A DNA stretch of 64,000 bases from Nocardioides nitrophenolicus (GTDB lineage: Bacteria; Actinomycetota; Actinomycetes; Propionibacteriales; Nocardioidaceae). The stretch's first letter is position 1. Every line of letters starts with the position of its first letter. Below, in pieces: positions 1 through 64,000 of the stretch. The stretch is taken from positions 5,084,001 through 5,148,000 of the forward strand of contig NZ_JAFBBY010000001.1 in the NCBI RefSeq assembly GCF_016907515.1, given 5' to 3'. The notes under the pieces are model-generated. The model was not told the DNA's origin. It worked only from the letters and a program-made list of their open reading frames with translations, and searched no databases. A program made the position numbers and the translations under genes.

Positions 1-719
1 TTCTGCGCCGCGATGTCGCGGTGGTCGATGGCGAAGTCGGGTGCGGGGAAGGACAGCATCGCGATCGCCCGGGTCGGGTCCGGGACGGGGCGCAGGCCCG
101 CGGAGCGGCCGCCGTCGTTGTGGTCGATCGCCCAGCCGTCGAGACCGAACTCGTTGGGCACGGTGAAGAACGCCAGCACCATGCCGAGGTGGCGCACGTG
201 CTCCTCGTGCGGCCCGAACACCATCGAGCGCAGTGCCGAGTGCAGCCCGTCGGCGCCGATGACCAGGTCGAAACGCCGGCGCTCGCCGCTGGCGAAGGTG
301 ACGTCGACCCCGTCGGGGTCCTGGACGAGCTCGGCGATCCGGTAGCCGAAGACGTACTCGGCGTGGTCGCGGGTGGCGTCGTACAGGACCTGGGACAGGT
401 CGCCGCGCAGCACCTCGACCTCGGCGATGTGGCCGTCACCGTCGTTCTCGTCGGCGCGGTAGGTCTCCAGCACCGTCCCGTCGGCGGCCACGGTGTGCCC
501 GCCGAGGGTGTCGGTGCACGCCGCGCGCACCTCGGCGTCGAGGCCCATCAGCCGGATCACGTCCTTGGCCACCCCGCGCGCGTCCACCGCCTGACCACCC
601 GGCCGCAGCCCGGGCGCCTGCTCCACCACCGTCACGGTCGCGCCCCGCCGGCACAGCCAGTGGGCGAGCGCAGGCCCCGCGATGCTCGCCCCGGTCACCA
701 GCACCCTGATCTCGCTCAT
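1..719 (-). CDS. FAD-dependent monooxygenase, 3' end cut by window
   Basis: The reading frame starts at the ATG read from 719 and runs off the left edge, leaving 239 codons. A GAGGGA ribosome site precedes it. The N-terminus has a dinucleotide-binding pattern (VLVTGASIAGPALA, about residues 6-19), followed by an acidic-ended strand (TVVEQAPG) and RPGGQAVDARG, as in p-hydroxybenzoate hydroxylase-type flavoproteins. The second FAD motif DLVIGADGLHSALR lies near residues 160-175. The family hydroxylates or epoxidises small organic substrates with NAD(P)H and oxygen. The substrate cannot be predicted, and the C-terminal substrate domain is outside the window. It is divergent from the MetF-like gene. 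Confidence 0.85.
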   Translation of the reverse strand, partial: MSEIRVLVTGASIAGPALAHWLCRRGATVTVVEQAPGLRPGGQAVDARGVAKDVIRLMGLDAEVRAACTDTLGGHTVAADGTVLETYRADENDGDGHIAEVEVLRGDLSQVLYDATRDHAEYVFGYRIAELVQDPDGVDVTFASGERRRFDLVIGADGLHSALRSMVFGPHEEHVRHLGMVLAFFTVPNEFGLDGWAIDHNDGGRSAGLRPVPDPTRAIAMLSFPAPDFAIDHRDIAAQ

Positions 720-802
720 CGTGTCCCTCTCGTCTCGTCGGCCTCACCGTGTCGGCCGACGCTGGTGTGACCCGGCCGTCGTCCGGAACTCATCGGTCCC
801 GC

Positions 803-808
803 TACCCT
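803..808 (+). promoter_or_regulatory. -10 element of leaderless MetF-like gene
   Basis: TACCCT ends six bases before the GTG at 815, so transcription would begin at or next to the start codon. No convincing -35 is seen. Confidence 0.5.
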
Positions 809-814
809 CGCCCG

Positions 815-1738
815 GTGGACGTCGCTGCGCGCATCGAGGCCGGCCGGGGCGACTTCGTCCTCTTCGCGATCACCCCGCCCCGACGCTCGACGCCGGCCGA
901 GCGGCTCCCCGAGATCGCCCGCGCCACCACCCAGCGGCTCGAGGGCCTCGACCTCGACGGGCTGGTCCTCTACGACATCGACGACGAGAGCTCCCGCAAC
1001 CCGGCCGAGCGCCCGTTCCCCTTCACCCCCACGGTGGACCCCTCGACGTACCGCTCCGAGCACCTGCCGAGCTGGCCGACCCCGGTCATCGTCTACCGCG
1101 CCGTGGGCAAGTACCAGCCCGAGGAGCTCCGCGACTGGCTCGCCGCGCAGGACCACCGGCGCACCCTGACCGTGCTCGTCGGCGCCGCCTCCAGCGGCAC
1201 CACCACGCCCCTGTCCCTCGCCGACGCCCAGGCGCTGCGGGCGGAGGCGAACCCGAGCCTGCTCCTCGGGGGAGTGGCGATCCCCGAGCGCCACAGCCGC
1301 CGCGACAACGAGCACCTGCGCCTCATCGCCAAGCAGGAGGCAGGCTGCCGCTTCTTCGTCACCCAGGTCGTCTACGACCTCAACGCCGCCAAGAACCTGG
1401 TCTCCGACTACCGCTACGCCTGCGCGGAGCGCGGCCTCACCCCGGTCCCCATCGTGTTCACCTTCTCGGTCTGCGGCTCGATGAAGACCCTCGAGTTCCT
1501 GCGGTGGCTCGGCGTCGACGTACCGCGGTGGATCGAGAACGACCTGCGGCACTCCACCAACACCCTGCGCGCGTCCGCCGAGCAGGCCGCCGCGACCGCG
1601 CTGGAGCTGGCCGACTTCTGCCGCCGGCTCGACGTACCGCTGGGGTTGAACGTGGAGAGCGTCTCGATCCGGCGGGAGGAGATCGAGGCTTCCGTCGAGC
1701 TCGCGGCGCGGTTGCGTGCGCAGGTGCGGGCTACTTGA
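815..1738 (+). CDS. methylenetetrahydrofolate reductase-like (MetF-type) barrel protein
   Basis: A 307-residue TIM-barrel protein of the MetF/MTHFR family, which normally reduces methylene-THF with a bound FAD. Recognisable blocks are CRFFVTQVVYDLN (MetF: the ITQ-fF-D block), then PVPIVFTFSVCGS with WLGVDVPRWI, matching the MetF block around G(V/I)xIPxW. The N-terminal FEFFPP motif, which holds the catalytic Glu in E. coli MetF, reads FAITPP here, so that Glu appears lost. The GTG start at 815 is chosen because TACCCT (803-808) sits six bases upstream, a leaderless arrangement. The 3' end overlaps the convergent dehydrogenase gene by eight bases. The true reaction is uncertain. Confidence 0.75.
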   Translation: MDVAARIEAGRGDFVLFAITPPRRSTPAERLPEIARATTQRLEGLDLDGLVLYDIDDESSRNPAERPFPFTPTVDPSTYRSEHLPSWPTPVIVYRAVGKYQPEELRDWLAAQDHRRTLTVLVGAASSGTTTPLSLADAQALRAEANPSLLLGGVAIPERHSRRDNEHLRLIAKQEAGCRFFVTQVVYDLNAAKNLVSDYRYACAERGLTPVPIVFTFSVCGSMKTLEFLRWLGVDVPRWIENDLRHSTNTLRASAEQAAATALELADFCRRLDVPLGLNVESVSIRREEIEASVELAARLRAQVRAT

Positions 1739-2564
1739 CGAGCACACCCCCGTCGACGGGGAGCGCGACGCCGGTGATGTAGCGCGCCTCGTCCGAGGCG
1801 AGGAACAGCACGGCGTTGCTGACGTCGATCGACTCGACCCACGGGATCGGGTAGAGGATCGTGTCGCCCGAGGCCTTCGCGAAGTCGTCCTTCGTCGGGT
1901 GCTCCAGGTCCGGGCTGAACAGGTCGTACATGCCCTGGTTCTGGACCATCGGGGTGTCGACCTGGGTCGGGTTGACGGTGTTGACACGCACGCGGTGCTC
2001 GGCCAGCTCCTGGGCGAGGGTCTTCATCAGGCCCACGACGCCGTGCTTGGCCGACACGTAGTGCCCGACCCCGGTGTACGACCGGAGGCCGGCGACCGAC
2101 GCCGTGAGCACGATCGAGCCGCCGGTGCCCTGGCGGATCAGGTGGGGGATGGCGGCCTTCGCCGTGCGCCACACGCCGGAGAGGTTGATGTCGATCATCT
2201 CGGCCCAGGTCTCCTCCGACAGCTCGTGCGCGTCGCCGAAGGACAAGATCCCTGCGTTGGCGAGCACGATGTCGACGTGCCCCAAGGCCTCGACGCCGGC
2301 GTCGAGGGCCGACTGGAGCGAGCCGAAGTCGCGGACGTCGGCCGGTGCGGAGTAGATCCGCCGCCCCAGGGCCTCGACCAGGCGGACCGTCTCCTGCATG
2401 TCCTCCTCGGTGGCCATCGGGTAGGGCACGGTGTCGATGTCCTTGAGGGCGTCGACGGCGATGATGTCGGCACCCTCCTCGGCCAGGCGGACCGCGTGGC
2501 TGCGCCCCTGCCCACGGGCGGCGCCGGTGATGAACGCGACCTTGCCCTCAACTCGTCCTGCCAT
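1731..2564 (-). CDS. mycofactocin-coupled SDR family oxidoreductase
   Basis: A short-chain dehydrogenase of 277 residues. The cofactor motif TGAARGQGRSHAVRLAEEGA (about 13-32) is the hallmark of the mycofactocin-associated SDR subfamily, which holds its nicotinamide cofactor tightly and is thought to pass electrons to mycofactocin rather than free NAD. NAG (about 105), the catalytic YxxxK (YVSAKHG) and the C-terminal YITGVALPVDGG are all present. It is the last gene of the leftward operon, 40 bases after a paralogue with which it shares most motifs. It probably oxidises an alcohol intermediate of the substrate imported by the ABC transporter. No mycofactocin biosynthesis genes lie in this window. 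Confidence 0.9.
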   Translation of the reverse strand: MAGRVEGKVAFITGAARGQGRSHAVRLAEEGADIIAVDALKDIDTVPYPMATEEDMQETVRLVEALGRRIYSAPADVRDFGSLQSALDAGVEALGHVDIVLANAGILSFGDAHELSEETWAEMIDINLSGVWRTAKAAIPHLIRQGTGGSIVLTASVAGLRSYTGVGHYVSAKHGVVGLMKTLAQELAEHRVRVNTVNPTQVDTPMVQNQGMYDLFSPDLEHPTKDDFAKASGDTILYPIPWVESIDVSNAVLFLASDEARYITGVALPVDGGVLVK

Positions 2565-2604
2565 CTTCTCCTCCTCTGGTGACGGCCACCGCGTGGCCTC
2601 GGAT

Positions 2605-3441
2605 CTACTTGACGAGCACGCCGGCGTCGACCGGCAGCGCTACGCCTGTGATGTACCTGGACTCGTCCGAGGCCAGGAAGAGTACGGCGTTGCTGACGTC
2701 CCGCGACTCCACCCAGGGAGTCGGCAGAGCGTTCATCGCCTGCGAGACCGGTGCGAAGTCCTCGCGTCCCGGGGCCTCGAGGCCGGGACAGAACAGCCGG
2801 TACATCGGGTCGTTCATGATCATCGGGGTGTCGACCTGCGTCGGGTTGAGACTGTTCACGCGGATGCGGTGCGGCGCGAGCTCCTGCGCCAGGGTCTTCA
2901 TCAGCCCGTTGATCCCGTGCTTCGCGGCGGTGTAGTGCGCGATGTTGGCGTAGCCCTTGAGACCCGCGGCCGAGCTGGTGAGCACGACCGACCCACCCGT
3001 GCCCTGGCGCAACAGATGGGGGATCGCGGCCTTGACCGTGCGCCAGGTGCCACCGAGGTCGATGTCGACCACGGTCTGCCACTGCTCCTCGGTGATCTCG
3101 TGGGCGGGCGCCGGGGCGTTGACGCCGACGTTCGCGCAGACGACGTCGAGCCGGCCGAGCCGGTCCACGCCGTCGTCGACGGCCTCGGTCAGGCCCGGAG
3201 CGTCGCGGACGTCGGCGACGTACGCGACCGCACGGCGTCCCAGCGCCTCGACCTGGCGGACCGTCTCGTCGAGGTCGGCCCGCGTGGCGAGGGGGTAGGG
3301 CACCTCGGGCAGGTCGGCGCACCGGTCGACGAGGATGAGGTCGGCGCCCTCCTCGGCGAGACGCACCGCGTGGCTGCGGCCCTGTCCTCGGGCAGCGCCG
3401 GTGACCAGTGCGACCATGCCGGCCACGCGTCCGGCGCTCAT
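2605..3441 (-). CDS. mycofactocin-coupled SDR family oxidoreductase (paralogue)
   Basis: A 278-residue short-chain dehydrogenase, clearly a paralogue of its downstream neighbour: TGAARGQGRSHAVRLAEEGA near the N-terminus, catalytic YTAAKHG, the NPTQVDTPM block and YITGVALPVDAGVLVK at the end. Its ATG overlaps the stop of the permease gene (ATGA, 3438-3441), which implies translational coupling to the transporter. Two related dehydrogenases in tandem suggest two oxidations in one pathway, or two stereo- or regio-selective forms of one oxidation. The substrate is unknown. Confidence 0.9.
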   Translation of the reverse strand: MSAGRVAGMVALVTGAARGQGRSHAVRLAEEGADLILVDRCADLPEVPYPLATRADLDETVRQVEALGRRAVAYVADVRDAPGLTEAVDDGVDRLGRLDVVCANVGVNAPAPAHEITEEQWQTVVDIDLGGTWRTVKAAIPHLLRQGTGGSVVLTSSAAGLKGYANIAHYTAAKHGINGLMKTLAQELAPHRIRVNSLNPTQVDTPMIMNDPMYRLFCPGLEAPGREDFAPVSQAMNALPTPWVESRDVSNAVLFLASDESRYITGVALPVDAGVLVK

Positions 3442-4445
3442 TTGATGATCCCGTAGCGTCGGCGGTCGATCGTCAAGGCGACCGCGGCGATCACGACAGC
3501 GCCCTTGACGATCAGCTGGGTATACGGATCGACCGATGTGATGTCCATGCCGGAGCTCAGCAGCACGATCACGAGCGCGCCGAGCAAGGTGCGATGCGGG
3601 CCGCCAACTCCGCCGGAGAGGGCGGTGCCGCCGACGACGATCGCCGCGATCGAGTTCAGGAGGCTGGGATCGGCGCCCATCGGCACGCCGGTGCTCGCCT
3701 GGCCGGTGAAGATGATCCCGGCGATGGCGGCGACCGCGCCGGCCAGCGCGAACACCGCCAGCTTGACCGCTTGCACCCGCACGCCGCTGAGGGCCGCGGC
3801 GCGTTCGTTGCTGCCGACGGCGTACAGGTGACGGCCGAACGGGGTGGCGAAGGCGATGACCGTCGCGATCGCGGTGAGGACGATGGCGATGAGCGCGCCG
3901 TTCGGGATGCCGGGGATGGTCGACTCGTTGACCAGCCTCTGCAGCAGATCCGACCGGTAGGACACCGGCCCGCCGTTGGAGATCGAGTTGGAGATGCCGT
4001 TGAGGATCGACATCATGCCCAGCGTCACGAGGAAGGACGGCACTTTCAAGAACGTGGTGATCAGGCCGTTGACGAGGCCGACGACGGCGCCGACAGCGAC
4101 GACCAGGAGGATCGCGAGCGTCCCGCCGAAGTCGTCGATCCAGGTGGCGATCAGGATCCCGGCGAGCGTGGCGTTGGCCGCCACCGACAGGTCGATCCCG
4201 CCGATCAGGATGACGAAGGTGCCGGCGAGGGCGACGACGGTCAGGAAGGCCATCTGTCGCAGGATGTTCTGCGCCGAGTCGGCCGAGACGAAGGCCGAGG
4301 TCTGCGACTGGAAGTAGACCACGAGCGCGACGACGGCGACCGTCGGGACGAGCACGTTGCGGTGGCGGTCCAGCCGGCGAAGCAGGCGTCGGTCCTCCGT
4401 CACTGCTGCTGGCGCCGGGGCGAGCTGGGCTTGGTTCTGGGACAC
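3438..4445 (-). CDS. sugar-type ABC transporter permease (RbsC family)
   Basis: An integral membrane permease of 335 residues. About ten hydrophobic segments follow a polar N-terminus of some 30 residues. The conserved block GTFVILIGGIDLSVAANATLAG and the LVNGLITTFLKVPSFLVTLGMM region are diagnostic of the RbsC/XylH (CUT2) permease family. It would dimerise with the double-ATPase encoded seven bases upstream and receive substrate from the lipoprotein encoded before that. CUT2 systems carry monosaccharides, autoinducer-2 and other small polar compounds. Because the linked genes are dehydrogenases, an acyl-CoA ligase and a thiamine enzyme, a non-sugar ligand is possible. Confidence 0.93.
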   Translation of the reverse strand: MSQNQAQLAPAPAAVTEDRRLLRRLDRHRNVLVPTVAVVALVVYFQSQTSAFVSADSAQNILRQMAFLTVVALAGTFVILIGGIDLSVAANATLAGILIATWIDDFGGTLAILLVVAVGAVVGLVNGLITTFLKVPSFLVTLGMMSILNGISNSISNGGPVSYRSDLLQRLVNESTIPGIPNGALIAIVLTAIATVIAFATPFGRHLYAVGSNERAAALSGVRVQAVKLAVFALAGAVAAIAGIIFTGQASTGVPMGADPSLLNSIAAIVVGGTALSGGVGGPHRTLLGALVIVLLSSGMDITSVDPYTQLIVKGAVVIAAVALTIDRRRYGIIK

Positions 4446-4452
4446 GAGTTCC

Positions 4453-5982
4453 TCACATCATGTGCTTGATCACGTCGACCTCGGTCGGCTTGGCGGTGGT
4501 GGGGGAGGCGATCTCGGCGGTCACGACGCCGTCCTTCATGACGACGATCCGGTCGGCCATCCCGATGACCTCCTCGAGGGACTCGGCGCAGAGCAGGACG
4601 CCGATGCCCTCGGTCGCCAGGTCGCGGATGAGCCCGTAGATCTCCTCGCGCGTGCCGACGTCGATGCCTCTCGTGGGGTCGTTGAGGACGAGCACGCGGC
4701 AGGACCGTCCCTGCCACCGCGCGAACACCGCCTTCTGCTGGTTGCCTCCGCTCAGCTCACCGATGGGAGTGCCGAGGTCCTTGGTCTTGATCCGCAACCG
4801 GTCCGCGAGAGCCGCCGCACGGACGCGCTCCTCTCGCAGGCGCAGCAGGCGGGTCCACTTCGAGCGGAGCAGGTCCAGGAACCCGATCGAGATGTTGCCG
4901 CGCACCGACGCGGTGGCGAACAGCGAGTCGAGCGCCCGCTCCGGCGGGACGTACAGCACGCCGGCCGCGACGGCTGCCGGGCTGCTCCACCGCCGCCGCA
5001 CCCGGCCGTCGAGGACCACCGAGCCGGCGTCGAGCCGATGCGCGCCGGCGACCGCCGCGGCCAGGGTCGACTTGCCCGACCCGATGACGCCGGCGAGGCC
5101 GACGATCTCCCCGGGCCTGACCTGGAGGTCGACGCCCTCGAACTCGCCGGTGACACCCGCGCCGCGCAGCTCCAGGACGGGCTCGTCGGCGCGCGCGCCG
5201 AGCTGCTCGTGCTCGCGGTAGTAGTCGGTGCTGCGCTCGGTACCGACCATCAGCTCATGAAGCCGTTCGGCCGAGATGCCCCGGTTGTCGAGGGTGTCGA
5301 CCGTGCGACCGTCACGCAGCACCAGGAGGCGGGTGCTGATGCGCAGCACGTCCTGCAGGATGTGGGACACGAAGATGAACGAGACCCGCTCGCGCCACCG
5401 CTCGACCAGGTCGAACAGGATCTCGACCTCGGTCTCGCTGAGCGCGCTGGTGGGCTCGTCGAGCAGGATCACCGGGGCGGCGCCTCCCGCGCCGGCCCGC
5501 GAGAACGCCTTCGCGATCTCGACCAGCTGGCGCTGCGGGTAGGTCAGGTCGGCGACGACGTCGTCGGCGGCCACGCCGGCGATGTGCAGATCCTCGAGCA
5601 GTGCGCGGGCGGCGGCCCGGAGCCGAGCTCGCCGGCCCGGACCCCGCCCGCCCACCTCGTACTCCCGTCCGAGGTAGATGTTCTCGTGCACCCGCAGCGC
5701 GTCCACGAGCGCCTGCTCCTGGACGACGACGGAGATGCCGAGCCCGCTGAGTGCCCGCGGGTCGCCCAGCGGGGCCTCGGCGTCGCCGATCGTCAGCCGA
5801 CCGGAGTCGGGGCGGACCGTTCCGCTCAGGACGCCGATGAGGGTCGACTTCCCGGCGCCGTTCTCGCCGATCAGACCGAGCACCTCGCCGGGGCGCACCT
5901 CGAGCGAGACGTCGCGCAGGGCGTGCACGGGTCCGTAGCTCTTCGACACGCCCGCGAGCCGGATGGTGGGGGTCGAGGTCAT
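4453..5982 (-). CDS. sugar-type ABC transporter ATPase, two ABC domains (RbsA/MglA family)
   Basis: A 509-residue protein with two fused ABC domains, the RbsA layout. Domain 1 has Walker A GENGAGKST, a signature-like LTYPQRQLVEIAKAF and Walker B VILLDEPTSAL. Domain 2 has Walker A GVIGSGKST, signature ELSGGNQQKAVFARW and a Walker B reading VLVLNDPTRGID. The last motif departs from the usual LDEPTRGVD: Asp-Glu is replaced by Asn-Asp, so site 2 may hydrolyse ATP poorly. The gene starts four bases after the binding-protein gene and ends seven bases before the permease gene, so it is in the middle of the transport operon. Confidence 0.93.
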   Translation of the reverse strand: MTSTPTIRLAGVSKSYGPVHALRDVSLEVRPGEVLGLIGENGAGKSTLIGVLSGTVRPDSGRLTIGDAEAPLGDPRALSGLGISVVVQEQALVDALRVHENIYLGREYEVGGRGPGRRARLRAAARALLEDLHIAGVAADDVVADLTYPQRQLVEIAKAFSRAGAGGAAPVILLDEPTSALSETEVEILFDLVERWRERVSFIFVSHILQDVLRISTRLLVLRDGRTVDTLDNRGISAERLHELMVGTERSTDYYREHEQLGARADEPVLELRGAGVTGEFEGVDLQVRPGEIVGLAGVIGSGKSTLAAAVAGAHRLDAGSVVLDGRVRRRWSSPAAVAAGVLYVPPERALDSLFATASVRGNISIGFLDLLRSKWTRLLRLREERVRAAALADRLRIKTKDLGTPIGELSGGNQQKAVFARWQGRSCRVLVLNDPTRGIDVGTREEIYGLIRDLATEGIGVLLCAESLEEVIGMADRIVVMKDGVVTAEIASPTTAKPTEVDVIKHMM

Positions 5983-5986
5983 GCGA

Positions 5987-7267
5987 TCACGCGACGAGCT
6001 CGCTCTTGAACGCGAACAGCGGTCCGGACTTGAACGCCGCGTCGTAGGTCTCGCGGACCCCCGCGATGTCGGCCTTCGCCCATGCCTTGTTGAGGGTGTA
6101 CTCGTCCTGGGGCACGCCCTGGTAGTACTCCTCCGGGTCGATCGGGTTGAGCACCGTCTGCGGGTCCCAGGAGTCCGGGTTGAGCGAGCGGCTCATCGCG
6201 GACCAGTCGAACGGGAGCTGGTCCTGGTAGATCGTGTCGAGCACCGTGGCGGCCGAGTCGGGCTTCACCAGCAGCGCACCCTGCGCCATGAAGCGCTCGG
6301 GCAGCGAGAACTCGACGCCGTTGAGCGCGTCGAAGGTGGTGACGCCGAGCAGGCCCGCGGTCAGGCCACCGATGGTCGCGCTCGTGAGGAACTGCTTCCC
6401 GTCCGCGATGTACTGGACGTTCTGCTGGTTGCCGTCGAATCCGGTGACGGCCTTGCCCTTGATGCCCTGTGCGTCGAGGGCGGCGATGACCCCCGCGGCC
6501 TGGCTGTCGTTCTGGGCGAAGACGCCGACGAAGTCCCCGACCGACGGCAGGATGTTGGTGAACGACTTGCGGGCGTCCTCCGACGTCCAGTTCCCCGGCG
6601 AGGCCGTCTTGATCTCGATGTCCGGGAAGTCCGCGAGGGCGGCGTTGAGGCCGGCGGTGCGCTGGTCGTCGGCCGAGGAGCCCTTGGCGCCGGGCACGTG
6701 GATGATCGTGCCGCTGCCGCCGACCTCCTCGAACAGCGCGCGTGCGGTCGCCTCGGCGATCTTGGTCGACATCGGCGTGATGAACCGGACCCACTTGTCG
6801 GCGTCGGCCGGCGTGTACCAGGGCGGCGCCGTGTAGGAGCTGGCGTAGAGGATGCCGGCCGCCTGAGCGGCCTTGGTGACGGCCGCCGCCTGAGCCTCGG
6901 TGGCAGGTGTGCCGAAGACGGACTTGCCGCCCGCCGCCTTGACGGTGCCGATCTGGCCGAGTGCGGTGTTCACGTTGCCCTGGTCCTCCAGAGACGCGAC
7001 CTCGACGCCGAGCGCCTTCATCGCCTGCTTGCCGCCCTCGTTGAAGGCGACGAAGAAGTCGTTGGACAGCGTCGTGACCTGGATCCAGGACTTCGACGCG
7101 ACCGACTTGCCCTTCCCCTTGCCCGTGCTGTCGTCGCCGCAGGCGCTGAGACCGACGGCGAGGCCGGCAGCGCCGGCGACGGAGAGGAAGGCCCGCCGGG
7201 ACAGGGGGCTGGGGAAGAAGGACGGGTCGCGGGCGATGTCGACGATGCGAGATTCGGTGGAAGCCAT
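5987..7267 (-). CDS. sugar-type ABC transporter substrate-binding lipoprotein (RbsB-like)
   Basis: A 426-residue periplasmic-binding-protein-family protein. The N-terminus has a twin-arginine signal (SRRAFLSVAGAAG) that ends in a lipobox LSAC followed by GDD, so it is probably Tat-exported and lipid-anchored. The body has the type 1 (LacI/RbsB) pattern: VFAQNDSQAAGVIAALDAQG and VTGFDGNQQNVQYIADG are the conserved ligand-binding and hinge blocks. The ATG at 7267 is preferred over upstream in-frame starts because it begins the signal peptide and has GAAGGG upstream. It is encoded 68 bases after the hydrolase gene. It defines the transporter's specificity, but the ligand cannot be read from sequence. 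Confidence 0.92.
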   Translation of the reverse strand: MASTESRIVDIARDPSFFPSPLSRRAFLSVAGAAGLAVGLSACGDDSTGKGKGKSVASKSWIQVTTLSNDFFVAFNEGGKQAMKALGVEVASLEDQGNVNTALGQIGTVKAAGGKSVFGTPATEAQAAAVTKAAQAAGILYASSYTAPPWYTPADADKWVRFITPMSTKIAEATARALFEEVGGSGTIIHVPGAKGSSADDQRTAGLNAALADFPDIEIKTASPGNWTSEDARKSFTNILPSVGDFVGVFAQNDSQAAGVIAALDAQGIKGKAVTGFDGNQQNVQYIADGKQFLTSATIGGLTAGLLGVTTFDALNGVEFSLPERFMAQGALLVKPDSAATVLDTIYQDQLPFDWSAMSRSLNPDSWDPQTVLNPIDPEEYYQGVPQDEYTLNKAWAKADIAGVRETYDAAFKSGPLFAFKSELVA

Positions 7268-7335
7268 GGTGGGCCCTTCGGGATGCAGGGGGAGTCGCGA
7301 GAGAGGGATCGCCGGACGGCGACCTTGGGAGGCGG

Positions 7336-8262
7336 TCAGGCGGTCGCGTCGGGGAGCAGGTGCTGGGCGAACCAGGCGGTGGCGTGCTCGGCGGCCGCCG
7401 CGAGCTTGCTCCGGTCGCTGTAGAGCGTCATGTGGGAGGTGTGGGGCAGGACGACGAGCTCCTTGCGGGCGCTCGGAATGGCGTTGAAGGTCTCGATCTC
7501 CAGGTCCCACAGGGTCAGGTCGTCGCCTTCCGCGACGATCATCATCGACGGGGTGTCGTAGATGCGGTCGACGAAGTAGTTGACGTCGTAGTCGAGCAGC
7601 AGGTCGACCGACTCCATGGTGCTGAGGTTCTGATAGAGCGGGGCCTCGGTGGCCTGCAGCTGGAGGAAGGTCGACTTGGTCTCCGGGAACGGCCAGGCCG
7701 AGAGCTCGTGCTCGGGGTCCTCGGACGCGTGCGGCAGATAGAGCCGCTGGCTCGGGTCGTCGTACCGGAGCCGGCGGTCTTCGAGGATCGCCGACCACAG
7801 GCGGCGATAGCCCAGCGTCCCGTGGACGCGTCGCATGTTGCGATGGCCGTCGACGACGGGGATCTGGCTGACGATGGCCTTCACCCGGGGGTCGGTGGCG
7901 GCGAGGATCAACACGTGCCCGCCCGAGTAGGAGATGCCCCACGCGCCCAGACGGTCGGGATCGATGCCCGGGGTGCGCTCGAGGAAGCTCAACGCGTTGC
8001 GGTAGTCGCGAACCTGGGCGGTGGGGTCGAGGTGCTGGCGCGGCTCACCGTCGGAGACCCCGAGGTTCCGGTAGTCGAACACGAGGGCCGCGATGCCTGC
8101 CCGGGCGAACGCCTCGGCGTAGTAGGGCATGACGAGCTCACGGACATAGCACCACCCGCCGGCGAGGACCACCGCCGGCGTCGGGTCGTCGGTGTCCGGC
8201 CGGTACAGCCAGCCGCGGACCGTGGTCCCCTCGCTCTGGAACTCGACGTCGTCGCGTCGCAT
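7336..8262 (-). CDS. alpha/beta hydrolase
   Basis: A 308-residue alpha/beta-hydrolase-fold protein. The nucleophile elbow is GISYSG (about residue 137), the oxyanion region is AGGWCYVRE, an acidic candidate lies in VAEGDD, and the catalytic His candidate is in LPHTSHMTLY near the C-terminus. The N-terminal strand order resembles bacterial hydrolases that cleave esters or carbon-carbon bonds of diketones. AAGGAG lies directly upstream of the ATG. It is the first gene of the leftward operon and faces the E1 gene across a 279-base regulatory region, so it probably acts on the same substrate as the transporter and dehydrogenases. Confidence 0.85.
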   Translation of the reverse strand: MRRDDVEFQSEGTTVRGWLYRPDTDDPTPAVVLAGGWCYVRELVMPYYAEAFARAGIAALVFDYRNLGVSDGEPRQHLDPTAQVRDYRNALSFLERTPGIDPDRLGAWGISYSGGHVLILAATDPRVKAIVSQIPVVDGHRNMRRVHGTLGYRRLWSAILEDRRLRYDDPSQRLYLPHASEDPEHELSAWPFPETKSTFLQLQATEAPLYQNLSTMESVDLLLDYDVNYFVDRIYDTPSMMIVAEGDDLTLWDLEIETFNAIPSARKELVVLPHTSHMTLYSDRSKLAAAAEHATAWFAQHLLPDATA

Positions 8263-8372
8263 CAGATCTCCTTCGAAGTCGGTGACGGGCGTGCCTCACC
8301 GGGGCGGGCGCCGGGCCGAGGGCCGCGGCGGACACCGCGACTCGGAGCATCATCGTGGCGTCGGTCACACCG

Positions 8373-8396
8373 AGTGTCAAGTAATACTGGACAGTA
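8373..8396. promoter_or_regulatory. putative operator site A between divergent operons
   Basis: AGTGTC at 8373-8378 is followed by the palindrome TACTGGACAGTA at 8385-8396. The same half-sites recur twice to the right. On the minus strand TTGACA (8375-8380), with CACGAT 17 bases further on (8352-8357), could be the promoter of the hydrolase operon, so the site would overlap its -35. Confidence 0.5.
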
Positions 8397-8437
8397 GATC
8401 TGGCGAACCTCTGTCGTCCGGTGAAGCGTGAACGTAA

Positions 8438-8451
8438 AGTGTCACTGGACA
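8438..8451. promoter_or_regulatory. putative operator site B
   Basis: AGTGTCACTGGACA is an exact 14-base repeat of the sequence at 8464-8477, with 26 bases between starts (about 2.5 helical turns). Confidence 0.5.
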
Positions 8452-8463
8452 AAGCAAGTGTCA

Positions 8464-8479
8464 AGTGTCACTGGACACT
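8464..8479. promoter_or_regulatory. putative operator site C, perfect palindrome
   Basis: AGTGTC-ACTG-GACACT is a perfect inverted repeat with six-base arms and a four-base spacer. It overlaps a -35-like TGGACA (8472-8477) that has TACTGT (8495-8500) 17 bases downstream, so a bound regulator would block the rightward promoter. The XRE-cupin protein encoded at the end of that operon is the natural candidate binder. Confidence 0.55.
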
Positions 8480-8500
8480 CGGTCGCCGCGCGGCTACTGT
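8472..8500 (+). promoter_or_regulatory. predicted promoter of the E1/CoA-ligase operon
   Basis: TGGACA (8472-8477), a 17-base spacer and TACTGT (8495-8500). The leader would be about 35 bases and include GGGAGG (8524-8529) before the ATG at 8542. The rest of the 8263-8541 gap holds only the operator repeats listed. Confidence 0.5.
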
Positions 8501-8541
8501 CCCCGTGCCGGAACGACCGGCACGGGAGGTGGAAACGGCGG

Positions 8542-10503
8542 ATGGACGACCAGGGCCTGCTGCTCGCGTACGAGAGGATGATGGTCGTACGGCGGATGGA
8601 GGAGCGGATCTCCGCGCTCTACGCCGCCGACGCCATCCCCGGCTTCGTGCACACGTCCATCGGACAGGAGGCCTGCGCGGTCGGCGCCCTGCTGCACGCC
8701 CGGCCGACGGACGTGATCACCTCCACCCACCGTGGCCACGGCCACGTGCTCGCCAAGGGCCTGGAGCCGCGCCGGGTGCTTGCGGAGCTGATGGGCAAGG
8801 AGACCGGGGCCTGCCGCGGACGCGGGGGCTCGATGCACGTCGCCGACCCTTCGCTCGGCATCTTCGGCGCCAACGGCATCGTGGGGGCGGGGCTGCCCAT
8901 CGGGGTCGGCGCTGCCCACGCGCTGCGGGTGCGGGGACAAGGCGACCTCGTCGTGAGCTTCTTCGGAGACGGTGCAGTCGCGACGGGGGCCTTCCACGAG
9001 TCGGTCAATCTCGCCGCGCTCTGGCGGCTGCCGATGGTCTTCTTCTGCGAGAACAACGGATACTCCGAGTTCTCGCGTGCGGATGACCAGCACCCGGTGC
9101 CAGTGCGCGACCGCGCGGCGGCGTACGGGATCGAGGCGGTACGCCTCGACGGGTCCGACGTCGAGGCGGTGGCCGCCGGCATGCGGGAGGTGTTCGAGAC
9201 GGTGCGCGCCGGCCGGGGGCCGGTGCTCGTGGAGGCGACGACGGTGCGGGTCCATGGCCACTACGAGGGCGACCCCCAGCGCTACCGCGACGCCGCGGCG
9301 ATGGCGGCCGAGGTCGCCGCTGCGGATCCGCTGACCCTCGCCCGCGCGCGGCTCGTCGCGCGCGCGGTCCCCGCCCAGGAGATCGAGGCGACCGAGGCGC
9401 GGGCGCTGGCCGTCGTCGACGATGCGGAGGCGTTCGCACGCACGTCGGCCGAGCCGTCGGCCGAGACCGCACTCGACCACGCGTACGCGCCGCGCCGCGT
9501 CCTGCCGGAGCCCGGCCCGTTGCCCGAGGACCGCCCCGTGATGTCCCAGTCACGAGTGGTGCGACAGGCCCTCGACGACGCACTCGAGGCGAGCTCCGAG
9601 GTCTTCCTCGCCGGAATCGACGTCGCCGGGGGAAACGTCTTCGGTGTCACCCGCGGCCTCGCCCAGGCCCATCCCGGCCGGGTGCTCGACACGCCGATCT
9701 CGGAGACCGCGATCATGGGACTCGGCGTGGGTTCGGCGATGGCGGGCATGCGGCCCGTGGTCGAGCTCATGTACGTCGACTTCCTGGGAGTCTGCCTCGA
9801 CCAGCTGATGAACCAGGCGGCCAAGCTGCGGCTGATGACCGGCGGGGCCGTCAGCGTGCCGATGGTGGTACGGACCCAGTTCGGCTCGGGACGCTCCTCG
9901 GGAAGTCAGCACTCGCAGAGCCTCGAGGCACTGCTGGCCCACATCCCGGGGCTCACGGTGGTGATGCCGAGCTCGGGCACCGAGGCCTACGGTCTGCTCC
10001 GCTCGGCGATCGACGACGACAACCCGGTCGTCTTCCTCGAGCATCGACTGATCTACGAGCGGAAGTCGCCGTTGCCGCCGCCCGACTACCGGATCCCGCT
10101 CGGCCGGGCTCGGATCGCTCGCCCCGGTCGCGATGTCACGGTGGTCGCGTGGTCCCGGATGGTCGCACACGCGGTCGAGGCCGCGGAGCTGCTGGCGAGC
10201 GAGGGAATCGACGTCGAGGTGGTCGACCTGCGCTCCATCGTGCCGCTCGACCGGGACACGATCCTCGACTCCTTCGCCCGGACCAACCGGATGGTGATCG
10301 CCCAGGAGGCGGTCGTCGACTTCGGCGTGGGAGCCGAGATAGCCGCGCTCGCGGTCGACGCCGGGTTCTGGTCACTCGACGCCCCCGTCGTGCGCGTCGG
10401 GGCAGCGTATGCGCCGGCGCCGTACGCCCCCGCCCTGGAGCGGGAGTGGGGAGCGGGGGTCGACGACATCGTCGTCGCCGTCCGCAGGGTGACGGCATGC
10501 TGA
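8542..10503 (+). CDS. fused E1 alpha-beta thiamine-dependent dehydrogenase/acyl-transferring enzyme
   Basis: A 653-residue protein joining both E1 subunits of a 2-oxoacid or acetoin dehydrogenase. The alpha half (about 1-320) has the thiamine diphosphate motif, with GDG at 142-144 and ENNGYSEF about 28 residues later, and RGRGGSMH. The beta half begins near residue 334 (SRVVRQALDDAL) and has ETAIMGLGVGSAMAG plus the C-terminal transketolase-like domain. In the full complexes E1 decarboxylates a 2-oxoacid and hands the acyl group to lipoyl-E2. No E2, E3 or lipoyl domain is encoded nearby, so the partner is elsewhere or the reaction differs. GGAGG precedes the ATG. The stop overlaps the next start (ATGCTGA). 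Confidence 0.9.
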   Translation: MDDQGLLLAYERMMVVRRMEERISALYAADAIPGFVHTSIGQEACAVGALLHARPTDVITSTHRGHGHVLAKGLEPRRVLAELMGKETGACRGRGGSMHVADPSLGIFGANGIVGAGLPIGVGAAHALRVRGQGDLVVSFFGDGAVATGAFHESVNLAALWRLPMVFFCENNGYSEFSRADDQHPVPVRDRAAAYGIEAVRLDGSDVEAVAAGMREVFETVRAGRGPVLVEATTVRVHGHYEGDPQRYRDAAAMAAEVAAADPLTLARARLVARAVPAQEIEATEARALAVVDDAEAFARTSAEPSAETALDHAYAPRRVLPEPGPLPEDRPVMSQSRVVRQALDDALEASSEVFLAGIDVAGGNVFGVTRGLAQAHPGRVLDTPISETAIMGLGVGSAMAGMRPVVELMYVDFLGVCLDQLMNQAAKLRLMTGGAVSVPMVVRTQFGSGRSSGSQHSQSLEALLAHIPGLTVVMPSSGTEAYGLLRSAIDDDNPVVFLEHRLIYERKSPLPPPDYRIPLGRARIARPGRDVTVVAWSRMVAHAVEAAELLASEGIDVEVVDLRSIVPLDRDTILDSFARTNRMVIAQEAVVDFGVGAEIAALAVDAGFWSLDAPVVRVGAAYAPAPYAPALEREWGAGVDDIVVAVRRVTAC

Positions 10504-12080
10504 CGGCCACCCGGCCGCACCAGAATGCGGCGCAGGTCCCCGGCCGATCGCTCGGGGACGTCGTGCGCGCGGCTGCGCTCGCCGCGCCCTCGCGGATCGC
10601 GGTCGTCGACGGAGGCACCAGGCTGACCTGGTCCGCGCTGGTCGACCGCGCGACGACGGTCGCGGGAGCACTGACCGAGCTCGGCGTCCGGCGGGGGGAC
10701 GCCGTCGTCCTGCAGCTGCCCAACTGGTGGGAGACCGTGGTCGTGACCTGGGGGGTGTGGCTCGCCGGAGGCGTCGTCGTGCCCGTCGTGCCGATCTACC
10801 GGGCACGCGAGCTGGGCTTCATCGTCGACCAGGTCGACCCTGCGGCGATCGTCGCCGCCGGTGAGCACCGCGGTCATCGACACGCCGACGAGCTGCGCGC
10901 GCTCATGCGGGAGACGGGGCGGCCGACGCCCGTCGTCTCCGTACGTGCCACGGACTCGGATCCATTGCGTCTCGAGACGCTCCGGTCCGCCCCGGTCCAA
11001 CCGGAGCGGCTGGCGCCGGACGACGTCGCTCTGGTGCTGTACACCTCGGGCACCACCTCGGCGCCGAAGGGGGTCTTGCACACGCATCGCACGCTGTTGG
11101 CGGAGAGCGCGAGCATGACTCGGGCGTGCGGGCTCACGGCCGAGGACCGCGTCTTCATGCCGTCCCCGCTGAGCCATGTCACGGGCCTGAGCTATGCGAT
11201 CGTGCTGCCCGCCGACCTACGCGCGTCAGCCGTGCTTCTCGACCGCTGGAGCGCCGACGACGCGGTGGCCGTCGTCGAGCGTGAGTCCTGCACCTTCGCC
11301 GTCAGCGCGACGCCGTTCCTGCGCGGGCTCGCGGAGGTCTATGCGGCCCGCGGGACTCCGGCGAGCCTGCGGATCTTCGTGTGCGGCGGCGCGGACATCC
11401 CGCCCGAGCTCGTTCGTCGAGCCCGGGCCGTGATGGGCACGGCGGTGGTGCGCACCTATGGGTCCACGGAGCTGCCCACGGTGGCGATGGCCGATCCCTT
11501 CGGAGACGTCGACGCGGCGGCCGACGGCGAGGGCGCCGCGATCGGCGACAACCAGATGACCGTCCGCTCGGACGAGGACGGCACCGAGGAGCTGTTGGTG
11601 CGCGGCCCGGAGCTCTTCGTCGGCTACGTCGACAGCCGCCTGAACGCCGACGCCTTCACCGCCGACGGATGGTTCCGCACCGGCGACACCGCGACGATCT
11701 CGGCGGACGGCGTGCTCCGCATCGCGGGCCGGATCAAGGACATCATCAACCGCGGCGGGGAGAAGTACAGCGCCGCCGAGGTGGAGTGGGCGCTGCTCGA
11801 GCATCCGCACGTCGCGGAGGTCGCGGTCGTCCGCTACCCCGACGAGGCACTGGGGGAGCGCGCGTGCGCGTTCGTGGTCCCCACCCCGGGCGAGCGGCCC
11901 ACCCTGGCCACGCTGCGCGACCACCTGGTCGCGTCGGGATATGCGGTGCAGAAGGCTCCCGAACGGCTCGAGCTTGTCGACAGGCTGCCGCGCACGCCCA
12001 GCGGCAAGATCCAGAAGTTCCGACTCGAGGAAGGACTACGCTTGCGGCCCGTGCGAGACGAAGGGGAGTCCCCGACATGA
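10497..12080 (+). CDS. acyl-CoA ligase (class I adenylate-forming enzyme)
   Basis: A 527-residue AMP-forming synthetase that would activate a carboxylic acid as acyl-AMP and then acyl-CoA. The core motifs are in order: YTSGTTSAPKG (P-loop, about 182-192), YGSTE (about 321), GWFRTGD (about 391), GRIKDIINRGGEKYS hinge and PRTPSGKIQK with the C-terminal catalytic lysine. Similarity of pattern is to medium-chain/cyclohexanecarboxylate CoA ligases, but the acid is not predictable. The start overlaps the E1 stop and the stop overlaps the regulator start (ATGA), so the three genes form one translationally coupled operon. Confidence 0.92.
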   Translation: MLTATRPHQNAAQVPGRSLGDVVRAAALAAPSRIAVVDGGTRLTWSALVDRATTVAGALTELGVRRGDAVVLQLPNWWETVVVTWGVWLAGGVVVPVVPIYRARELGFIVDQVDPAAIVAAGEHRGHRHADELRALMRETGRPTPVVSVRATDSDPLRLETLRSAPVQPERLAPDDVALVLYTSGTTSAPKGVLHTHRTLLAESASMTRACGLTAEDRVFMPSPLSHVTGLSYAIVLPADLRASAVLLDRWSADDAVAVVERESCTFAVSATPFLRGLAEVYAARGTPASLRIFVCGGADIPPELVRRARAVMGTAVVRTYGSTELPTVAMADPFGDVDAAADGEGAAIGDNQMTVRSDEDGTEELLVRGPELFVGYVDSRLNADAFTADGWFRTGDTATISADGVLRIAGRIKDIINRGGEKYSAAEVEWALLEHPHVAEVAVVRYPDEALGERACAFVVPTPGERPTLATLRDHLVASGYAVQKAPERLELVDRLPRTPSGKIQKFRLEEGLRLRPVRDEGESPT

Positions 12081-12736
12081 CCGACGACGCCGCGTCGGAC
12101 GACGCGACCAGCAACGGGACCCCCAGGGCGAGCCGGCGTCGTGCCGCCGCCGGCGGGTTGGGCGCCTCGGTCGGTCAGAACGTCCGCGCCGAGCGGAAGC
12201 GGCAGGGAATCTCGGTGCGTGAGCTCGCTCGTCGGCTCGGGGTATCGGCATCCTTCCTGTCGCAGTTCGAGCTCGGCCAGAGCAAGGCAGCGGTCAACAC
12301 GCTGTTCGCGATCGCGTCCGAGCTCAACCTCTCGCTCGACGAGCTGCTCGGCAGCAGCGTCGAGGCGCCCCGGCCGAGCTCCGAACGGCGACCCGCGCTC
12401 TCCGACAAGGACGGCGCGGCCGAGTTCGCGGAGTACCTGACCCTGCAGAACGGGGTGCGCTGGAAGCGGCTCGCCGACACGCCGCCCGACCATCACGTGC
12501 AGTTCCTGCTCACCGAGTACGAGCCGGGAGCCGACTCCGCGCCCGGCGACGCGCCTCAGCGGCACCCTGGCGACGACTACGGCTACGTCCTCGAGGGCAC
12601 GCTCACGATCGAGGTCGACGGCACCACCCGCACCTTGGGCGCGGGGGAGTCGATCCACCTGCGCGGCGACGTGCCGCACCGGCTCCACAACCTGTCCGAC
12701 GAGCTGGTGCGCGCCATCTGGTTCGTCGTCAGCTGA
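12077..12736 (+). CDS. XRE-family regulator with C-terminal cupin domain
   Basis: A 219-residue transcription regulator. After a disordered, charged N-terminus comes a helix-turn-helix of the XRE type (about 35-90: RQGISVRELARRLGVSASFLSQFELGQS). A cupin fold follows (about 140-215), with HPGDDYGYVLEGTLTIEVDG and the GESIHLRGDVPHRLHN block that usually supplies metal- or ligand-binding histidines. Such proteins sense a small molecule through the cupin and control adjacent catabolic operons. Its position as the last gene of the rightward operon suggests autoregulation through the AGTGTC/GACACT sites at 8373-8479. That link is inference. Confidence 0.9.
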   Translation: MTDDAASDDATSNGTPRASRRRAAAGGLGASVGQNVRAERKRQGISVRELARRLGVSASFLSQFELGQSKAAVNTLFAIASELNLSLDELLGSSVEAPRPSSERRPALSDKDGAAEFAEYLTLQNGVRWKRLADTPPDHHVQFLLTEYEPGADSAPGDAPQRHPGDDYGYVLEGTLTIEVDGTTRTLGAGESIHLRGDVPHRLHNLSDELVRAIWFVVS

Positions 12737-12764
12737 CGCTGGTCTGTCGTCCGGCTTCGAAGGG

Positions 12765-13141
12765 GGACGGGCTGGCCATAAGCCGGGTTCTGTCCCTCGT
12801 CTCCGAGGGGGCGACCATCCATCTAGGGCTGCCGTTGCCGACAGCCTCGAGCGACCTACCCGCACACTCGGACGAGCCGCCCTCGAACGTGTGCTGTCTG
12901 GTCTTGCTCCGGGTGGGGTTTGCCGAGCTGCGCCGGTCACCCGGCGCACTGGTGGGCTCTTGCCCCACCGTTTCACCCTTACCCCGCCCACGAGGGGCGA
13001 GGCGGTCTGTTCTCTGTGGCACTGTCCCGCGGGTCACCCCGGGTGGGTGTTACCCACCACCCTGCTCTGTGGAGCCCGGACTTTCCTCGGGATCCGACGC
13101 CTCGCGGCGATGGATCACGCGGTCGCCCGGCCAGCCCGTCC
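12765..13141 (-). ncRNA. rnpB: RNase P RNA (bacterial type A)
   Basis: The catalytic RNA of RNase P, which matures tRNA 5' ends. Read on the minus strand, the conserved 5' block GAGGAAAGTCCGGGCTCC lies at 13088-13071 and the conserved 3' block GACAGAACCCGGCTTAT at 12794-12778. The ends are set by helix P1: thirteen bases at 12765-12777 pair perfectly with 13129-13141. The length of about 377 bases fits actinobacterial type A RNAs. Its exact transcript ends may differ by a few bases. Protein frames crossing it on either strand are not genes. Confidence 0.95.
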
Positions 13142-13148
13142 GTCGCCC

Positions 13149-13154
13149 ACTCTA
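13149..13154 (-). promoter_or_regulatory. -10 element of rnpB
   Basis: TAGAGT on the minus strand, seven bases before the predicted 5' end of the RNase P RNA. Confidence 0.5.
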
Positions 13155-13190
13155 GGGAACAACGGGCCTCGCGGGACAGTTGAGGGACAC

Positions 13191-13613
13191 ATGAACGAGA
13201 TGCCCGAGATCAAGGTGCTGCCGCCCGTTCTCTTCCCGGGCACGACCGCACGTCACGAGGCGGCGTACCGCACCGCCCACGACTTCCTGTCCCGCCGGGC
13301 GCCGCGCGAGGCGCTCCAGGTGCTGGAGCCGGCGCTGGAGCAGGAGCCGGACAACCGGGGGCTGCGCTCGCTGCGGGCGTGGGCGTACCTGATGCGCGCC
13401 CAGCTGCAGAAGGCGGCCGACGAGCTGACCGGGCTGGTGGCCGAGGACCCGGCCGACGCGTGGAGCCGGCATGCGCTGGGGCGCGCGCTGGAGCGCCAGG
13501 CGAGGTACGACGACGCGCTCCCGCACCTGCGGCTGGCCGCGGCGATGACGGGCGACCCCGAGCACGAGTACGACGTGCTGCGGGTCGAGCGGCTGGCGGG
13601 TCGGCTGCAGTAG
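13191..13613 (+). CDS. TPR-repeat protein
   Basis: A 140-residue cytoplasmic protein made largely of tetratricopeptide-like helix pairs. ALQVLEPALEQEPDNRGLRSLRAWAY is followed by DELTGLVAEDPADAWSRHALGRALE and DDALPHLRLAAAM, spaced about 34 residues apart. TPR arrays mediate protein-protein contacts; no partner is evident. The ATG at 13191, with TGAGGGA upstream, is preferred because any longer frame would overlap the RNase P RNA gene. The stop codon is part of the -10 element of the next gene. Confidence 0.85.
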   Translation: MNEMPEIKVLPPVLFPGTTARHEAAYRTAHDFLSRRAPREALQVLEPALEQEPDNRGLRSLRAWAYLMRAQLQKAADELTGLVAEDPADAWSRHALGRALERQARYDDALPHLRLAAAMTGDPEHEYDVLRVERLAGRLQ

Positions 13614-13616
13614 ATT
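13611..13616 (+). promoter_or_regulatory. -10 element of leaderless small gene
   Basis: TAGATT, six bases before the ATG at 13623. Its first three bases are the TAG stop codon of the preceding TPR gene. Confidence 0.5.
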
Positions 13617-13622
13617 CGGGAC

Positions 13623-13817
13623 ATGGCGAGTGACGGCGAGTACTGGTTCTGCCTGACCCACCACCAGGTCGAGGGCGTCGAGGGCTGTCCCAACAAGGAC
13701 CGGCTCGGTCCCTACCCCACGCAGGCCGAGGCCGCGCGGGCGCTGGAGAAGGCCGCGGAGCGCACCGAGGCCTGGGACGAGGACCCGGCCTGGAACGACG
13801 ACGTCGAGGACAAGTAG
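13623..13817 (+). CDS. small conserved actinobacterial protein, unknown function
   Basis: A 64-residue acidic protein. It has WFCLTHHQVEG and a second cysteine in GCPNKDRLGPY, giving a Cys-His-His-Cys set that could bind metal, followed by a charged helix (AEAARALEKAAERTEAW). I recognise the general sequence pattern as a small conserved protein of high-GC actinobacteria but know of no function. It appears to have its own leaderless promoter and lies five bases before the next membrane-protein gene. Confidence 0.75.
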   Translation: MASDGEYWFCLTHHQVEGVEGCPNKDRLGPYPTQAEAARALEKAAERTEAWDEDPAWNDDVEDK

Positions 13818-13821
13818 TCCC

Positions 13822-14133
13822 TTGGCGTTCGCCCGGCGCCGCCGGATCCGTCCGGTGGCGATCGACCCTGCCACCGGACGGCGGATCTCTCCGTGGCCGT
13901 TCGTCGGCCTGGTCCTGCTGGTCTCGTCCTTCTTCCTCTACGCCGCCTCGGGCCTGCTCGCGCCGGCCTGGGCGGTCGTGGTCCTGCTGCTGACCTGGCT
14001 GGTCATGCTCGTGCTCTGCTTCGTGTGGTGGACGCCCCACCCGAAGCGCACGGTGTGGCTGGGGATCGCCTCGTTCGTGTGGTGGTGGGTCGCCGTCACG
14101 GCGGGCGGGATCCTGCTGGACTGGAACGCCTAG
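13822..14133 (+). CDS. small membrane protein, unknown function
   Basis: A 103-residue protein with a basic N-terminus (ARRRRIRP) and three predicted membrane helices: about 27-45 (PFVGLVLLVSSFFLYAAS), 49-70 (PAWAVVVLLLTWLVMLVLCF) and 80-98 (WLGIASFVWWWVAVTAGGI). The start is uncertain: the TTG at 13822 follows the previous stop by four bases and has no strong ribosome site; GTG at 13855 is an alternative. No catalytic motif is seen. Confidence 0.65.
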   Translation: MAFARRRRIRPVAIDPATGRRISPWPFVGLVLLVSSFFLYAASGLLAPAWAVVVLLLTWLVMLVLCFVWWTPHPKRTVWLGIASFVWWWVAVTAGGILLDWNA

Positions 14134-14136
14134 GCC

Positions 14137-14142
14137 TAGACT
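14137..14142 (+). promoter_or_regulatory. -10 element of leader ORF
   Basis: TAGACT, seven bases before the ATG at 14150, the same geometry as other leaderless genes in this window. Confidence 0.5.
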
Positions 14143-14149
14143 CGCGCCC

Positions 14150-14170
14150 ATGACCTCCCGGGACCACTAG
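14150..14170 (+). CDS. six-codon leader ORF (MTSRDH) upstream of MFS gene
   Basis: ATG ACC TCC CGG GAC CAC TAG begins seven bases after a TAGACT -10 element, so it would be translated from a leaderless transcript. Its stop is followed eight bases later by a perfect hairpin, then by the Shine-Dalgarno site of the MFS gene. This layout is like a translational attenuator. No regulatory class with this peptide is known to me. Confidence 0.4.
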   Translation: MTSRDH

Positions 14171-14178
14171 GGCGTCGC

Positions 14179-14202
14179 CGCGGCCGGCTCGCGCCGGCCG
14201 CG
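14179..14202 (+). promoter_or_regulatory. GC-only hairpin between leader ORF and MFS gene
   Basis: A perfect ten-pair stem (14179-14188 with 14193-14202) and a TCGC loop. No T-run follows. It could act as an attenuator, a weak terminator or an mRNA-stability element. Confidence 0.5.
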
Positions 14203-14244
14203 TGCTCAGCGACCCCTCGTTCCCGTCCTTCCCGGAGGAATCCC

Positions 14245-15480
14245 ATGTCCGGCGTCACCGACGCCGGGAGCACCCGCCTGCTTCTCGCCGGCCCCGCGGT
14301 CGCGCGCACCTTCGCGTGCGCGCTGCTCGGCCGGCTGGCGTACGGCGTGCTCCCGCTCTGCTTCCTGTTCACCGTCCGCGACGCGACCGGCTCGTTCGCA
14401 CTCGCGGCCGCCTGCTCGGCGACCCTCGGGCTCGCCACCCTGGTCATGCCCGTCCAGGCCCGGCTGCTCGACCGCCTCGGCCAGCACCGGGTGCTCCCCG
14501 TCGCCAGCCTGTGCTGGTCGTCCCTGCTCGTGGTCGCGGTCGCCCTGGCCCGGGGCGAGCACCCGGCCGCCCTCTGGCTCGGCCTCTCGCTCCTGCTCGG
14601 GGTCAGCGGGCCGCTGCTCGGGCCGTCGATGCGCGCGCAGTGGCGCGAGATCGCCCCCGAGGGAGCACAGCGGCGCCGCGCCTACGCGCTCGACTCGGTC
14701 GGTGAGGAGTCCCTCTACCTCGTCGGGCCGATCCTCGCGGGTGGCGTGCTGGCCCTCGGTCCGGCGTGGGGCGGCCTGCTCCTCGCGGCGGGTCTGGTCG
14801 GGTGCGGCACCCTCGCGCTGGTCCTCTCGCCGTACCGGCCACCGGCGAGCGGGACCGGCGCCGTGCCGGTCGCCGGGCGGACCGGCCCGGCCGGGCTCGG
14901 GTCCGGGCTGGCCGGCCTGGTCCTCACCCTGGTGCTCTTCGGCGCCGGCAGCGCCGCGACCTTCGTCGGCATCGCCGCCCTGGCCGACCGGGCCGGGCGG
15001 CCCGGTCTCGCCGGCCCGGTCGAGGCCGCGCTCGCCGCCGGAGCCGTCACCGGCGGCCTGCTCTGGGCCCGCCACGGCCGCACCCGGCCCGCCGCCCCCG
15101 TCCTCGCCGCACTCCTCGCGGGACTCGCCGTCACCCAGGGCGTGGTCGCTCTCGCCGGCGGGCTGCTGGTCGCGGCGCTCGTGCTCGCGCTCGGCGGGCT
15201 CGCCACCTCGCCGATCCTCGTGGTCGCCTACGCGGTCGTCGACGAGCGGGTCCCGCCCGGTCGGCGTACCGAGGCGTCGACGTGGGTCAACGTCGGCGTC
15301 AACAGCGGCAGCGCGCTCGGCACCGCCGTCGCCGGCCTGCTCGCCGGCGGGGGAGGAGGCCTGCCGTTCGTGCTCGCGGCCGGGCTCTCCGTAGGCGCTG
15401 CCGGGGCGGCGCTGGCGTGGGGCAGGATGTCCCCATGGCCATCCACATCACCGACGACGCCGCCGCCGACGAGCTCCTGA
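14245..15480 (+). CDS. MFS transporter
   Basis: A 411-residue polytopic membrane protein with about 12 hydrophobic segments and the two-halves layout of the major facilitator superfamily. RLLDRLGQHRVLP between helices 2 and 3 corresponds to the MFS loop motif G-x-x-x-D-R-x-G-R-R, in degenerate form. The centre (GPLLGPSMRAQWREIAP) resembles helix 5 and its following loop in drug/metabolite exporters. GGAGGA at 14235-14240 sets the ATG. The last 46 bases overlap the start of the HhH-GPD gene in another frame. The substrate is unknown; the preceding mini-ORF and hairpin suggest control by a metabolite or by translation state. Confidence 0.88.
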   Translation: MSGVTDAGSTRLLLAGPAVARTFACALLGRLAYGVLPLCFLFTVRDATGSFALAAACSATLGLATLVMPVQARLLDRLGQHRVLPVASLCWSSLLVVAVALARGEHPAALWLGLSLLLGVSGPLLGPSMRAQWREIAPEGAQRRRAYALDSVGEESLYLVGPILAGGVLALGPAWGGLLLAAGLVGCGTLALVLSPYRPPASGTGAVPVAGRTGPAGLGSGLAGLVLTLVLFGAGSAATFVGIAALADRAGRPGLAGPVEAALAAGAVTGGLLWARHGRTRPAAPVLAALLAGLAVTQGVVALAGGLLVAALVLALGGLATSPILVVAYAVVDERVPPGRRTEASTWVNVGVNSGSALGTAVAGLLAGGGGGLPFVLAAGLSVGAAGAALAWGRMSPWPSTSPTTPPPTSS

Positions 15481-16028
15481 CGGACAACCCGTTCGCGCTG
15501 CTGGTGGGGATGATGCTCGACCAGCAGTACCCCATGGAGCACGCCTTCCTGGGCCCGCAGAAGGTCCTCGGCCGGTTCGGCAGCTTCGATCCCGCGGCGA
15601 TCGCGGCTGCCGACCCGGAGGAGTTCGCGGCGTTGTGCTCGACGACCCCGGCGATCCACCGGTTCCCGGGGTCGATGGCGGCGCGGCTGCAGGAGCTGGC
15701 CCGCATCGTCGTGGAGCAGTACGACGGCGACGCCTCGCGGCTGTGGACCGAGGCGGCCGACGGCAAGGACCTGCTCAAGCGGATCCAGGCGCTGCCCGGG
15801 TTCGGCGCGCAGAAGGCGAAGATCTTCACGGCGCTGGTGGCCAAGCAGCTCGACGTCCGCCCGGCCGGGTGGGAGAAGGCGGCGGGCGACTACGCGCTCG
15901 ACGGCTTCCGCTCGGTGGCCGACGTGGTGGACCCGGTGTCGCTGCAGAAGGTGCGCGACTACAAGAAGGCGGCCAAGGCGACCGAGCGAGCGGTCAGCGC
16001 CGAGCGAGGAACGAGCTCAGGGCGATGA
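15435..16028 (+). CDS. uncharacterised HhH-GPD family protein
   Basis: A 197-residue protein of the actinobacterial uncharacterised HhH-GPD type. The N-terminal half has NPFALLVGMMLDQQYPMEHAF, the helical core that precedes the hairpin-helix-hairpin in base-excision glycosylases. The DNA-binding hairpin is LPGFGAQKAKIF (about 120-131). The catalytic Lys and Asp are less clear than in endonuclease III, and there is no 4Fe-4S cysteine cluster, so any DNA-repair role is inference. The ATG at 15435 lies inside the MFS gene. The last residues (VSAERGTSSGR) come from a GAGCGAG-type repeat that seems to have extended or replaced the original C-terminus. Confidence 0.8.
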   Translation: MAIHITDDAAADELLTDNPFALLVGMMLDQQYPMEHAFLGPQKVLGRFGSFDPAAIAAADPEEFAALCSTTPAIHRFPGSMAARLQELARIVVEQYDGDASRLWTEAADGKDLLKRIQALPGFGAQKAKIFTALVAKQLDVRPAGWEKAAGDYALDGFRSVADVVDPVSLQKVRDYKKAAKATERAVSAERGTSSGR

Positions 16029-16100
16029 GCCGCGAGCGAGGGAGCCAGGCGAGCGCAGCGAGCCTAGGCCAAGGCCAAGGCGGACGCGTAGCGCAGCCGG
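15988..16100. repeat. GAGCGA/GCGAGC short repeat cluster
   Basis: Repeated GAGCGAG, GCGAGC and GCAGCGAGC units span the end of the HhH-GPD gene and the gap before the sigma-factor gene, ending with two GGCCAA copies near 16071-16082. This resembles short dispersed repeats of high-GC actinobacteria. The rest of the 16029-16248 gap shows no gene. Confidence 0.5.
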
Positions 16101-16248
16101 CTTCCTGAACGCCGGCTGAGCCGCCGCTGAACGGGTCCTGAACGCCCCGATGCGCGAAGGTCTGGGACCCCCGTGGCAGAATGGCAGAGCGGTCTTGACG
16201 CCTCCGGTCTTTGCCGCGCCCTTGAACCGTCAGCATCGAGAGGTGTTC

Positions 16249-17688
<1,440 letters not shown>

Positions 17689-17702
17689 GCCGCGTCCTGA
17701 TC

Positions 17703-17728
17703 GACCCCGCCGGGTGACCGGCGGGGTC
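17703..17728 (+). terminator. terminator of sigma-factor gene
   Basis: A perfect 11-pair stem (17703-17713 with 17718-17728) and a GTGA loop, 15 bases after the stop. Only a short GTTCC follows, so it is of the high-GC type without a long T-run. Confidence 0.75.
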
Positions 17729-17757
17729 GTTCCGCATCTGCGGGGCGAAAAAGGCAC

Positions 17758-17785
17758 GAGGCCCCGAGCGGGTGCTCGGGGCCTC
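17758..17785 (-). terminator. terminator of the DUF7455 gene
   Basis: A perfect 12-pair stem (17758-17769 with 17774-17785). On the minus strand it is followed by GTGCC and five T residues, a canonical intrinsic terminator placed 15 bases after the minus-strand gene. Confidence 0.85.
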
Positions 17786-17799
17786 GGCTGAGGTCGGAC

Positions 17800-18021
17800 T
17801 CAGTCGGCGACGGGCGCCGGCTTGTCGGTGAGCCGGTGGGTCTCGTCGTGGAAGGCGACGGCGATGTCCTTCAGGGCGTCTCCGTGCTCGCGCGCGTGGT
17901 GGGCGCAGAAGAGAAGCTCTCCGCCCGAGGCGAGCTCTACGCGGAGGTAGGCCTGGGCGCCACATCGGTCGCAGCGGTCCTCCGCGGTCAGCGGGGCGCT
18001 GGGAGCAACAGCAGTCGTCAT
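17800..18021 (-). CDS. DUF7455 small zinc-ribbon-like protein
   Basis: A 73-residue protein with CDRCGAQAY (about 17-25) and LLFCAHHAREH (about 37-47). The Cys-X2-Cys and Cys-X2-His pairs fit a small metal-binding knuckle. It matches the DUF7455 proteins found beside the primary sigma-factor gene in actinobacteria. Its function is unknown. It is transcribed convergently to the sigma-factor gene and divergently from parE, with its own terminator. The 18022-18296 gap upstream holds no other gene. Confidence 0.85.
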   Translation of the reverse strand: MTTAVAPSAPLTAEDRCDRCGAQAYLRVELASGGELLFCAHHAREHGDALKDIAVAFHDETHRLTDKPAPVAD

Positions 18022-18248
18022 CTCTCGGGCCTCTCTCTCGTGCGATCTCCCACCCTCATCGGGCGGTCGTCCGGATCAACGTAGCGACTGGATCAAAGAT
18101 TCCCGTCTCCATGTGGTCCATTCCACTTCTCGTGTCCCTCATCATCCAAGCACCTGTTGGGGGACGTATCCGTCATTTTCCATCGCCCGAAACAAGCTTG
18201 TGACCATCCGATCGGCCGGGGCTGCGTAGGCACGCGGCGTGTCGCGGG

Positions 18249-18254
18249 TAGATT
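18249..18254 (+). promoter_or_regulatory. possible -10 element of parE
   Basis: TAGATT, of the same form as other promoters in this window. Transcription would start near 18261 and leave a leader of about 36 bases containing GAGGAG (18285-18290). Confidence 0.4.
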
Positions 18255-18296
18255 CGTGCTCTCGGAAGTACCCGTGATGCACGTGAGGAGCCGGTC

Positions 18297-20369
18297 ATCG
18301 CCGACAACACCTACAACGCCGCCCACCTGCTGGTCCTCGAGGGCCTCGAAGCCGTGCGGAAGCGTCCCGGGATGTACATCGGCTCCACCGACACCCGGGG
18401 GCTCATGCACTGCCTCTGGGAGATCATCGACAACGGCGTCGACGAGGCCCTCGGCGGCTTCGCCCGCCGGGTCGAGGTGATCCTGCACGCCGACGACTCC
18501 GTCGAGGTGCACGACGACGGGCGCGGCATCCCCACCGACAAGGAGCCCAAGACCGGGCTGCCCGGCGTCGAGGTCGTGGCGACCAAGCTCCACGCGGGCG
18601 GCAAGTTCGGCGGCGGCTCGTATGTCGCCACCGGCGGCCTGCACGGCGTCGGCCTCTCGGTCGTCAACGCCTTGTCGAGCCGGATGGACATCGACGTCGA
18701 CCGCTCCCCGGCGAGCCAGGGCCTCAGCTTCCAGCGTGGCGTGCCCGGCGTCTTCGACGGCGAGGGTCCTCGCGCGTCGTTCACCCCGCAGTCCGGGCTG
18801 ACCCGCAAGGGCGGGCGGGTGGCCAAGGGGAGGTCGGGCACCCGGATCCGGTTCTGGCCGGACCGCCAGATCTTCACCAAGGACGCCGACTTCGTCCTCG
18901 ACGGCCTGATCGGCCGCGCTCGGCAGACCTCGTTCATCGTTCCCGGACTCGAGCTGGTCATCAAGGACCAGCGCGCCGCCGACCAGGGCGAGTGGACCGA
19001 GGAGAGCTTCCGTCACGACGGCGGCATCGGCGAGTTCTGCGACTACCTCGCCACCGGCGAGCCGGTCACCGAGGTGCTCCGCCTGCAGGGCAGCGACGTG
19101 TTCACCGAGACGGTCCCGCTGCTCGACGACAAGGGCCACATGACCCCGCAGGACGTCGAGCGCGAGCTCACCGTCGACGTCGCGGTGCGCTGGGGCACCG
19201 GCTACGACACCGAGCTGCGCTCCTTCGTCAACGTGATCGCCACCCCCAAGGGCGGCACCCACGTCTCCGGCTTCGAGAGCGCGCTCACCAAGACGTTCAA
19301 CGACGCGATGCGCGCCTCGAAGGCGCTCAAGGTCAACGACGACGACGTGATCAAGGACGACATCCTCGAGGGGATGACCGCGGTCGTCACGGTCCGGCTC
19401 GCCGAGCCGCAGTTCGAGGGCCAGACCAAGGAGATCCTCGGTACGCCGGCCGCGCGGACCGTCGTACGCAAGGTCGTGGCGAAGGAGCTCAAGGAGTTCC
19501 TGACCTCGACCAAGCGTGCCGAGAAGGCGCAGGCCAAGCTCCTCATGGAGAAGGTCGTCGCGGCGTCCAAGACCCGGATCGCGGCCCGCCAGCACAAGGA
19601 GACCCAGCGCCGCAAGAGCGCGCTGGAGTCCTCGACGCTGCCCGCCAAGCTCGCCGACTGCCGCTCCGGCGACAACGAGCGCACCGAGCTGTTCATCGTC
19701 GAGGGCGACTCCGCGCTCGGCACGGCCAAGCTCGCCCGCAACGCCGAGTTCCAGGCGCTGCTGCCGATCCGCGGCAAGATCCTCAACGTCCAGAAGGCGT
19801 CGGTGGGCGACATGCTCAAGAACGCCGAGTGCGCCTCGATCATCCAGGTGGTCGGCGCGGGCTCCGGCCGCACCTTCGAGCTCGACGCCCGCCGCTACGG
19901 CCGGATCATCTTCATGGCCGACGCCGACTCCGACGGCGCCCACATCCGCACCCTGCTCGCGACGCTGTTCTTCAAGTACATGCCCGACCTGGTCAAGGCC
20001 GGCCGCGTCTACTCCGCCGTGCCGCCGCTGCACCGGATCGAGATCTCCAACCCCAAGAAGGGCCAGGAGAAGTACGTCTACACCTATTCCGACGACGAGC
20101 TGCAGCGCAAGCTCGCCGAGCTGAAGAAGAAGAACGTGAAGTGGAAGGACCCGGTCCAGCGCTACAAGGGCCTCGGTGAGATGGACGCCGACCAGCTCGC
20201 CGAGACCACCATGGACCCGCGCCGCCGGACCCTGCGCCGGCTCACCGTCGACGAGCTCGAGGTCGCCTCGGAGGTGTTCGAGCTGCTCATGGGCAGCGAC
20301 GTCGCGCCGCGCAAGGAGTTCATCATCCAGGGCGCCTACGAGGTCGACATGGAGACGCTCGACGCCTGA
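18297..20369 (+). CDS. parE: DNA topoisomerase IV subunit B (ParE; GyrB-type)
   Basis: About 690 residues if begun at 18297. The GHKL ATPase motifs are EIIDN at 42-46, DDGRGIP and GGLHGVGLSVVNA. The TOPRIM motif EGDSAL starts at 469 and DADSD at 542. EGDSALGTAKLARN, in place of GyrB's EGDSAGG, and the sigma-factor neighbourhood favour ParE. The N-terminal block YNAAHLLVLEGLEAVRKRPGMY is conserved in the family, yet no ATG, GTG or TTG occurs in frame between the stop at 18249 and GTG 18354. GAGGAG at 18285-18290 points to an ATC at 18297 as start. Partner ParC is encoded at 32136-35873. Confidence 0.93.
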   Translation: MADNTYNAAHLLVLEGLEAVRKRPGMYIGSTDTRGLMHCLWEIIDNGVDEALGGFARRVEVILHADDSVEVHDDGRGIPTDKEPKTGLPGVEVVATKLHAGGKFGGGSYVATGGLHGVGLSVVNALSSRMDIDVDRSPASQGLSFQRGVPGVFDGEGPRASFTPQSGLTRKGGRVAKGRSGTRIRFWPDRQIFTKDADFVLDGLIGRARQTSFIVPGLELVIKDQRAADQGEWTEESFRHDGGIGEFCDYLATGEPVTEVLRLQGSDVFTETVPLLDDKGHMTPQDVERELTVDVAVRWGTGYDTELRSFVNVIATPKGGTHVSGFESALTKTFNDAMRASKALKVNDDDVIKDDILEGMTAVVTVRLAEPQFEGQTKEILGTPAARTVVRKVVAKELKEFLTSTKRAEKAQAKLLMEKVVAASKTRIAARQHKETQRRKSALESSTLPAKLADCRSGDNERTELFIVEGDSALGTAKLARNAEFQALLPIRGKILNVQKASVGDMLKNAECASIIQVVGAGSGRTFELDARRYGRIIFMADADSDGAHIRTLLATLFFKYMPDLVKAGRVYSAVPPLHRIEISNPKKGQEKYVYTYSDDELQRKLAELKKKNVKWKDPVQRYKGLGEMDADQLAETTMDPRRRTLRRLTVDELEVASEVFELLMGSDVAPRKEFIIQGAYEVDMETLDA

Positions 20370-20383
20370 GCCTGCGACCGGAA

Positions 20384-20405
20384 CCGCCGAGGGTGGCATC
20401 GGCGG
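20384..20405 (+). terminator. possible weak terminator after parE
   Basis: A seven-pair stem (20384-20390 with 20399-20405) and eight-base loop, 15 bases after the parE stop. No T-run follows. Confidence 0.35.
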
Positions 20406-20493
20406 AACCGTGCGGGATCTGTGGTCCAGATCTCTGGCGCAATCACCGTAAGTCCATAAAGTCAGTCGAGATTGTTTCGACGACAGGACTGCG

Positions 20494-21507
20494 ATGATCG
20501 AGATCTCCGGACTGACCAAGAGCTACGGCTCGACCACCGTGCTCGACGGCATCGACCTGCACGTCCCCGACGGCCGGATCGCGGCCGTGGTGGGGCCGAG
20601 CGGGGCCGGCAAGAGCACCCTCGCGCGCTGCGTCAACGCGCTCGAGCGCCCGACCAGCGGCAGCGTGACCGTGCGCGGCCTGGACCTCGCGGCGCTCTCG
20701 GGCAAGGAGCTGCGCCGGGCCCGCCAGCAGATCGGCACCGTCTTCCAGTCGGCCAGCCTGCTGCGCCGGCTGACCGCCGCGCAGAACGTGGCCCTGCCCC
20801 TGCGCCACCAGGGCATCGCCGAGCCGGAGGTACGCCGCCGGGTCACGGAGCTGCTCGAGCGGGTGGACATGCTGCACCGCGCCAACCACTATCCCTCCCA
20901 GCTCTCCGGCGGCCAGCGCCAGCGGATCGGGATCGCCCGCGGCCTCGCGCTGCGGCCCTCGGTGCTGCTCTCCGACGAGGCCACCTCCGGGCTGGACCCC
21001 GACTCGACCCGGGCGATCCTCGCGCTGCTGACCGAGCTGCGCGACGACCTCGGCGTCACGATCTTGGTGATCACCCACGAGATGGACGTGGTGCGCGGCA
21101 TCGCCGACCACGTGGCCCAGCTCGACCACGGCCGGATCGTCGAGCAGGGCCCGGTGAGCGAGGTCGTCCGGCGCTCGGACTCCGCGCTCGCGCGGGCCCT
21201 GCTGCCGCTGCCGCCGGCGCTGAGCGCGCCCGGCCTTCGCACGTGGCGACTCCGGCTCGCGGGCGAGGTCGCACCGACCTGGCTGGCGCGGGCCTCCCGT
21301 GAGCTCGGCGTGGACGTCGCGGTGCTGGCGGCGCTGGTGGAGGAGGCGGGGGAGGTGTCCGTGGGCCGCCTCGTGGTGGGCCTGCCGCCGCACCTCGACG
21401 CCGACGTCGTCGTCGCGGCCTTCCGCCGGCTCGGCGTGGTCGCCGAGCCCGACGCCGACACCGACGCGCAGCCCGAGACCCTGGCGGACCGGGAGCCCGC
21501 GGCATGA
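20494..21507 (+). CDS. MetN-type ABC transporter ATPase
   Basis: A 337-residue ATPase of the methionine-uptake (MUT) ABC family. Walker A is GPSGAGKST, the signature is LSGGQRQRIGIARGLA, Walker B VLLSDEATSGLD (with the SDEATSALD-like form typical of MetN), and the H-loop VITHEMDVV. A C-terminal regulatory NIL-like domain follows (about 250-325). In MetN this domain senses the cytoplasmic ligand. The 3' end overlaps the permease gene (ATGA). Because sulfone and sulfonate monooxygenase genes follow, the cargo may be an organosulfur compound rather than methionine; that is inference. Confidence 0.92.
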   Translation: MIEISGLTKSYGSTTVLDGIDLHVPDGRIAAVVGPSGAGKSTLARCVNALERPTSGSVTVRGLDLAALSGKELRRARQQIGTVFQSASLLRRLTAAQNVALPLRHQGIAEPEVRRRVTELLERVDMLHRANHYPSQLSGGQRQRIGIARGLALRPSVLLSDEATSGLDPDSTRAILALLTELRDDLGVTILVITHEMDVVRGIADHVAQLDHGRIVEQGPVSEVVRRSDSALARALLPLPPALSAPGLRTWRLRLAGEVAPTWLARASRELGVDVAVLAALVEEAGEVSVGRLVVGLPPHLDADVVVAAFRRLGVVAEPDADTDAQPETLADREPAA

Positions 21508-22184
21508 GCGCCGCGCTCCCGCTCATCGCCACCCCGTGGCCCGACGTACCGGACCTGCTGCTGCCCGCGCTGGGCGAGACGGCCCGCACGGTCGGCGTGG
21601 TGATGGCGATCGTGGTCCTGCTCGGTGGCCCGCTCGGGCTGCTGATCTTCAACACCTCGCCGCTCGGGCTCACCCCGCACCGCGCGGCGCACGTGACGAT
21701 CAGCTGGGTCGCCAACCTGGGCCGGTCGCTGCCGTTCCTGGTGCTGATGGCCGCCATCATCCCGGTCACCAAGCTCGTCTTCGGGACCACCATCGGCTTC
21801 AAGGCCGCGCTCATCCCGATGGCGGTCGCCGGCGTCGCGTTCTTCGCCCGGCTCACCGAGAACGCGGTGCGCGAGGTGCCGCGGGAGCTGCTCGACGTCG
21901 GTCTCGCGGCGGGCTCGGGCCGCTGGCAGATCATGGCCGGCATCCAGCTCCGCGAGGCGCTGCCCGGCCTGGTCGCCGGGTTCACCCTCAACGTGATCGC
22001 GATGATCGAGTACTCCGCCATCGCCGGCGCGATCGGCTCCGGCGGGATCGGCTACCTGGCCGTCAACTACGGCTACCGACGCTTCGACGACACCATCATG
22101 ATCGCCTGCATCGTCGTGCTCATCGCGCTCGTGCAGCTCATCCAGTTCACCGGCGACCGCGCCGTCCGCGCGCTCACGCACTGA
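21504..22184 (+). CDS. MetI-type ABC transporter permease
   Basis: A 226-residue permease with five to six membrane helices. The cytoplasmic coupling block (EVPRELLDVGLAAGSGRWQI) carries the EAA-type loop that contacts the ATPase. SLPFLVLMAAIIPVTK and GAIGSGGIGYLAVNYGY are typical of MetI. The start overlaps the ATPase stop by four bases, so both are made in step. The binding-protein gene follows after 45 bases with its own ribosome site. Confidence 0.92.
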   Translation: MSAALPLIATPWPDVPDLLLPALGETARTVGVVMAIVVLLGGPLGLLIFNTSPLGLTPHRAAHVTISWVANLGRSLPFLVLMAAIIPVTKLVFGTTIGFKAALIPMAVAGVAFFARLTENAVREVPRELLDVGLAAGSGRWQIMAGIQLREALPGLVAGFTLNVIAMIEYSAIAGAIGSGGIGYLAVNYGYRRFDDTIMIACIVVLIALVQLIQFTGDRAVRALTH

Positions 22185-22229
22185 CCTGACCTCCCCTCTC
22201 CGTCCCGCTCCGTGAAAGGAAGCACCGCC

Positions 22230-23165
22230 ATGTCCACCACCCGATCGAACCCCGACACCCAGGCCCCCGGCGACCGCCCCGAGATCGACCTGGGGGGTGG
22301 CGGGAGCCGCCGCTGGCTGGTCCTCGCCGTCGTCGGCGTCGTGTTGGTCGGCGTCGTCGTCGCCCTCGTCCTCCGCGGCGGCGGCGACAGCGAGAAGGCC
22401 GTCGCCGGCAGCCACTTCTCCGACGACTTCGCCATCGCCTACCAGGCGAGCTCGGCCTCGGAGCAGGCCTTCCTGGAGTACCTCGACAAGGAGATCGCGC
22501 CCGACTACGGCGTGCGCATCGACCCGGTCGGGATCGAGGACGGCAACCAGCTCGACCAGGCGACGGCCGACGGCAAGTACATCGCCAACATCTACCAGCA
22601 CAAGCACTGGCTCCAGCAGGTCACCGACTCCACCGGGATGAAGCTGACCGCGCTCGGGCCGGTCTTCCAGTGGTCGTACTCGATCTACTCCTCCCGCTTC
22701 GGCTCGCTCGAGGAGCTGCCGGACGGCGCGACGATCGCGCTGCTCAACGACCCCGCCAACACCGCGCAGGCGCTGTGGATCCTGGAGCGCGCCGGCGTCC
22801 TCACCTTCAAGGACGGGGTGGACCCGTGGGCGGCGACCGAGGAGGACATCGCGAGCAACCCGCGCGGCTTCGAGTTCACCTACATGGAGTACGGCGCCGG
22901 GCCGCGCACCCTGGACTCGGTCGACGCCGTGATCGACTACAACATGTCCTTCGTCGACGCCGGGACCCCGGACGAGCAGCGCATCTACGCCCCCGACGCC
23001 CCGCGGGAGTTCGCCGGACAGCTGGTGGTCGGCACGGAGTACCTCGACGACCCGCAGGTGGCGACCCTGAAGAAGGTGTTCTTCGACCCCCGGGTCCAGG
23101 AGTACCTCGCCACCAACGACGACCCGAGCCTGTCGGGCCAGCTGGCGCCGGTCTCCGCGAGCTGA
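22230..23165 (+). CDS. MetQ/NlpA-family substrate-binding protein with N-terminal membrane anchor
   Basis: A 311-residue binding protein of the NlpA (MetQ) family, with YIANIYQHKHWLQQ and TIALLNDPANTAQALWILERAG as family blocks. Instead of a lipoprotein signal it has a cytoplasmic tail of about 30 polar residues and one hydrophobic helix (RRWLVLAVVGVVLVGVVVALVL, about 29-50) without a lipobox cysteine, so it is probably held by a signal anchor. The ATG at 22230 has GAAAGGA nine bases upstream; GTG 22212 is an alternative. It would deliver ligand to the MetNI-type pair encoded just before it. Confidence 0.88.
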   Translation: MSTTRSNPDTQAPGDRPEIDLGGGGSRRWLVLAVVGVVLVGVVVALVLRGGGDSEKAVAGSHFSDDFAIAYQASSASEQAFLEYLDKEIAPDYGVRIDPVGIEDGNQLDQATADGKYIANIYQHKHWLQQVTDSTGMKLTALGPVFQWSYSIYSSRFGSLEELPDGATIALLNDPANTAQALWILERAGVLTFKDGVDPWAATEEDIASNPRGFEFTYMEYGAGPRTLDSVDAVIDYNMSFVDAGTPDEQRIYAPDAPREFAGQLVVGTEYLDDPQVATLKKVFFDPRVQEYLATNDDPSLSGQLAPVSAS

Positions 23166-23189
23166 CCGGGAGCCGGGCACCCGAGCGGG

Positions 23190-24092
23190 TCAGGCCGCGA
23201 GCCTCCGCGCGTGCGCGACCAGCGCCGCGTGGAGGTCGCGGACCGCGGCCCGCACGTGGTCGCCCTTGCGCCGCAGCAGCACCAGGGTCACCCGGGTGGC
23301 GTCACCGGCGATCGGGCGCGAGGTGATCAGCCCGGCGAGCTCCAGCGGGTCGCCGGTCACGCTGTAGTCGGGGAGCACGGTGACCCCCAGGCCCTGGGAG
23401 ACCATGAACTTGCCCATCTCGGCGCCGTCGGTGGTGTGGCACACCCGCGGCAGCCGGCTGCCGAAGATCCGGTGCGCGAAGCGGTGCATCACGTAGCCCG
23501 ACCGCATCGCCACGAACCGCTCCTCGCGCAGCTGCTCGACGCTGACCTCGTCCGCGGCGGCCAGCGGATGGTCGGTCGGCAGCACGACGACCGGCCGGCC
23601 GTGCAGCAGGTCGGTGCCCATCAGGTCGTGGGCGGGCTCGTCGCCGGCCAGCAGGTTGACCAGGCCGAGGTCCAGGGAGCCCTCGAGCAGGCCCTGGTGG
23701 ATCTCGGCCTGCTGCACGTTGAGCACCTCGACGGTCGCATTCGGGGCGGTGTCCTGGAAGTCGCGGGACGCCGGCACCAGCAGGGTCGAGGTGGCCGCGT
23801 TGACGGTGCCGATGCGCACCGTGCGGCTCACGTTGTGCTGGTCGCCGGCCGTGGTCCGGAGCCGGTCGACCGCATCGAGCACCGCCACCATGCTCGGCAG
23901 CAGGTCCAGTCCCTGGCGGCTGATCCGCGCGCCGGTGCGCCGGCGGTCGAGCAGGGTCACCCCGAGCTCGCGCTCCAGCTTGCTCACGGCCTCGCTGAGG
24001 GCGGGCTGCGAGATGTGCAGGCTCTCGCTCGCCCGTCGCAGCGACCCGTGCTGGGTCACGGCCGCGACGTACTCCAGCTGCTCGATCCTCAC
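23190..24092 (-). CDS. LysR-family transcriptional regulator
   Basis: A 300-residue LysR regulator. The N-terminal winged helix (MRIEQLEYVAAVTQHGSLRRASESLHISQPALSEAVSKLE, about 1-40) is classical, followed by a type 2 binding-protein-like effector domain. It is divergent from sfnG and convergent with the transporter genes, the usual position for an activator of sulfur-starvation genes such as CysB/Cbl. The effector would be a sulfur metabolite (sulfate, adenylylsulfate or acetylserine in known cases), which is inference. The start is a GTG with AAGGGGG upstream. Confidence 0.9.
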   Translation of the reverse strand: MRIEQLEYVAAVTQHGSLRRASESLHISQPALSEAVSKLERELGVTLLDRRRTGARISRQGLDLLPSMVAVLDAVDRLRTTAGDQHNVSRTVRIGTVNAATSTLLVPASRDFQDTAPNATVEVLNVQQAEIHQGLLEGSLDLGLVNLLAGDEPAHDLMGTDLLHGRPVVVLPTDHPLAAADEVSVEQLREERFVAMRSGYVMHRFAHRIFGSRLPRVCHTTDGAEMGKFMVSQGLGVTVLPDYSVTGDPLELAGLITSRPIAGDATRVTLVLLRRKGDHVRAAVRDLHAALVAHARRLAA

Positions 24093-24101
24093 GATGCCCC
24101 C

Positions 24102-24132
24102 TTGTGATGCATTAATTCGAGTGAGTTACTAT
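24102..24132 (+). promoter_or_regulatory. predicted sfnG promoter and LysR target region
   Basis: TTGTGA (24102-24107), a 19-base spacer and TACTAT (24127-24132) lie in an unusually AT-rich block (ATTAATTC, GAGTTACTAT) next to the LysR start. LysR proteins usually bind such T-N11-A sequences. Transcription from here would leave a leader of about 140 bases before sfnG. Confidence 0.45.
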
Positions 24133-24190
24133 GGAAAGCGTAGCGCAGCACGCCGGCGACCGCATCGCGGCGGAGTGAGAGGCAGGGCCG

Positions 24191-24283
24191 ATGGCTCCGT
24201 CGTCGATCGCGACGGCGCCGGGCCTTGTCCGACTCGCCAAAGTCGAGCAATCTGATCTACATACCCGGATTGAGGAGCAGTGA
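24191..24283 (+). CDS. 30-residue upstream ORF coupled to sfnG
   Basis: ATG at 24191 opens a 30-codon frame (MAPSSIATAPGL...RIEEQ) that ends in TGATG, its stop overlapping the sfnG start. GAGAGG lies upstream at a slightly long distance. It contains no Cys and no internal Met, so it is not an obvious amino-acid-sensing leader. It may serve to couple translation to sfnG, or be chance. Confidence 0.3.
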   Translation: MAPSSIATAPGLVRLAKVEQSDLHTRIEEQ

Positions 24284-25401
24284 TGACCAGCAGCCAGACC
24301 CGCGCACCCGAGCCCCTGAAGTTCGCCTACTGGGTGCCCAACGTGAGCGGCGGCCTCGTGGTGAGCAAGATCGAGCAGCGCACCGACTGGGGCCTCGACT
24401 ACAACCTCGAGCTGGCCCGGCTCGCCGAGGCCAACGGCTTCGACTACGCGCTCTCGCAGGTGCGCTACATCGCGTCGTACGGCGCCGCCTACCAGCACGA
24501 GTCGACCTCGATCAGCCTCGCGATCGCGCTGGCGACCGAGCGGCTCAAGGTGATCGCCGCCGTCCACCCGGGCCTGTGGCAGCCCGGGGTGCTCGCGAAG
24601 CTGGTCGCCAGCTCCGACCAGTACACCAAGGGCCGCTTCTGCGTGAACGTCGTCAGCGGCTGGTTCAAGGACGAGTTCACCAAGCTCGGCGAGCCCTGGC
24701 TGGAGCACGGCGAGCGCTACCGCCGCTCGGAGGAGTTCATCCGCTACCTGCGCGAGATCTGGACCAGCGACCACGCCGAGCTCAACGGCGACTTCTACCG
24801 GCTGCACGACTTCGACCTCAAGCCCAAGCCCTACGAGGTCCCCGGGCGCGCCCACCCGGAGATCTTCATGGGCGGCAACTCCACCGACGCTCGCGGCATG
24901 GGCGGCCGGGTCGCCGACTGGTACTTCATGAACGGCAACACGCCCGAGGGCATCGCCGAGCAGATCCACGACGTCAGCGACGTCGCCGCCGTCAACGGCC
25001 GGGCCGGCCAGGTGCGCTTCGGCGTCAACGGCTTCCTCATCGGCCGTGACACCGAGGCCGAGGCCCGCGACGTGCTGCGCGAGATCGTGGACAAGGCCGA
25101 CCGCGAGGCGGTCGAGGGCTTCGGGTCCGCGGTCAAGCAGGCCGGCCAGTCCACGGGCGACAAGGTCGGCATGTGGCAGGACTCCGAGTTCGCCGACCTG
25201 GTCCAGTACAACGACGGCTTCCGCACCGGCCTGATCGGCACGCCGGAGCAGATCGCCCACCGGATGCTGGAGTACAAGCGCCGCGGCGTCGACCTGTTCC
25301 TGCTCGGCTTCCTGCACTTCCAGGAGGACGTGCAGTACTTCGGCCGCGAGGTGCTGCCGATCGTGCGCGAGCTCGAGGCCGCGGAGCTGGAGCGGGTCTG
25401 A
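24283..25401 (+). CDS. sfnG: dimethyl sulfone monooxygenase
   Basis: A 372-residue FMNH2-dependent monooxygenase of the bacterial luciferase family. The N-terminal KFAYWVPNVSGGLVVSKIEQ is the SfnG signature, and NVVSGWFKDEF plus PEIFMGGNSTDAR are conserved flavin and substrate blocks. SfnG converts dimethyl sulfone to methanesulfinate and formaldehyde, so sulfur can be recovered. GAGGAG five bases before the ATG at 24283 sets the start. The stop overlaps the sfnB start (TGATG). Reduced flavin would come from the two reductases encoded at the end of the same operon. Confidence 0.93.
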   Translation: MTSSQTRAPEPLKFAYWVPNVSGGLVVSKIEQRTDWGLDYNLELARLAEANGFDYALSQVRYIASYGAAYQHESTSISLAIALATERLKVIAAVHPGLWQPGVLAKLVASSDQYTKGRFCVNVVSGWFKDEFTKLGEPWLEHGERYRRSEEFIRYLREIWTSDHAELNGDFYRLHDFDLKPKPYEVPGRAHPEIFMGGNSTDARGMGGRVADWYFMNGNTPEGIAEQIHDVSDVAAVNGRAGQVRFGVNGFLIGRDTEAEARDVLREIVDKADREAVEGFGSAVKQAGQSTGDKVGMWQDSEFADLVQYNDGFRTGLIGTPEQIAHRMLEYKRRGVDLFLLGFLHFQEDVQYFGREVLPIVRELEAAELERV

Positions 25402-26597
25402 TGCCGGTCCCCGTCCTCACCGCGCCCGAGGCGCGCGCCGCGGCCGCCGAGCTGGGGGAGCGCTTCGCCAAGGGCGCCGCCGCGCGCGACGCCGAGCGGC
25501 AGCTGCCCGTCGACGAGCTCGCCGAGCTGTCCGCCTCCGGGCTGCTCGCGGTGACCGTGCCGGCGGCGTACGGCGGCGCGGGGCTAGCGGCCTCGGAGGT
25601 GGCGGAGCTGTTCCGGCTGCTGGCCACGGGCGACCCGAGCATCGCGCAGATCCCGCACAGCCACTTCGTCTACGTCAACGCGCTGCGCCACCAGGGCACG
25701 CCCGAGCAGCAGGCCTTCCTCTTCGGTGAGGTGCTGTCCGGCAGGCGGTTCGGCAACGCGCAGTCCGAGATCGGCACCCGCCACGTGCGCGACTACCGCA
25801 CCACGCTGCGCCCTGACGGCGCCGGTGACTGGGTGCTCGACGGGGAGAAGGGCTACGCCACCGGGGCGCTGCTCGCCGACTGGATCCCGGTGCTGGCGCG
25901 GCTCGGCGAGGGCGGCCCGCTCCATGTCGCCTGGGTCGAGCGGCACGCGCCGGGCGTCACCGTCGTCGACGACTGGAACGGCATGGGCCAGCGGACCACG
26001 GCCAGCGGCACGGTCCGTCTCGACGGGGTGGCCGTGCGCGCCGACCGGGTCACGCCTTACCACCTGACCTTCGAGGGCCCGCAGACCTACGGCGCCTTCG
26101 CCCAGCTGCTGCACGCCGCGCTGGACGCGGGCATCGCCCGGGCCGCGCTGGCCGACGCGGCGGAGTTCGTCACCACCAAGAGCCGGCCCTACCCGGACGC
26201 GCTCGCCGAGCTCGGCATCTCCCGGCACGCCGACGACCCGACGGTGGTGCAGGCGTTCGGCGAGCTCGAGCTCGCGGTGCGGGCAGCCGAGGCGCTGGTC
26301 GCCGAGGCCGGGCGCGCCGTCGACCGGGCCGACGCCGACCTCGACGCCGAGTCGGCGGGCGCCGCGAGCCTCGCCGTCGCGGCGGCCCGAGCGGCCACGA
26401 CCAGCGCCAGCCTCGAGGCGTCCACGCGCCTGTTCGAGGTCAGCGGCACCCGCGCCGCGCTCGACGCGCTCAACCTGCACCGCCACTGGCGCAACGCCCG
26501 CACCCACACCCTGCACGACCCGGCCGCCTGGAAGGTGCGCCACCTCGGCCACTGGGCCCTCGACGGCCGGCTGCCCCCGAACCACGGCCAGCTCTGA
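25401..26597 (+). CDS. sfnB: SfnB family sulfur-acquisition oxidoreductase (acyl-CoA dehydrogenase fold)
   Basis: A 398-residue flavoprotein of the acyl-CoA-dehydrogenase superfamily, matching the SfnB branch: VPAAYGGAGL near residue 55, IPHSHFVYVNALR, AQSEIGTRHVRDY, WNGMGQRTTASGTV, and LFEVSGTRAALDALNLHRHWRNARTHTLHDP at the end. Members resemble DszC-type FMNH2 monooxygenases more than true dehydrogenases and are linked to growth on sulfones and sulfonates. The exact reaction is not settled. The start overlaps the sfnG stop and its own stop is 29 bases before ssuD. Confidence 0.9.
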   Translation: MPVPVLTAPEARAAAAELGERFAKGAAARDAERQLPVDELAELSASGLLAVTVPAAYGGAGLAASEVAELFRLLATGDPSIAQIPHSHFVYVNALRHQGTPEQQAFLFGEVLSGRRFGNAQSEIGTRHVRDYRTTLRPDGAGDWVLDGEKGYATGALLADWIPVLARLGEGGPLHVAWVERHAPGVTVVDDWNGMGQRTTASGTVRLDGVAVRADRVTPYHLTFEGPQTYGAFAQLLHAALDAGIARAALADAAEFVTTKSRPYPDALAELGISRHADDPTVVQAFGELELAVRAAEALVAEAGRAVDRADADLDAESAGAASLAVAAARAATTSASLEASTRLFEVSGTRAALDALNLHRHWRNARTHTLHDPAAWKVRHLGHWALDGRLPPNHGQL

Positions 26598-26626
26598 CCA
26601 TCCACCGCGACTCGCAGAAGGACGAC

Positions 26627-27784
26627 ATGACACAGCAGCTCAAGTTCCACTGGTTCCTGCCCACCAACGGCGGCGACGGACGACAGGTGGTGGGCGGGGG
26701 CCACGGCGTCAACCCCTTCACCGGCGAGCGGCCGAACTCGGTCGGCTACCTCGGCCAGATCGCGCGCAGCGCCGAGCAGCTCGGCTTCGAGGCCGCGCTG
26801 ACCCCGACCGGCGCCTGGTGTCAGGACGCCTGGGTCTCCACCGCGATGCTCAGCTCGGTGTCGGAGCGGCTGAAGTTCCTCGTCGCCTTCCGCCCCGGCC
26901 TCACCTCGCCCTTCCTCGCCGCGCAGATGGCCGGCACCTTCCAGAACCTGTCTGGTGGCCGGCTGCTGCTCAACGTCGTCACCGGCGGCGAGTCCCACGA
27001 GCAGCGGATGTACGGCGACCACCTCGACAAGGAGGAGCGCTACGAGCGTTGCGACGAGTTCCTGCACCTGGTCCGGGCGCTGTGGTCCGGCGAGACGTTG
27101 ACCCACGAGGGCGCCCACTACCGGCTCGACGACGCGGTGCTGGCCCAGATCCCCGACCCGCTGCCGGAGATCTACTTCGGCGGGTCGTCGTCCGCGGCGG
27201 GCCGGGTCGCCGCCAAGCACGTCGACGTCTACCTGACCTGGGGCGAGCCGCCGGCCGCCGTACGGGAGAAGATCGAGTGGGTCTCCAAGCTGGCGGCCGA
27301 CGAGGGGCGTGAGCTGCGCTTCGGCATCCGGCTGCACACCATCGCCCGCGACACCTCCGAGGCGGCCTGGGCCGAGGCGGACCGGCTTCTCGCCGGCATC
27401 AGCGACGAGCAGATCGCCCAGGTCCAGGCCGGGCTGCGCCGCAGCGAGTCGGTCGGCCAGGCGCGGATGCTGGAGCTCAACGGCGGCAGCAGGGACGACC
27501 TGGTGATCCACCCGAACCTGTGGGCCGGGGTCGGCCTGGTGCGCGGTGGCGCCGGGACCGCGATGGTCGGCAGCTTCACCGAGATCGCCGACCTCGTCGA
27601 GCAGTACGCCGAGGTGGGCATCTCCGAGTTCGTGCTGTCGGGATATCCCCACCTCGAGGAGGCGTACTGGTTCGGCGAGGGCGTGCTGCCCGAGCTGGCC
27701 CGGCGCGGCCGGTGGTCGCACCCGGCGCCCGCGGGGCCGTCGGTCTCGGCGGTGCCCTTCGGCGCCCGGCAGGTGGTCTCGTGA
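26627..27784 (+). CDS. ssuD: FMNH2-dependent alkanesulfonate monooxygenase
   Basis: A 385-residue luciferase-family enzyme of the SsuD/MsuD type, which cleaves alkanesulfonates to aldehyde and sulfite. Supporting blocks are FHWFLPTNGGDGR at the N-terminus, FRPGLTSPFLAAQMAGTFQNLSGGRLLLNVVTGG (about 85-118), EIYFGGSSSAAGRVAAKHVDVYLTWGEP and VLSGYPHLEEAYWFGEGVLP near the C-terminus. AGAAGGA precedes the ATG. The stop overlaps the next start (GTGA). Substrate chain length cannot be judged; it could act on methanesulfonate made from the SfnG product. Confidence 0.92.
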   Translation: MTQQLKFHWFLPTNGGDGRQVVGGGHGVNPFTGERPNSVGYLGQIARSAEQLGFEAALTPTGAWCQDAWVSTAMLSSVSERLKFLVAFRPGLTSPFLAAQMAGTFQNLSGGRLLLNVVTGGESHEQRMYGDHLDKEERYERCDEFLHLVRALWSGETLTHEGAHYRLDDAVLAQIPDPLPEIYFGGSSSAAGRVAAKHVDVYLTWGEPPAAVREKIEWVSKLAADEGRELRFGIRLHTIARDTSEAAWAEADRLLAGISDEQIAQVQAGLRRSESVGQARMLELNGGSRDDLVIHPNLWAGVGLVRGGAGTAMVGSFTEIADLVEQYAEVGISEFVLSGYPHLEEAYWFGEGVLPELARRGRWSHPAPAGPSVSAVPFGARQVVS

Positions 27785-28272
27785 GCACCGCCGTCGTGGT
27801 CGGCAACCCCAAGCCGGCGTCGCGCACCCTCGCCGCCGCAAACCTGGTCGCCACCGAGCTGACCGGCGCCCCGCCGGACCTGGTCGTCGACCTGGCCACC
27901 GTCGGGGCCGGGTTGCTGGCCTGGGACGACCCCGAGGCCCGGGACCTGGTCCAGCGGGTGGGGGAGGCCGACCTGGTCGTCTTCGCCTGCCCGACCTACA
28001 AGGCGACCTACACCGGCCTGCTCAAGCTCTTCCTCGACCGGTTCGAGGCGCGCCCCCGGGCCGCGGTCGCCGTACCGCTGATGCTGGGGGCGGGGCCCGG
28101 CCACGCCCTCGCACCCGAGCTGAGCCTGCGCCCGGTGCTCGCCGAGCTCGGCTTCACCACCGTGCGCGGCCTCTACGTCCTCGACAGCCAGCACGACGAC
28201 CCGGCCGCGGTCGCCGCCTGGCTGGACCAGGTCCGGCCCGTCGTCGCCGCCCTCGCGGGGGAGTCGGCATGA
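27781..28272 (+). CDS. NAD(P)H-dependent FMN reductase (SsuE/MsuE type)
   Basis: A 163-residue flavodoxin-fold reductase. The N-terminal phosphate loop is VVGNPKPASRT, followed by ADLVVFACPTYKATYTGLLKLFLDRF, the diagnostic FMN-reductase block. It would supply FMNH2 to SfnG and SsuD. The GTG start overlaps the ssuD stop by four bases and the stop overlaps the next reductase gene by four, consistent with production in fixed ratio with the monooxygenases. Confidence 0.9.
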   Translation: MSTAVVVGNPKPASRTLAAANLVATELTGAPPDLVVDLATVGAGLLAWDDPEARDLVQRVGEADLVVFACPTYKATYTGLLKLFLDRFEARPRAAVAVPLMLGAGPGHALAPELSLRPVLAELGFTTVRGLYVLDSQHDDPAAVAAWLDQVRPVVAALAGESA

Positions 28273-28778
28273 GCGTCACCGCGCTGACCACCAACCAGGA
28301 CCTCGACCCGGTGCGGCTGCGGGAGGCGTTCGGCGTCTTCCCGAGCGGCGTGGTCGCGGTCGCCGCGGAGGTCGACGGCGCCCTGGTCGGGCTCGCCGCG
28401 AGCTCGTTCACCTCGGTCAGCCTGGACCCGCCGCTGGTGTCGTTCTCGGTCGCGAACACCTCGAAGACCTGGCCCGACCTGCGCCGTGCCGACCACCTCG
28501 GGCTCACCATCCTGGCCGAGCACCACGGTGAGGTGTGCCGCCGGCTCGCCGGCCCGGTGGCGCACCGGTTCGACGACGTCGAGGTCACGGTGAGCCCGGC
28601 CGGCGCGGTGCTGCTGTCCGACGGCCTGGCGCGCTTCGACTGCACCATCCACGCCGAGGTCGAGGCCGGCGACCACACCCTGGTCCTGCTCGAGCTGCAC
28701 GCCGTCGACCACGCCGACACCGCCCAGCCGCTGGTCTTCCACCGCAGTGGCTTCGGGAGGCTGACCGCGTCGGCCTGA
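28269..28778 (+). CDS. flavin reductase family protein (HpaC/DIM6 type)
   Basis: A 169-residue protein with the split-barrel flavin reductase fold: REAFGVFPSGVVAVAA, LAASSFTSVSLDPPLVSFSVANTSKTW (about 40-66) and LVFHRSGFGRL at the end. It reduces FMN or FAD with NAD(P)H for two-component monooxygenases. It is unrelated in fold to the flavodoxin-like reductase just upstream, so the operon encodes two independent sources of reduced flavin. It is the last gene of the sulfur operon; ATGA overlap with the preceding gene. Confidence 0.9.
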   Translation: MSVTALTTNQDLDPVRLREAFGVFPSGVVAVAAEVDGALVGLAASSFTSVSLDPPLVSFSVANTSKTWPDLRRADHLGLTILAEHHGEVCRRLAGPVAHRFDDVEVTVSPAGAVLLSDGLARFDCTIHAEVEAGDHTLVLLELHAVDHADTAQPLVFHRSGFGRLTASA

Positions 28779-28806
28779 CCATCTCGGCATGTGCCAGCAT
28801 GTGGCC

Positions 28807-29178
28807 ATGAGCACAGCCGACCGCACCGCCGTCGTGAAGCTGCTCAAGGCCCGGGGAGCCAAGGCCCGGCGCGGCCACCTGCGGATCCCCGTCGGCGAGC
28901 TGCTCTGGTACGTCGACGTGCTGGCCGACGGCGTCGGCCCGACCGCCCCGCTGCGGCTCGAGGTGGGCTGCTGGACGAGCGCGCTCCCGCCCGAGCCCGA
29001 CGGCGGGGCCGTTGACTGCCCGCTGCTGCTGGACGTGCCGCTCGGCGCCGACCCGGTCGGCGCCACCACGGCGCTGCTGGACCGGGTCACCGCGATCGGC
29101 GACCTCGGGGCGCTGCGGGGCGGCCTCGCCGAGCTGCCCGGCGCGCTGGTCGACCAGCGGCTGCGGGACCTGCTGTAG
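28807..29178 (+). CDS. hypothetical protein
   Basis: A 123-residue soluble protein that I do not recognise. The N-terminus is basic (KLLKARGAKARRGHLRIP), the middle has one cysteine-tryptophan pair (VGCWTSALPPEPDGG) and a second Cys in VDCPLLLDVPLG, and the C-terminus is helical. No signal peptide or membrane segment is seen. It follows the sulfur operon by 28 bases and is convergent with the carbonic anhydrase gene. Codon use matches its neighbours, so it is probably real. Confidence 0.65.
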   Translation: MSTADRTAVVKLLKARGAKARRGHLRIPVGELLWYVDVLADGVGPTAPLRLEVGCWTSALPPEPDGGAVDCPLLLDVPLGADPVGATTALLDRVTAIGDLGALRGGLAELPGALVDQRLRDLL

Positions 29179-29183
29179 GAGGC

Positions 29184-29678
29184 TCAGACCTGCTGGCTGA
29201 GCAGGCCCGTGTCGACGTCGTAGATGAACCCGCCGACCTTGACGGTGTCGGGGATGAGCGGGTGCGAGGTCACCTTCCGGACGTCCTCGGCCAGGGTCGC
29301 CTTCTGGTCGGCGATCACGTGGAAGGCGTGCCAGGTCACGTCGTGGCCGACGGCGGCGCCGATCTTCTCGTGGATCTGGGCCTCGGTGCTCGACGCCATC
29401 GCGCAGCGGGTGTGGGGGATCACCAGGATCCGGTCCACGTTGAGCAGGTGGGCGCCGAGCACGAGCGCCTCGAGGGCGGCCTCGGTGACCCGGCCTCCCG
29501 GGTTGCGGAAGATCTTGGCGTCGCCGTAGTCGAGGCCGAGCATGCGCAGCGGGTCGATGCGGGAGTCCATGCAGGTCACGATCGCGACACCGGCATGGGC
29601 CTTGCCGTCGAACCCGCCCTGGTCGAAGGTCTCGGCGTAGTCGCGGTTCGCCTTCAGCAGATCGTCGAAGTCACCCAT
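29184..29678 (-). CDS. beta-carbonic anhydrase
   Basis: A 164-residue beta-class carbonic anhydrase that interconverts CO2 and bicarbonate. The zinc ligands are visible: Cys36 in TCMDSR with the Asp38-Arg40 dyad, and His89 and Cys92 in IPHTRCAM. Its short form, lacking the N-terminal extension, resembles mycobacterial and other actinobacterial small enzymes. A leaderless start is likely: TAACCT (29686-29691, minus strand) lies seven bases before the ATG and contains the TAA stop of the upstream exporter gene. Confidence 0.94.
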   Translation of the reverse strand: MGDFDDLLKANRDYAETFDQGGFDGKAHAGVAIVTCMDSRIDPLRMLGLDYGDAKIFRNPGGRVTEAALEALVLGAHLLNVDRILVIPHTRCAMASSTEAQIHEKIGAAVGHDVTWHAFHVIADQKATLAEDVRKVTSHPLIPDTVKVGGFIYDVDTGLLSQQV

Positions 29679-29685
29679 GACCCTC

Positions 29686-29691
29686 AGGTTA
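29686..29691 (-). promoter_or_regulatory. -10 element of carbonic anhydrase gene
   Basis: TAACCT on the minus strand, seven bases before the start codon; its first three bases are the stop codon of the preceding gene. Confidence 0.5.
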
Positions 29692-31398
29692 GCGGCCCGC
29701 GCGCAGCACCTCGGCCGTGTCCACGTCGCGAGTGGGGGCGCGGGAGAGCAGCGCCACGGCGAGGACGGCGGCGGCGAGGGCGGCGACCGCCGCGCCCCGG
29801 AACACCGCCTGCTCCTGGACGATGCCGAGCTCGCTGAGGCCCAGGCTCGGATCGGCGGCCCGGGCGGCGTACAGGCGGCGCAGGCCGATCGTGGTCAGCG
29901 CGGAGATGCCGACCAGCATGCCGACCATCCGGGCGACGACGACGAGCGCGCTGGCCACGCCGTGGGCGTCGTCGGAGGTGGTCGCCAGGATCGCGGCATT
30001 GACCGGGGCCAGGGCCAGGCCGAAGCCGAAGCCGCCCACGACCAGGGGCAAGGTGGCGCTGAGCTGCTCCAGGCTGTGGGCGTCCCACTGGCCCATCAAC
30101 AGGAAGGAGCCGCTGGCGGCGAGCATGCCGGCGGCGGTCAGGACACCGGCGTTGACGCGGCGCAGCAGCCAGCCGCCCACGACGGCGCCGACGGGCAGCG
30201 CGGCCAGGAAGCGCAGCAGCACCAGCGCCGCGCCGAGCTGGGAGTCCTTCTCGGTGGTGGTGCGGGCGAAGAGCGGGATGTCGACGAGCGCGGCGATCAG
30301 CGCCCAGCCGACCAGGAAGCTGACCGCGAGGGCGCCCCAGGCCGGGACCGGGCGCAGCGCGCCGCGGGGCACGATCGGCGCGTCGGCGCGGCGCAGGTGG
30401 AGCACGAGCAGGACCAGCGCCACCGCGGAGCCGGTGAGGAACCACGGACCCTGCGGGGAGAAGACCGCCACCTCGGGGTCGGCCGTCGCGAAGGCCAGCA
30501 CGATGCCGCCGAGGACCACCGCGAGCAGGCCGGCGCCGAGCAGGTCGGCCGCGAGCAGGTGGCGCAGCCAGCCGCGCAGGTCGACCAGCGCCCGCGGCCG
30601 GAGCCAGCACCAGGCGACGAGCAGCACGAAGGCGGCGATGGTGGCGACCCCGACCGGGGTGACCCACCGGCTGCCGCCGTCGACGTACGGGATGAACAGC
30701 CGGCCCCAGCTGAGGTCGCGCTGGAGTCCGCCCGGCTCGACGAAGGTGAGGAAGCCGGCGACCAGGGTGACGGCGAGCAGCAGGATGCCGACCAGGTCGG
30801 GGAGGCGCCGGGGCCGGGGCCGGTCCGCCGCGTCGGTACGCCGGGCGACCACGCCGACGGCGACGGCCAGCAGCGCGCCGACGGCCAGGTTGACCGCGAA
30901 GATCCCGCGCCACGAGGTGAAGGACAGCACCAAGGCGCCGAACAGCGGGCCGAGGACGCTGCCGAACTCCTGGACCGCGGAGACGATGCCGAGGGGGAGC
31001 CCGCGCCGCTCGACGGGGTAGAGCGCGGCGACCAGGGACATGGTCGCCGGGACCAGCCCGCCGCCGCCCACGCCCTGCAGGAACCGGCCGGCCACCATCG
31101 ACGGCAGGTCGTAGGAGATCGCCGTCACGAGCGAGCCCGCGGCGAACACGACGAGGGACATCGCCAGCACCGGGACCTGGCCGCGCAGGTCCGCGATCCG
31201 GCCGATCAGCGGCAGGATGGCGACGTAGCCCAGCAGGAAGCCGGACACGATCGGCGCGGCCCGCTGCAGCTCCTCGACCGGGATCCCCGCGCCGGCCATC
31301 ATGTCGGGCAGCGCCAGCACGACGACATAGGTGTCGACCGCCGCGAAGGCGACGGCGAGCGTGCAGAAGGCCAGCAGCAGCCGGTTGGCGGCGCTCAT
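29689..31398 (-). CDS. MFS exporter, P55-like
   Basis: A 569-residue transporter with about 14 membrane segments and the MFS loop motif in GRIADLRGQVPVL between helices 2 and 3; GRFLQGVGGGGLVPATMSLVAALYP (about 105-129) is motif-C-like and typical of drug:proton antiporters of the DHA2 type. It is encoded ten bases after an LprG-like lipoprotein gene. In mycobacteria the same pair (Rv1410c P55 and LprG) exports triacylglycerol-type lipids and supports cell-envelope integrity and drug tolerance. By this linkage a lipid-export role is likely. Confidence 0.9.
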   Translation of the reverse strand: MSAANRLLLAFCTLAVAFAAVDTYVVVLALPDMMAGAGIPVEELQRAAPIVSGFLLGYVAILPLIGRIADLRGQVPVLAMSLVVFAAGSLVTAISYDLPSMVAGRFLQGVGGGGLVPATMSLVAALYPVERRGLPLGIVSAVQEFGSVLGPLFGALVLSFTSWRGIFAVNLAVGALLAVAVGVVARRTDAADRPRPRRLPDLVGILLLAVTLVAGFLTFVEPGGLQRDLSWGRLFIPYVDGGSRWVTPVGVATIAAFVLLVAWCWLRPRALVDLRGWLRHLLAADLLGAGLLAVVLGGIVLAFATADPEVAVFSPQGPWFLTGSAVALVLLVLHLRRADAPIVPRGALRPVPAWGALAVSFLVGWALIAALVDIPLFARTTTEKDSQLGAALVLLRFLAALPVGAVVGGWLLRRVNAGVLTAAGMLAASGSFLLMGQWDAHSLEQLSATLPLVVGGFGFGLALAPVNAAILATTSDDAHGVASALVVVARMVGMLVGISALTTIGLRRLYAARAADPSLGLSELGIVQEQAVFRGAAVAALAAAVLAVALLSRAPTRDVDTAEVLRAGR

Positions 31399-31408
31399 CG
31401 GTGGCGGC

Positions 31409-32131
31409 TCACTTCGGAGCCGAGATGTCCTTCGTGACGTCGTACTTCGTGACGTCGATGGTGTAGGTCAGCGGCTCGGAGTCCTTGAAGAAGACGCCGG
31501 TGAGCCGGGCGGTGCGCAGGTAGCCGTCGTCGTCGAGACGGTAGGTCGCCTCGAACTCGTCGCCCTCGGCGCACGGCAGGATCGCGCGGATCGAGTCGCC
31601 CGTGGCGGTGCCGGCGTAGGTGTGGAAGATCTCCTTGTTGTCCGTGCCGCCGCGCTCGGACTTCCCGGCCTTCACGCCGGTGCTGCTGGTGAGCACGGTC
31701 GCGACCCCGGTCGCCGGGTCGAGCAGCTTGGCCGGGTCGGGCGCGCACAGGTCGGCCGGCTGGTACTGGTCGGTCCAGCCCAGGATGGGGGCGTTGATCC
31801 ACAGCGTGCCGTCGACGGAGATCACGTCGATCGAGCTGGCCTCGAAGCCGCTGACCCGGCCCGCGACGGTGCCCTCGAAGGCCGGCGGGTCGGCGACGAT
31901 GGTGCCGCTCGCGGACGAGAGGTAGTCGGTGCCGGGGTCGTCGCCGGTCGAGAGCGAGACCTCGATGCCGCTGGTGTCGTCGAGCAGCTGCTTGGCCTTG
32001 GCGCCCGCGTCGGACCAGGAGTCGGCCTTGGTCGAGCCACCGCCGCCGTCGTCACCGGAGCACGCGGACAGGCCGGCGACGGCGAGCACGGAGGTGAGCA
32101 GGCCGGCGGCCACGCGGGTCGGGGTCGTCAT
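31409..32131 (-). CDS. lprG: LprG-like lipoprotein (LppX/LprAFG family)
   Basis: A 240-residue secreted lipoprotein. The signal peptide TRVAAGLLTSVLAVAG ends in lipobox LSAC (Cys about 24), then a Gly/Ser linker and a beta-rich body of the LppX/LprAFG fold, which forms a hydrophobic cavity for acyl chains. AFEGTVAGRVSGFEASSIDVISVDGTLWI is a family block. It would pick up lipids in the envelope for the P55-like exporter encoded next. The ATG at 32131, four bases after the parC stop, begins the signal peptide; a GTG 18 bases upstream is possible but overlaps parC. Confidence 0.88.
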   Translation of the reverse strand: MTTPTRVAAGLLTSVLAVAGLSACSGDDGGGGSTKADSWSDAGAKAKQLLDDTSGIEVSLSTGDDPGTDYLSSASGTIVADPPAFEGTVAGRVSGFEASSIDVISVDGTLWINAPILGWTDQYQPADLCAPDPAKLLDPATGVATVLTSSTGVKAGKSERGGTDNKEIFHTYAGTATGDSIRAILPCAEGDEFEATYRLDDDGYLRTARLTGVFFKDSEPLTYTIDVTKYDVTKDISAPK

Positions 32132-32135
32132 GCGC

Positions 32136-35100
32136 TCACCCTGACACACCCAAGGTGACCTGCAGCGGACCGGCGGCCGCGGCGAGCGCCTGGCTGCCGG
32201 GGACGCCGGAGCCGTCGCGGCGGCCGGTGGCCTCCGGCAGGTCGACCGGCGCGCCGCTCGCGGCCGCGGCCCGCGCGGGCGCGGGACCCGCCCAGGCGAA
32301 CACCAGGGTGTCCTCGCCCTTGAGGAAGCGGTGGCAGCGCACGCCGCCGGTGGCCCGGCCCTTGGCGGGGTACTCCCAGAAGTCGGTCACCTTCACCGAG
32401 CACGGCTCGGTGCCGGGCAGGGCGGTCGCGGAGCCGGACGAGGTCACCAGGACCACGCCGCCGGGGGAGTTGAGGTCGAGGACGCCGAACCAGACCACCC
32501 GCTCGCGCTCGGTCACCCGGACGCCGGCCATGCCGCCGCCCGAGCGGCCCTGCGGCCGCACGCTCTCGGCGCCGTAGTGGAGCAGCTGGGCGTCGGAGGT
32601 GACGAAGCACAGCTCCTCGGTGCCGGTCGTCAGCTGGACCGCGCCGACCACCTCGTCGCCGTCCTTGAGGGAGATGACCTCCCACTCGTCCTTGTTGAGC
32701 ACCTCGGGGTTGACCCGCTTGACGACGCCCTGCCGGGTGCCGAGCGCGAGCCCGGGTCCCTCGGTGGTGAGGGTGGTGAGCGCCAGCGCCCGCTCGCCGG
32801 CGGCCAGCTCGAGCACCTCGCTGAGCGGCAGGCCGCCCTGGAGGTTCGGCTCGTTGGCCGACGGGGGGATCGCGGGCAGGTCGAGCACCGCGAGACGCAG
32901 TAGCCGGCCGGCGGAGGTGAGCACGCCGATGTCGGCGCGTGCGGTCGTGCGCACGGCGGAGACGACCACGTCGTGGTTGGCCCGGCCGCCGCCCGTGCCG
33001 ACCTCGTCGGCGCTGCTCGTGCGGGCCAGCAGACCGGTCGAGGAGAGCAGCGCGAAGCACGGGTCGTCGGCCACCTCGAGCGGCGCGGCCGCGGCGGCGA
33101 CGGCGGTGGTGCCGGCCGACTCGAGCAGGACGGTACGCCGGGGCGTGCCGAAGGTCTTGGCGACGTCGGCCAGCTCGGTGGAGACCTGCTTCTTGAGCAG
33201 GCCCTCGTCGGCGAGGATCGCGTCGAGCTCCTCGATCTCCTTGCGCAGCTCCTCCTGCTCCTTCTCCAGCTCGAGGCGGGAGAACCGGGTGAGCCGGCGC
33301 AGCTGCATCTCGAGGATGTACTCGGCCTGGACCTCGGAGAGCTCGAAGACCGTCATCAGCCGCTCCTTGGCGGCCGCCGAGTTGTCGCTCGTGCGGATCA
33401 CCTGGATCACCTCGTCGATGTCGAGGAGGGCCAGCAGCAGGCCGTCGACCAGGTGGAGGCGGGCGGCCTTCTTGTTGCGGCGGAACTGCGAGCGGCGCCG
33501 GACGACGTCGTAGCGGTGCTCGAGGAAGACCTCGAGCATCTCCTTGAGGCCCATGGTGCGAGGCTGGCCGTCGACGAGCGCGACGTTGTTGATGCCGAAG
33601 GAGTCCTCGAGCGGGGTCAGCTTGTAGAGCTGCTCGAGCAGCGCCTCGGGCACGAAGCCGTTCTTGACCTCGATCACCAGCCGCAGGCCGTTCTCGCGGT
33701 CGGTGAGGTCCTTGATGTCGGCGATGCCCTGCAGCTTCTTCGACTGCACCAGCACCTTGATCCGCTCGACGACCTTCTCGGTGCCGACGCCGTAGGGCAG
33801 CTCGGTGACGACGATGCCCTTGCGCCGCCCGATCGTCTCGACCCGCGCGGTCGCCCGCATCTTGAACACGCCCCGGCCGGTCTCGTAGGCGTCGCGGATC
33901 CCGTCGAGGCCCACGATCTTGCCGCCGGTGGGCAGGTCGGGGCCCGGGATGAACCGCATCAGGCCGTCGATGTCGGTCTTGGGGTGCTGGATCAGGTGGC
34001 GCAGCGCCTGGACCACCTCGACCAGGTTGTGGGGCGCCATGTTGGTGGCCATGCCGACCGCGATGCCGGTCGTGCCGTTGACGACGAGGTTGGGGATCGC
34101 CGAGGGGAGCACGGTCGGCTCGTGCTCGCGGCTGTCGTAGTTGGGCTTGAAGTCGACGGTGTCCTCGTCGATCGACTCGGTCATCGCCAGCGCCGGCGGC
34201 GCCATCCGGCACTCGGTGTTGTGGTTGACGAAGCCGCCCGCGAGGAAGGAGTGGTCCTCGCTTTCGACCCGGATCGAATAGACGGGCGCGGGCGCCTCGT
34301 CCTCGACCGTGGCGACCTCGACGAAGCGGTAGCCGGAGTCCATCACCGACGCCACGACGGCGAGGACCTCCGGATCCTTGAACTTCGTCACCAGCAGACT
34401 GCGGTCGGCCTGCCAGCGTTCCATGCGGTCGAAGTTGTGTTGCAGGAGCCAGGACTTGCCGGTGCCCCGGCCCTCGCCCAGGGAGTCGCGGACGTAGTCG
34501 GCGACGTAGGGCGCGAAGTCGCGCGAGAGCCGGTGGGTGTAGCGCGGCAAGCCGCGGAGCAGGCCTTCCAGCTTCCGGCGCTTCTCGGTCAGGAATCCCA
34601 CCCGCTCCGCGAACGCGTGCAGGTTGTGGAGCCCCGAGATCACGATCCGGTACTCGCCCCGGAGGTAGTGGGTCAGGTTGCTGTGGACACCGAACTCGAG
34701 GAGCAGCTCCTGAATCCCGGCGGCGAGCACCTTGCTGTAGGTCGAGTACTGGATGGTGATCGAGTTGCCGCCGACCTGGTGAACGCCGCCGTCGCCCTCG
34801 AACAGCGCCATCAGGAAGGCGCGCTTGAGACCGGGGGAGCCCTGCCAGACCAGCTCCGGGATGAACTTGTCGGCGGCCTGATGGCCGATCAGCGGAGCGA
34901 GCGGGCTCGCCGCGAAGGCCTGCATGTTCTGGATGTCGAGCTCGTGGATGACGCGCCCCGAGCGCCGGGTCTCGCGCGAGGAGACGTAACGCGGTCCGCC
35001 CACGATCGCGTCGTACGCCTCGACCACGTACTGGAAGTACTCGTGGTCGGTGTTGCTGAACCCGGCGCGCGCGGCGCTGGCGAAGCCCTCGGAGGCCCAG

Positions 35101-35873
35101 CCGCCGAGCAGCGTGCCGAGCATCATCTCGTAGGCCATCGGGATCTCGGTGACCCAGGCGTTGCGGGCCAGGCAGACGACGGTCCCCGGTGTGATCTCGT
35201 CGAGGCGACGCCACTGGAACATCGGCACACCCGCGATCGGGACGAGGCACAGGAGTGGATGGTTGTGGCTGCCGGCGATCGAGTGGCCGCTGCGCGTCGT
35301 GACCCGCTTGATCGGGTGGGTGCCGGAGTTGAACACCTTGGTGACGCGGACGGCCTTGCCGTCCTTGTCGAGCACCTCGAAGTCGGCGTCGGCCTCGGCG
35401 TTCTCGGGCAGGGCGACGAGCTCGTCGATCCGGACCGAGCCACCGTCGGCGAGCCGGACCCGGGCGTCGCCGGTCAGGCAGTACCGCATCGCGGCCGGCG
35501 GGTCGTCGGGCGATCCGAAGTTGCCGTGTCCGTCGATGAACGGCAGCCGCAGCGACCACGACTGGGCGGTGCGGACCAGGGCGTCGTAGATCGCCCCGTC
35601 GCCGTGAGGGTGCAGCCGACCCATGACCTCGCCGACGACGCGGGCGGACTTCACATGCCCCCGGTCGGGCCGGAGGCTCATGTCGTTCATCGTGTAGAGG
35701 ATCCGGCGCTGCACCGGCTTCAGCCCGTCGCGCGCGTCGGGCAGGGCGCGGGAGTAGATGACGGAGTAGGCGTACTCCAGGAAGGACGACTGCATCTCGT
35801 CGCGGATGTCGGTGTCGAGGATGTGCTCCTCGAAGTCCTCGGGGAGGGGATCCTGCTTGGTGCGCCGTGCCAT
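32136..35873 (-). CDS. parC: DNA topoisomerase IV subunit A (ParC), interrupted by an intein
   Basis: A 1245-codon frame: an 824-residue GyrA-type subunit carrying a 421-residue in-frame intein after the catalytic tyrosine. The N-terminus has EYAYSVIYSRALPDARDGLKPVQRRILY, the winged-helix block VVGEVMGRLHPHGD and AAMRY with Tyr131; the protein resumes at Thr553 with TECRMAPPA. The C-terminal beta-pinwheel lacks a canonical GyrA box (only PQGRSGGGMAG), which favours ParC over GyrA, as does proximity to parE and the sigma factor. ParC with ParE unlinks daughter chromosomes. The ATG at 35873 is chosen; ATG 35882 is possible. Protein splicing is needed for function. Confidence 0.95.
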   Translation of the reverse strand: MARRTKQDPLPEDFEEHILDTDIRDEMQSSFLEYAYSVIYSRALPDARDGLKPVQRRILYTMNDMSLRPDRGHVKSARVVGEVMGRLHPHGDGAIYDALVRTAQSWSLRLPFIDGHGNFGSPDDPPAAMRYCLTGDARVRLADGGSVRIDELVALPENAEADADFEVLDKDGKAVRVTKVFNSGTHPIKRVTTRSGHSIAGSHNHPLLCLVPIAGVPMFQWRRLDEITPGTVVCLARNAWVTEIPMAYEMMLGTLLGGWASEGFASAARAGFSNTDHEYFQYVVEAYDAIVGGPRYVSSRETRRSGRVIHELDIQNMQAFAASPLAPLIGHQAADKFIPELVWQGSPGLKRAFLMALFEGDGGVHQVGGNSITIQYSTYSKVLAAGIQELLLEFGVHSNLTHYLRGEYRIVISGLHNLHAFAERVGFLTEKRRKLEGLLRGLPRYTHRLSRDFAPYVADYVRDSLGEGRGTGKSWLLQHNFDRMERWQADRSLLVTKFKDPEVLAVVASVMDSGYRFVEVATVEDEAPAPVYSIRVESEDHSFLAGGFVNHNTECRMAPPALAMTESIDEDTVDFKPNYDSREHEPTVLPSAIPNLVVNGTTGIAVGMATNMAPHNLVEVVQALRHLIQHPKTDIDGLMRFIPGPDLPTGGKIVGLDGIRDAYETGRGVFKMRATARVETIGRRKGIVVTELPYGVGTEKVVERIKVLVQSKKLQGIADIKDLTDRENGLRLVIEVKNGFVPEALLEQLYKLTPLEDSFGINNVALVDGQPRTMGLKEMLEVFLEHRYDVVRRRSQFRRNKKAARLHLVDGLLLALLDIDEVIQVIRTSDNSAAAKERLMTVFELSEVQAEYILEMQLRRLTRFSRLELEKEQEELRKEIEELDAILADEGLLKKQVSTELADVAKTFGTPRRTVLLESAGTTAVAAAAAPLEVADDPCFALLSSTGLLARTSSADEVGTGGGRANHDVVVSAVRTTARADIGVLTSAGRLLRLAVLDLPAIPPSANEPNLQGGLPLSEVLELAAGERALALTTLTTEGPGLALGTRQGVVKRVNPEVLNKDEWEVISLKDGDEVVGAVQLTTGTEELCFVTSDAQLLHYGAESVRPQGRSGGGMAGVRVTERERVVWFGVLDLNSPGGVVLVTSSGSATALPGTEPCSVKVTDFWEYPAKGRATGGVRCHRFLKGEDTLVFAWAGPAPARAAAASGAPVDLPEATGRRDGSGVPGSQALAAAAGPLQVTLGVSG
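34218..35480 (-). mobile_element. GyrA-type intein with LAGLIDADG homing endonuclease domain
   Basis: A 421-codon in-frame insertion between Tyr131 and Thr553 of ParC. It starts with Cys1 (CLTGDARVRLADGG) and ends FVNHN, with Thr as the +1 residue; all splicing residues are present: Cys1, block B GSHNHPLL with His74, penultimate His420 and Asn421. The N- and C-terminal blocks closely follow the mycobacterial GyrA intein family (TGDA.V, NHPLLCL, PVYSIRV). Between them are two dodecapeptide motifs, LLGGWASEGF (124-133) and FLMALFEGDGG (222-232), with the intervening KFIP motif, so the homing endonuclease may still be active. Confidence 0.95.
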
Positions 35874-35965
35874 GGGGGGCATTCTTCCGGGTGGGTCCGA
35901 CACGCGTGGCAGGGGCACGCCGTGGGCCGCGATGATTCGGGCCCGCGCGACCGGTCTGCCCCACC

Positions 35966-36553
35966 ATGGCGACGGTGATGATGCATGCGGTGGCGTCCCT
36001 CGACGGCTTCATCGCGGACGACAACGACGACGTGGGCCCGCTCTTCGACTGGTACTTCAACGGCGACCACCCGCTCACCGACGGGGCCGAGCACGGGCCG
36101 TTCGCCGTCTCGGAGGCGTCGGCGGGCTACGTGCGCCCGATGTGGCGCAGCATCCGGGCGATCATCCAGGGGCGCCGGCTGTTCGACCAGACCAACGGGT
36201 GGGAGGCGACGCCGCCGGCGGGGGAGCACCTGCTGGTGGTCTCGCACCGGCCCAAGCCGGAGGGCTGGCACCCCGAGGCCGACGTCCCGTTCTTCGACGA
36301 CGTCGCGGCCGCGGTCGAGGAGGGGAGGCGGCGGGCCGGCGACGGCGTGCTGGCGATCTGCGCCGGCGACGTGGGCGGACAGGCGCTCGCGGCGGGCCTG
36401 GTGGACGTGGTCGCGATCGACGTCGTCCCGGTGGTCTTCGGGTCCGGGAAGCGCTACTTCGGGTCGGTCCAGGGGCAGCACCTGCTCGAGGATCCGGACG
36501 TCGTGGTGCAGGGCGAGCGCGTGCTGCACCTCCAGTACCGCGTGCGGCGCTGA
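35966..36553 (+). CDS. dihydrofolate reductase family protein (RibD C-terminal-like)
   Basis: A 195-residue protein with the DHFR/RibD-C fold: VMMHAVASLDGFIADDND at the N-terminus, IIQGRRLFDQTNGW and the late ICAGDVGGQALAAGLVD and VVPVVFGSGKRYF blocks. This group of stand-alone reductases is widespread in actinobacteria, and most members are uncharacterised; it is not the folate-pathway FolA. It is divergent from parC, 92 bases away, and 32 bases upstream of the Pat gene. The ribosome site is weak. Confidence 0.88.
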   Translation: MATVMMHAVASLDGFIADDNDDVGPLFDWYFNGDHPLTDGAEHGPFAVSEASAGYVRPMWRSIRAIIQGRRLFDQTNGWEATPPAGEHLLVVSHRPKPEGWHPEADVPFFDDVAAAVEEGRRRAGDGVLAICAGDVGGQALAAGLVDVVAIDVVPVVFGSGKRYFGSVQGQHLLEDPDVVVQGERVLHLQYRVRR

Positions 36554-36578
36554 CGGGTCTGGTCGGGGCCGATAGATT
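36550..36578 (+). promoter_or_regulatory. promoter of Pat gene, leaderless
   Basis: CTGACG (36550-36555), a 17-base spacer and TAGATT (36573-36578), seven bases before the GTG at 36586. This is the only leaderless start in the window with a plausible -35. Confidence 0.5.
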
Positions 36579-36585
36579 TCTCCCT

Positions 36586-39306
36586 GTGAGCCCCGACCCG
36601 ACGCCGACGGACGAGATCGAGGCGCCGCCCGCGCACTGGGAGGGCGACGTCCTGCTCCGCGACGGCCGGACCGCCCACATCCGGCCGATCCGGGCCGAGG
36701 ACGACGAGCTGCTCGTCGAGTTCTACGCCCGGGTCTCCGACGAGTCGAAGTACTACCGCTTCTTCTCGCCGATGCCGGTGCTCTCCGAGCGCGACGTACG
36801 CCGGTTCACCCACGTCGACCACCGCGACCGGGTGGCGCTGGTGCTGATCCTGCAGGAGCGGATGATCGCCGTCGGCCGCTACGACATGGTGGCGAACCGC
36901 GAGGCCGAGGTCGCCTTCCTCGTGGAGGACGAGCACCAGGGCCGCGGCATCGCCCAGCTGCTCCTCGAGCATCTCGCCCAGGCCGGGCGCGAGCGCGGGG
37001 TGGAGCGGTTCACCGCGGAGGTGCTGCCCGACAACTCGCGGATGATCCAGACCTTCCGCGACGCGGGCTACAAGGTGGTCAGCGGCTACCACGACGGCGT
37101 GATCACCCTCGAGTTCCCGATCGACCCGACCGACACAGCGATCGGCGTGATGCGCGACCGCGAGCACGCCGCCGAGGCCGCGTCGATCCACCGCTTCTTC
37201 CACCCGCGCTCGGTCGCGATCATCGGCGCCAGCCGCCGGCAGGACACCATCGGCCAGGTGCTGGTGCGCAACCTGGTCAACGGTGACTTCACCGGCCGGG
37301 TCTACGTCGTCAACCCGAGCGCGCCCGCGGTGTCCGGCATCCCGGCGTACAAGAACGTCAACGAGATCCCCGACGACGTCGACGTCGCGATCGTCGCGGT
37401 CCCGGCCGACGCGGTGACCGACGTGGTGCTCGACTGCGCCAACAAGGGCGTGCACGGCCTGATCGTCATCTCCTCGGGCTTCGCCGAGACCGGTGAGGAG
37501 GGCCGCAAGCGGCAGCGTCACCTCGCGGGGCTGTGCCGCTCCTACGGGCTGCGGCTGATCGGGCCCAACTGCCTGGGCGTGCTCAACACCGACCCGGTGG
37601 TGCAGGTCAACGCCTCGCTGTCGTCGGTGATGCCGGCCCGCGGCCGCGCGGGCTTCTTCTGCCAGTCCGGCGCGCTCGGCTCGGCGATCCTGGAGAAGGT
37701 CAAGAACCGCGGTCTCGGCATCTCCACCTTCGTCAGCGCCGGCAACCGCGCCGACGTGTCCGGCAACGACCTCCTGCAGTACTGGGAGGAGGACGACGCC
37801 ACCGAGGTCGTGATGATGTACCTCGAGTCCATCGGAAACCCGCGCAAGTTCTCCCGGATCGCGCGCCGGGTCTCGGCCCGCAAGCCGATCGTCGCGGTCC
37901 GGTCCGGCCGGACCACGCAGGGCGTGCCGATGGGCCACACCGTCCGCCGGATCGGGGCCCCGCAGGCCGCGGTCGACGCGATGTTCCGTCAGGCGGGCGT
38001 GATCCAGGTCGACACCCTCGACGACATGTTCGACGTCGCCCAGCTGCTCGCCCACCAGCCGCTCCCGCGGGGGCGCCGGGTCGCGATCGTCGGCAACTCC
38101 GACGCGCTCGGGCTGCTCGCCGCCGACGCGGCATCCGCGGTCGGCCTGGTCGTCAACCGCTCGGTCGCCCTCGGCGCCGACGCCACCGCCGAGGACTTCG
38201 AGGACGCCCTCGACGACGCCATCGACGACCCCGACGTCGACTCCGTGATCGCCGTCTACATCCCGCCCCTCGACGTGTCCGGCGAGGAGGTCGCCAACGT
38301 GCTCGCGGCCGTGGGGGAGCAGTCCGACAAGCCGCTCGTCTCCTCCTTCCTCGGCGCCGAGGGCATCCCCGAGCTGCTGCGGGTCCCCGACGTCGCCGGC
38401 TCCTCGGCGGGGCGTGGCTCGGTGCCGTCGTACCCGGCGGTCGAGGCGGCGGTCCGGGCCCTGGCCCGCGTCGTCGAGTACGCCGTGTGGCTGCACGCCC
38501 CCGACGGCCCGGCCGCCGACGCCGGCGAGGTCGACGCGCGCAGCGGTCGCCGCCTCGTCGACCGGGTGCTGGCCGACCCCGAGGTGGTCGCCGCCGACCG
38601 CGAGGTCGAGCTCGACCAGGACCAGGTCACCGCCCTGCTGCACGCCTACGGCATCGAGCTGTGGCCCTCCGAGGCGGTCGCCGACGTCGACGCGGCCGTG
38701 GCCGCCGGAGAGCGGCTCGGCTGGGACGTCGTGCTGAAGTCGACCCTGTCGTCGGTGCGCGAGCGACCCGACCAGATCCACGTGTGGCGCAACATCCCCG
38801 ACGAGCGCGACATGCGGGAGGCCTGGGACTACCTCGCCGGCCTGGTCGACCCCGCGGTCGGGCGCTTCGTGGTGCAGCGCAACGCCCCGACCGGCGTCCC
38901 CATCTCGGTGCGCTCCTTCGAGGACCCGCTGTTCGGGCCGGTCGTCTCGTTCGGCATCTCCGGCCCGGTCATCGACCTGCTGGGGGACTGGTCCTACCGG
39001 ATCCCGCCGCTGAGCGCCCACGAGGTGTCCGGGATGGTGCGCGAGGTGAAGAGCTCGCCGCTGCTGTTCGGCTACCGCGGCGCCGATCCCGTCAACGTCG
39101 CGGCGATCGAGGAGCTGATCACCAAGGTCGCCGCGCTGCAGGGCGACCTGCCGCAGGTCAGCGCGCTCGAGCTGTCGCTGGTGCTCGCCGGCGTCGACTC
39201 CGCCGCGGTGCTCACGGCCTCGGTCCGGGTCGCCGCGGTCAAGGACCCCCGGCCCGACTCGCTGGTGCGCCGGATGCCGGACCTGGTCACCACGATCCCG
39301 GAGTAG
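36586..39306 (+). CDS. Pat-type protein lysine acetyltransferase (GNAT plus acyl-CoA synthetase-like domains)
   Basis: A 906-residue protein. Residues about 20-180 form a GNAT acetyltransferase (AEVAFLVEDEHQGRGIAQLLLEHL is the acetyl-CoA loop). The remainder is an NDP-forming acyl-CoA synthetase-like region: CoA-binding domain (FFHPRSVAIIGASRRQDTIGQ, about 205), ligase domain with GHT (His451) at the usual phospho-His position, and a C-terminal ATP-grasp half. The domain order is reversed relative to enterobacterial Pat, as in actinobacterial homologues. Such enzymes acetylate and switch off acetyl-CoA synthetase and other metabolic enzymes. The GTG at 36586 follows TAGATT by seven bases. Confidence 0.92.
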   Translation: MSPDPTPTDEIEAPPAHWEGDVLLRDGRTAHIRPIRAEDDELLVEFYARVSDESKYYRFFSPMPVLSERDVRRFTHVDHRDRVALVLILQERMIAVGRYDMVANREAEVAFLVEDEHQGRGIAQLLLEHLAQAGRERGVERFTAEVLPDNSRMIQTFRDAGYKVVSGYHDGVITLEFPIDPTDTAIGVMRDREHAAEAASIHRFFHPRSVAIIGASRRQDTIGQVLVRNLVNGDFTGRVYVVNPSAPAVSGIPAYKNVNEIPDDVDVAIVAVPADAVTDVVLDCANKGVHGLIVISSGFAETGEEGRKRQRHLAGLCRSYGLRLIGPNCLGVLNTDPVVQVNASLSSVMPARGRAGFFCQSGALGSAILEKVKNRGLGISTFVSAGNRADVSGNDLLQYWEEDDATEVVMMYLESIGNPRKFSRIARRVSARKPIVAVRSGRTTQGVPMGHTVRRIGAPQAAVDAMFRQAGVIQVDTLDDMFDVAQLLAHQPLPRGRRVAIVGNSDALGLLAADAASAVGLVVNRSVALGADATAEDFEDALDDAIDDPDVDSVIAVYIPPLDVSGEEVANVLAAVGEQSDKPLVSSFLGAEGIPELLRVPDVAGSSAGRGSVPSYPAVEAAVRALARVVEYAVWLHAPDGPAADAGEVDARSGRRLVDRVLADPEVVAADREVELDQDQVTALLHAYGIELWPSEAVADVDAAVAAGERLGWDVVLKSTLSSVRERPDQIHVWRNIPDERDMREAWDYLAGLVDPAVGRFVVQRNAPTGVPISVRSFEDPLFGPVVSFGISGPVIDLLGDWSYRIPPLSAHEVSGMVREVKSSPLLFGYRGADPVNVAAIEELITKVAALQGDLPQVSALELSLVLAGVDSAAVLTASVRVAAVKDPRPDSLVRRMPDLVTTIPE

Positions 39307-39353
39307 GAGTGGTCGTCCGTCGGCGCCGGCGACGGTCGTGGGAGGATGCGCCC

Positions 39354-39923
39354 ATGACTGACCGGGACCGGGGCGCCGAGCTGAGCGCTGCGATCGACCG
39401 TACCGGCTACTACCCGGAGGTCGTCTCCGACGCGGTCGCCGGCGCGGTGGCCGGCGAGACCGTGGTGTCCTACTACGTGCACCACGAGCCGACCTTCGAG
39501 CGCGACGAGGTACGCCGCCACCAGACCGTGATCGTGCTGACGCCGTCGCGGCTGATCCTGGCCCACACCGACGAGCACGCCGGCGACGACCTGCTGCCCG
39601 AGCCGTACACCTCCACCTCGACCGAGGCGGTCAGTCTCCGGTCGGTGGCCTCCGTCGTGGTCACCCGGATGACGACCAACCCCACCGCCGGCCCGCGCCC
39701 GCCCGCCGAGGCGGTGCTCACCATCGGCTGGGGCGCGGTCAACCGGGTCGACCTCGAGCCGGCCGGATGCAACGACCCGCAGTGCGAGGCCGACCACGGC
39801 TACACCGGCACCCTGTCGTCCGACGACTTCTCGCTGCGCGTCTCGGCCGCCGCCGACGGCACCGACGCGGTCGGCGGGCTGCTCTCCTTCGCCGCGTCGC
39901 TGTCGGCGCTGACGAGGGGCTGA
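39354..39923 (+). CDS. DUF5998 family protein
   Basis: A 189-residue soluble protein matching the actinobacterial DUF5998 group: YYPEVVSDAVAGAVAGE near the N-terminus, VHHEPTFERDEVRRHQTVIVLTPSRLILAHTDEH and CNDPQCEADHGYTGTLSSDDFSLRVS. The CxxxxC-x4-H segment might bind metal. No function is known. GGAGGA is eight bases before the ATG. It sits four bases before a phosphodiesterase gene, an arrangement I believe is conserved in related actinobacteria, so the two probably share a process. Confidence 0.85.
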   Translation: MTDRDRGAELSAAIDRTGYYPEVVSDAVAGAVAGETVVSYYVHHEPTFERDEVRRHQTVIVLTPSRLILAHTDEHAGDDLLPEPYTSTSTEAVSLRSVASVVVTRMTTNPTAGPRPPAEAVLTIGWGAVNRVDLEPAGCNDPQCEADHGYTGTLSSDDFSLRVSAAADGTDAVGGLLSFAASLSALTRG

Positions 39924-39927
39924 CCGG

Positions 39928-41064
39928 GTGGAGGTCGCCGCCGCCTTCTGCGAGCCGGCGTACGGCGTCCGCTCGCTCGGCGACATCGTCCCGGCCGCGG
40001 CGCACGCCCTCGGCAGCCCGCTCGGGCCGGCGCCGACCGGGCTGGTGCTGCCCGAGGCGTCGTCGTACGTCGTCTTCCTGATCGACGGGCTCGGCGCCCG
40101 GCTGCTCGAGCGCTACGCCCACGCGGCGCCGTACCTCTCCTCGCTGCTGGAGAGCTCCGCGCCGGCGACCGCCAGCGTGCCGTCGACCACGTCGACGTCG
40201 CTCACCACGCTCGGCACCGGGCTCACCCCCGGCGCCCACGGCCTGGTCGGCTTCACCACGCGCATCCCCGGCACCAGCGAGCTGCTCAACGCGCTGCTCT
40301 GGGACGGCGACGTCGACCCGGTCCAGTGGCAGCCGCACCAGACCACGTTCTCGTCGCTGCAGGCAGCGGGCGTGCGGGTGACGGTGGTCAACAAGCGGGA
40401 GTTCAACGGCAGCGGGCTGACCGTGGCGGCCCACCGCGGCGCGGAGTACGTCGGCGTGGACCGGGTCGGCGAGCGGATCGCCGCCGTGGTCGCCGCGTCC
40501 GCCGCGTCCCCGCGCCAGCCCACGCTGACCTACGTCTACGACGGCGACCTCGACTGGACCGGCCACCGCTGGGGGGTCGCGTCGAGCCAGTGGCTGCAGC
40601 AGCTCGCGATGATCGACCACGAGGCCGAGCAGCTGCGCGAGGCGCTGCCCGCCGACCGCCGCCTGGTGGTGATCGCCGACCACGGCATGGTCGACGTACC
40701 CGCCTCGGCCCGGCTCGACGTGTCGGCCGACGACGACCTGCGCGCCGGCGTCGCCCTGGTCGGTGGCGAGGCACGCTTCCGCCACCTCTACTGCACCGGC
40801 GGCGCGGTCCCCGACGTGGTCGCGACCTGGCGTGAGCGGCTGGGGGAGCGGGCCGAGGTGCTCAGCCGGTCCGAGGCGATCGGCCGCGGCTGGTTCGGAC
40901 CGGTCGACCCGTCGGTGCTGCCGCGCATCGGCGACGTGGTGGTGGCCTGCCGCGGTGACTTCGCGGTGCTGTCGACCGACGGCTTTCCCTACGAGAACAA
41001 GCTGATCGGCATGCACGGCTCGCTGACCCCCGACGAGATGCTGATCCCGGTCCTCGTCGACTGA
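39928..41064 (+). CDS. alkaline phosphatase superfamily phosphodiesterase/pyrophosphatase
   Basis: A 378-residue protein of the nucleotide pyrophosphatase/phosphodiesterase type. The two-metal site is visible in order: FLIDGLG (Asp about 53), the Thr nucleophile in SVPSTTSTSL (about 86), YDGDLDWTGHRWG (Asp and His), IADHGMVD (Asp-His) and IGMHGSLT (His). There is no signal peptide, so it probably acts inside the cell on a phosphodiester or nucleotide. The GTG start lies four bases after the DUF5998 stop. Confidence 0.88.
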   Translation: MEVAAAFCEPAYGVRSLGDIVPAAAHALGSPLGPAPTGLVLPEASSYVVFLIDGLGARLLERYAHAAPYLSSLLESSAPATASVPSTTSTSLTTLGTGLTPGAHGLVGFTTRIPGTSELLNALLWDGDVDPVQWQPHQTTFSSLQAAGVRVTVVNKREFNGSGLTVAAHRGAEYVGVDRVGERIAAVVAASAASPRQPTLTYVYDGDLDWTGHRWGVASSQWLQQLAMIDHEAEQLREALPADRRLVVIADHGMVDVPASARLDVSADDDLRAGVALVGGEARFRHLYCTGGAVPDVVATWRERLGERAEVLSRSEAIGRGWFGPVDPSVLPRIGDVVVACRGDFAVLSTDGFPYENKLIGMHGSLTPDEMLIPVLVD

Positions 41065-41102
41065 CGCCGTACCCGACGGGCTCGAGGCGCGCTGACGCCG
41101 GG

Positions 41103-41108
41103 TAGCCT
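41103..41108 (+). promoter_or_regulatory. -10 element of first secreted paralogue
   Basis: TAGCCT, six bases before the GTG at 41115; leaderless geometry. Confidence 0.45.
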
Positions 41109-41114
41109 GCGCGC

Positions 41115-41912
41115 GTGAAGCTCTCTCGGGTCCTCGCCGTGCTGTGCGCCGCCACGCTCGCGCCCCTCGCGCTGGCGGTGCCGCCGGCCCACGCCGACCA
41201 GCACTACTCCGGCGTCCTCGACTCCAGCGACCCGCCCGCGAGCGTGCCGCTGAGCTGGCCTGACTACGCCACTGACACCTGCGGTCCCGGGGACGGCAGC
41301 TACACCTCCCGGGTCGACAAGGTGTCCTTCGTGTCCACCACCGACGGTCCGCGTCGGTTCGTGCTGATCGCCCCGAGCGACCCTACGCCGCCCGTCTGGG
41401 TGTTCCGCAACGGCGTCTGCGTCGCTGCCGACTACGCCCCCGACGACGACTCCGACTGGGACCCGCCCATGAAGGTCGACGTCGACGGGGTCCAGATCGC
41501 CAAGGGCGACCGGGTCGACGTCTACATCGGCGACGAGATCAGCGAGTCCGCCGGCCGCACGACGCCGTGGACGCTCGACGTCCTCCAGCCCGGCTCCAAC
41601 AACGGTCCCGGCACCGGCAAGGCGACGAAGTACGTCGCCCTGCCCGCTCAGGTCCTCTGCGGCACCGGCACGGCGCACGCGAAGCTCACCAAGAAGGGCA
41701 AGAGGCTCGCCCGCAGCGGCGTGCTCACCCAGCTCGTGTTCCGCGCCGGTGGCGTGAAGGTCGCCAAGGTCAAGGCCCGCGGGATGCGGAAGGCCGCCCG
41801 GAAGGGTGTGCTGCTGCGCGGCGTGCCCGCGAGCGCGACGTCGGTCGAGGTCGTGGTGAAGGTCAAGGGTGCCAAGAAGCGCCGGGCGAGCCGGGCCTAC
41901 AGCTCCTGCTGA
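41115..41912 (+). CDS. secreted protein with basic C-terminal region and terminal Cys (paralogue 1)
   Basis: A 265-residue exported protein of unknown function. The Sec signal (KLSRVLAVLCAATLAPLALA) ends with PPAHADQ, a good cleavage site. The mature part has an acidic N-terminal domain with paired cysteines (DTCGPGDG and RNGVCVAADY) and a C-terminal domain very rich in Lys and Arg (KLTKKGKRLARSG, KVKARGMRKAARKG). It ends in AYSSC. Four cysteines could make two disulfides, one of them to the C-terminal residue. The next gene encodes a clear paralogue. It has its own leaderless -10 element. Confidence 0.8.
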   Translation: MKLSRVLAVLCAATLAPLALAVPPAHADQHYSGVLDSSDPPASVPLSWPDYATDTCGPGDGSYTSRVDKVSFVSTTDGPRRFVLIAPSDPTPPVWVFRNGVCVAADYAPDDDSDWDPPMKVDVDGVQIAKGDRVDVYIGDEISESAGRTTPWTLDVLQPGSNNGPGTGKATKYVALPAQVLCGTGTAHAKLTKKGKRLARSGVLTQLVFRAGGVKVAKVKARGMRKAARKGVLLRGVPASATSVEVVVKVKGAKKRRASRAYSSC

Positions 41913-41952
41913 GGAGGTTCGCCGTTCGGCGGACAGCACGCACGGCAGGGCC

Positions 41953-41958
41953 TAGCGT
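41953..41958 (+). promoter_or_regulatory. -10 element of second secreted paralogue
   Basis: TAGCGT, eight bases before the ATG at 41967. Confidence 0.4.
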
Positions 41959-41966
41959 CGGATCCC

Positions 41967-42788
41967 ATGAAGACCCCCCACTTCCTGGCGGCGTTCGGCG
42001 CTGCCGTCCTGCTCCCGATGACGTTCGGCGTCTCAGCCGCCCACGCCGATGAGACCTTCAGCGGCACCGTCGAGGGCACCGACTCTTCGAAGATCTTCAC
42101 TGAGCCGAAGGTCGCGACCGACCAGTGCGATCCCGCGGGCTCCGCCACTGGCTCTCCGGTGACCTACGACGCGGTGCAGTTCGTCTCCCAGTCGAACGGG
42201 CCGCGTCGCATCGTGCTGACCGGGTCCGTCGAGGGCATGTCCACGGTCGAGACCTTCGCCATCTACGCCTATCGCAACGGCGCGTGCGTCGCCGCCGACT
42301 ACGCGAGCGAGGACGACACCGCGGAGCTCGCTGAGCTCGAGGCAGGGGTCCTCGACCTCGACAACGTCGCGTTCGCCGTCGGCGACCAGGTCAGGATCGA
42401 GGTGGTCTCCTTCGTTCAGCCCGCCGCCTGGAAGATCTCGGTCATGCAGCCCGGCACGTCGTCTGCGACCACACCCGCGTCCGGCAATGCCGGCAAGTAC
42501 GTCGGGCTCGGCTACCAGATCGACTGCACCACCCACTCGACTCCCGTCGCCCTGACGAAGAAGCTGGCGAAGAAGGTCGACGACGTGAAGTGGGTCAAGG
42601 TCAAGGCCAATGGCGCGACCGTGAAGAAGCTGAAGGGCGCGAAGCTCGCTAAGGCCGCGAAGAAGGCCAAGAAGGGCGCGCCGTACGTCGTGGCGGGGAT
42701 CCCGGCCGGGGCGACGCAGCTGAGCGTCGAGGTCAAGCTCGACAACGGCAAGAAGAAGACGCTGGCACGCACCTACAGCGCCTGCTGA
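41967..42788 (+). CDS. secreted protein with Lys-rich C-terminal region and terminal Cys (paralogue 2)
   Basis: A 273-residue exported protein, paralogous to the preceding one. The signal peptide ends SAAHADETFSG, as in the neighbour (PAHADQHYSG). Shared features are TDQCDPAGS, the FVSQSNGPRRIVL block (neighbour FVSTTDGPRRFVL), RNGACVAADYA, a Lys-rich C-terminus (LAKKVDDVKWVKVKANG, AKKAKKGAP) and the ending TYSAC. The duplicates differ in an expanded acidic loop. Its stop lies directly against that of thymidine kinase on the other strand. Function unknown; envelope or surface role inferred from export only. Confidence 0.8.
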   Translation: MKTPHFLAAFGAAVLLPMTFGVSAAHADETFSGTVEGTDSSKIFTEPKVATDQCDPAGSATGSPVTYDAVQFVSQSNGPRRIVLTGSVEGMSTVETFAIYAYRNGACVAADYASEDDTAELAELEAGVLDLDNVAFAVGDQVRIEVVSFVQPAAWKISVMQPGTSSATTPASGNAGKYVGLGYQIDCTTHSTPVALTKKLAKKVDDVKWVKVKANGATVKKLKGAKLAKAAKKAKKGAPYVVAGIPAGATQLSVEVKLDNGKKKTLARTYSAC

Positions 42789-43463
42789 TCAGGTGAACGG
42801 CAGCGGCTCGGGTGACAGGCTGACCGCCCGCGCCCGGGCCGCTGTCATGCCGCGCCGGTGGTGCTGGCGGCACAGCACCTCGTAGGCGACCTCGATGTCG
42901 GCGTCGTCGGCCGCGGCGGGCGGGTGGCCGGCGTCCTCGACGTCGCCGACCACGATGACCTCGCCCTCGGTGACCATGACGCCGTTCTCGGTGCGGGCGT
43001 TGTGGGTGGCGCGCTTGCCGCACCAGCACAGCGCCTCGACCTGGAGCACCTCGGTGCGGTCGGCGAGCTCGACGAGGCGCGCGGAGCCGGGGAACAGGCG
43101 GGTGCGGAAGTCGGTGAGGATGCCGAAGCAGAACACGTCGATCTGCAGCTCGTCGACGACCTTGGCCAGCTGGTCGATCTGCGCGGCGGTGTAGAACTGC
43201 GCCTCGTCGCAGATGAGGTAGTCGATCCGGGCGCCCTGGGTGAGCGCGTCGACCGTGTAGCGCCAGAAGTCGAAGTCGGGAGCGACCTCCTCGGCGTCGG
43301 CGACCAGGCCCAGCCGCGACGAGACCATGGCGGTGCCGGCACGGTCGTGGCTGGTGAACAGCCGGCCCCGGCGGCCACGGGCGGCATGGTTGTGGTTGGT
43401 CTGCAGAGCGAGGGTCGACTTGCCGGCGTCCATCGTCCCGGTACGGAAGATCAGCTCGGCCAC
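42789..43463 (-). CDS. tdk: thymidine kinase
   Basis: A 224-residue type II thymidine kinase, phosphorylating thymidine with ATP in nucleotide salvage. The P-loop is TGTMDAGKST (about 8-17), the second acidic motif YLICDEAQFY, the lasso region holds a zinc site with CWCGKRATHNAR (about 143-154) and CRQHHR near the C-terminus. The start is GTG at 43463. It is convergent with the secreted paralogues and divergent from the transglycosylase-like gene. Confidence 0.95.
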   Translation of the reverse strand: MAELIFRTGTMDAGKSTLALQTNHNHAARGRRGRLFTSHDRAGTAMVSSRLGLVADAEEVAPDFDFWRYTVDALTQGARIDYLICDEAQFYTAAQIDQLAKVVDELQIDVFCFGILTDFRTRLFPGSARLVELADRTEVLQVEALCWCGKRATHNARTENGVMVTEGEVIVVGDVEDAGHPPAAADDADIEVAYEVLCRQHHRRGMTAARARAVSLSPEPLPFT

Positions 43464-43590
43464 CGGCGCATCCTCTCACCCACCTTGGTGACAAAATGCA
43501 GCAGATCCCGTGAAGTCCTGCTGAATCGGCTGCGATCTCGCGAATTCAGGAGAACACTGGTCGAGTCCAGGAACAGGAAGCAGGTGGACA

Positions 43591-44742
43591 ATGGGGGTCG
43601 CCGCCGGGCTCGGCGGACGCCGCGTGCGTCGAGCCATCACCATCCTCTCGGTGCTCGCGGCCATCGCCGTCGTCCTGACCACCACGGGAGTGGTCGGTGA
43701 TCGCCGGCCCGCGCGCCCGACGCCGGACCGGGTGAGCGCCGCCACCGGTCCCGACAGCGTCGCGCCCGCGACGCCCGCCACCGCGCCGCCGGCGGTCGAG
43801 CCGGCGGCGGAGAGCGCGCCCGAGGTGGTGATCCGCAACGTCTCCACCGCCGGCGGCTACGACGACCGCCTGGCCGACGCGCCCGCGGCGGCCGTGGCGG
43901 CCTACCAGCGCGCGGCGACCGTCATCGACGCCGCCGCGCCCTGCAACCTCGACTGGCTGGTGCTGGCCGCCATCGGCAGGCTCGCCTCGAACCACGGCCA
44001 GGGCGCCACCCTCGACCACCGGATCTCGACCCGGGGCCGGGTCAAGCCGGCCCTGGTCGGCCGGGCCCTCAACGGCAAGGGCGGACGCAGCGAGGTCTCC
44101 GACACCGACGCCGGCGAGCTCGACGGCAACCCGCGCTGGGACGCGCCGCTCGGCCCGATGGGGCTGCTGCCGCAGACCTGGTCCCAGGTGGCCGTCGACG
44201 CCGACAGCGACGGCGAGCGCAATGTGCAGGACCTCGACGACGCCACGCTCGGCGCGGCGGTCCTGCTCTGTGCCAGCGGCAAGGACCTGTCCCGACCGAA
44301 GGCGTTGCGCAAGGCGCTCCACGGCTACGACGCCACCCCCCACTTCGCCCGCACGGTGAACCGCCTGGTGGCCGACTACCGCGCCCAGTCCGCGGAGCTG
44401 TCCGCCCTCGCGGCGGTGCCGGACGCCGTACCCGCCGACGTGGCGCCCGAGTGCTGCACCGAGGTGGTCACCGTGCTCGCCCGCACCCGCTCGGCGCTCG
44501 GGGTGGAGCCGATCCAGCCGGAGCCGACGGTTTCGGCGCCCGTGACGCCGGAGCCCACGCCCGAGCCCACGCCGGAGCCGACGCCCGATCCCACGCCGGA
44601 ACCTACGCCGGAACCCACGCCCGAGCCCAGCCTGCCCACGGACCAGCCGACCGAGCAGCCGACCGAGGAGCTGCCGGGCGACGTCCCCGCGACGACCGAG
44701 CCGAGCGCCGAACCCACGCCGGAGGCGGGCCCGACTCTCTAG
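43591..44742 (+). CDS. secreted lytic-transglycosylase-like protein with PEPT repeat tail
   Basis: A 383-residue protein with an N-terminal membrane segment (AITILSVLAAIAVVLTTTGVVG, about 15-36). The central domain (about 90-260) has the helical look of actinobacterial transglycosylase-like proteins: NLDWLVLAAIGRLASNHG, where the usual catalytic Glu block would be I-x-x-x-E-S-x-x-G, and GPMGLLPQTWSQVAVDADSDG. The expected Glu is replaced by Arg-Leu (GRLASNHG), so activity is doubtful. A Thr/Pro/Glu-rich tail with about eight PEPT units (44535-44630) probably spans or binds the wall. It ends ten bases before the M3 peptidase start. Confidence 0.75.
   Translation: MGVAAGLGGRRVRRAITILSVLAAIAVVLTTTGVVGDRRPARPTPDRVSAATGPDSVAPATPATAPPAVEPAAESAPEVVIRNVSTAGGYDDRLADAPAAAVAAYQRAATVIDAAAPCNLDWLVLAAIGRLASNHGQGATLDHRISTRGRVKPALVGRALNGKGGRSEVSDTDAGELDGNPRWDAPLGPMGLLPQTWSQVAVDADSDGERNVQDLDDATLGAAVLLCASGKDLSRPKALRKALHGYDATPHFARTVNRLVADYRAQSAELSALAAVPDAVPADVAPECCTEVVTVLARTRSALGVEPIQPEPTVSAPVTPEPTPEPTPEPTPDPTPEPTPEPTPEPSLPTDQPTEQPTEELPGDVPATTEPSAEPTPEAGPTL
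44535..44630 (+). repeat. in-frame CCCACGCCGGAG-type repeat coding PEPT units
   Basis: About eight near-identical 12-base units (GAGCCCACGCC[CG]) encode Pro-Glu-Pro-Thr repeats. Arrays like this vary in copy number between strains. Confidence 0.7.
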
Positions 44743-44745
44743 GGT
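44740..44745 (+). promoter_or_regulatory. -10 element of M3 peptidase gene
   Basis: TAGGGT, six bases before the GTG at 44752; it overlaps the TAG stop of the preceding gene. Confidence 0.45.
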
Positions 44746-44751
44746 GGGTCC

Positions 44752-46779
44752 GTGACGACGGACGCACTTCTCGGGACCAGCGACCTGCCGCACCAGCTGC
44801 CGCGGTTCGCCGACATCGACGACGACGACTACGCCCCGGCGATCGAGGCGGCCATGGCCGAGCAGCTCGCCGCGGTCGCCGCGATCAGCGACGACCCGGC
44901 GCCGCCGACCTTCGCCAACACCCTGGTCCCGCTCGAGCTGAGCGGGACGACGCTGGCCCGCGTGCTGCGGGTGTTCTGGAACAAGGCCGGCGCCGACGCC
45001 AACCCGGTGATCGACGGCGTGCGCGCGCGCTTCGCGCCCCGGCTCGCCGCCCACGGCGACGCGATCCTGCTCGACCCCGCGCTGTGGGCCCGGCTCCAGG
45101 CCGTCTACGACGACCGAGCGGGCCTCGACCCCGAGGCCGCCTACCTCGTCGAGCGCTATGTCACCGAGTTCCGACTCGCCGGCGCCGCCCTGGGCGACGA
45201 CGACAAGGCCCGGCTCCGCGAGCTCAACGAGCGGATCTCCAGCCAGGAGACGGCCTTCGAGCTGGCCCTGCAGGCCGACAGCAACGACCTGGCCGTCGTC
45301 GTCGACGACGTCGCCGAGCTCGACGGACTCACCCCGGGCGAGATCTCGGCCGCCGCCGCGGCTGCCGTGGCGCGCGGCCTCGACGGGCGCCACCTGCTCA
45401 CCCTGGTGCTGCCCACCGCGCACCCGCACCTCGCCTCGCTCACCGACCGCGACCTGCGCCGCAGGCTCTCCGAGGCCCAGCGCGGCCGCGGCAGCCGCGG
45501 CGGCGAGCACGACACCCGCGCCATCGCCCTCGACATCCTGCGGCTGCGCGCCCAGCGTGCCCGGCTGCTCGGCTTCGCCAACCACGCGGCGGCGGTCACG
45601 GCCGACAACACGGCCGGCACGCCCGAGGCGGTGCGCTCCCTCCTGGAGCGGCTCGCCGTACCCGCGGCCCGCAACGCGCGGGCCGAGCAGGACGCGATGT
45701 CCGAGCTCGCCGGCTTCCCGGTCGAGCCCTGGGACTGGCCGTTCTACGCCGAGCGGGTCCGCGGCGCCCGGTACGACGTCGACCTGGCCGCGCTGCGCCC
45801 GTGGCTCGAGGCCGAGCGGGTGCTGCGCGACGGCGTCTTCTTCGCGGCCGGCCGCCTCTACGGGCTGACCTTCGAGGAGCGGCCCGACCTGCCGGGCTAC
45901 CACCCCGACGTGCGGGTCTTCGAGGTCAGCCGCGACGGGACCCCGATCGGCCTCTACCTGCTCGACCTCTACACCCGCGACACCAAGCGCGGCGGCGCCT
46001 GGATGAGCAGCTTCGTGACCCAGTCGGGCCTGCTCGGCGTCGACACCTCCGTCGTCGTCAACAACCTCAACGTGCCCAAGCCGGCCGCTGGGGAGGCGAC
46101 GCTGCTGACCTGGGACGAGACCCGCACCCTGTTCCACGAGTTCGGCCACGCCCTGCACGGGCTGCTCGCCCGCGCGACGTACCCCAAGTTCGGCGGGACC
46201 GCGGTCTTCCGCGACTTCGTCGAGTACCCCTCGCAGGTCAACGAGATGTGGGTGCTGTGGCCCGAGGTCCTCGCCAGCTACGCCGTCCACCACGAGACGG
46301 GCGAGCCGATCCCGGCCGAGGTGGTCGAGCGGCTGCGCGCGGCCGAGACCTTCAACGAGGGCTTCGCGACGAGCGAGTACCTCGGCGCGGCGCTGATCGA
46401 CCTGGCCTGGCACGAGCTCGGCCCCGACGAGGTGCCCACCTCGGTCGAGGAGGTCGCCGCCTTCGAGCGGCGCGCGCTCGCCGCGGCCGGGCTCGACAAC
46501 CCGGCGGTGCCACCGCGCTATGCCACGCCGTACTTCGCCCACAGCTTCAGCTCCGGCTACGCCTCGGCCTACTACTCCTACATCTGGAGCGAGGTCCTCG
46601 ACGCCGACACGGTGGCCTGGTTCCGCGACCACGGCGGGCTGACCCGGGAGAACGGCGAGACCTACCTGCGCCACGTGATCGGCATCGGCGGCACCCGCGA
46701 CCCGCTGGAGTCGTACGCCGAGTGGCGGGGCCGGCCCGCGCCGATCGAGCCGTTGCTGGAACGGCGCGGGCTCGGCTGA
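44752..46779 (+). CDS. dcp: M3 family peptidyl-dipeptidase/oligopeptidase
   Basis: A 675-residue zinc metallopeptidase of the M3 family (Dcp/oligopeptidase A). The zinc site HEFGH lies at about 462-466 (TLFHEFGHALHGLL), with the third ligand in ETFNEGFATSEYL about 70 residues on. The N-terminal alpha-helical half and GGAWMSSFVTQ and FAHSFSSGYASAYYSYIWSEVLDAD blocks match Dcp. No signal peptide is visible, so it should degrade peptides in the cytoplasm. The start follows TAGGGT closely and is probably leaderless. Confidence 0.94.
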   Translation: MTTDALLGTSDLPHQLPRFADIDDDDYAPAIEAAMAEQLAAVAAISDDPAPPTFANTLVPLELSGTTLARVLRVFWNKAGADANPVIDGVRARFAPRLAAHGDAILLDPALWARLQAVYDDRAGLDPEAAYLVERYVTEFRLAGAALGDDDKARLRELNERISSQETAFELALQADSNDLAVVVDDVAELDGLTPGEISAAAAAAVARGLDGRHLLTLVLPTAHPHLASLTDRDLRRRLSEAQRGRGSRGGEHDTRAIALDILRLRAQRARLLGFANHAAAVTADNTAGTPEAVRSLLERLAVPAARNARAEQDAMSELAGFPVEPWDWPFYAERVRGARYDVDLAALRPWLEAERVLRDGVFFAAGRLYGLTFEERPDLPGYHPDVRVFEVSRDGTPIGLYLLDLYTRDTKRGGAWMSSFVTQSGLLGVDTSVVVNNLNVPKPAAGEATLLTWDETRTLFHEFGHALHGLLARATYPKFGGTAVFRDFVEYPSQVNEMWVLWPEVLASYAVHHETGEPIPAEVVERLRAAETFNEGFATSEYLGAALIDLAWHELGPDEVPTSVEEVAAFERRALAAAGLDNPAVPPRYATPYFAHSFSSGYASAYYSYIWSEVLDADTVAWFRDHGGLTRENGETYLRHVIGIGGTRDPLESYAEWRGRPAPIEPLLERRGLG

Positions 46780-46784
46780 GCCCT

Positions 46785-47463
46785 GTGGAGGACGTGCGCG
46801 TGGTCGCGCACGATGGCGGATGCTTCGGGGCGTGGTCCCCGACGACCGGCGAGCTGTCCCGTCGGCAGCTGCTCTGGCTCGGCGTGCTCCACGGTGGCCC
46901 GGAAGCCTTGGTCGGTGACCTGTCCGCGGCCGAGGTGGCCGGGCTGCGGAACTGGCATCGCGACGCCGTGACGATCCTCGTCCCGCACGGCTCCTCCGTC
47001 GGGGCTGGGCACCCGGGTGTGGTTTTCGTGCGGACGCGCCGGCCGCTGCGGGACTGGCGGCGGCGCGGCGGCGGACTGCCCGTGTGCCGCGTCGAGCCCG
47101 CGGTGCTGCGCTTCGCCTCGACCCGGCGGAACCCGCGGGTCGCGGAAGGTGTGCTGGCGGCGGTCGTCCAGCAAGGGCTGACGTCGCCGAGGCGGCTGGA
47201 GGAGTGGATCGGCCGCATGCAGCCGCTCCGTGGCGCCGACAGGTTCCGTCGCGCGCTGGTGGAGATCGGGGGTGGTGCGCAGTCGACCGCCGAGCTGGAC
47301 GTGCGGCGGATGTGCCGTGCTGCCCGGCTGGCCGAGCCCATGCGTCAGGTGCGCCGACGCGACGCGGATGGACGGCTCCGGTTCACCGACTGCGCGGGAG
47401 CTGCGGGACGAGCCGGAGCGGGTCGCACGGGACCTGAGGCTGCTGGGTGTGCCCGCAGCCTGA
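46785..47463 (+). pseudogene. decayed DUF559/endonuclease-domain (AbiEi-like) protein gene
   Basis: The reading frame has the middle of a known actinobacterial family (GGPEALVGDLSAAEVAGLRNWHRDAVT, then QVRRRDADGRLRFTD), but the N-terminal helix-turn-helix part is missing. After RLRFTD the frame breaks: the family's C-terminal end ARELRDEPERVARDLRLLGVPAA is present in the next frame, ending at 47463. The nuclease core that should lie between (about 60-70 residues with the VDG-x-x-H and D-x-x-R motifs) is gone. An out-of-frame internal deletion near 47385-47400 explains this. Read in the first frame the protein would end at 47477 with unrelated residues. Confidence 0.7.
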
Positions 47464-47464
47464 G

Positions 47465-47510
47465 GTTGGGTGGGTGAGGGTGACTCCCAGGTCACTCTCA
47501 CCGACCCAAC
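47465..47510. terminator. bidirectional terminator between pseudogene and panB
   Basis: A long stem: 47465-47471 with 47504-47510, one mismatch, then 47473-47484 with 47491-47502 (one wobble pair), and a six-base loop. It separates two convergent genes. Confidence 0.75.
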
Positions 47511-47514
47511 TCGG

Positions 47515-48360
47515 TCAGAAGGTGTGCTCGGGCCCCGGGAAGGCGCCCGACTTCACCTCGGCGTCGTAGTCCTTGGCCGCGTCGAGGAGCACCGAGCGCA
47601 GGTCGGCGTACTGCTTGACGAAGCGGGGCAGCTTGCCGGTGCGCAGACCGAAGGCGTCCTGCCAGACCAGGACCTGGCCGTCGCAGCGGCTGCCGGCGCC
47701 GATGCCGATGGTCGGGATCTCGAGCTTGGCGGTGACCTCGGCGGCGACGTCGCCAGGGACCATCTCCATCACGACCGCGAAGGCGCCGGCCTCCTGGACG
47801 GCGAAGGCGTCGCGCAGGATCCGCTCGGCGGCGTCGCCACGGCCCTGGACCCGGTAGCCGCCGAGGGCGTGCTCGGACTGCGGGGTGAACCCGATGTGGG
47901 CCATGACCGGGATGCCGCCGCGGGTCATCCGCTCGATCTGCGGGGTCATCTCGACGCCGCCCTCGAGCTTCACGCAGTGGGCGCCGCCCTCCTTCATGAA
48001 CCGGGCAGCGGTGAGGTAGCCCTGCTCCGGCGAGGCCTGGTAGGAGCCGAACGGCAGGTCGCCCACCACCAGGGCGCGCGACACGGAGCGGCTGACCGCG
48101 CGGGTCAGGGGGAGCAGCTCGTCGACCGTGACCGGGATCGAGGTGCTGTTGCCGAGGACGTTGTTGGACGCGCTGTCGCCGACGAGGAGGACCTCGATGC
48201 CGGCCTCGTCGAAGATCTGCGCGGTCAGCTGGTCGTAGCTGGTGAGCATCGAGAAGCGCTCGCCGCGCTGCTTGAGCTCTCGAAGGTGATGGGTGCGGAT
48301 CCGCCTGATCGGTGCGGACCCGCCGTACGGGGCGGTCTCTTCGGGGGTGGTGCTGCTCAT
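47515..48360 (-). CDS. panB: 3-methyl-2-oxobutanoate hydroxymethyltransferase
   Basis: A 281-residue PanB, which makes ketopantoate from 2-oxoisovalerate and methylene-THF in pantothenate and CoA synthesis. Conserved blocks: [30 protein letters not shown] (about 37-66, with metal-binding Asp), [31 protein letters not shown] and TIGIGAG near the active site. The ATG at 48360 follows GGAGCT; longer versions have no ribosome site. panC and panD are not in the window. Confidence 0.95.
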
Positions 48361-48470
48361 CGTCGAGCTCCGTTCCTGGTGACTCGCGGCCCGCGGGTGC
48401 GGGTCCACGTTCGTTGACGGGCACCCACGAGGCTAGTGCGGTACGACGGCCCGGCGCGCTGTGTGCTCCG

Positions 48471-48938
48471 TCACCCCGCGGCCCTCGGAGCGGCCGCGTC
48501 CGCCGCCGCCTCGAGCTCGGCGACCACGATCCGGCGCATGCCGAGCAGGGCCCGACTGACGGCCTCGGCCCGATCGGGGTCGGGATCGGCGAGCAGGTCG
48601 TGGAGCCGGGTCGGCACCACCTGCCAGGACAGCCCGAACCGGTCCTTGAGCCACCCGCACACCGACTCCTGGCCGCCGTCGGCGAGGGAGTCCCAGTAGT
48701 AGTCCACCTCGGACTGGTCCCGGCACACGATCGAGAAGGACACCGCCTCCGAGAACGCGAGCTCGGGGCCGCCGTTGACGCCGCGGAAGGTGAGCCCGTC
48801 GAGGGTGAACTCGCCGGCCACCGGTCCGAGATGGCTGATCGAGGAGTTCGGGAAGATCGCGGTGTAGAAGCGCGCCGCCTCCTCCAGCCGGTCGTCGAAC
48901 CACAGGCAGGGCTGGATGTGGCTGGTCGCGAGGCTCAT
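48471..48938 (-). CDS. VOC family protein (PhnB/3-demethylubiquinone methyltransferase-like)
   Basis: A 155-residue vicinal-oxygen-chelate-fold protein. IQPCLWFDDRLEEAARFYTAIFPNSSI near the N-terminus and SFSIVCRDQSEVDYYWDSLADGGQESVCGWLKDRFGLSWQVVP are the signature of the PhnB-like group once annotated as 3-demethylubiquinone methyltransferase. These proteins are mostly uncharacterised and are not true methyltransferases. The tail (AAADAAAPRAAG) is low complexity. It is encoded 110 bases upstream of panB on the same strand; no functional link is seen. Confidence 0.88.
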   Translation of the reverse strand: MSLATSHIQPCLWFDDRLEEAARFYTAIFPNSSISHLGPVAGEFTLDGLTFRGVNGGPELAFSEAVSFSIVCRDQSEVDYYWDSLADGGQESVCGWLKDRFGLSWQVVPTRLHDLLADPDPDRAEAVSRALLGMRRIVVAELEAAADAAAPRAAG

Positions 48939-48998
48939 GCGGGTGCAGACCGGTGCCGGGCCGCCGACTCATCGGCGGGCGCGCGCGGCCCGCTTCCC

Positions 48999-49004
48999 TA
49001 GACT
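48999..49004 (+). promoter_or_regulatory. -10 element of nadE
   Basis: TAGACT, six bases before the GTG at 49011; leaderless geometry. Confidence 0.5.
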
Positions 49005-49010
49005 CGCCCC

Positions 49011-51040
<2,030 letters not shown>

Positions 51041-51041
<1 letters not shown>

Positions 51042-52372
51042 TGCACGGCTTCGCGGTCGAGGACCGGCGGACGCTGGCCGCCGTCGCCGACTGGATCGCC
51101 GACCGGCTCGCCCACCCGGAGCGGCTCACGGCGCCCTACGACGCGCCGGCGCGCCTGCCCGAGGTGGGTGGGGCGGGCATCGGGCTCGAGGCCACCTGGG
51201 CGGCGCTGCGCGACCAGGTCCTGCCGACCGCGTTCCCCACCGACCACCCGCGCTATCTCGCCTTCGTGGGCGGGGCGCCGACGCCGGCCGCCGTGCTCGC
51301 CGACGCCGCGCTGTCCGCGGCCTCGGTCTACGGCGGCAGCGAGCTGGAGGCGGGCGCGGCCGTCGCGGCCGAGCGCGCCGCGCTGCGCTGGCTGTGCGAC
51401 CTCGCGGGCTACCCGGACCAGGCGCACGGCGCGTTCGTCAGCGGCGGCTCGATCGCCAACCTCAGCGCGCTGGTCGCGGCCCGGCACGCCCGGAGCGCCC
51501 ACGGGACCCTCCCTCGCACCATCCTCGCCGGCGCCGGTGTGCACGCCTCGGTCGACGCGGCGGCGGCGATCATGGGCTGCGTCGTCGAGCGGGCAGGTGC
51601 GCCGGACGAGCCGCTGCGTGCCGCCGACCTGAAGCCGGTGCTCGACGCGCTCGACCCCCGCGACGTGGTCGCGGTCGTCGCGAGCGCCGGCGCGACCAAC
51701 ACCGGAGCGGTCGACGCGCTCGCGGAGATCGCCGATCTGTGCGCCGGGTACGGGCTGTGGCTGCACGTCGACGCGGCGTACGGCGGCGCGGCCCTGCTCG
51801 TCCCGGCCGAGCGCGCCGCCTTCGACGGCATCGAGCGGGCCGACTCGTTGACCATCGACCCCCACAAGTGGCTCTTCACGCCGTTCGACTGCGCCGCGGT
51901 GCTCTACCGGGAGCCGGAGCTCGCCCGCGCCGCGCACCGCCAGCGCGCGCCGTACCTCGAGTCGGCGTACGACGACGGCATGGACAACCCGGCCGACTAC
52001 GCCGTCCACCTGACCCGTCGGGCGCGGGGGCTGCCGCTGTGGGCGTCGCTGGTCGCCCACGGCGCCGACGCCTACCGCCGGGCGGTCGAGTCCTGCCTCG
52101 CCACGGCGCGGTACGCCGCCGGACGGGTAGCTGCCAGCGCGGCGCTGGAGCTGGCGGCCGAGCCGGGACTCTCGGTGGTGCTCCTCCGCAGGCGCGGCTG
52201 GACGCGGGAGCGCTACGACGCGTGGTCGCGCGCGGCGCGTGCCGACGGCTTCGCGCTGGTGACGCCGACGACCGTCGACGGGGCCGTGGCGCTGCGCCTG
52301 TGCTTCGTGAACCCGCACACGACGCGGGCCGACGTCGACCGGGTCCTGGCGGCCCTGGAGGAGACGGGTTGA
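51041..52372 (+). CDS. PLP-dependent amino-acid decarboxylase (group II)
   Basis: A 443-residue pyridoxal-phosphate enzyme of the aromatic-amino-acid/glutamate decarboxylase family. The Schiff-base lysine is in TIDPHKWLFTPFDCAAVL (about 275); HVDAAYGGAALL gives the PLP-binding Asp, and FVSGGSIANLSALVAAR the phosphate-binding block. The substrate is unknown: aromatic amino acids, glutamate or aspartate are all possible in this family. The ATG overlaps the nadE stop, so translation is coupled. Confidence 0.9.
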
Positions 52373-52386
52373 CCGACTGAGGCAAG

Positions 52387-54777
52387 ATGGTGCGGGAACC
52401 ACTCAGGTGGGCGGGGGATGGGCCGACGGGAACCGTGGGCCAGTACTGGTCTGTCAGCCGACGAGGGAGCGCGAGAGCCGTGGGCCCCACATCCGATGCC
52501 GCGTCGCGCTCGTCCCGGGTAGCCGTGGCCGAGCGCGTGGTCGCGTACGCGTCGTGGGCCTGGCTGATCGTCGGCCTGGCCGCCAACCAGGTCGCGCAGT
52601 CCGCGATCCACGTCAACAGCCAGGCTGTCCTCCTGACGACGCTCACCATCTTCTTCCCCATGCTGCTGCTGCGCCTCGCCCTGGCGGCGTGGCTGTACCC
52701 CGAGCGCAGGCGCGGGTTGCTCCTGCTGCTGGCGGCGGTGCTCGCGTGGTCGCTGGGCTCGATGTCGGTCAACGCCGAGAGCGCGGTGACCCGGCCGCAT
52801 TTCCCGGCGCCGGCCGAGTGGCTCTTCCTGGCCTCCTATCTCGGCATGGCCGGCTACCTGATGCTCGACGTGGACCGACGCCAGCAGCGCCAGACCCGCG
52901 GGTGGCTGGACATCGCGGTGATCTGCGGCGCGACCTCCTGTGTGGCCTCGCTGCTCCTCGTGACCCCGATCCAGCTGGCGTCGGGCCAGGAGGGCGTGCC
53001 CCTGCTCCTGGCGCTCATCTACCCGTTGGCCGACATGGTCCTGGCCCTGGCCGTCTTCGGTCAGTGGCTGCTGCAGGCGCGCAGCGACCGGCGCAAGAGC
53101 GTGATGCTCGTGATCGCCTTCACCCTGCTCGCCTGCGCCGACTCGGGGTTCGCGCTGCAGGCCTCGGCGCGCACCTACGACTTCGCCAACGCCAGCAACG
53201 CGCTGTGGGGAGGCGCCTTCGCGCTGCTGGTCGCGGCCGCCTGTCGGCCGCCTCAGTCGCTGATCAGGAAGGTGCCGAAGGCCGCGGGCACCGCTGTTCT
53301 CGTGAGCGCCGGCGTGGTGGCCACGGCGGTGCTGATGATCCGCCCTGACGAGTCGCTGGCCTACTACACCCTGCCGCCGGCGCTGCTCACCATGGTCACC
53401 GTGGCGTGGCGGATGGGGCTGGCGCTCAAGGACGCCAACCGGGCCACCGAGGCGTTCGCGCTGTCGCGGACCGACGACCTGACCAAGCTGCCGAACCGCC
53501 GGGCCGTGCGGGTCCGGCTCGAGGACGGACTGCAGGACCACAAGCCGCTCGCCCTGATGCTGCTCGACCTCGACGGGTTCAAGGAGATCAACGACGGGCT
53601 CGGCCACCACGTCGGCGACACGGTGCTGCGCCTGGTCGCGGTCCGGATGCGTGAGGCGGTCGACCCCCACCACATGGTGGCTCGGCTCGGCGGCGACGAG
53701 TTCGCGATCATCCTGGCTGCCGACGACGAGATCGAACTGCTCGAGATCGCCCACCAGGTCCTGCGCGACCTCGCGAAGCCGATCGCCGTCGAGGGCATCG
53801 AGATCTCCCCGTCCGGCTCGATCGGCATCACCGTCGCGCTCGCCGACGACCCCGACAGCGGCGAGATGCTGCGCCGCGCGGACGTCGCGATGTACCAGGC
53901 GAAGAACGCCGGCATGGGCGCGGCGCTGTACGACGCCGAGCTCGACGAGTTCTCCCGCTCGCGGCTGCAGCTGGCCGAGGAGCTGCGCAAGGGGATAGCC
54001 GACGGCCAGATCGAGGTCTGGTACCAGCCGCAGCTCGACGTCGCGACGATGCGGATCTCCGGTGTGGAGGCCTTGGTCCGCTGGCGGCACCCGGTCCAGG
54101 GCGTGATCAGCCCGGTCTCCTTCCTCCCGGCGGCGCGCCGGGCCGGACTGATGCCGACGCTGTCGGCGGTCGTCGCCCGGCAGGCCGTGCGCGACCACCA
54201 CCGGCGCCTGCAGGCCGGCCTGGACCTGCGGGTCGCGGTCAACTGCGCGCCGACCGAGCTGCTCAGCCAGGCCTTCCTGCCGCAGCTCTACGCCGCGATG
54301 GACGAGAGTGGCGTCCCCGCCGAGGGCGTGGTGCTCGAGGTCACCGAGGACTCCTTCCTCGGGGACCCGCAGCACACCCGCGACGTGCTCCAGGACCTGC
54401 GCAGCCACGGCGTGCAGGTCTCGATCGACGACTACGGCACCGGCTTCTCCTCGCTGACCTACCTGCGCAACCTGCCGGTCCAGGAGCTCAAGATCGACCG
54501 CTCGCTGGTCCGCAATGTGTCGGCCGACAGCCGCAGCCGGATGATCGTCGCCTCCACCATCCAGCTGGCCCACGCGCTGGACATGCGCATCGTGGCCGAA
54601 GGAGTCGAGAACGCCGCCGATCTGGAGGTGCTGATCGAGATGGGGATCGACACCGTCCAGGGCTACCACCTGGCCAGCCCGATGCCGGCCGTGGAGATGG
54701 AGCGCTGGGTGCGCGACTGGACGCCGCAGGCCCTCACCCGCGCTCTGCACCTGTCGGCTGCCAAGATGGACCCGTGA
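52387..54777 (+). CDS. membrane-bound GGDEF-EAL protein (c-di-GMP turnover)
   Basis: Up to 796 residues. The N-terminal half (about 50-340) has eight to ten membrane segments and no recognised sensor motif. A diguanylate cyclase domain follows (DDLTKLPNRRAV, LDLDGFKEINDGLGHHVGD, RLGGDEFAII), with an intact GGDEF motif. It is joined to an EAL phosphodiesterase domain (GVEALVRWRHP, VLEVTED, IDDYGTGFSSL, LKIDRSLV, VAEGVEN), also with key acidic residues. It could therefore both make and break cyclic di-GMP. The start is uncertain: ATG 52387, GTG 52438 or GTG 52480. The next gene overlaps by four bases. Confidence 0.9.
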   Translation: MVREPLRWAGDGPTGTVGQYWSVSRRGSARAVGPTSDAASRSSRVAVAERVVAYASWAWLIVGLAANQVAQSAIHVNSQAVLLTTLTIFFPMLLLRLALAAWLYPERRRGLLLLLAAVLAWSLGSMSVNAESAVTRPHFPAPAEWLFLASYLGMAGYLMLDVDRRQQRQTRGWLDIAVICGATSCVASLLLVTPIQLASGQEGVPLLLALIYPLADMVLALAVFGQWLLQARSDRRKSVMLVIAFTLLACADSGFALQASARTYDFANASNALWGGAFALLVAAACRPPQSLIRKVPKAAGTAVLVSAGVVATAVLMIRPDESLAYYTLPPALLTMVTVAWRMGLALKDANRATEAFALSRTDDLTKLPNRRAVRVRLEDGLQDHKPLALMLLDLDGFKEINDGLGHHVGDTVLRLVAVRMREAVDPHHMVARLGGDEFAIILAADDEIELLEIAHQVLRDLAKPIAVEGIEISPSGSIGITVALADDPDSGEMLRRADVAMYQAKNAGMGAALYDAELDEFSRSRLQLAEELRKGIADGQIEVWYQPQLDVATMRISGVEALVRWRHPVQGVISPVSFLPAARRAGLMPTLSAVVARQAVRDHHRRLQAGLDLRVAVNCAPTELLSQAFLPQLYAAMDESGVPAEGVVLEVTEDSFLGDPQHTRDVLQDLRSHGVQVSIDDYGTGFSSLTYLRNLPVQELKIDRSLVRNVSADSRSRMIVASTIQLAHALDMRIVAEGVENAADLEVLIEMGIDTVQGYHLASPMPAVEMERWVRDWTPQALTRALHLSAAKMDP

Positions 54778-55457
54778 ACGCCGCCCCCCTCCGCTTCGTG
54801 CTCGACCCGCTCGGCGAGGAGCTGGCCGCGGCGCTCCGGTGCGAGGCCGATGTGTTCTTGGAGCGCTACGGCAACACCGCCGCCGAGTTCGAGGTCGAGT
54901 ACGGCCCCTACCTTGACGCCACCGGGTTCATGACCGTGCTCGACGAGGACGACGAGGCGGTGGCGACGGCACGGTTCATCGAGTTCGGCCCGGCCGGGCT
55001 GAAGACCCTCAACGACCTCTCCCGTCCGCCGTGGGGTGTCGACGGCCTGCGCTCGGCGCGGGCGGCCGGCGTCGACCCCGAGCGCACCTGGGACATCGCG
55101 ACCGTCGCGGTGCGCCCCGGCGCCGGCCGGGAGGGACTGTGCGCGGCCGCGCTCTACCACGGCATCGTGACCGCGGCCTTCGCCAACGACATCGAGTTCG
55201 TCGTGATGATCATGGACTCCTACCCACGGCAGCTGCTGACGGCGCTGGGCATGCAGACCCAGGTGCTCCCGGGCACCGTCACCGGGGAGTACCTCGGCTC
55301 CCCGAGCAGCACGCCGCTGTGGGCCAATCTGCACCGCATGTTCGAGCGCCAGCGCCACGAGGACCCCGACGCGTACCGCCTGATCTTCCAGGGCGCGGGG
55401 CTCGACGGCATCGCGCTGCCGACCGACTGGCGCCGGCGCGCGTCCTCGGACCGGTGA
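54774..55457 (+). CDS. GNAT/autoinducer-synthase-like protein
   Basis: A 227-residue soluble protein, function uncertain. The order Arg/Phe (LRCEADVFLERYGN), acidic block EFEVEYGPYLDATGFM and VLDEDDEAVATARFIEFG resembles the N-terminal layout of LuxI-type and FeeM-type N-acyl synthases within the GNAT superfamily. TWDIATVAVRPGAGREGLCAAALYHGIVTAAF is the likely acyl-donor-binding strand and loop, and VVMIMDSYPRQLLTALGM follows as in GNAT proteins. The GTG start overlaps the GGDEF-EAL stop (GTGA), so the two are made together. A signal-molecule synthase is possible; a plain acyltransferase is as likely. Confidence 0.6.
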   Translation: MNAAPLRFVLDPLGEELAAALRCEADVFLERYGNTAAEFEVEYGPYLDATGFMTVLDEDDEAVATARFIEFGPAGLKTLNDLSRPPWGVDGLRSARAAGVDPERTWDIATVAVRPGAGREGLCAAALYHGIVTAAFANDIEFVVMIMDSYPRQLLTALGMQTQVLPGTVTGEYLGSPSSTPLWANLHRMFERQRHEDPDAYRLIFQGAGLDGIALPTDWRRRASSDR

Positions 55458-55473
55458 ACCGCGCCCGACCCGG

Positions 55474-57075
55474 CTACACGGTGAGGTGGATGAGCGTCGG
55501 TCCGGGTGCGTCCAGCGCCGCGCCGACCAGGGCGCCGAGCTCGTCGACGCCCGCGGCCCGCACCCCGCGAGCCCCGAACGCGCGCGCCAACGCGGCGAAG
55601 TCGGGCGCGGTGAGGTCGACGGCCAGGGGCGGGATCGAGCGCTCCAGCATCTGCTCCCGGATCTCGGCGTAGCCGCCGTTGTCGACCACCACGACCGGCA
55701 GCGACAGGCCCAGCTCGACCGCGGTCATCAGCTCCTGCACGGTGAACATGACGGCGCCGTCGCCGACCACCGCGACCACCGCGCGCTCCGGGGCGGCCAC
55801 CTTGGCGCCGATCGCGGCGGGCAGGCCGTAGCCGAGGGTGGCGTAGCCGGTGGGGTAGAGCAGCCGGTGCGCCGGCGTCATCGGCCAGTGGTGCACCGTG
55901 CCGTAGTAGGTCACCTGCGAGCTGTCGCCGGCCACGACCGCGTCCGGCGGCACCACCGCGCGCAGCTCGTGCTGGATCCGCGCCCACGGGCCGGCGTCGC
56001 GCTCGGCGCCCGCGAGCACCCGCGCGCGCAGGCCCGGATCCGGCTGCCGTACGACGCCCGCCGCGCGCAGCCGATCCGCCAGCGCGGCCAGGAACACGGC
56101 CGCGTCGCTGTGGACGGGCAGGTCCGCCGGCAGGTTCTTGTGCAGCTGACCGGGGTCGATGTCGACCCGGACGACCAGCCGCCCGGCCCCACCGGGCGCG
56201 ACCACGCCGCCCCACAGGTCGGAGTCGCCGAGCTCGCTGCCGACGACGAGCAGCACGTCGGCCTCGTCGAGCACGGCGTGCGCCTCGGGCAACCGCACCG
56301 ACGCGCCGAGCGCGCCGGGGTGCGCCTCGTCGACCACGCCCTTGCCGTTGACGGTCGTGAGCACCGGGATGCCGAGGTCGAGCAGGGCCGCCAGCTCGGT
56401 CGCGGCGCCGCGGGCGCCCCCGCCGGCGAGCAGCAGTGGCCGAGCGGCCGCCCCGAGCAGCCGGGCCACCCGGGCGACGGTCTCGACGGCCGGCCCGGGC
56501 GGCGGTCCGGGCGCCCGGACGGGACACGGCCGACGGCTCCACGATCCCTCGAGCACGTCGACCGGCACCTCGAGGTGGACCGGCCGCGGCCGCGTGGTGC
56601 GGAAGCCGTCGAACAGGTCCGCGAGCGCCTCGGGGATCTCGTCGGCGGACTCGACGCGGAGGCTGCGAGCGCACACCGAGCCGACGGTGGCCTGCTGGTC
56701 GCGCATCTCGTGCAGCCAGCCGATGTCGGCGCCGACGGTGCCCCGCACCGGGCCGGGGGAGACCGCGAGCACCGGCACCGAGTCGGCGTACGACGTCGCG
56801 AGGGCGGTCACCGCGTTGGTGATGCCGGGCCCGGAGGTGGTGACGAGGACGCCGGGGCGGCCGGAGGTGCGGGCGTAGCCGTCGGCGGCGTACCCGGCTC
56901 CCTGCTCGTGGCGCGGGAGCACGTGGCGGATGCCGGATCCGGCGAGGTGCCGGTAGATCTCCAGGCTGTGGGTGCCGGGGATGCCGAAGACGTCACGGAC
57001 GCCCTGGGCGCGGAGCGCGTCGACGACCGCGGCGCCCCCGGTGGTCCGGTCGTGGTCCCGCAACACATTCGTCAC
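55474..57075 (-). CDS. thiamine-diphosphate-dependent decarboxylase (acetolactate synthase-like, possibly 5-guanidino-2-oxopentanoate decarboxylase)
   Basis: A 533-residue enzyme of the pyruvate-oxidase/acetolactate-synthase family. The N-terminal domain has VFGIPGTHSLEIYRHL and the cofactor-activating Glu in RHEQGAGYAADGYAR (about 57). The C-terminal TPP domain has GDGAVMFTVQELMTA and DNGGYAEI. The overall pattern, including GIPGTHSLE, resembles AruI-type 5-guanidino-2-oxopentanoate decarboxylases more than biosynthetic IlvB, and no regulatory subunit gene is adjacent. It is divergent from glnA2 with overlapping -10 elements; the GTG start lies six bases after TAGTGT. Confidence 0.85.
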   Translation of the reverse strand: MTNVLRDHDRTTGGAAVVDALRAQGVRDVFGIPGTHSLEIYRHLAGSGIRHVLPRHEQGAGYAADGYARTSGRPGVLVTTSGPGITNAVTALATSYADSVPVLAVSPGPVRGTVGADIGWLHEMRDQQATVGSVCARSLRVESADEIPEALADLFDGFRTTRPRPVHLEVPVDVLEGSWSRRPCPVRAPGPPPGPAVETVARVARLLGAAARPLLLAGGGARGAATELAALLDLGIPVLTTVNGKGVVDEAHPGALGASVRLPEAHAVLDEADVLLVVGSELGDSDLWGGVVAPGGAGRLVVRVDIDPGQLHKNLPADLPVHSDAAVFLAALADRLRAAGVVRQPDPGLRARVLAGAERDAGPWARIQHELRAVVPPDAVVAGDSSQVTYYGTVHHWPMTPAHRLLYPTGYATLGYGLPAAIGAKVAAPERAVVAVVGDGAVMFTVQELMTAVELGLSLPVVVVDNGGYAEIREQMLERSIPPLAVDLTAPDFAALARAFGARGVRAAGVDELGALVGAALDAPGPTLIHLTV

Positions 57076-57081
57076 GGGTCG

Positions 57082-57087
57082 ACACTA
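57082..57087 (-). promoter_or_regulatory. -10 element of the thiamine decarboxylase gene
   Basis: TAGTGT on the minus strand, six bases before the GTG at 57075. It shares two base pairs with the opposite-facing glnA2 -10 element. Confidence 0.5.
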
Positions 57088-57091
57088 GGCT
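57086..57091 (+). promoter_or_regulatory. -10 element of glnA2
   Basis: TAGGCT, six bases before the ATG at 57098. It overlaps the divergent -10 element at 57082-57087 by two base pairs. Confidence 0.5.
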
Positions 57092-57097
57092 GCGGCC

Positions 57098-58438
57098 ATG
57101 GGTAAGCAAGAGGACTTCGTCCTGCGCGCTCTCGAGGAGCGAGACGTCCGGTTCGTGCGGCTGTGGTTCACCGACGTGCTGGGCTTCCTCAAGTCCGTGG
57201 CCGTGGCGCCGGCCGAGCTGGAGGGCGCCTTCTCCGAGGGCATCGGGTTCGACGGCTCGGCGATCGAGGGCTTCGCGCGGGTCTACGAGGCCGACATGCT
57301 GGCCCTGCCCGACCCGACCACCTTCCAGATCCTGCCCTGGCGCAGCACCGAGGGACCGGCCACGGCGCGGATGTTCTGCGACATCGTGATGCCCGACGGA
57401 TCCGCGTCGTACGCCGACCCGCGCAACGTCCTCAAGCGGACCCTCGGCAAGGCGGCCGAGCAGGGGTTCACCTTCTACACCCATCCCGAGATCGAGTTCT
57501 ACCTGTTCAAGGACGAGCCGCGCTCGGGCGACGAGCCGGTCCCGATCGACCGCAGCGGCTACTTCGACCACGCCGCCCACTCCCACGGCTCCGACTTCCG
57601 CCGCGAGGCGATCACCATGCTCGAGGCGATGGGCATCTCGGTGGAGTTCAGCCACCACGAGGGCGGCCCGGGCCAGCAGGAGATCGACCTGAGGTACGCC
57701 GACGCGCTGACCACCGCCGACAACATCATGACCTTCCGCACCGTCATCCGCGAGGTCGCGCTGAGCCAGGGGATCTGGGCGACCTTCATGCCCAAGCCGT
57801 TCACCACCCACCCGGGCTCGGGCATGCACACCCACCTCTCCCTGTTCGAGGGCGACCAGAACGCCTTCTACGAGGCGGGCGCGGAGTACCAGCTCTCCAG
57901 GACCGGGCGCCAGTTCATCGCCGGCATCCTGCGCCACGCCAGCGAGATCAGCGTGGTGACCAACCAGTGGGTCAACTCCTACAAGCGGATGATGTTCGGC
58001 GGCGAGGCGCCGTCGTACATCTGCTGGGGACACAACAACCGCTCCGCCATGGTCCGGGTGCCGATGTACAAGCCGATGAAGGGCCAGTCGACCCGGGTCG
58101 AGCTGCGCACCATCGACTCGGCCTGCAACCCCTATCTCGCCTACGCCGCCGTGCTGGCCGCGGGCCTGAAGGGCATCGAGAACGACTACGAGCTGCCGCG
58201 CGAGGCCGAGGACGACGTGTGGGCCCTCACCGAGCGTGAGCGGCGCAGCCTCGGCATCGAGCCGCTGCCCAAGAGCCTGCACGAGGCGATCGTGGTCGCC
58301 GAGCACTCCGAGCTGCTCGCCGAGACGCTGGGGGAGCAGGTCTTCGACTACTTCCTGCGCAACAAGCGCGCCGAGTGGGACGAGTACCGCGGGCAGGTCT
58401 CCGCCTTCGAGCGCGACCGGATGCTCCCGGTCCTGTAG
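57098..58438 (+). CDS. glnA2: glutamine synthetase, GlnA2 type
   Basis: A 446-residue type I-alpha glutamine synthetase. Metal and substrate motifs are present: GFDGSAIEGF (about 50-59), HPEIEFYLF, HEGGPGQQEIDLRYAD, KPFTTHPGSGMHTHLSLF (about 233-250) and NNRSAMVRVP. It lacks the extra loop and the adenylylation-site tyrosine region of the longer GlnA1 type. In mycobacteria glnA2 is likewise followed by glnE. The next gene, ten bases downstream, is glnE, whose target is probably a separate GlnA1. Confidence 0.94.
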   Translation: MGKQEDFVLRALEERDVRFVRLWFTDVLGFLKSVAVAPAELEGAFSEGIGFDGSAIEGFARVYEADMLALPDPTTFQILPWRSTEGPATARMFCDIVMPDGSASYADPRNVLKRTLGKAAEQGFTFYTHPEIEFYLFKDEPRSGDEPVPIDRSGYFDHAAHSHGSDFRREAITMLEAMGISVEFSHHEGGPGQQEIDLRYADALTTADNIMTFRTVIREVALSQGIWATFMPKPFTTHPGSGMHTHLSLFEGDQNAFYEAGAEYQLSRTGRQFIAGILRHASEISVVTNQWVNSYKRMMFGGEAPSYICWGHNNRSAMVRVPMYKPMKGQSTRVELRTIDSACNPYLAYAAVLAAGLKGIENDYELPREAEDDVWALTERERRSLGIEPLPKSLHEAIVVAEHSELLAETLGEQVFDYFLRNKRAEWDEYRGQVSAFERDRMLPVL

Positions 58439-58448
58439 GGACGGCAGC

Positions 58449-61376
58449 GTGAACCGGGCGTCGCAGCGCACCGAGCTGCTCCGGCTCGGCTTCGTCGACC
58501 TCGACCGGGCGGTCGCGCACCTCGACCAGCTCGGGCCGGGGGCCACCGACCTGCTCGCGCTGCTGGGCCGCACCGCCGACCCGGACGCCGCGCTCCACGG
58601 ACTGGTCCGCCTCGCCGACGCCGCGGAGCCGGCCGGCGAGCGGGCCGAGCTGCTGCGGGCGGTCCGCGACGACGAGGGCACGGCGATGCGCCTGCTCTGC
58701 GTGCTCGGCGCCAGCGCGGCGCTCGCCGACCACCTGGCCGGCCATCCGGGGCAGTGGCGCGAGCTGGCCGACCCGTCGCTGGGCTCGACCCGACCCGCGG
58801 CCTGGGCGGTCCGTGCCGCGCTGATCGAGGCGGTGCGCGGCCGGCCCGACCGCGAGGCGGTCGACGCGCTGCGGGTGGAGTACCGCCGCCATCTGCTGCG
58901 GCTCGCGGCCCGCGACCTGACCCACCATCTCGGGGTCGACGACGCCGCGGCCGAGCTGGCCGACCTCGCCGCCGGGACCCTGGACGCCGCGCTGGTCGTG
59001 GCCCGGGAGCGGGTGGGGGAGCCCGCGGCCGGCGTACGGCTGGCGGTGGTGGCGATGGGCAAGTGCGGCGGCCACGAGCTCAACTACGTGTCCGACGTCG
59101 ACGTGCTCTTCGTCCACGAGGGCGACGAGCGGGTCGCGGCCCGGCTGGCCGCGCAGCTGATGCAGGTCTGTGGTGACCACACCGCCGAGGGCACCATCTG
59201 GCCGGTGGACGCCGCGCTGCGGCCGGAGGGCAAGGCGGGTCCGCTGAGCCGGACCCTGGCCAGCCACCAGAGCTACTACGAGCGCTGGGCCGAGCCGTGG
59301 GAGTTCCAGGCGCTGCTCAAGGCGCGTCCGGTGGCGGGCGACCTGGAGCTGGGCCGGGAGTTCGTGGCGATGGTCGCGCCGATGGTGTGGTCCGCGGCGG
59401 ACCGCGACGGCTTCGTCGACGCGGCGCGGGCGATGCGCCGCCGGGTCCTCGACCACATCCCGGCCCGGGAGGCCGAGCGCCAGCTCAAGCTCGGCGCGGG
59501 TGGGCTGCGCGACGTCGAGTTCGCGGTCCAGCTGCTCCAGCTGGTCCACGGCCGCGCCGACGAGTCGATCCGCCCGCCGACCACGCTGAGCGCGCTGGCC
59601 CGGCTCACCGAGGGCGGGTACGTCGGCCGCGAGGACGGCGAGGCGCTGCACCGGGCCTACGCCTTCCTGCGCCAGCTCGAGCACCGGATCCAGCTGCACC
59701 GGCTCCAGCGCACCCATGTGGTGCCCGCCGACGAGGCGGCGCTGCGCCGGCTCGGCCGCAGCCTCGGCTTCTTCAAGGAGTCGCAGAAGCAGCTCGAGGA
59801 CACCTGGCAGGCGCACCGCCGCGAGGTCAGCCGGCTGCACCAGAAGATCTTCTACCGCCCGCTGCTCACCGCCGTCGCGCGGATCGGCTCCGACGAGGTG
59901 CGGCTGTCCTCGGAGGCCGCCGGCGCCCGCCTCGCCGCGCTCGGGTACGCCGACCCGCGGGCCGCGCTGCGCAACCTGGAGGCGCTGACCAGTGGCGTGA
60001 GCCGCACCGCCGCCATACAGCGCACCCTGCTGCCCGCCCTGCTGCAGTGGTTCGCCGAGTGTCCCGACCCCGACGGCGGCCTGTTCGGCTTCCGGCGGAT
60101 CAGCGAGGCCCTCGGCCGCACCCCGTGGTACCTCTCCACGCTGCGCGACGAGGGCGAGGCCGCGGAGCGGCTGGCCCATCTGCTCGCCACCTCCCGCTAC
60201 TGCACCGACCTGCTCGAGCGCGAGCCGGCCGGCGTGCGGCTGCTCGGCGGCGACCTGCACCCGCTCGGCTCCGCCGCGCTCACCGACGAGATGCTGGCGA
60301 CGGGTCGGCGCCAGGAGGGCTTCGAGAAGGGCGTGCGCGCGGTGCGCGCCGTCCGCCGGCGCGAGCTGCTGCGGATCGCCGCCGGCGACGTGCTCGGGCT
60401 GATCGACGTCGCCGACGTCGGCTTCGCGCTCACCCGGCTCACCGACGCCACGCTCGAGGCCACGCTGCAGGGCGCGATCGAGTCGACCGCCCGGGCGCGA
60501 GGACTCGATCAGGCCCCGACCCGGCTCGCGGTCGTCGCGATGGGCCGCTACGGCGGCTTCGAGCTGTCCTACGGCAGCGACGCCGACGTGCTCTTCGTGC
60601 ACGACCCGGTCGAGGGCGCGGACGCCCACGAGGCGACGACCTTCGCGCGCCTGGTCGCCGAGGAGGTACGCCGGGTGCTCGCCGTCCCCGGCCCGGACCC
60701 GGCGCTCGTCGTCGACGCCGACCTGCGCCCGGAGGGCCGGCAGGGTCCGCTGGTCCGCACCCTCGACGCGTATGCCGCCTACTACGCCAAGTGGTCCCAC
60801 GTCTGGGAGGCCCAGGCGCTGCTGCGGGCCGACGCGGTCGTCGGCGACGCCGACCTGCGCGAGCGGTTCACCGCGCTCATCGACCCGCTGCGCTACCCGG
60901 CCGGTGGGCTCACCGACGACGACGTCCTCGAGGTGCGCCGGATCAAGGGCCGCGTCGACAAGGAGCGGCTCCCGCGCGGCGCCGATCCCGCGCTCCACCT
61001 CAAGCTCGGGCGCGGCGGGCTCGCCGACATCGAGTGGACGGTCCAGCTGCTGCAGCTGCGCCACGGCGCGCAGGTGCCCGGCCTGCGCACCACCCAGACC
61101 CTGGCCGCGTTGAGCGCCGCCGCCGAGGCCGAGCTGATCACCCACGACGACGCGCTCACCCTCGCCGCCTCCTGGCGGCTCGCCACCCGGGTCCGCAACG
61201 CGGTGCTGCTCGCCCGCGGCCGGGCCGGGGACGAGTTCCCGCGCGCGGTGCTGGAGCGTCGCGCCGTCGCGGGGATCCTCGGCTACCAGCTCACCGAGAC
61301 CGACCGCCTGCTCGACGACTACCTGCGGGTGACCCGGCACGCGCACGCCGTGGTCGACCGGGTCTTCTGGGAGTGA
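58449..61376 (+). CDS. glnE: bifunctional glutamine synthetase adenylyltransferase/adenylyl-removing enzyme
   Basis: A 975-residue GlnE with two nucleotidyltransferase domains. The first, deadenylylase, has LAVVAMGKCGGHELNYVSD and DVDVLFV near residue 200. The second, adenylylating, has LAVVAMGRYGGFELSYGSD and ADVLFV near residue 697. Each is followed by a helical domain. Both acidic metal-binding pairs are intact. It tunes glutamine synthetase activity to nitrogen supply through PII and glutamine. The GTG at 58449 is chosen because it lies ten bases after glnA2 and begins the conserved N-terminus; longer frames overlap glnA2. Confidence 0.95.
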   Translation: MNRASQRTELLRLGFVDLDRAVAHLDQLGPGATDLLALLGRTADPDAALHGLVRLADAAEPAGERAELLRAVRDDEGTAMRLLCVLGASAALADHLAGHPGQWRELADPSLGSTRPAAWAVRAALIEAVRGRPDREAVDALRVEYRRHLLRLAARDLTHHLGVDDAAAELADLAAGTLDAALVVARERVGEPAAGVRLAVVAMGKCGGHELNYVSDVDVLFVHEGDERVAARLAAQLMQVCGDHTAEGTIWPVDAALRPEGKAGPLSRTLASHQSYYERWAEPWEFQALLKARPVAGDLELGREFVAMVAPMVWSAADRDGFVDAARAMRRRVLDHIPAREAERQLKLGAGGLRDVEFAVQLLQLVHGRADESIRPPTTLSALARLTEGGYVGREDGEALHRAYAFLRQLEHRIQLHRLQRTHVVPADEAALRRLGRSLGFFKESQKQLEDTWQAHRREVSRLHQKIFYRPLLTAVARIGSDEVRLSSEAAGARLAALGYADPRAALRNLEALTSGVSRTAAIQRTLLPALLQWFAECPDPDGGLFGFRRISEALGRTPWYLSTLRDEGEAAERLAHLLATSRYCTDLLEREPAGVRLLGGDLHPLGSAALTDEMLATGRRQEGFEKGVRAVRAVRRRELLRIAAGDVLGLIDVADVGFALTRLTDATLEATLQGAIESTARARGLDQAPTRLAVVAMGRYGGFELSYGSDADVLFVHDPVEGADAHEATTFARLVAEEVRRVLAVPGPDPALVVDADLRPEGRQGPLVRTLDAYAAYYAKWSHVWEAQALLRADAVVGDADLRERFTALIDPLRYPAGGLTDDDVLEVRRIKGRVDKERLPRGADPALHLKLGRGGLADIEWTVQLLQLRHGAQVPGLRTTQTLAALSAAAEAELITHDDALTLAASWRLATRVRNAVLLARGRAGDEFPRAVLERRAVAGILGYQLTETDRLLDDYLRVTRHAHAVVDRVFWE

Positions 61377-61385
61377 ACGGGCCCT

Positions 61386-61440
61386 CCCGGCGCAGAAGAG
61401 GCGCCGGGCCGCGACCTCTGGGGGGGTCGGTCGCGGCCCG
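61386..61440 (+). terminator. terminator region after glnE, two overlapping hairpins
   Basis: Hairpin 1 is an eight-pair stem (61386-61393 with 61401-61408). Hairpin 2 is a 12-pair stem (61405-61416 with 61429-61440, 12-base loop). They share bases 61405-61408, so not both can be fully formed. The rest of the 61377-61599 gap shows no gene; a ribosome site GGAGG lies at its right end. Confidence 0.6.
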
Positions 61441-61599
61441 ACACCGCACATCATAGACACATCACCGGAACCTGTGGGGCAGAAGGGTGAGGTTGACCTG
61501 ACACGTGTCCACATTTCCCGGGCGGAGTCGCCGGGCTCACGCTGTTCAGGTACCTGTGACGAGCAGTAGCGTCTGGCGTACCGACTCCGGAGGTACGCC

Positions 61600-63534
61600 A
61601 TGCTCCCGTTCGCTGCTCCCCCCTCGCCGCCGGCCGGCGGCGCCGCGCTCGACCAGGTCCTCATCGCGGCGGGCGCCTTCGCCGCGATCTACGTCCCGCT
61701 CGGGATCTTCCTGCTGCGCGAGCGCGAGGGCAGACCGACCCTGCTGGGACGCCTCGCGGACCGGGTCGCCGCGCTCGACGGGCTGCCGCGCTGGGCCGGA
61801 CTGCCGGGCTACCTCGCGCTCGTCTCGCTGATCGCGTGTGCCTTCGGCGTCTACTGGGACGTGCCGATCCACATGCAGAACGGCCGCGACGAGGGGCCGC
61901 TGGCCAACCCGTCGCACTTCCCGATCATGTTCGGGATCTTCGGCTTCCTGGCCTCGGGCGTGATCTCGGCGGGCCTCGCGAAGGACCCGCTCCCACGGCG
62001 TACGGCCCGGCTCACGCCGCGGTGGCGGGTCCCGATGGGCACCCTGGTGCTGCTCGGGGCCGGGCTGATCGCGGCGGCGGGCTTCCCGGCCGACGACGTG
62101 TGGCACCGGCTCTTCGGCCAGGACGTGACCGAGTGGGGACCGACCCACGTGATGATGATCGGCGGCGCGGTCACCTGCGTGCTGGCGCTGCCGCTGCTGT
62201 ACGCCGAGGCGGCCCAGGTCGGCCGGCCGCCCCTGCGGGGCAAGGCGACCCGGCTGGTGATGACCGTCGTGCTCGGACTGTGCATCATCCCGGTGGCCTT
62301 CCTGATGGAGTTCGACCTCGGCGTCCCCCAGTTCCCGGCGACCACGCTGTTCGTCATCTCCGGCTTCCTGACCGGCTGGATCTTCGTCGCGGGCCGGATC
62401 TTCCTGGGCCGCGGCGGCGCGCTGGTGACCTGGGCGACCTACCTCGGCATCCGGGTGCTGATCTATGCGATCACCCTGCCGATCCCCGACATCCACCGCG
62501 CGCACTGGCTGCTGTTCCTCGGCTCCGCGCTGCTCGTCGAGCTGCTCGCCCTGGCCTGGCGCGACCGTGGCCCGGCCTTCGCCGGGGTCGCGGGTCTGCT
62601 CGCGGGGACGCTCGGCCTGGCGACCGAGTGGTGGTGGATGGACCTGTTCCTGCCGTACCCGCTGCCGCCCGACGCCGGCCAGATGCCGCTGATGCTGGCG
62701 GTCGGCGGCGTCGCGGGCGTGGGCGGCGGACTGCTCGGCTGGTCGTTCGCGCGCCATGTCGAGCGGATCGGCGGCTTCGGGCCGAGCGCCGAGTCGGCCG
62801 GTGTGGCGCCCGCGTCGGGCCGCTGGGTCGGCACCGCCGGCACCCTGGTGTTCCTCGTGCTGATGGCGCTGCTCGCGGCCCCGGCCGGCGCCGGGGAGGT
62901 CGAGGTGGTCAAGCAGTGCGAGGGCGAGGAGTGCCGCACGACCTACCAGCCGGTCGACGGCACGGGGGTGATCATGGGCCACGTGTCCTACGACGACGAC
63001 TGCGTCGGCGCCCAGGGCTGCACCACCGTGGTGACGGTGCGCGCCGACCCCGACCGGGTCGACGACGCGATCTGGTTCTCGGCGCTGGCCTACCAGGGCC
63101 GCAAGGAGCCCGAGTCGCAGCGGCTCGGCGACGGCGTGCTCAGCGTCGCGATGGAGCCGACGGGCCGCGCGGGGGAGTACCGCAGCGCCGAGCCGCTGCC
63201 GCTCTACGGCCGCTGGAAGGTGCTGGTCCGGCTGCACCTGCCGCTGCGCACCCTGGTCTCGATCCCCGTGCACATGCCGGCCGACCCGGCGATCACCGGC
63301 CCCGGCGCCGGCCTGGTCCAGGTGGATGACGGCACCGACGTCGCCTTCGTCCACGAGCCGTTCATGCTCCAGCGCGAGCGCAAGCCGGACGTGCCGGTGT
63401 GGCTGTGGACCACGATGTACGCCGTGGTGATCGCCTCGTGGCTCGCCCTGCTGGCCTTCTACGGCTGGCTGTTCGCCGCGGCGGCGGGAGCGGCCGGCGT
63501 ACCGGCGCGACGGGAGGCGACGCCGGCTCCTTGA
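61600..63534 (+). CDS. polytopic membrane protein with extracytoplasmic beta domain, unknown function
   Basis: A 644-residue protein I do not recognise by name. Residues about 1-440 hold roughly ten to twelve membrane helices, with His- and Met-containing stretches (VYWDVPIHMQNGRDEGPLANPSHFPIM, VWHRLFGQD, WGPTHVMMIGG) that could bind metal or haem. After AAPAGAGEVEVV comes an exported domain with two Cys pairs (QCEGEECRT, DDCVGAQGCTT), ending in a YtkA/FixH-like beta block (GEYRSAEPLPLYGRWKVLVRLHLP), then one last helix (about 604-628). GGAGG sets the ATG. It is followed after 28 bases by an iron-siderophore permease, so a metal-related role is a guess. Confidence 0.8.
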   Translation: MLPFAAPPSPPAGGAALDQVLIAAGAFAAIYVPLGIFLLREREGRPTLLGRLADRVAALDGLPRWAGLPGYLALVSLIACAFGVYWDVPIHMQNGRDEGPLANPSHFPIMFGIFGFLASGVISAGLAKDPLPRRTARLTPRWRVPMGTLVLLGAGLIAAAGFPADDVWHRLFGQDVTEWGPTHVMMIGGAVTCVLALPLLYAEAAQVGRPPLRGKATRLVMTVVLGLCIIPVAFLMEFDLGVPQFPATTLFVISGFLTGWIFVAGRIFLGRGGALVTWATYLGIRVLIYAITLPIPDIHRAHWLLFLGSALLVELLALAWRDRGPAFAGVAGLLAGTLGLATEWWWMDLFLPYPLPPDAGQMPLMLAVGGVAGVGGGLLGWSFARHVERIGGFGPSAESAGVAPASGRWVGTAGTLVFLVLMALLAAPAGAGEVEVVKQCEGEECRTTYQPVDGTGVIMGHVSYDDDCVGAQGCTTVVTVRADPDRVDDAIWFSALAYQGRKEPESQRLGDGVLSVAMEPTGRAGEYRSAEPLPLYGRWKVLVRLHLPLRTLVSIPVHMPADPAITGPGAGLVQVDDGTDVAFVHEPFMLQRERKPDVPVWLWTTMYAVVIASWLALLAFYGWLFAAAAGAAGVPARREATPAP

Positions 63535-63562
63535 ACCGGACGGCCTGTGGTTTGCTTAGGTT
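63531..63562 (+). promoter_or_regulatory. possible promoter of the FecCD gene
   Basis: TTGAAC (63531-63536) with TAGGTT (63557-63562) 20 bases on. The spacing is long and the -10 abuts the ATG, so the true start of transcription or translation is uncertain. Confidence 0.3.
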
Positions 63563-63574
63563 ATGCAAACCTCA
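63556..63574. promoter_or_regulatory. DtxR/IdeR-like iron box overlapping start codon
   Basis: TTAGGTTATGCAAACCTCA matches 16 of 19 positions of the DtxR/IdeR consensus TTAGGTTAGGCTAACCTAA. It contains the ATG (63563-63565) of the iron-siderophore permease. Iron-loaded repressor bound here would block transcription of iron-uptake genes. Confidence 0.7.
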
Positions 63575-64000
63575 GTCGTCCTGCGACGGCCTGTCGTCGT
63601 CGGCGCGGCGGCGCTGCTCGTGCTGGTCGCGGTCGCGCTCAGCCTGGCGCTGGGGGTGCGCGGAGTGGCCCTGCACGACACCTGGCGGGCGCTGGTCGAC
63701 CCGGTCGCGGGCAATGTCGACCACGACGTGATCCGCGGGCAGCGGGTGCCGCGCACGATCATCGGGGTGCTGGCCGGCGCCGCGCTCGGCCTGGCCGGCG
63801 GGCTGGCCCAGGCGATCACCCGCAACCCGCTCGCCGACCCCGGCCTGCTCGGCCTGAACGCCGGCGCCTCGCTCGGCATCGTCGTGGCGGCCACCGCGTT
63901 CGGCGTGCTGAGCCCGCTCGGCACCGTGTGGTTCGGCTTCGCCGGCGCCGCGCTGGCGGCCGTCGTGGTGTTCGCGATCGGGCACGGCCGTCCGGTCCAG
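63563..64000 (+). CDS. FecCD-family iron-siderophore ABC permease, 3' end cut by window
   Basis: The first 146 residues of a BtuC/FecCD-type permease. After LRRP comes a membrane helix (VVVGAAALLVLVAVALSLALGVRG), then VIRGQRVPRTIIGVLAGAALGLAGGLAQAITRNPLADPGLLGLNAGASLGIV, the diagnostic family block (R-x-P-R and NPLADPxxLG). These permeases import ferric siderophores, haem or cobalamin; the iron box over the start favours ferric siderophore. The start codon lies inside that box, an unusual placement. Confidence 0.93.
   Translation, partial: MQTSVVLRRPVVVGAAALLVLVAVALSLALGVRGVALHDTWRALVDPVAGNVDHDVIRGQRVPRTIIGVLAGAALGLAGGLAQAITRNPLADPGLLGLNAGASLGIVVAATAFGVLSPLGTVWFGFAGAALAAVVVFAIGHGRPVQ

Follow-up and report, generated by a model that had tools for sequence, protein, structure and literature searches.

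A predicted class 1 intein harboring a LAGLIDADG endonuclease at the catalytic tyrosine of ParC in Nocardioides nitrophenolicus

Results

An Intein Interrupts the Active Site of ParC

In the window, the 64,000-nucleotide stretch of Nocardioides nitrophenolicus DNA that we analyzed, the gene for the A subunit of topoisomerase IV (parC) is predicted to be interrupted by a class 1 intein that contains a homing endonuclease. The best explanation as a whole, to which we assign a probability of roughly 0.87, is that this intein splices and homes, has spread patchily among parC alleles, and belongs to a family that crossed between gyrA and parC at deep levels.

The original prediction of a 421-codon intein at the catalytic tyrosine of ParC was borne out by translation, by family matches, and by a structure model with its PDB matches (Table 1). 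The intein reading frame is unbroken, and its insertion point lies between the Tyr and Thr of the RY/TE motif, as in GyrA-type inteins; the Tyr at -1 is presumably the catalytic tyrosine of the topoisomerase. Motif alignment revealed the complete class 1 set (Cys1, block B S71xxH74, His420-Asn421, and Thr+1) and two LAGLIDADG motifs, all of them as intact as had been claimed. In the model, the splicing part adopts the Hint fold of class 1 inteins, while the endonuclease is recognizable from its two LAGLIDADG helices, the acids Glu131 and Asp230, and a match to PF14528. Among the 124 full-length relatives, Tyr-1, Cys1, His74, Asp230, His420, Asn421, and Thr+1 are present in every one, and position 131 is acidic in 120. 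Sequence evidence confirms the segment as a real and ordinary-looking class 1 intein that encloses a LAGLIDADG endonuclease.

Counted from the GTG at 35918, the precursor has 1260 residues, and the true start is probably the ATG at 35873 (the M of MARRTKQ). The ATG places 131 residues before Cys1 and the GTG 146; this number is 122-135 in 32 of the 33 homologues with an N-junction listed and 105 in the remaining one (P0025).

Table 1. Predicted features of the parC locus and of the nearby B-subunit gene in the window
Feature	Position	Strand	Basis and remarks
parC precursor with intein (type IIA topoisomerase A subunit)	32136..35918	-	ORF list and translation
N-extein, ending in ...GNFGSPDDPPAAMRY, Tyr at -1	35481..35873	-	Translation; PF00521 piece, profile 1-93
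Intein, 421 aa, Cys1 to Asn421	34218..35480	-	Translation, family matches, structure model
Hint splicing domain, N-terminal part, residues ~1-108, block B His74	35157..35480	-	
LAGLIDADG homing endonuclease domain and accessory helices, residues ~115-370	34371..35138	-	Pfam LAGLIDADG_3, model and PDB matches
First LAGLIDADG motif, residues 120-132, presumed catalytic acid Glu131	35085..35123	-	
Second LAGLIDADG motif, residues 222-231, presumed catalytic acid Asp230	34788..34817	-	
Hint domain, C-terminal part, residues ~378-421, FVNHN at the end	34218..34349	-	
C-extein, starting with TECRMAPPALAM, Thr+1, stop codon included, no GyrA-box	32136..34217	-	Translation, profile search
GyrB/ParE-type subunit gene	18354..20369	+	~12 kb from parC; true start possibly upstream

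As for known systems, the Mycobacterium xenopi GyrA mini-intein (PDB 1am2, 4oz6) is a 199-residue chain that has lost its endonuclease, whereas the window's intein sits in ParC and keeps a two-motif endonuclease. Full-length GyrA inteins (NCBIfam NF038098) occupy the same site, and the predicted similarity to GyrA-type splicing domains is reflected in an alignment to this model over the whole intein (408.9 bits). The entire precursor, whose host is ParC and not GyrA, scores 1067.9 bits, far under the cut-off of 1850. The intein endonucleases PI-PkoII (2cw7), PI-PfuI (1dq3), and TliVMA (7qss), which are archaeal, come from other hosts and sites and show 19-22% identity to the window's intein. 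Judged by titles and the opening parts of abstracts, none of the papers among the matches listed deals with inteins in ParC or topoisomerase IV; an earlier description is possible.

Patchy Distribution and State of the Endonuclease

We extracted 197 inteins, near-copies and repeat records included, from loci with recognized junctions (L009, for example, did not enter). A first tree comprised 124 of them, after removal of duplicates, fragments, inteins shorter than 400 aa, and part of the P series. A careful tree and the identity tables were built from 53, and a rooted tree from 31 of those 53 plus two DnaB inteins. L045, in which a second intein is present, was left out of alignment A2, and G212 was rejected as a multiple-intein gene, its matches lying in several frames, most likely through sequence errors.

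The intein is distributed patchily among the parC alleles of Actinomycetota. Only 3 of 215 Nocardioides genomes carry it in ParC (the fourth match concerns an intein of DnaB), and none of the 215 has a GyrA intein at the cut-off used. Empty alleles, which had been proposed as a check, do exist: the nearest among 29 empty relatives compared, G250, is 94.9% identical in the parC C-extein and 94.4% in gyrA, which suggests that the intein was recently gained here. Related inteins occur in ParC of Nocardioides, Kribbella, Pseudonocardiaceae, and Micromonosporaceae. The last two families share both the site and the host paralogue, and their proteins are often annotated as DNA gyrase subunit A or DNA topoisomerase IV; the former label is frequent among the hosts in general. 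The idea that a ParC host is an oddity does not hold, with ParC hosting 75 of the 124 inteins in the first tree, a set biased towards ParC because it was gathered by similarity to the window's ParC intein.

In relatives, the endonuclease is, by its substitution pattern, under purifying selection. Across 17 pairs (14 ParC, 3 GyrA), dN/dS is 0.060-0.194 in the endonuclease region versus 0.030-0.162 in the splicing region; these pairs come from outside Nocardioides, which offered none of sufficient closeness. Some of them are near saturation (dS > 1), and two include a member without an acid at 131 (L071, L074). That the endonuclease is inactive in the source genome itself, the intein persisting by splicing alone, is a reading we consider rather doubtful. 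It would fit the empty and near-identical gyrA site in the same cell, which is contrary to what an active, unselective endonuclease predicts, as well as the existence of relatives with a reduced endonuclease (L080-L088, P0053) and the loss of the acid at 131 in 4 of 124 relatives. Against it stand the two intact presumed catalytic acids of the window's intein, the selection seen in relatives, and the empty state of G250 with the recent gain that it suggests.

Probable Crossing between gyrA and parC

The wider intein family appears, from trees and identities, to have crossed between gyrA and parC at deep levels. Host labels change three times on the intein trees versus once on the extein tree, and a single gyrA/parC change was found in 0 of 200 bootstrap trees. 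The inteins of "Acidimicrobiia-type" GyrA (our own label for 14 rows, of which only L043 is so named in its record) are 70.1% identical to those of Pseudonocardiaceae/Micromonosporaceae ParC and 43.8% identical to those of other GyrA, while the exteins show the reverse, with 53.2% and 58.7%, respectively. Moreover, a 4-residue insertion is common to these GyrA inteins (14/14) and the Pseudonocardiaceae/Micromonosporaceae ParC inteins (12/12) and is found in 0 of 27 others. The mean identity of Nocardioides-type ParC inteins is 59.8% to the Pseudonocardiaceae/Micromonosporaceae ParC inteins and 44.7% to 10 "Actinomycetes GyrA" inteins (again our label, for rows from genomes in the same class or family as the window). 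The GyrA inteins from the window's own family (L006-L008) belong to lineage A, are 43-45% identical, and group away from the ParC inteins.

These identities, the common insertion, and the bootstrap trees all speak against vertical descent, in which the intein would predate the gyrA/parC split and have been lost many times with no transfer between paralogues. We hold this to be improbable, although approximately unbiased (AU) tests did not reject a single GyrA clade (p 0.18; p 0.0755 with a simpler model) and lineage A contained only GyrA inteins in our sets. The proposed transfer between paralogues therefore stands in part: the family as a whole appears to cross, while the AU tests do not reject one GyrA clade and no local jump is indicated. 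How many crossings took place, and which way they went, is inferred here; rooting on the two DnaB inteins gave a very long outgroup branch and lower support, so that we claim no direction of transfer.

According to an excerpt of PMC1635734, when inteins occupy equivalent positions in homologous genes, their nearest relatives are usually one another. Here, one lineage would span two paralogous hosts, with intein identity exceeding extein identity.

The Host Is ParC Rather Than GyrA

The same chromosome carries a separate, intein-free gyrA that exceeds the GyrA equivalog cut-off (1154 bits), in agreement with the prediction that the host is not the genome's only gyrA. The intein host itself reaches 725 bits against the cut-off of 902. 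It is a second A subunit beside a bona fide GyrA, the GyrA-box that we looked for in it is absent, and it falls inside a ParC clade parted from the GyrA exteins by a branch with an SH-aLRT of 100. Besides the GyrB/ParE-type gene adjoining gyrA, a second one lies close to parC (Table 1). Its best score, 713.8 of 740, is to the DNA gyrase subunit B subfamily and it stays below every curated cut-off, so that its identity as ParE, the partner of ParC, is presumed. By these profile and tree criteria the host is ParC, and it is very unlikely to be a second, diverged GyrA. The latter would agree with the many such proteins recorded as DNA gyrase subunit A, with the gyrase B model being the best match of the nearby B subunit, and with the host missing both NCBIfam ParC equivalog cut-offs (534.5 versus 813.25 and 505.9 versus 628.9, scored with the intein included), models that were probably built for phyla other than Actinomycetota. 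It is opposed by the missed GyrA cut-off, which the other gene passes, by the lack of a GyrA-box, by the separate clade, and by the second B-subunit gene nearby.

Insertion Sites in gyrA and parC

The two sites were compared in 31 genomes having both (29 non-carriers and 2 carriers). Identity ranges from 31 to 38 of 40 nt, with 38 in the source genome. We rejected the notion that the sites are unusually alike in carriers, since three non-carriers also reach 38/40. In the source genome, 37 consecutive nucleotides are identical across the insertion point, a longer unbroken run than in any of the other 30 genomes; its gyrA is nonetheless empty, and the second intein copy that had been proposed as a check is absent there. 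No co-converted flank tract was detected between the source parC and G250, the sole relative used, in an ungapped comparison that fails at indels in a number of genomes: 5 of the 60 nt surrounding the junction differ (8%), as do 60 of the following 1080 nt (6%). For Arg at -2, all 3 carriers use the codon CGG, versus 3 of the 29 empty alleles (Fisher p 0.004, a post hoc comparison with three carriers only). A rule tying lineage B to sites without the GND insertion of Actinomycetes GyrA was dropped. That insertion pattern is found at 0 of 27 readable sites (of 29 loci) in the class of G698, and the rule is not strict, since those inteins of this class that are closest to lineage A (L243, L244, and L246) occupy similar sites; L245 was unparsed and L247 ambiguous.

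A recent local jump into parC from a gyrA intein of the source genome or of a Nocardioides relative, to which the 37-nt run might point, is highly improbable, considering the empty source gyrA, the absence of GyrA inteins among the 215 Nocardioides genomes at the cut-off used, the ordinary site identity, and the fact that ParC and GyrA inteins of the window's family are different lineages.

Discussion

We favor a splicing and homing intein whose family crossed between the two genes at deep levels. In such a scheme, Cys1, aided by block B His74, would attack the Tyr-Cys bond (N-S shift), Thr+1 would take over the N-extein, and Asn421, aided by His420, would cyclize, joining Tyr to Thr and converting the 1245-residue precursor into an 824-residue ParC. 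The endonuclease would cleave, at the same position, alleles that lack the intein, and repair would copy it in. The lineage would thereby spread patchily among actinomycetotal parC alleles, with a deeper crossing to or from gyrA, whose catalytic-tyrosine sequence nearly equals that of parC. Somewhat short of even odds, in our view, is the further proposal that the lineage targets catalytic-tyrosine codons common to gyrA and parC and has moved across bacterial classes, and that in carriers with an empty second paralogue something, an upstream base contact or repair, shields a nearly identical site in the same cell.

The source genome offers a natural setting in which to test if a homing endonuclease distinguishes two paralogues. 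Intein-bearing ParC is widespread in Actinomycetota and often hidden by the label DNA gyrase subunit A. Splicing would take place within the catalytic center of the decatenating enzyme; cell survival would probably depend on it, and conditional splicing could matter for chromosome segregation.

Host of the intein

The intein interrupts a type IIA topoisomerase A subunit immediately after its catalytic Tyr, and translation confirmed both the insertion point and the boundaries of the original prediction exactly. Two starts are possible for the precursor: an upstream GTG, which places 146 residues ahead of Cys1, or an inner ATG at 35873, which places 131. We favor the ATG because, of 33 homologues with a listed N-junction, 32 have 122–135 residues ahead of Cys1 (the exception, P0025, has 105). 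The predicted intein-free protein would have 824 residues from this ATG, or 839 from the GTG. Since the G+C content of the intein (68.5%) is close to that of the two exteins (69.4 and 71.9%), composition gives no sign of foreign origin. P0025 itself, a ParC intein protein, is filed under the plant Rhynchospora breviuscula, most likely through bacterial contamination of that assembly.

Features of the topoisomerase genes in the window
Feature	Position	Strand	Details
Topoisomerase A-subunit precursor	32136-35918	minus	single open frame, 1260 codons
Intein	34218-35480	minus	421 codons between ...PPAAMRY and TECRMAPP... (translation)
Second GyrB/ParE-type gene	18354-20369	+	sequence match

The further prediction that the host is ParC and not gyrase is supported by sequence. 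The genome, a single contig of 5.8 Mb, has two A-subunit genes, the second of which (L001) encodes an intein-free protein of 899 aa that scores above the GyrA equivalog cut-off (1153.9 vs 902), contains the GyrA-box QKRGGKG and lies ~1 kb from a GyrB-type gene. The intein host falls below the GyrA equivalog cut-off (725 of 902) and both ParC cut-offs (534.5 of 813.25 and 505.9 of 628.9), passing the subfamily model only (847.5 vs 654), and in our extein survey it has PQGRSGGGMAG in place of the GyrA-box, which was not found. The GyrA-box pattern is absent in that survey from ParC-labelled hosts, P0008 excepted, and from five GyrA-labelled hosts with a truncated C-extein (L168, L184, P0061, P0081 and P0111). 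A tree of 138 exteins, from 124 hosts and 14 empty alleles labelled by BLAST against the genome's own two proteins, parts the ParC group from the GyrA group by a single branch (SH-aLRT 100). The second B-type gene scores below every GyrB and ParE cut-off (at best 713.8 of 740, for a gyrase B subfamily) and is therefore a putative ParE. On these sequence criteria we assign the host to ParC.

Possible movement between gyrA and parC

The original prediction also proposed transfer between the two paralogues. Three changes of GyrA/ParC label are needed on the tree of 124 inteins and three on a careful 53-intein tree, versus one on the extein tree; the starred branches of both intein trees force two changes, and a one-change topology occurs in 0 of 200 bootstrap trees of the careful tree. 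Lineage A consists of Actinomycetes GyrA inteins, including L006-L008 from other genera of the family, and lineage B of every ParC intein of the set plus the GyrA inteins that we term Acidimicrobiia-type. A single, intein-split A-subunit gene was found in the Acidimicrobiia-type genomes G698 and G699 and in Dormibacterota G700, all MAGs from whose assemblies a second gene may be absent. Mean identity of Acidimicrobiia-type GyrA to Pseudonocardiaceae/Micromonosporaceae ParC is 70.1% for inteins vs 53.2% for exteins, and to Nocardioides-type ParC 61.1% vs 55.6%; to Actinomycetes GyrA it is 43.8% vs 58.7%. Within every one of the five groups, extein identity exceeds intein identity. A four-residue insertion is present in 14/14 Acidimicrobiia-type GyrA and 12/12 Pseudonocardiaceae/Micromonosporaceae ParC inteins, and in 0/27 others. 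Against transfer, AU tests did not reject holding together all GyrA inteins (p 0.18, and 0.0755 under LG+G4), nor the 14 Acidimicrobiia-type inteins (p 0.442). We read the identity contrast as outweighing these tests and as suggesting one or more crossings of inteins between gyrA and parC, in either direction.

Both hosts are occupied in G570 (equated with G701 on identical match coordinates; Actinokineospora spheciospongiae by L086; loci L086, L179, L183 and L184), where the GyrA intein is nearest lineage A and the ParC intein nearest lineage B. In the window's own genome gyrA is empty, and searching that genome with the intein N-terminal model gave no second match. Its parC and gyrA are identical over an unbroken 37 nt spanning the insertion point (15 upstream, 22 downstream), site identity being 31–38 of 40 nt in all 31 genomes compared. 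Since the first upstream mismatch is at -16 and gyrA is one codon longer around residue -10 (GNFGSPGNDPAAAMRY vs GNFGSPDDPPAAMRY), three explanations offer themselves: recognition by the endonuclease extends to these upstream positions, the enzyme has no activity in this genome, or breaks in gyrA are repaired with no copy of the intein made.

Distribution and empty alleles

A protein search gave 1083 relatives (E <=0.001) among 7992 candidates scored; many named proteins among the 120 matches listed are called "DNA gyrase subunit A" yet classify as ParC, and Nocardioides dongkuii P0011 is among the relatives listed. Whole-genome searches, each at a stated cut-off, matched 4/215 genomes of the genus (ParC intein in 3, DnaB intein in one). 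They matched 7/198 of the family, namely ParC in G000 (the window's genome) and G029 (of the same genus), GyrA-type in G001, G012, G052 and G034 (the last assigned by its N-flank) and DnaB in one, 24/394 of the class, and 6/148 of the class of the Acidimicrobiia genome G698, itself included. Identical inteins occur in G333, of the genus, and L075, from an uncultured Nocardioides. L160 (G276, same genus) and L010 (G119, same family), both remote matches at 29% identity, are DnaB inteins; in L010 one frame apparently contains two inteins within a single DnaB. In the single-contig G212, both A-subunit genes match across several separate frames (G212:C1:8592-9925 and 1508696-1510013), probably through sequencing errors.

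Empty alleles, which the original prediction proposed to look for, were compared in 29 genomes of the genus. The nearest, G250, is 94.9% identical in the parC C-extein and 94.4% in gyrA, so either the line of G000 acquired the intein recently or G250 lost it recently and precisely. At the parC junction 35480/35481, CGG encodes the Arg that precedes the catalytic Tyr in 3/3 carriers vs 3/29 empty alleles (p 0.004, noticed post hoc), which could reflect co-conversion or a target requirement.

Endonuclease and apparent second inteins

Across 17 pairs of relatives (14 ParC and 3 GyrA; silent sites close to saturation in the more distant ones, and the acid at 131 missing from a member of each of two pairs), dN/dS was 0.060–0.194 in the endonuclease region and 0.030–0.162 in the splicing region, the low endonuclease values indicating maintenance by selection in those lines. 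Shortened ParC inteins of 273–381 aa (L080, L081, L083-L088 and P0053, the last 354 aa long in a Nocardioides MAG) show an endonuclease that, judged from sequence, is reduced or lost in part or whole. ParC precursors of ~1390–1690 aa (L045, L056, L059, P0046, P0055, P0058, P0062, P0090 and P0110) seem to carry a second, different intein; PF13403 is given for the P records among them, and the second intein of L045 ends immediately before CMGKYHPHGD.

Significance

Dependence of the cell on splicing (ESSENTIALITY), also predicted, would hold only if ParC is essential here, which is not assured because certain Streptomyces with linear chromosomes can do without topoisomerase IV. GyrA inteins at the same insertion point were already known. 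None of the papers listed in our search of largely open-access literature had ParC inteins as its topic by title or start of abstract. A 2006 study described inteins, most of them at differing sites, in RNA polymerase subunits that are paralogues, and suggested that some non-allelic inteins may have moved ectopically (PMC1635734); a 2018 review includes both DNA gyrase subunits, A and B, in its list of intein hosts (PMC5874633). The element itself is an ordinary intein; the interest lies in its ParC host and in its history across paralogues.
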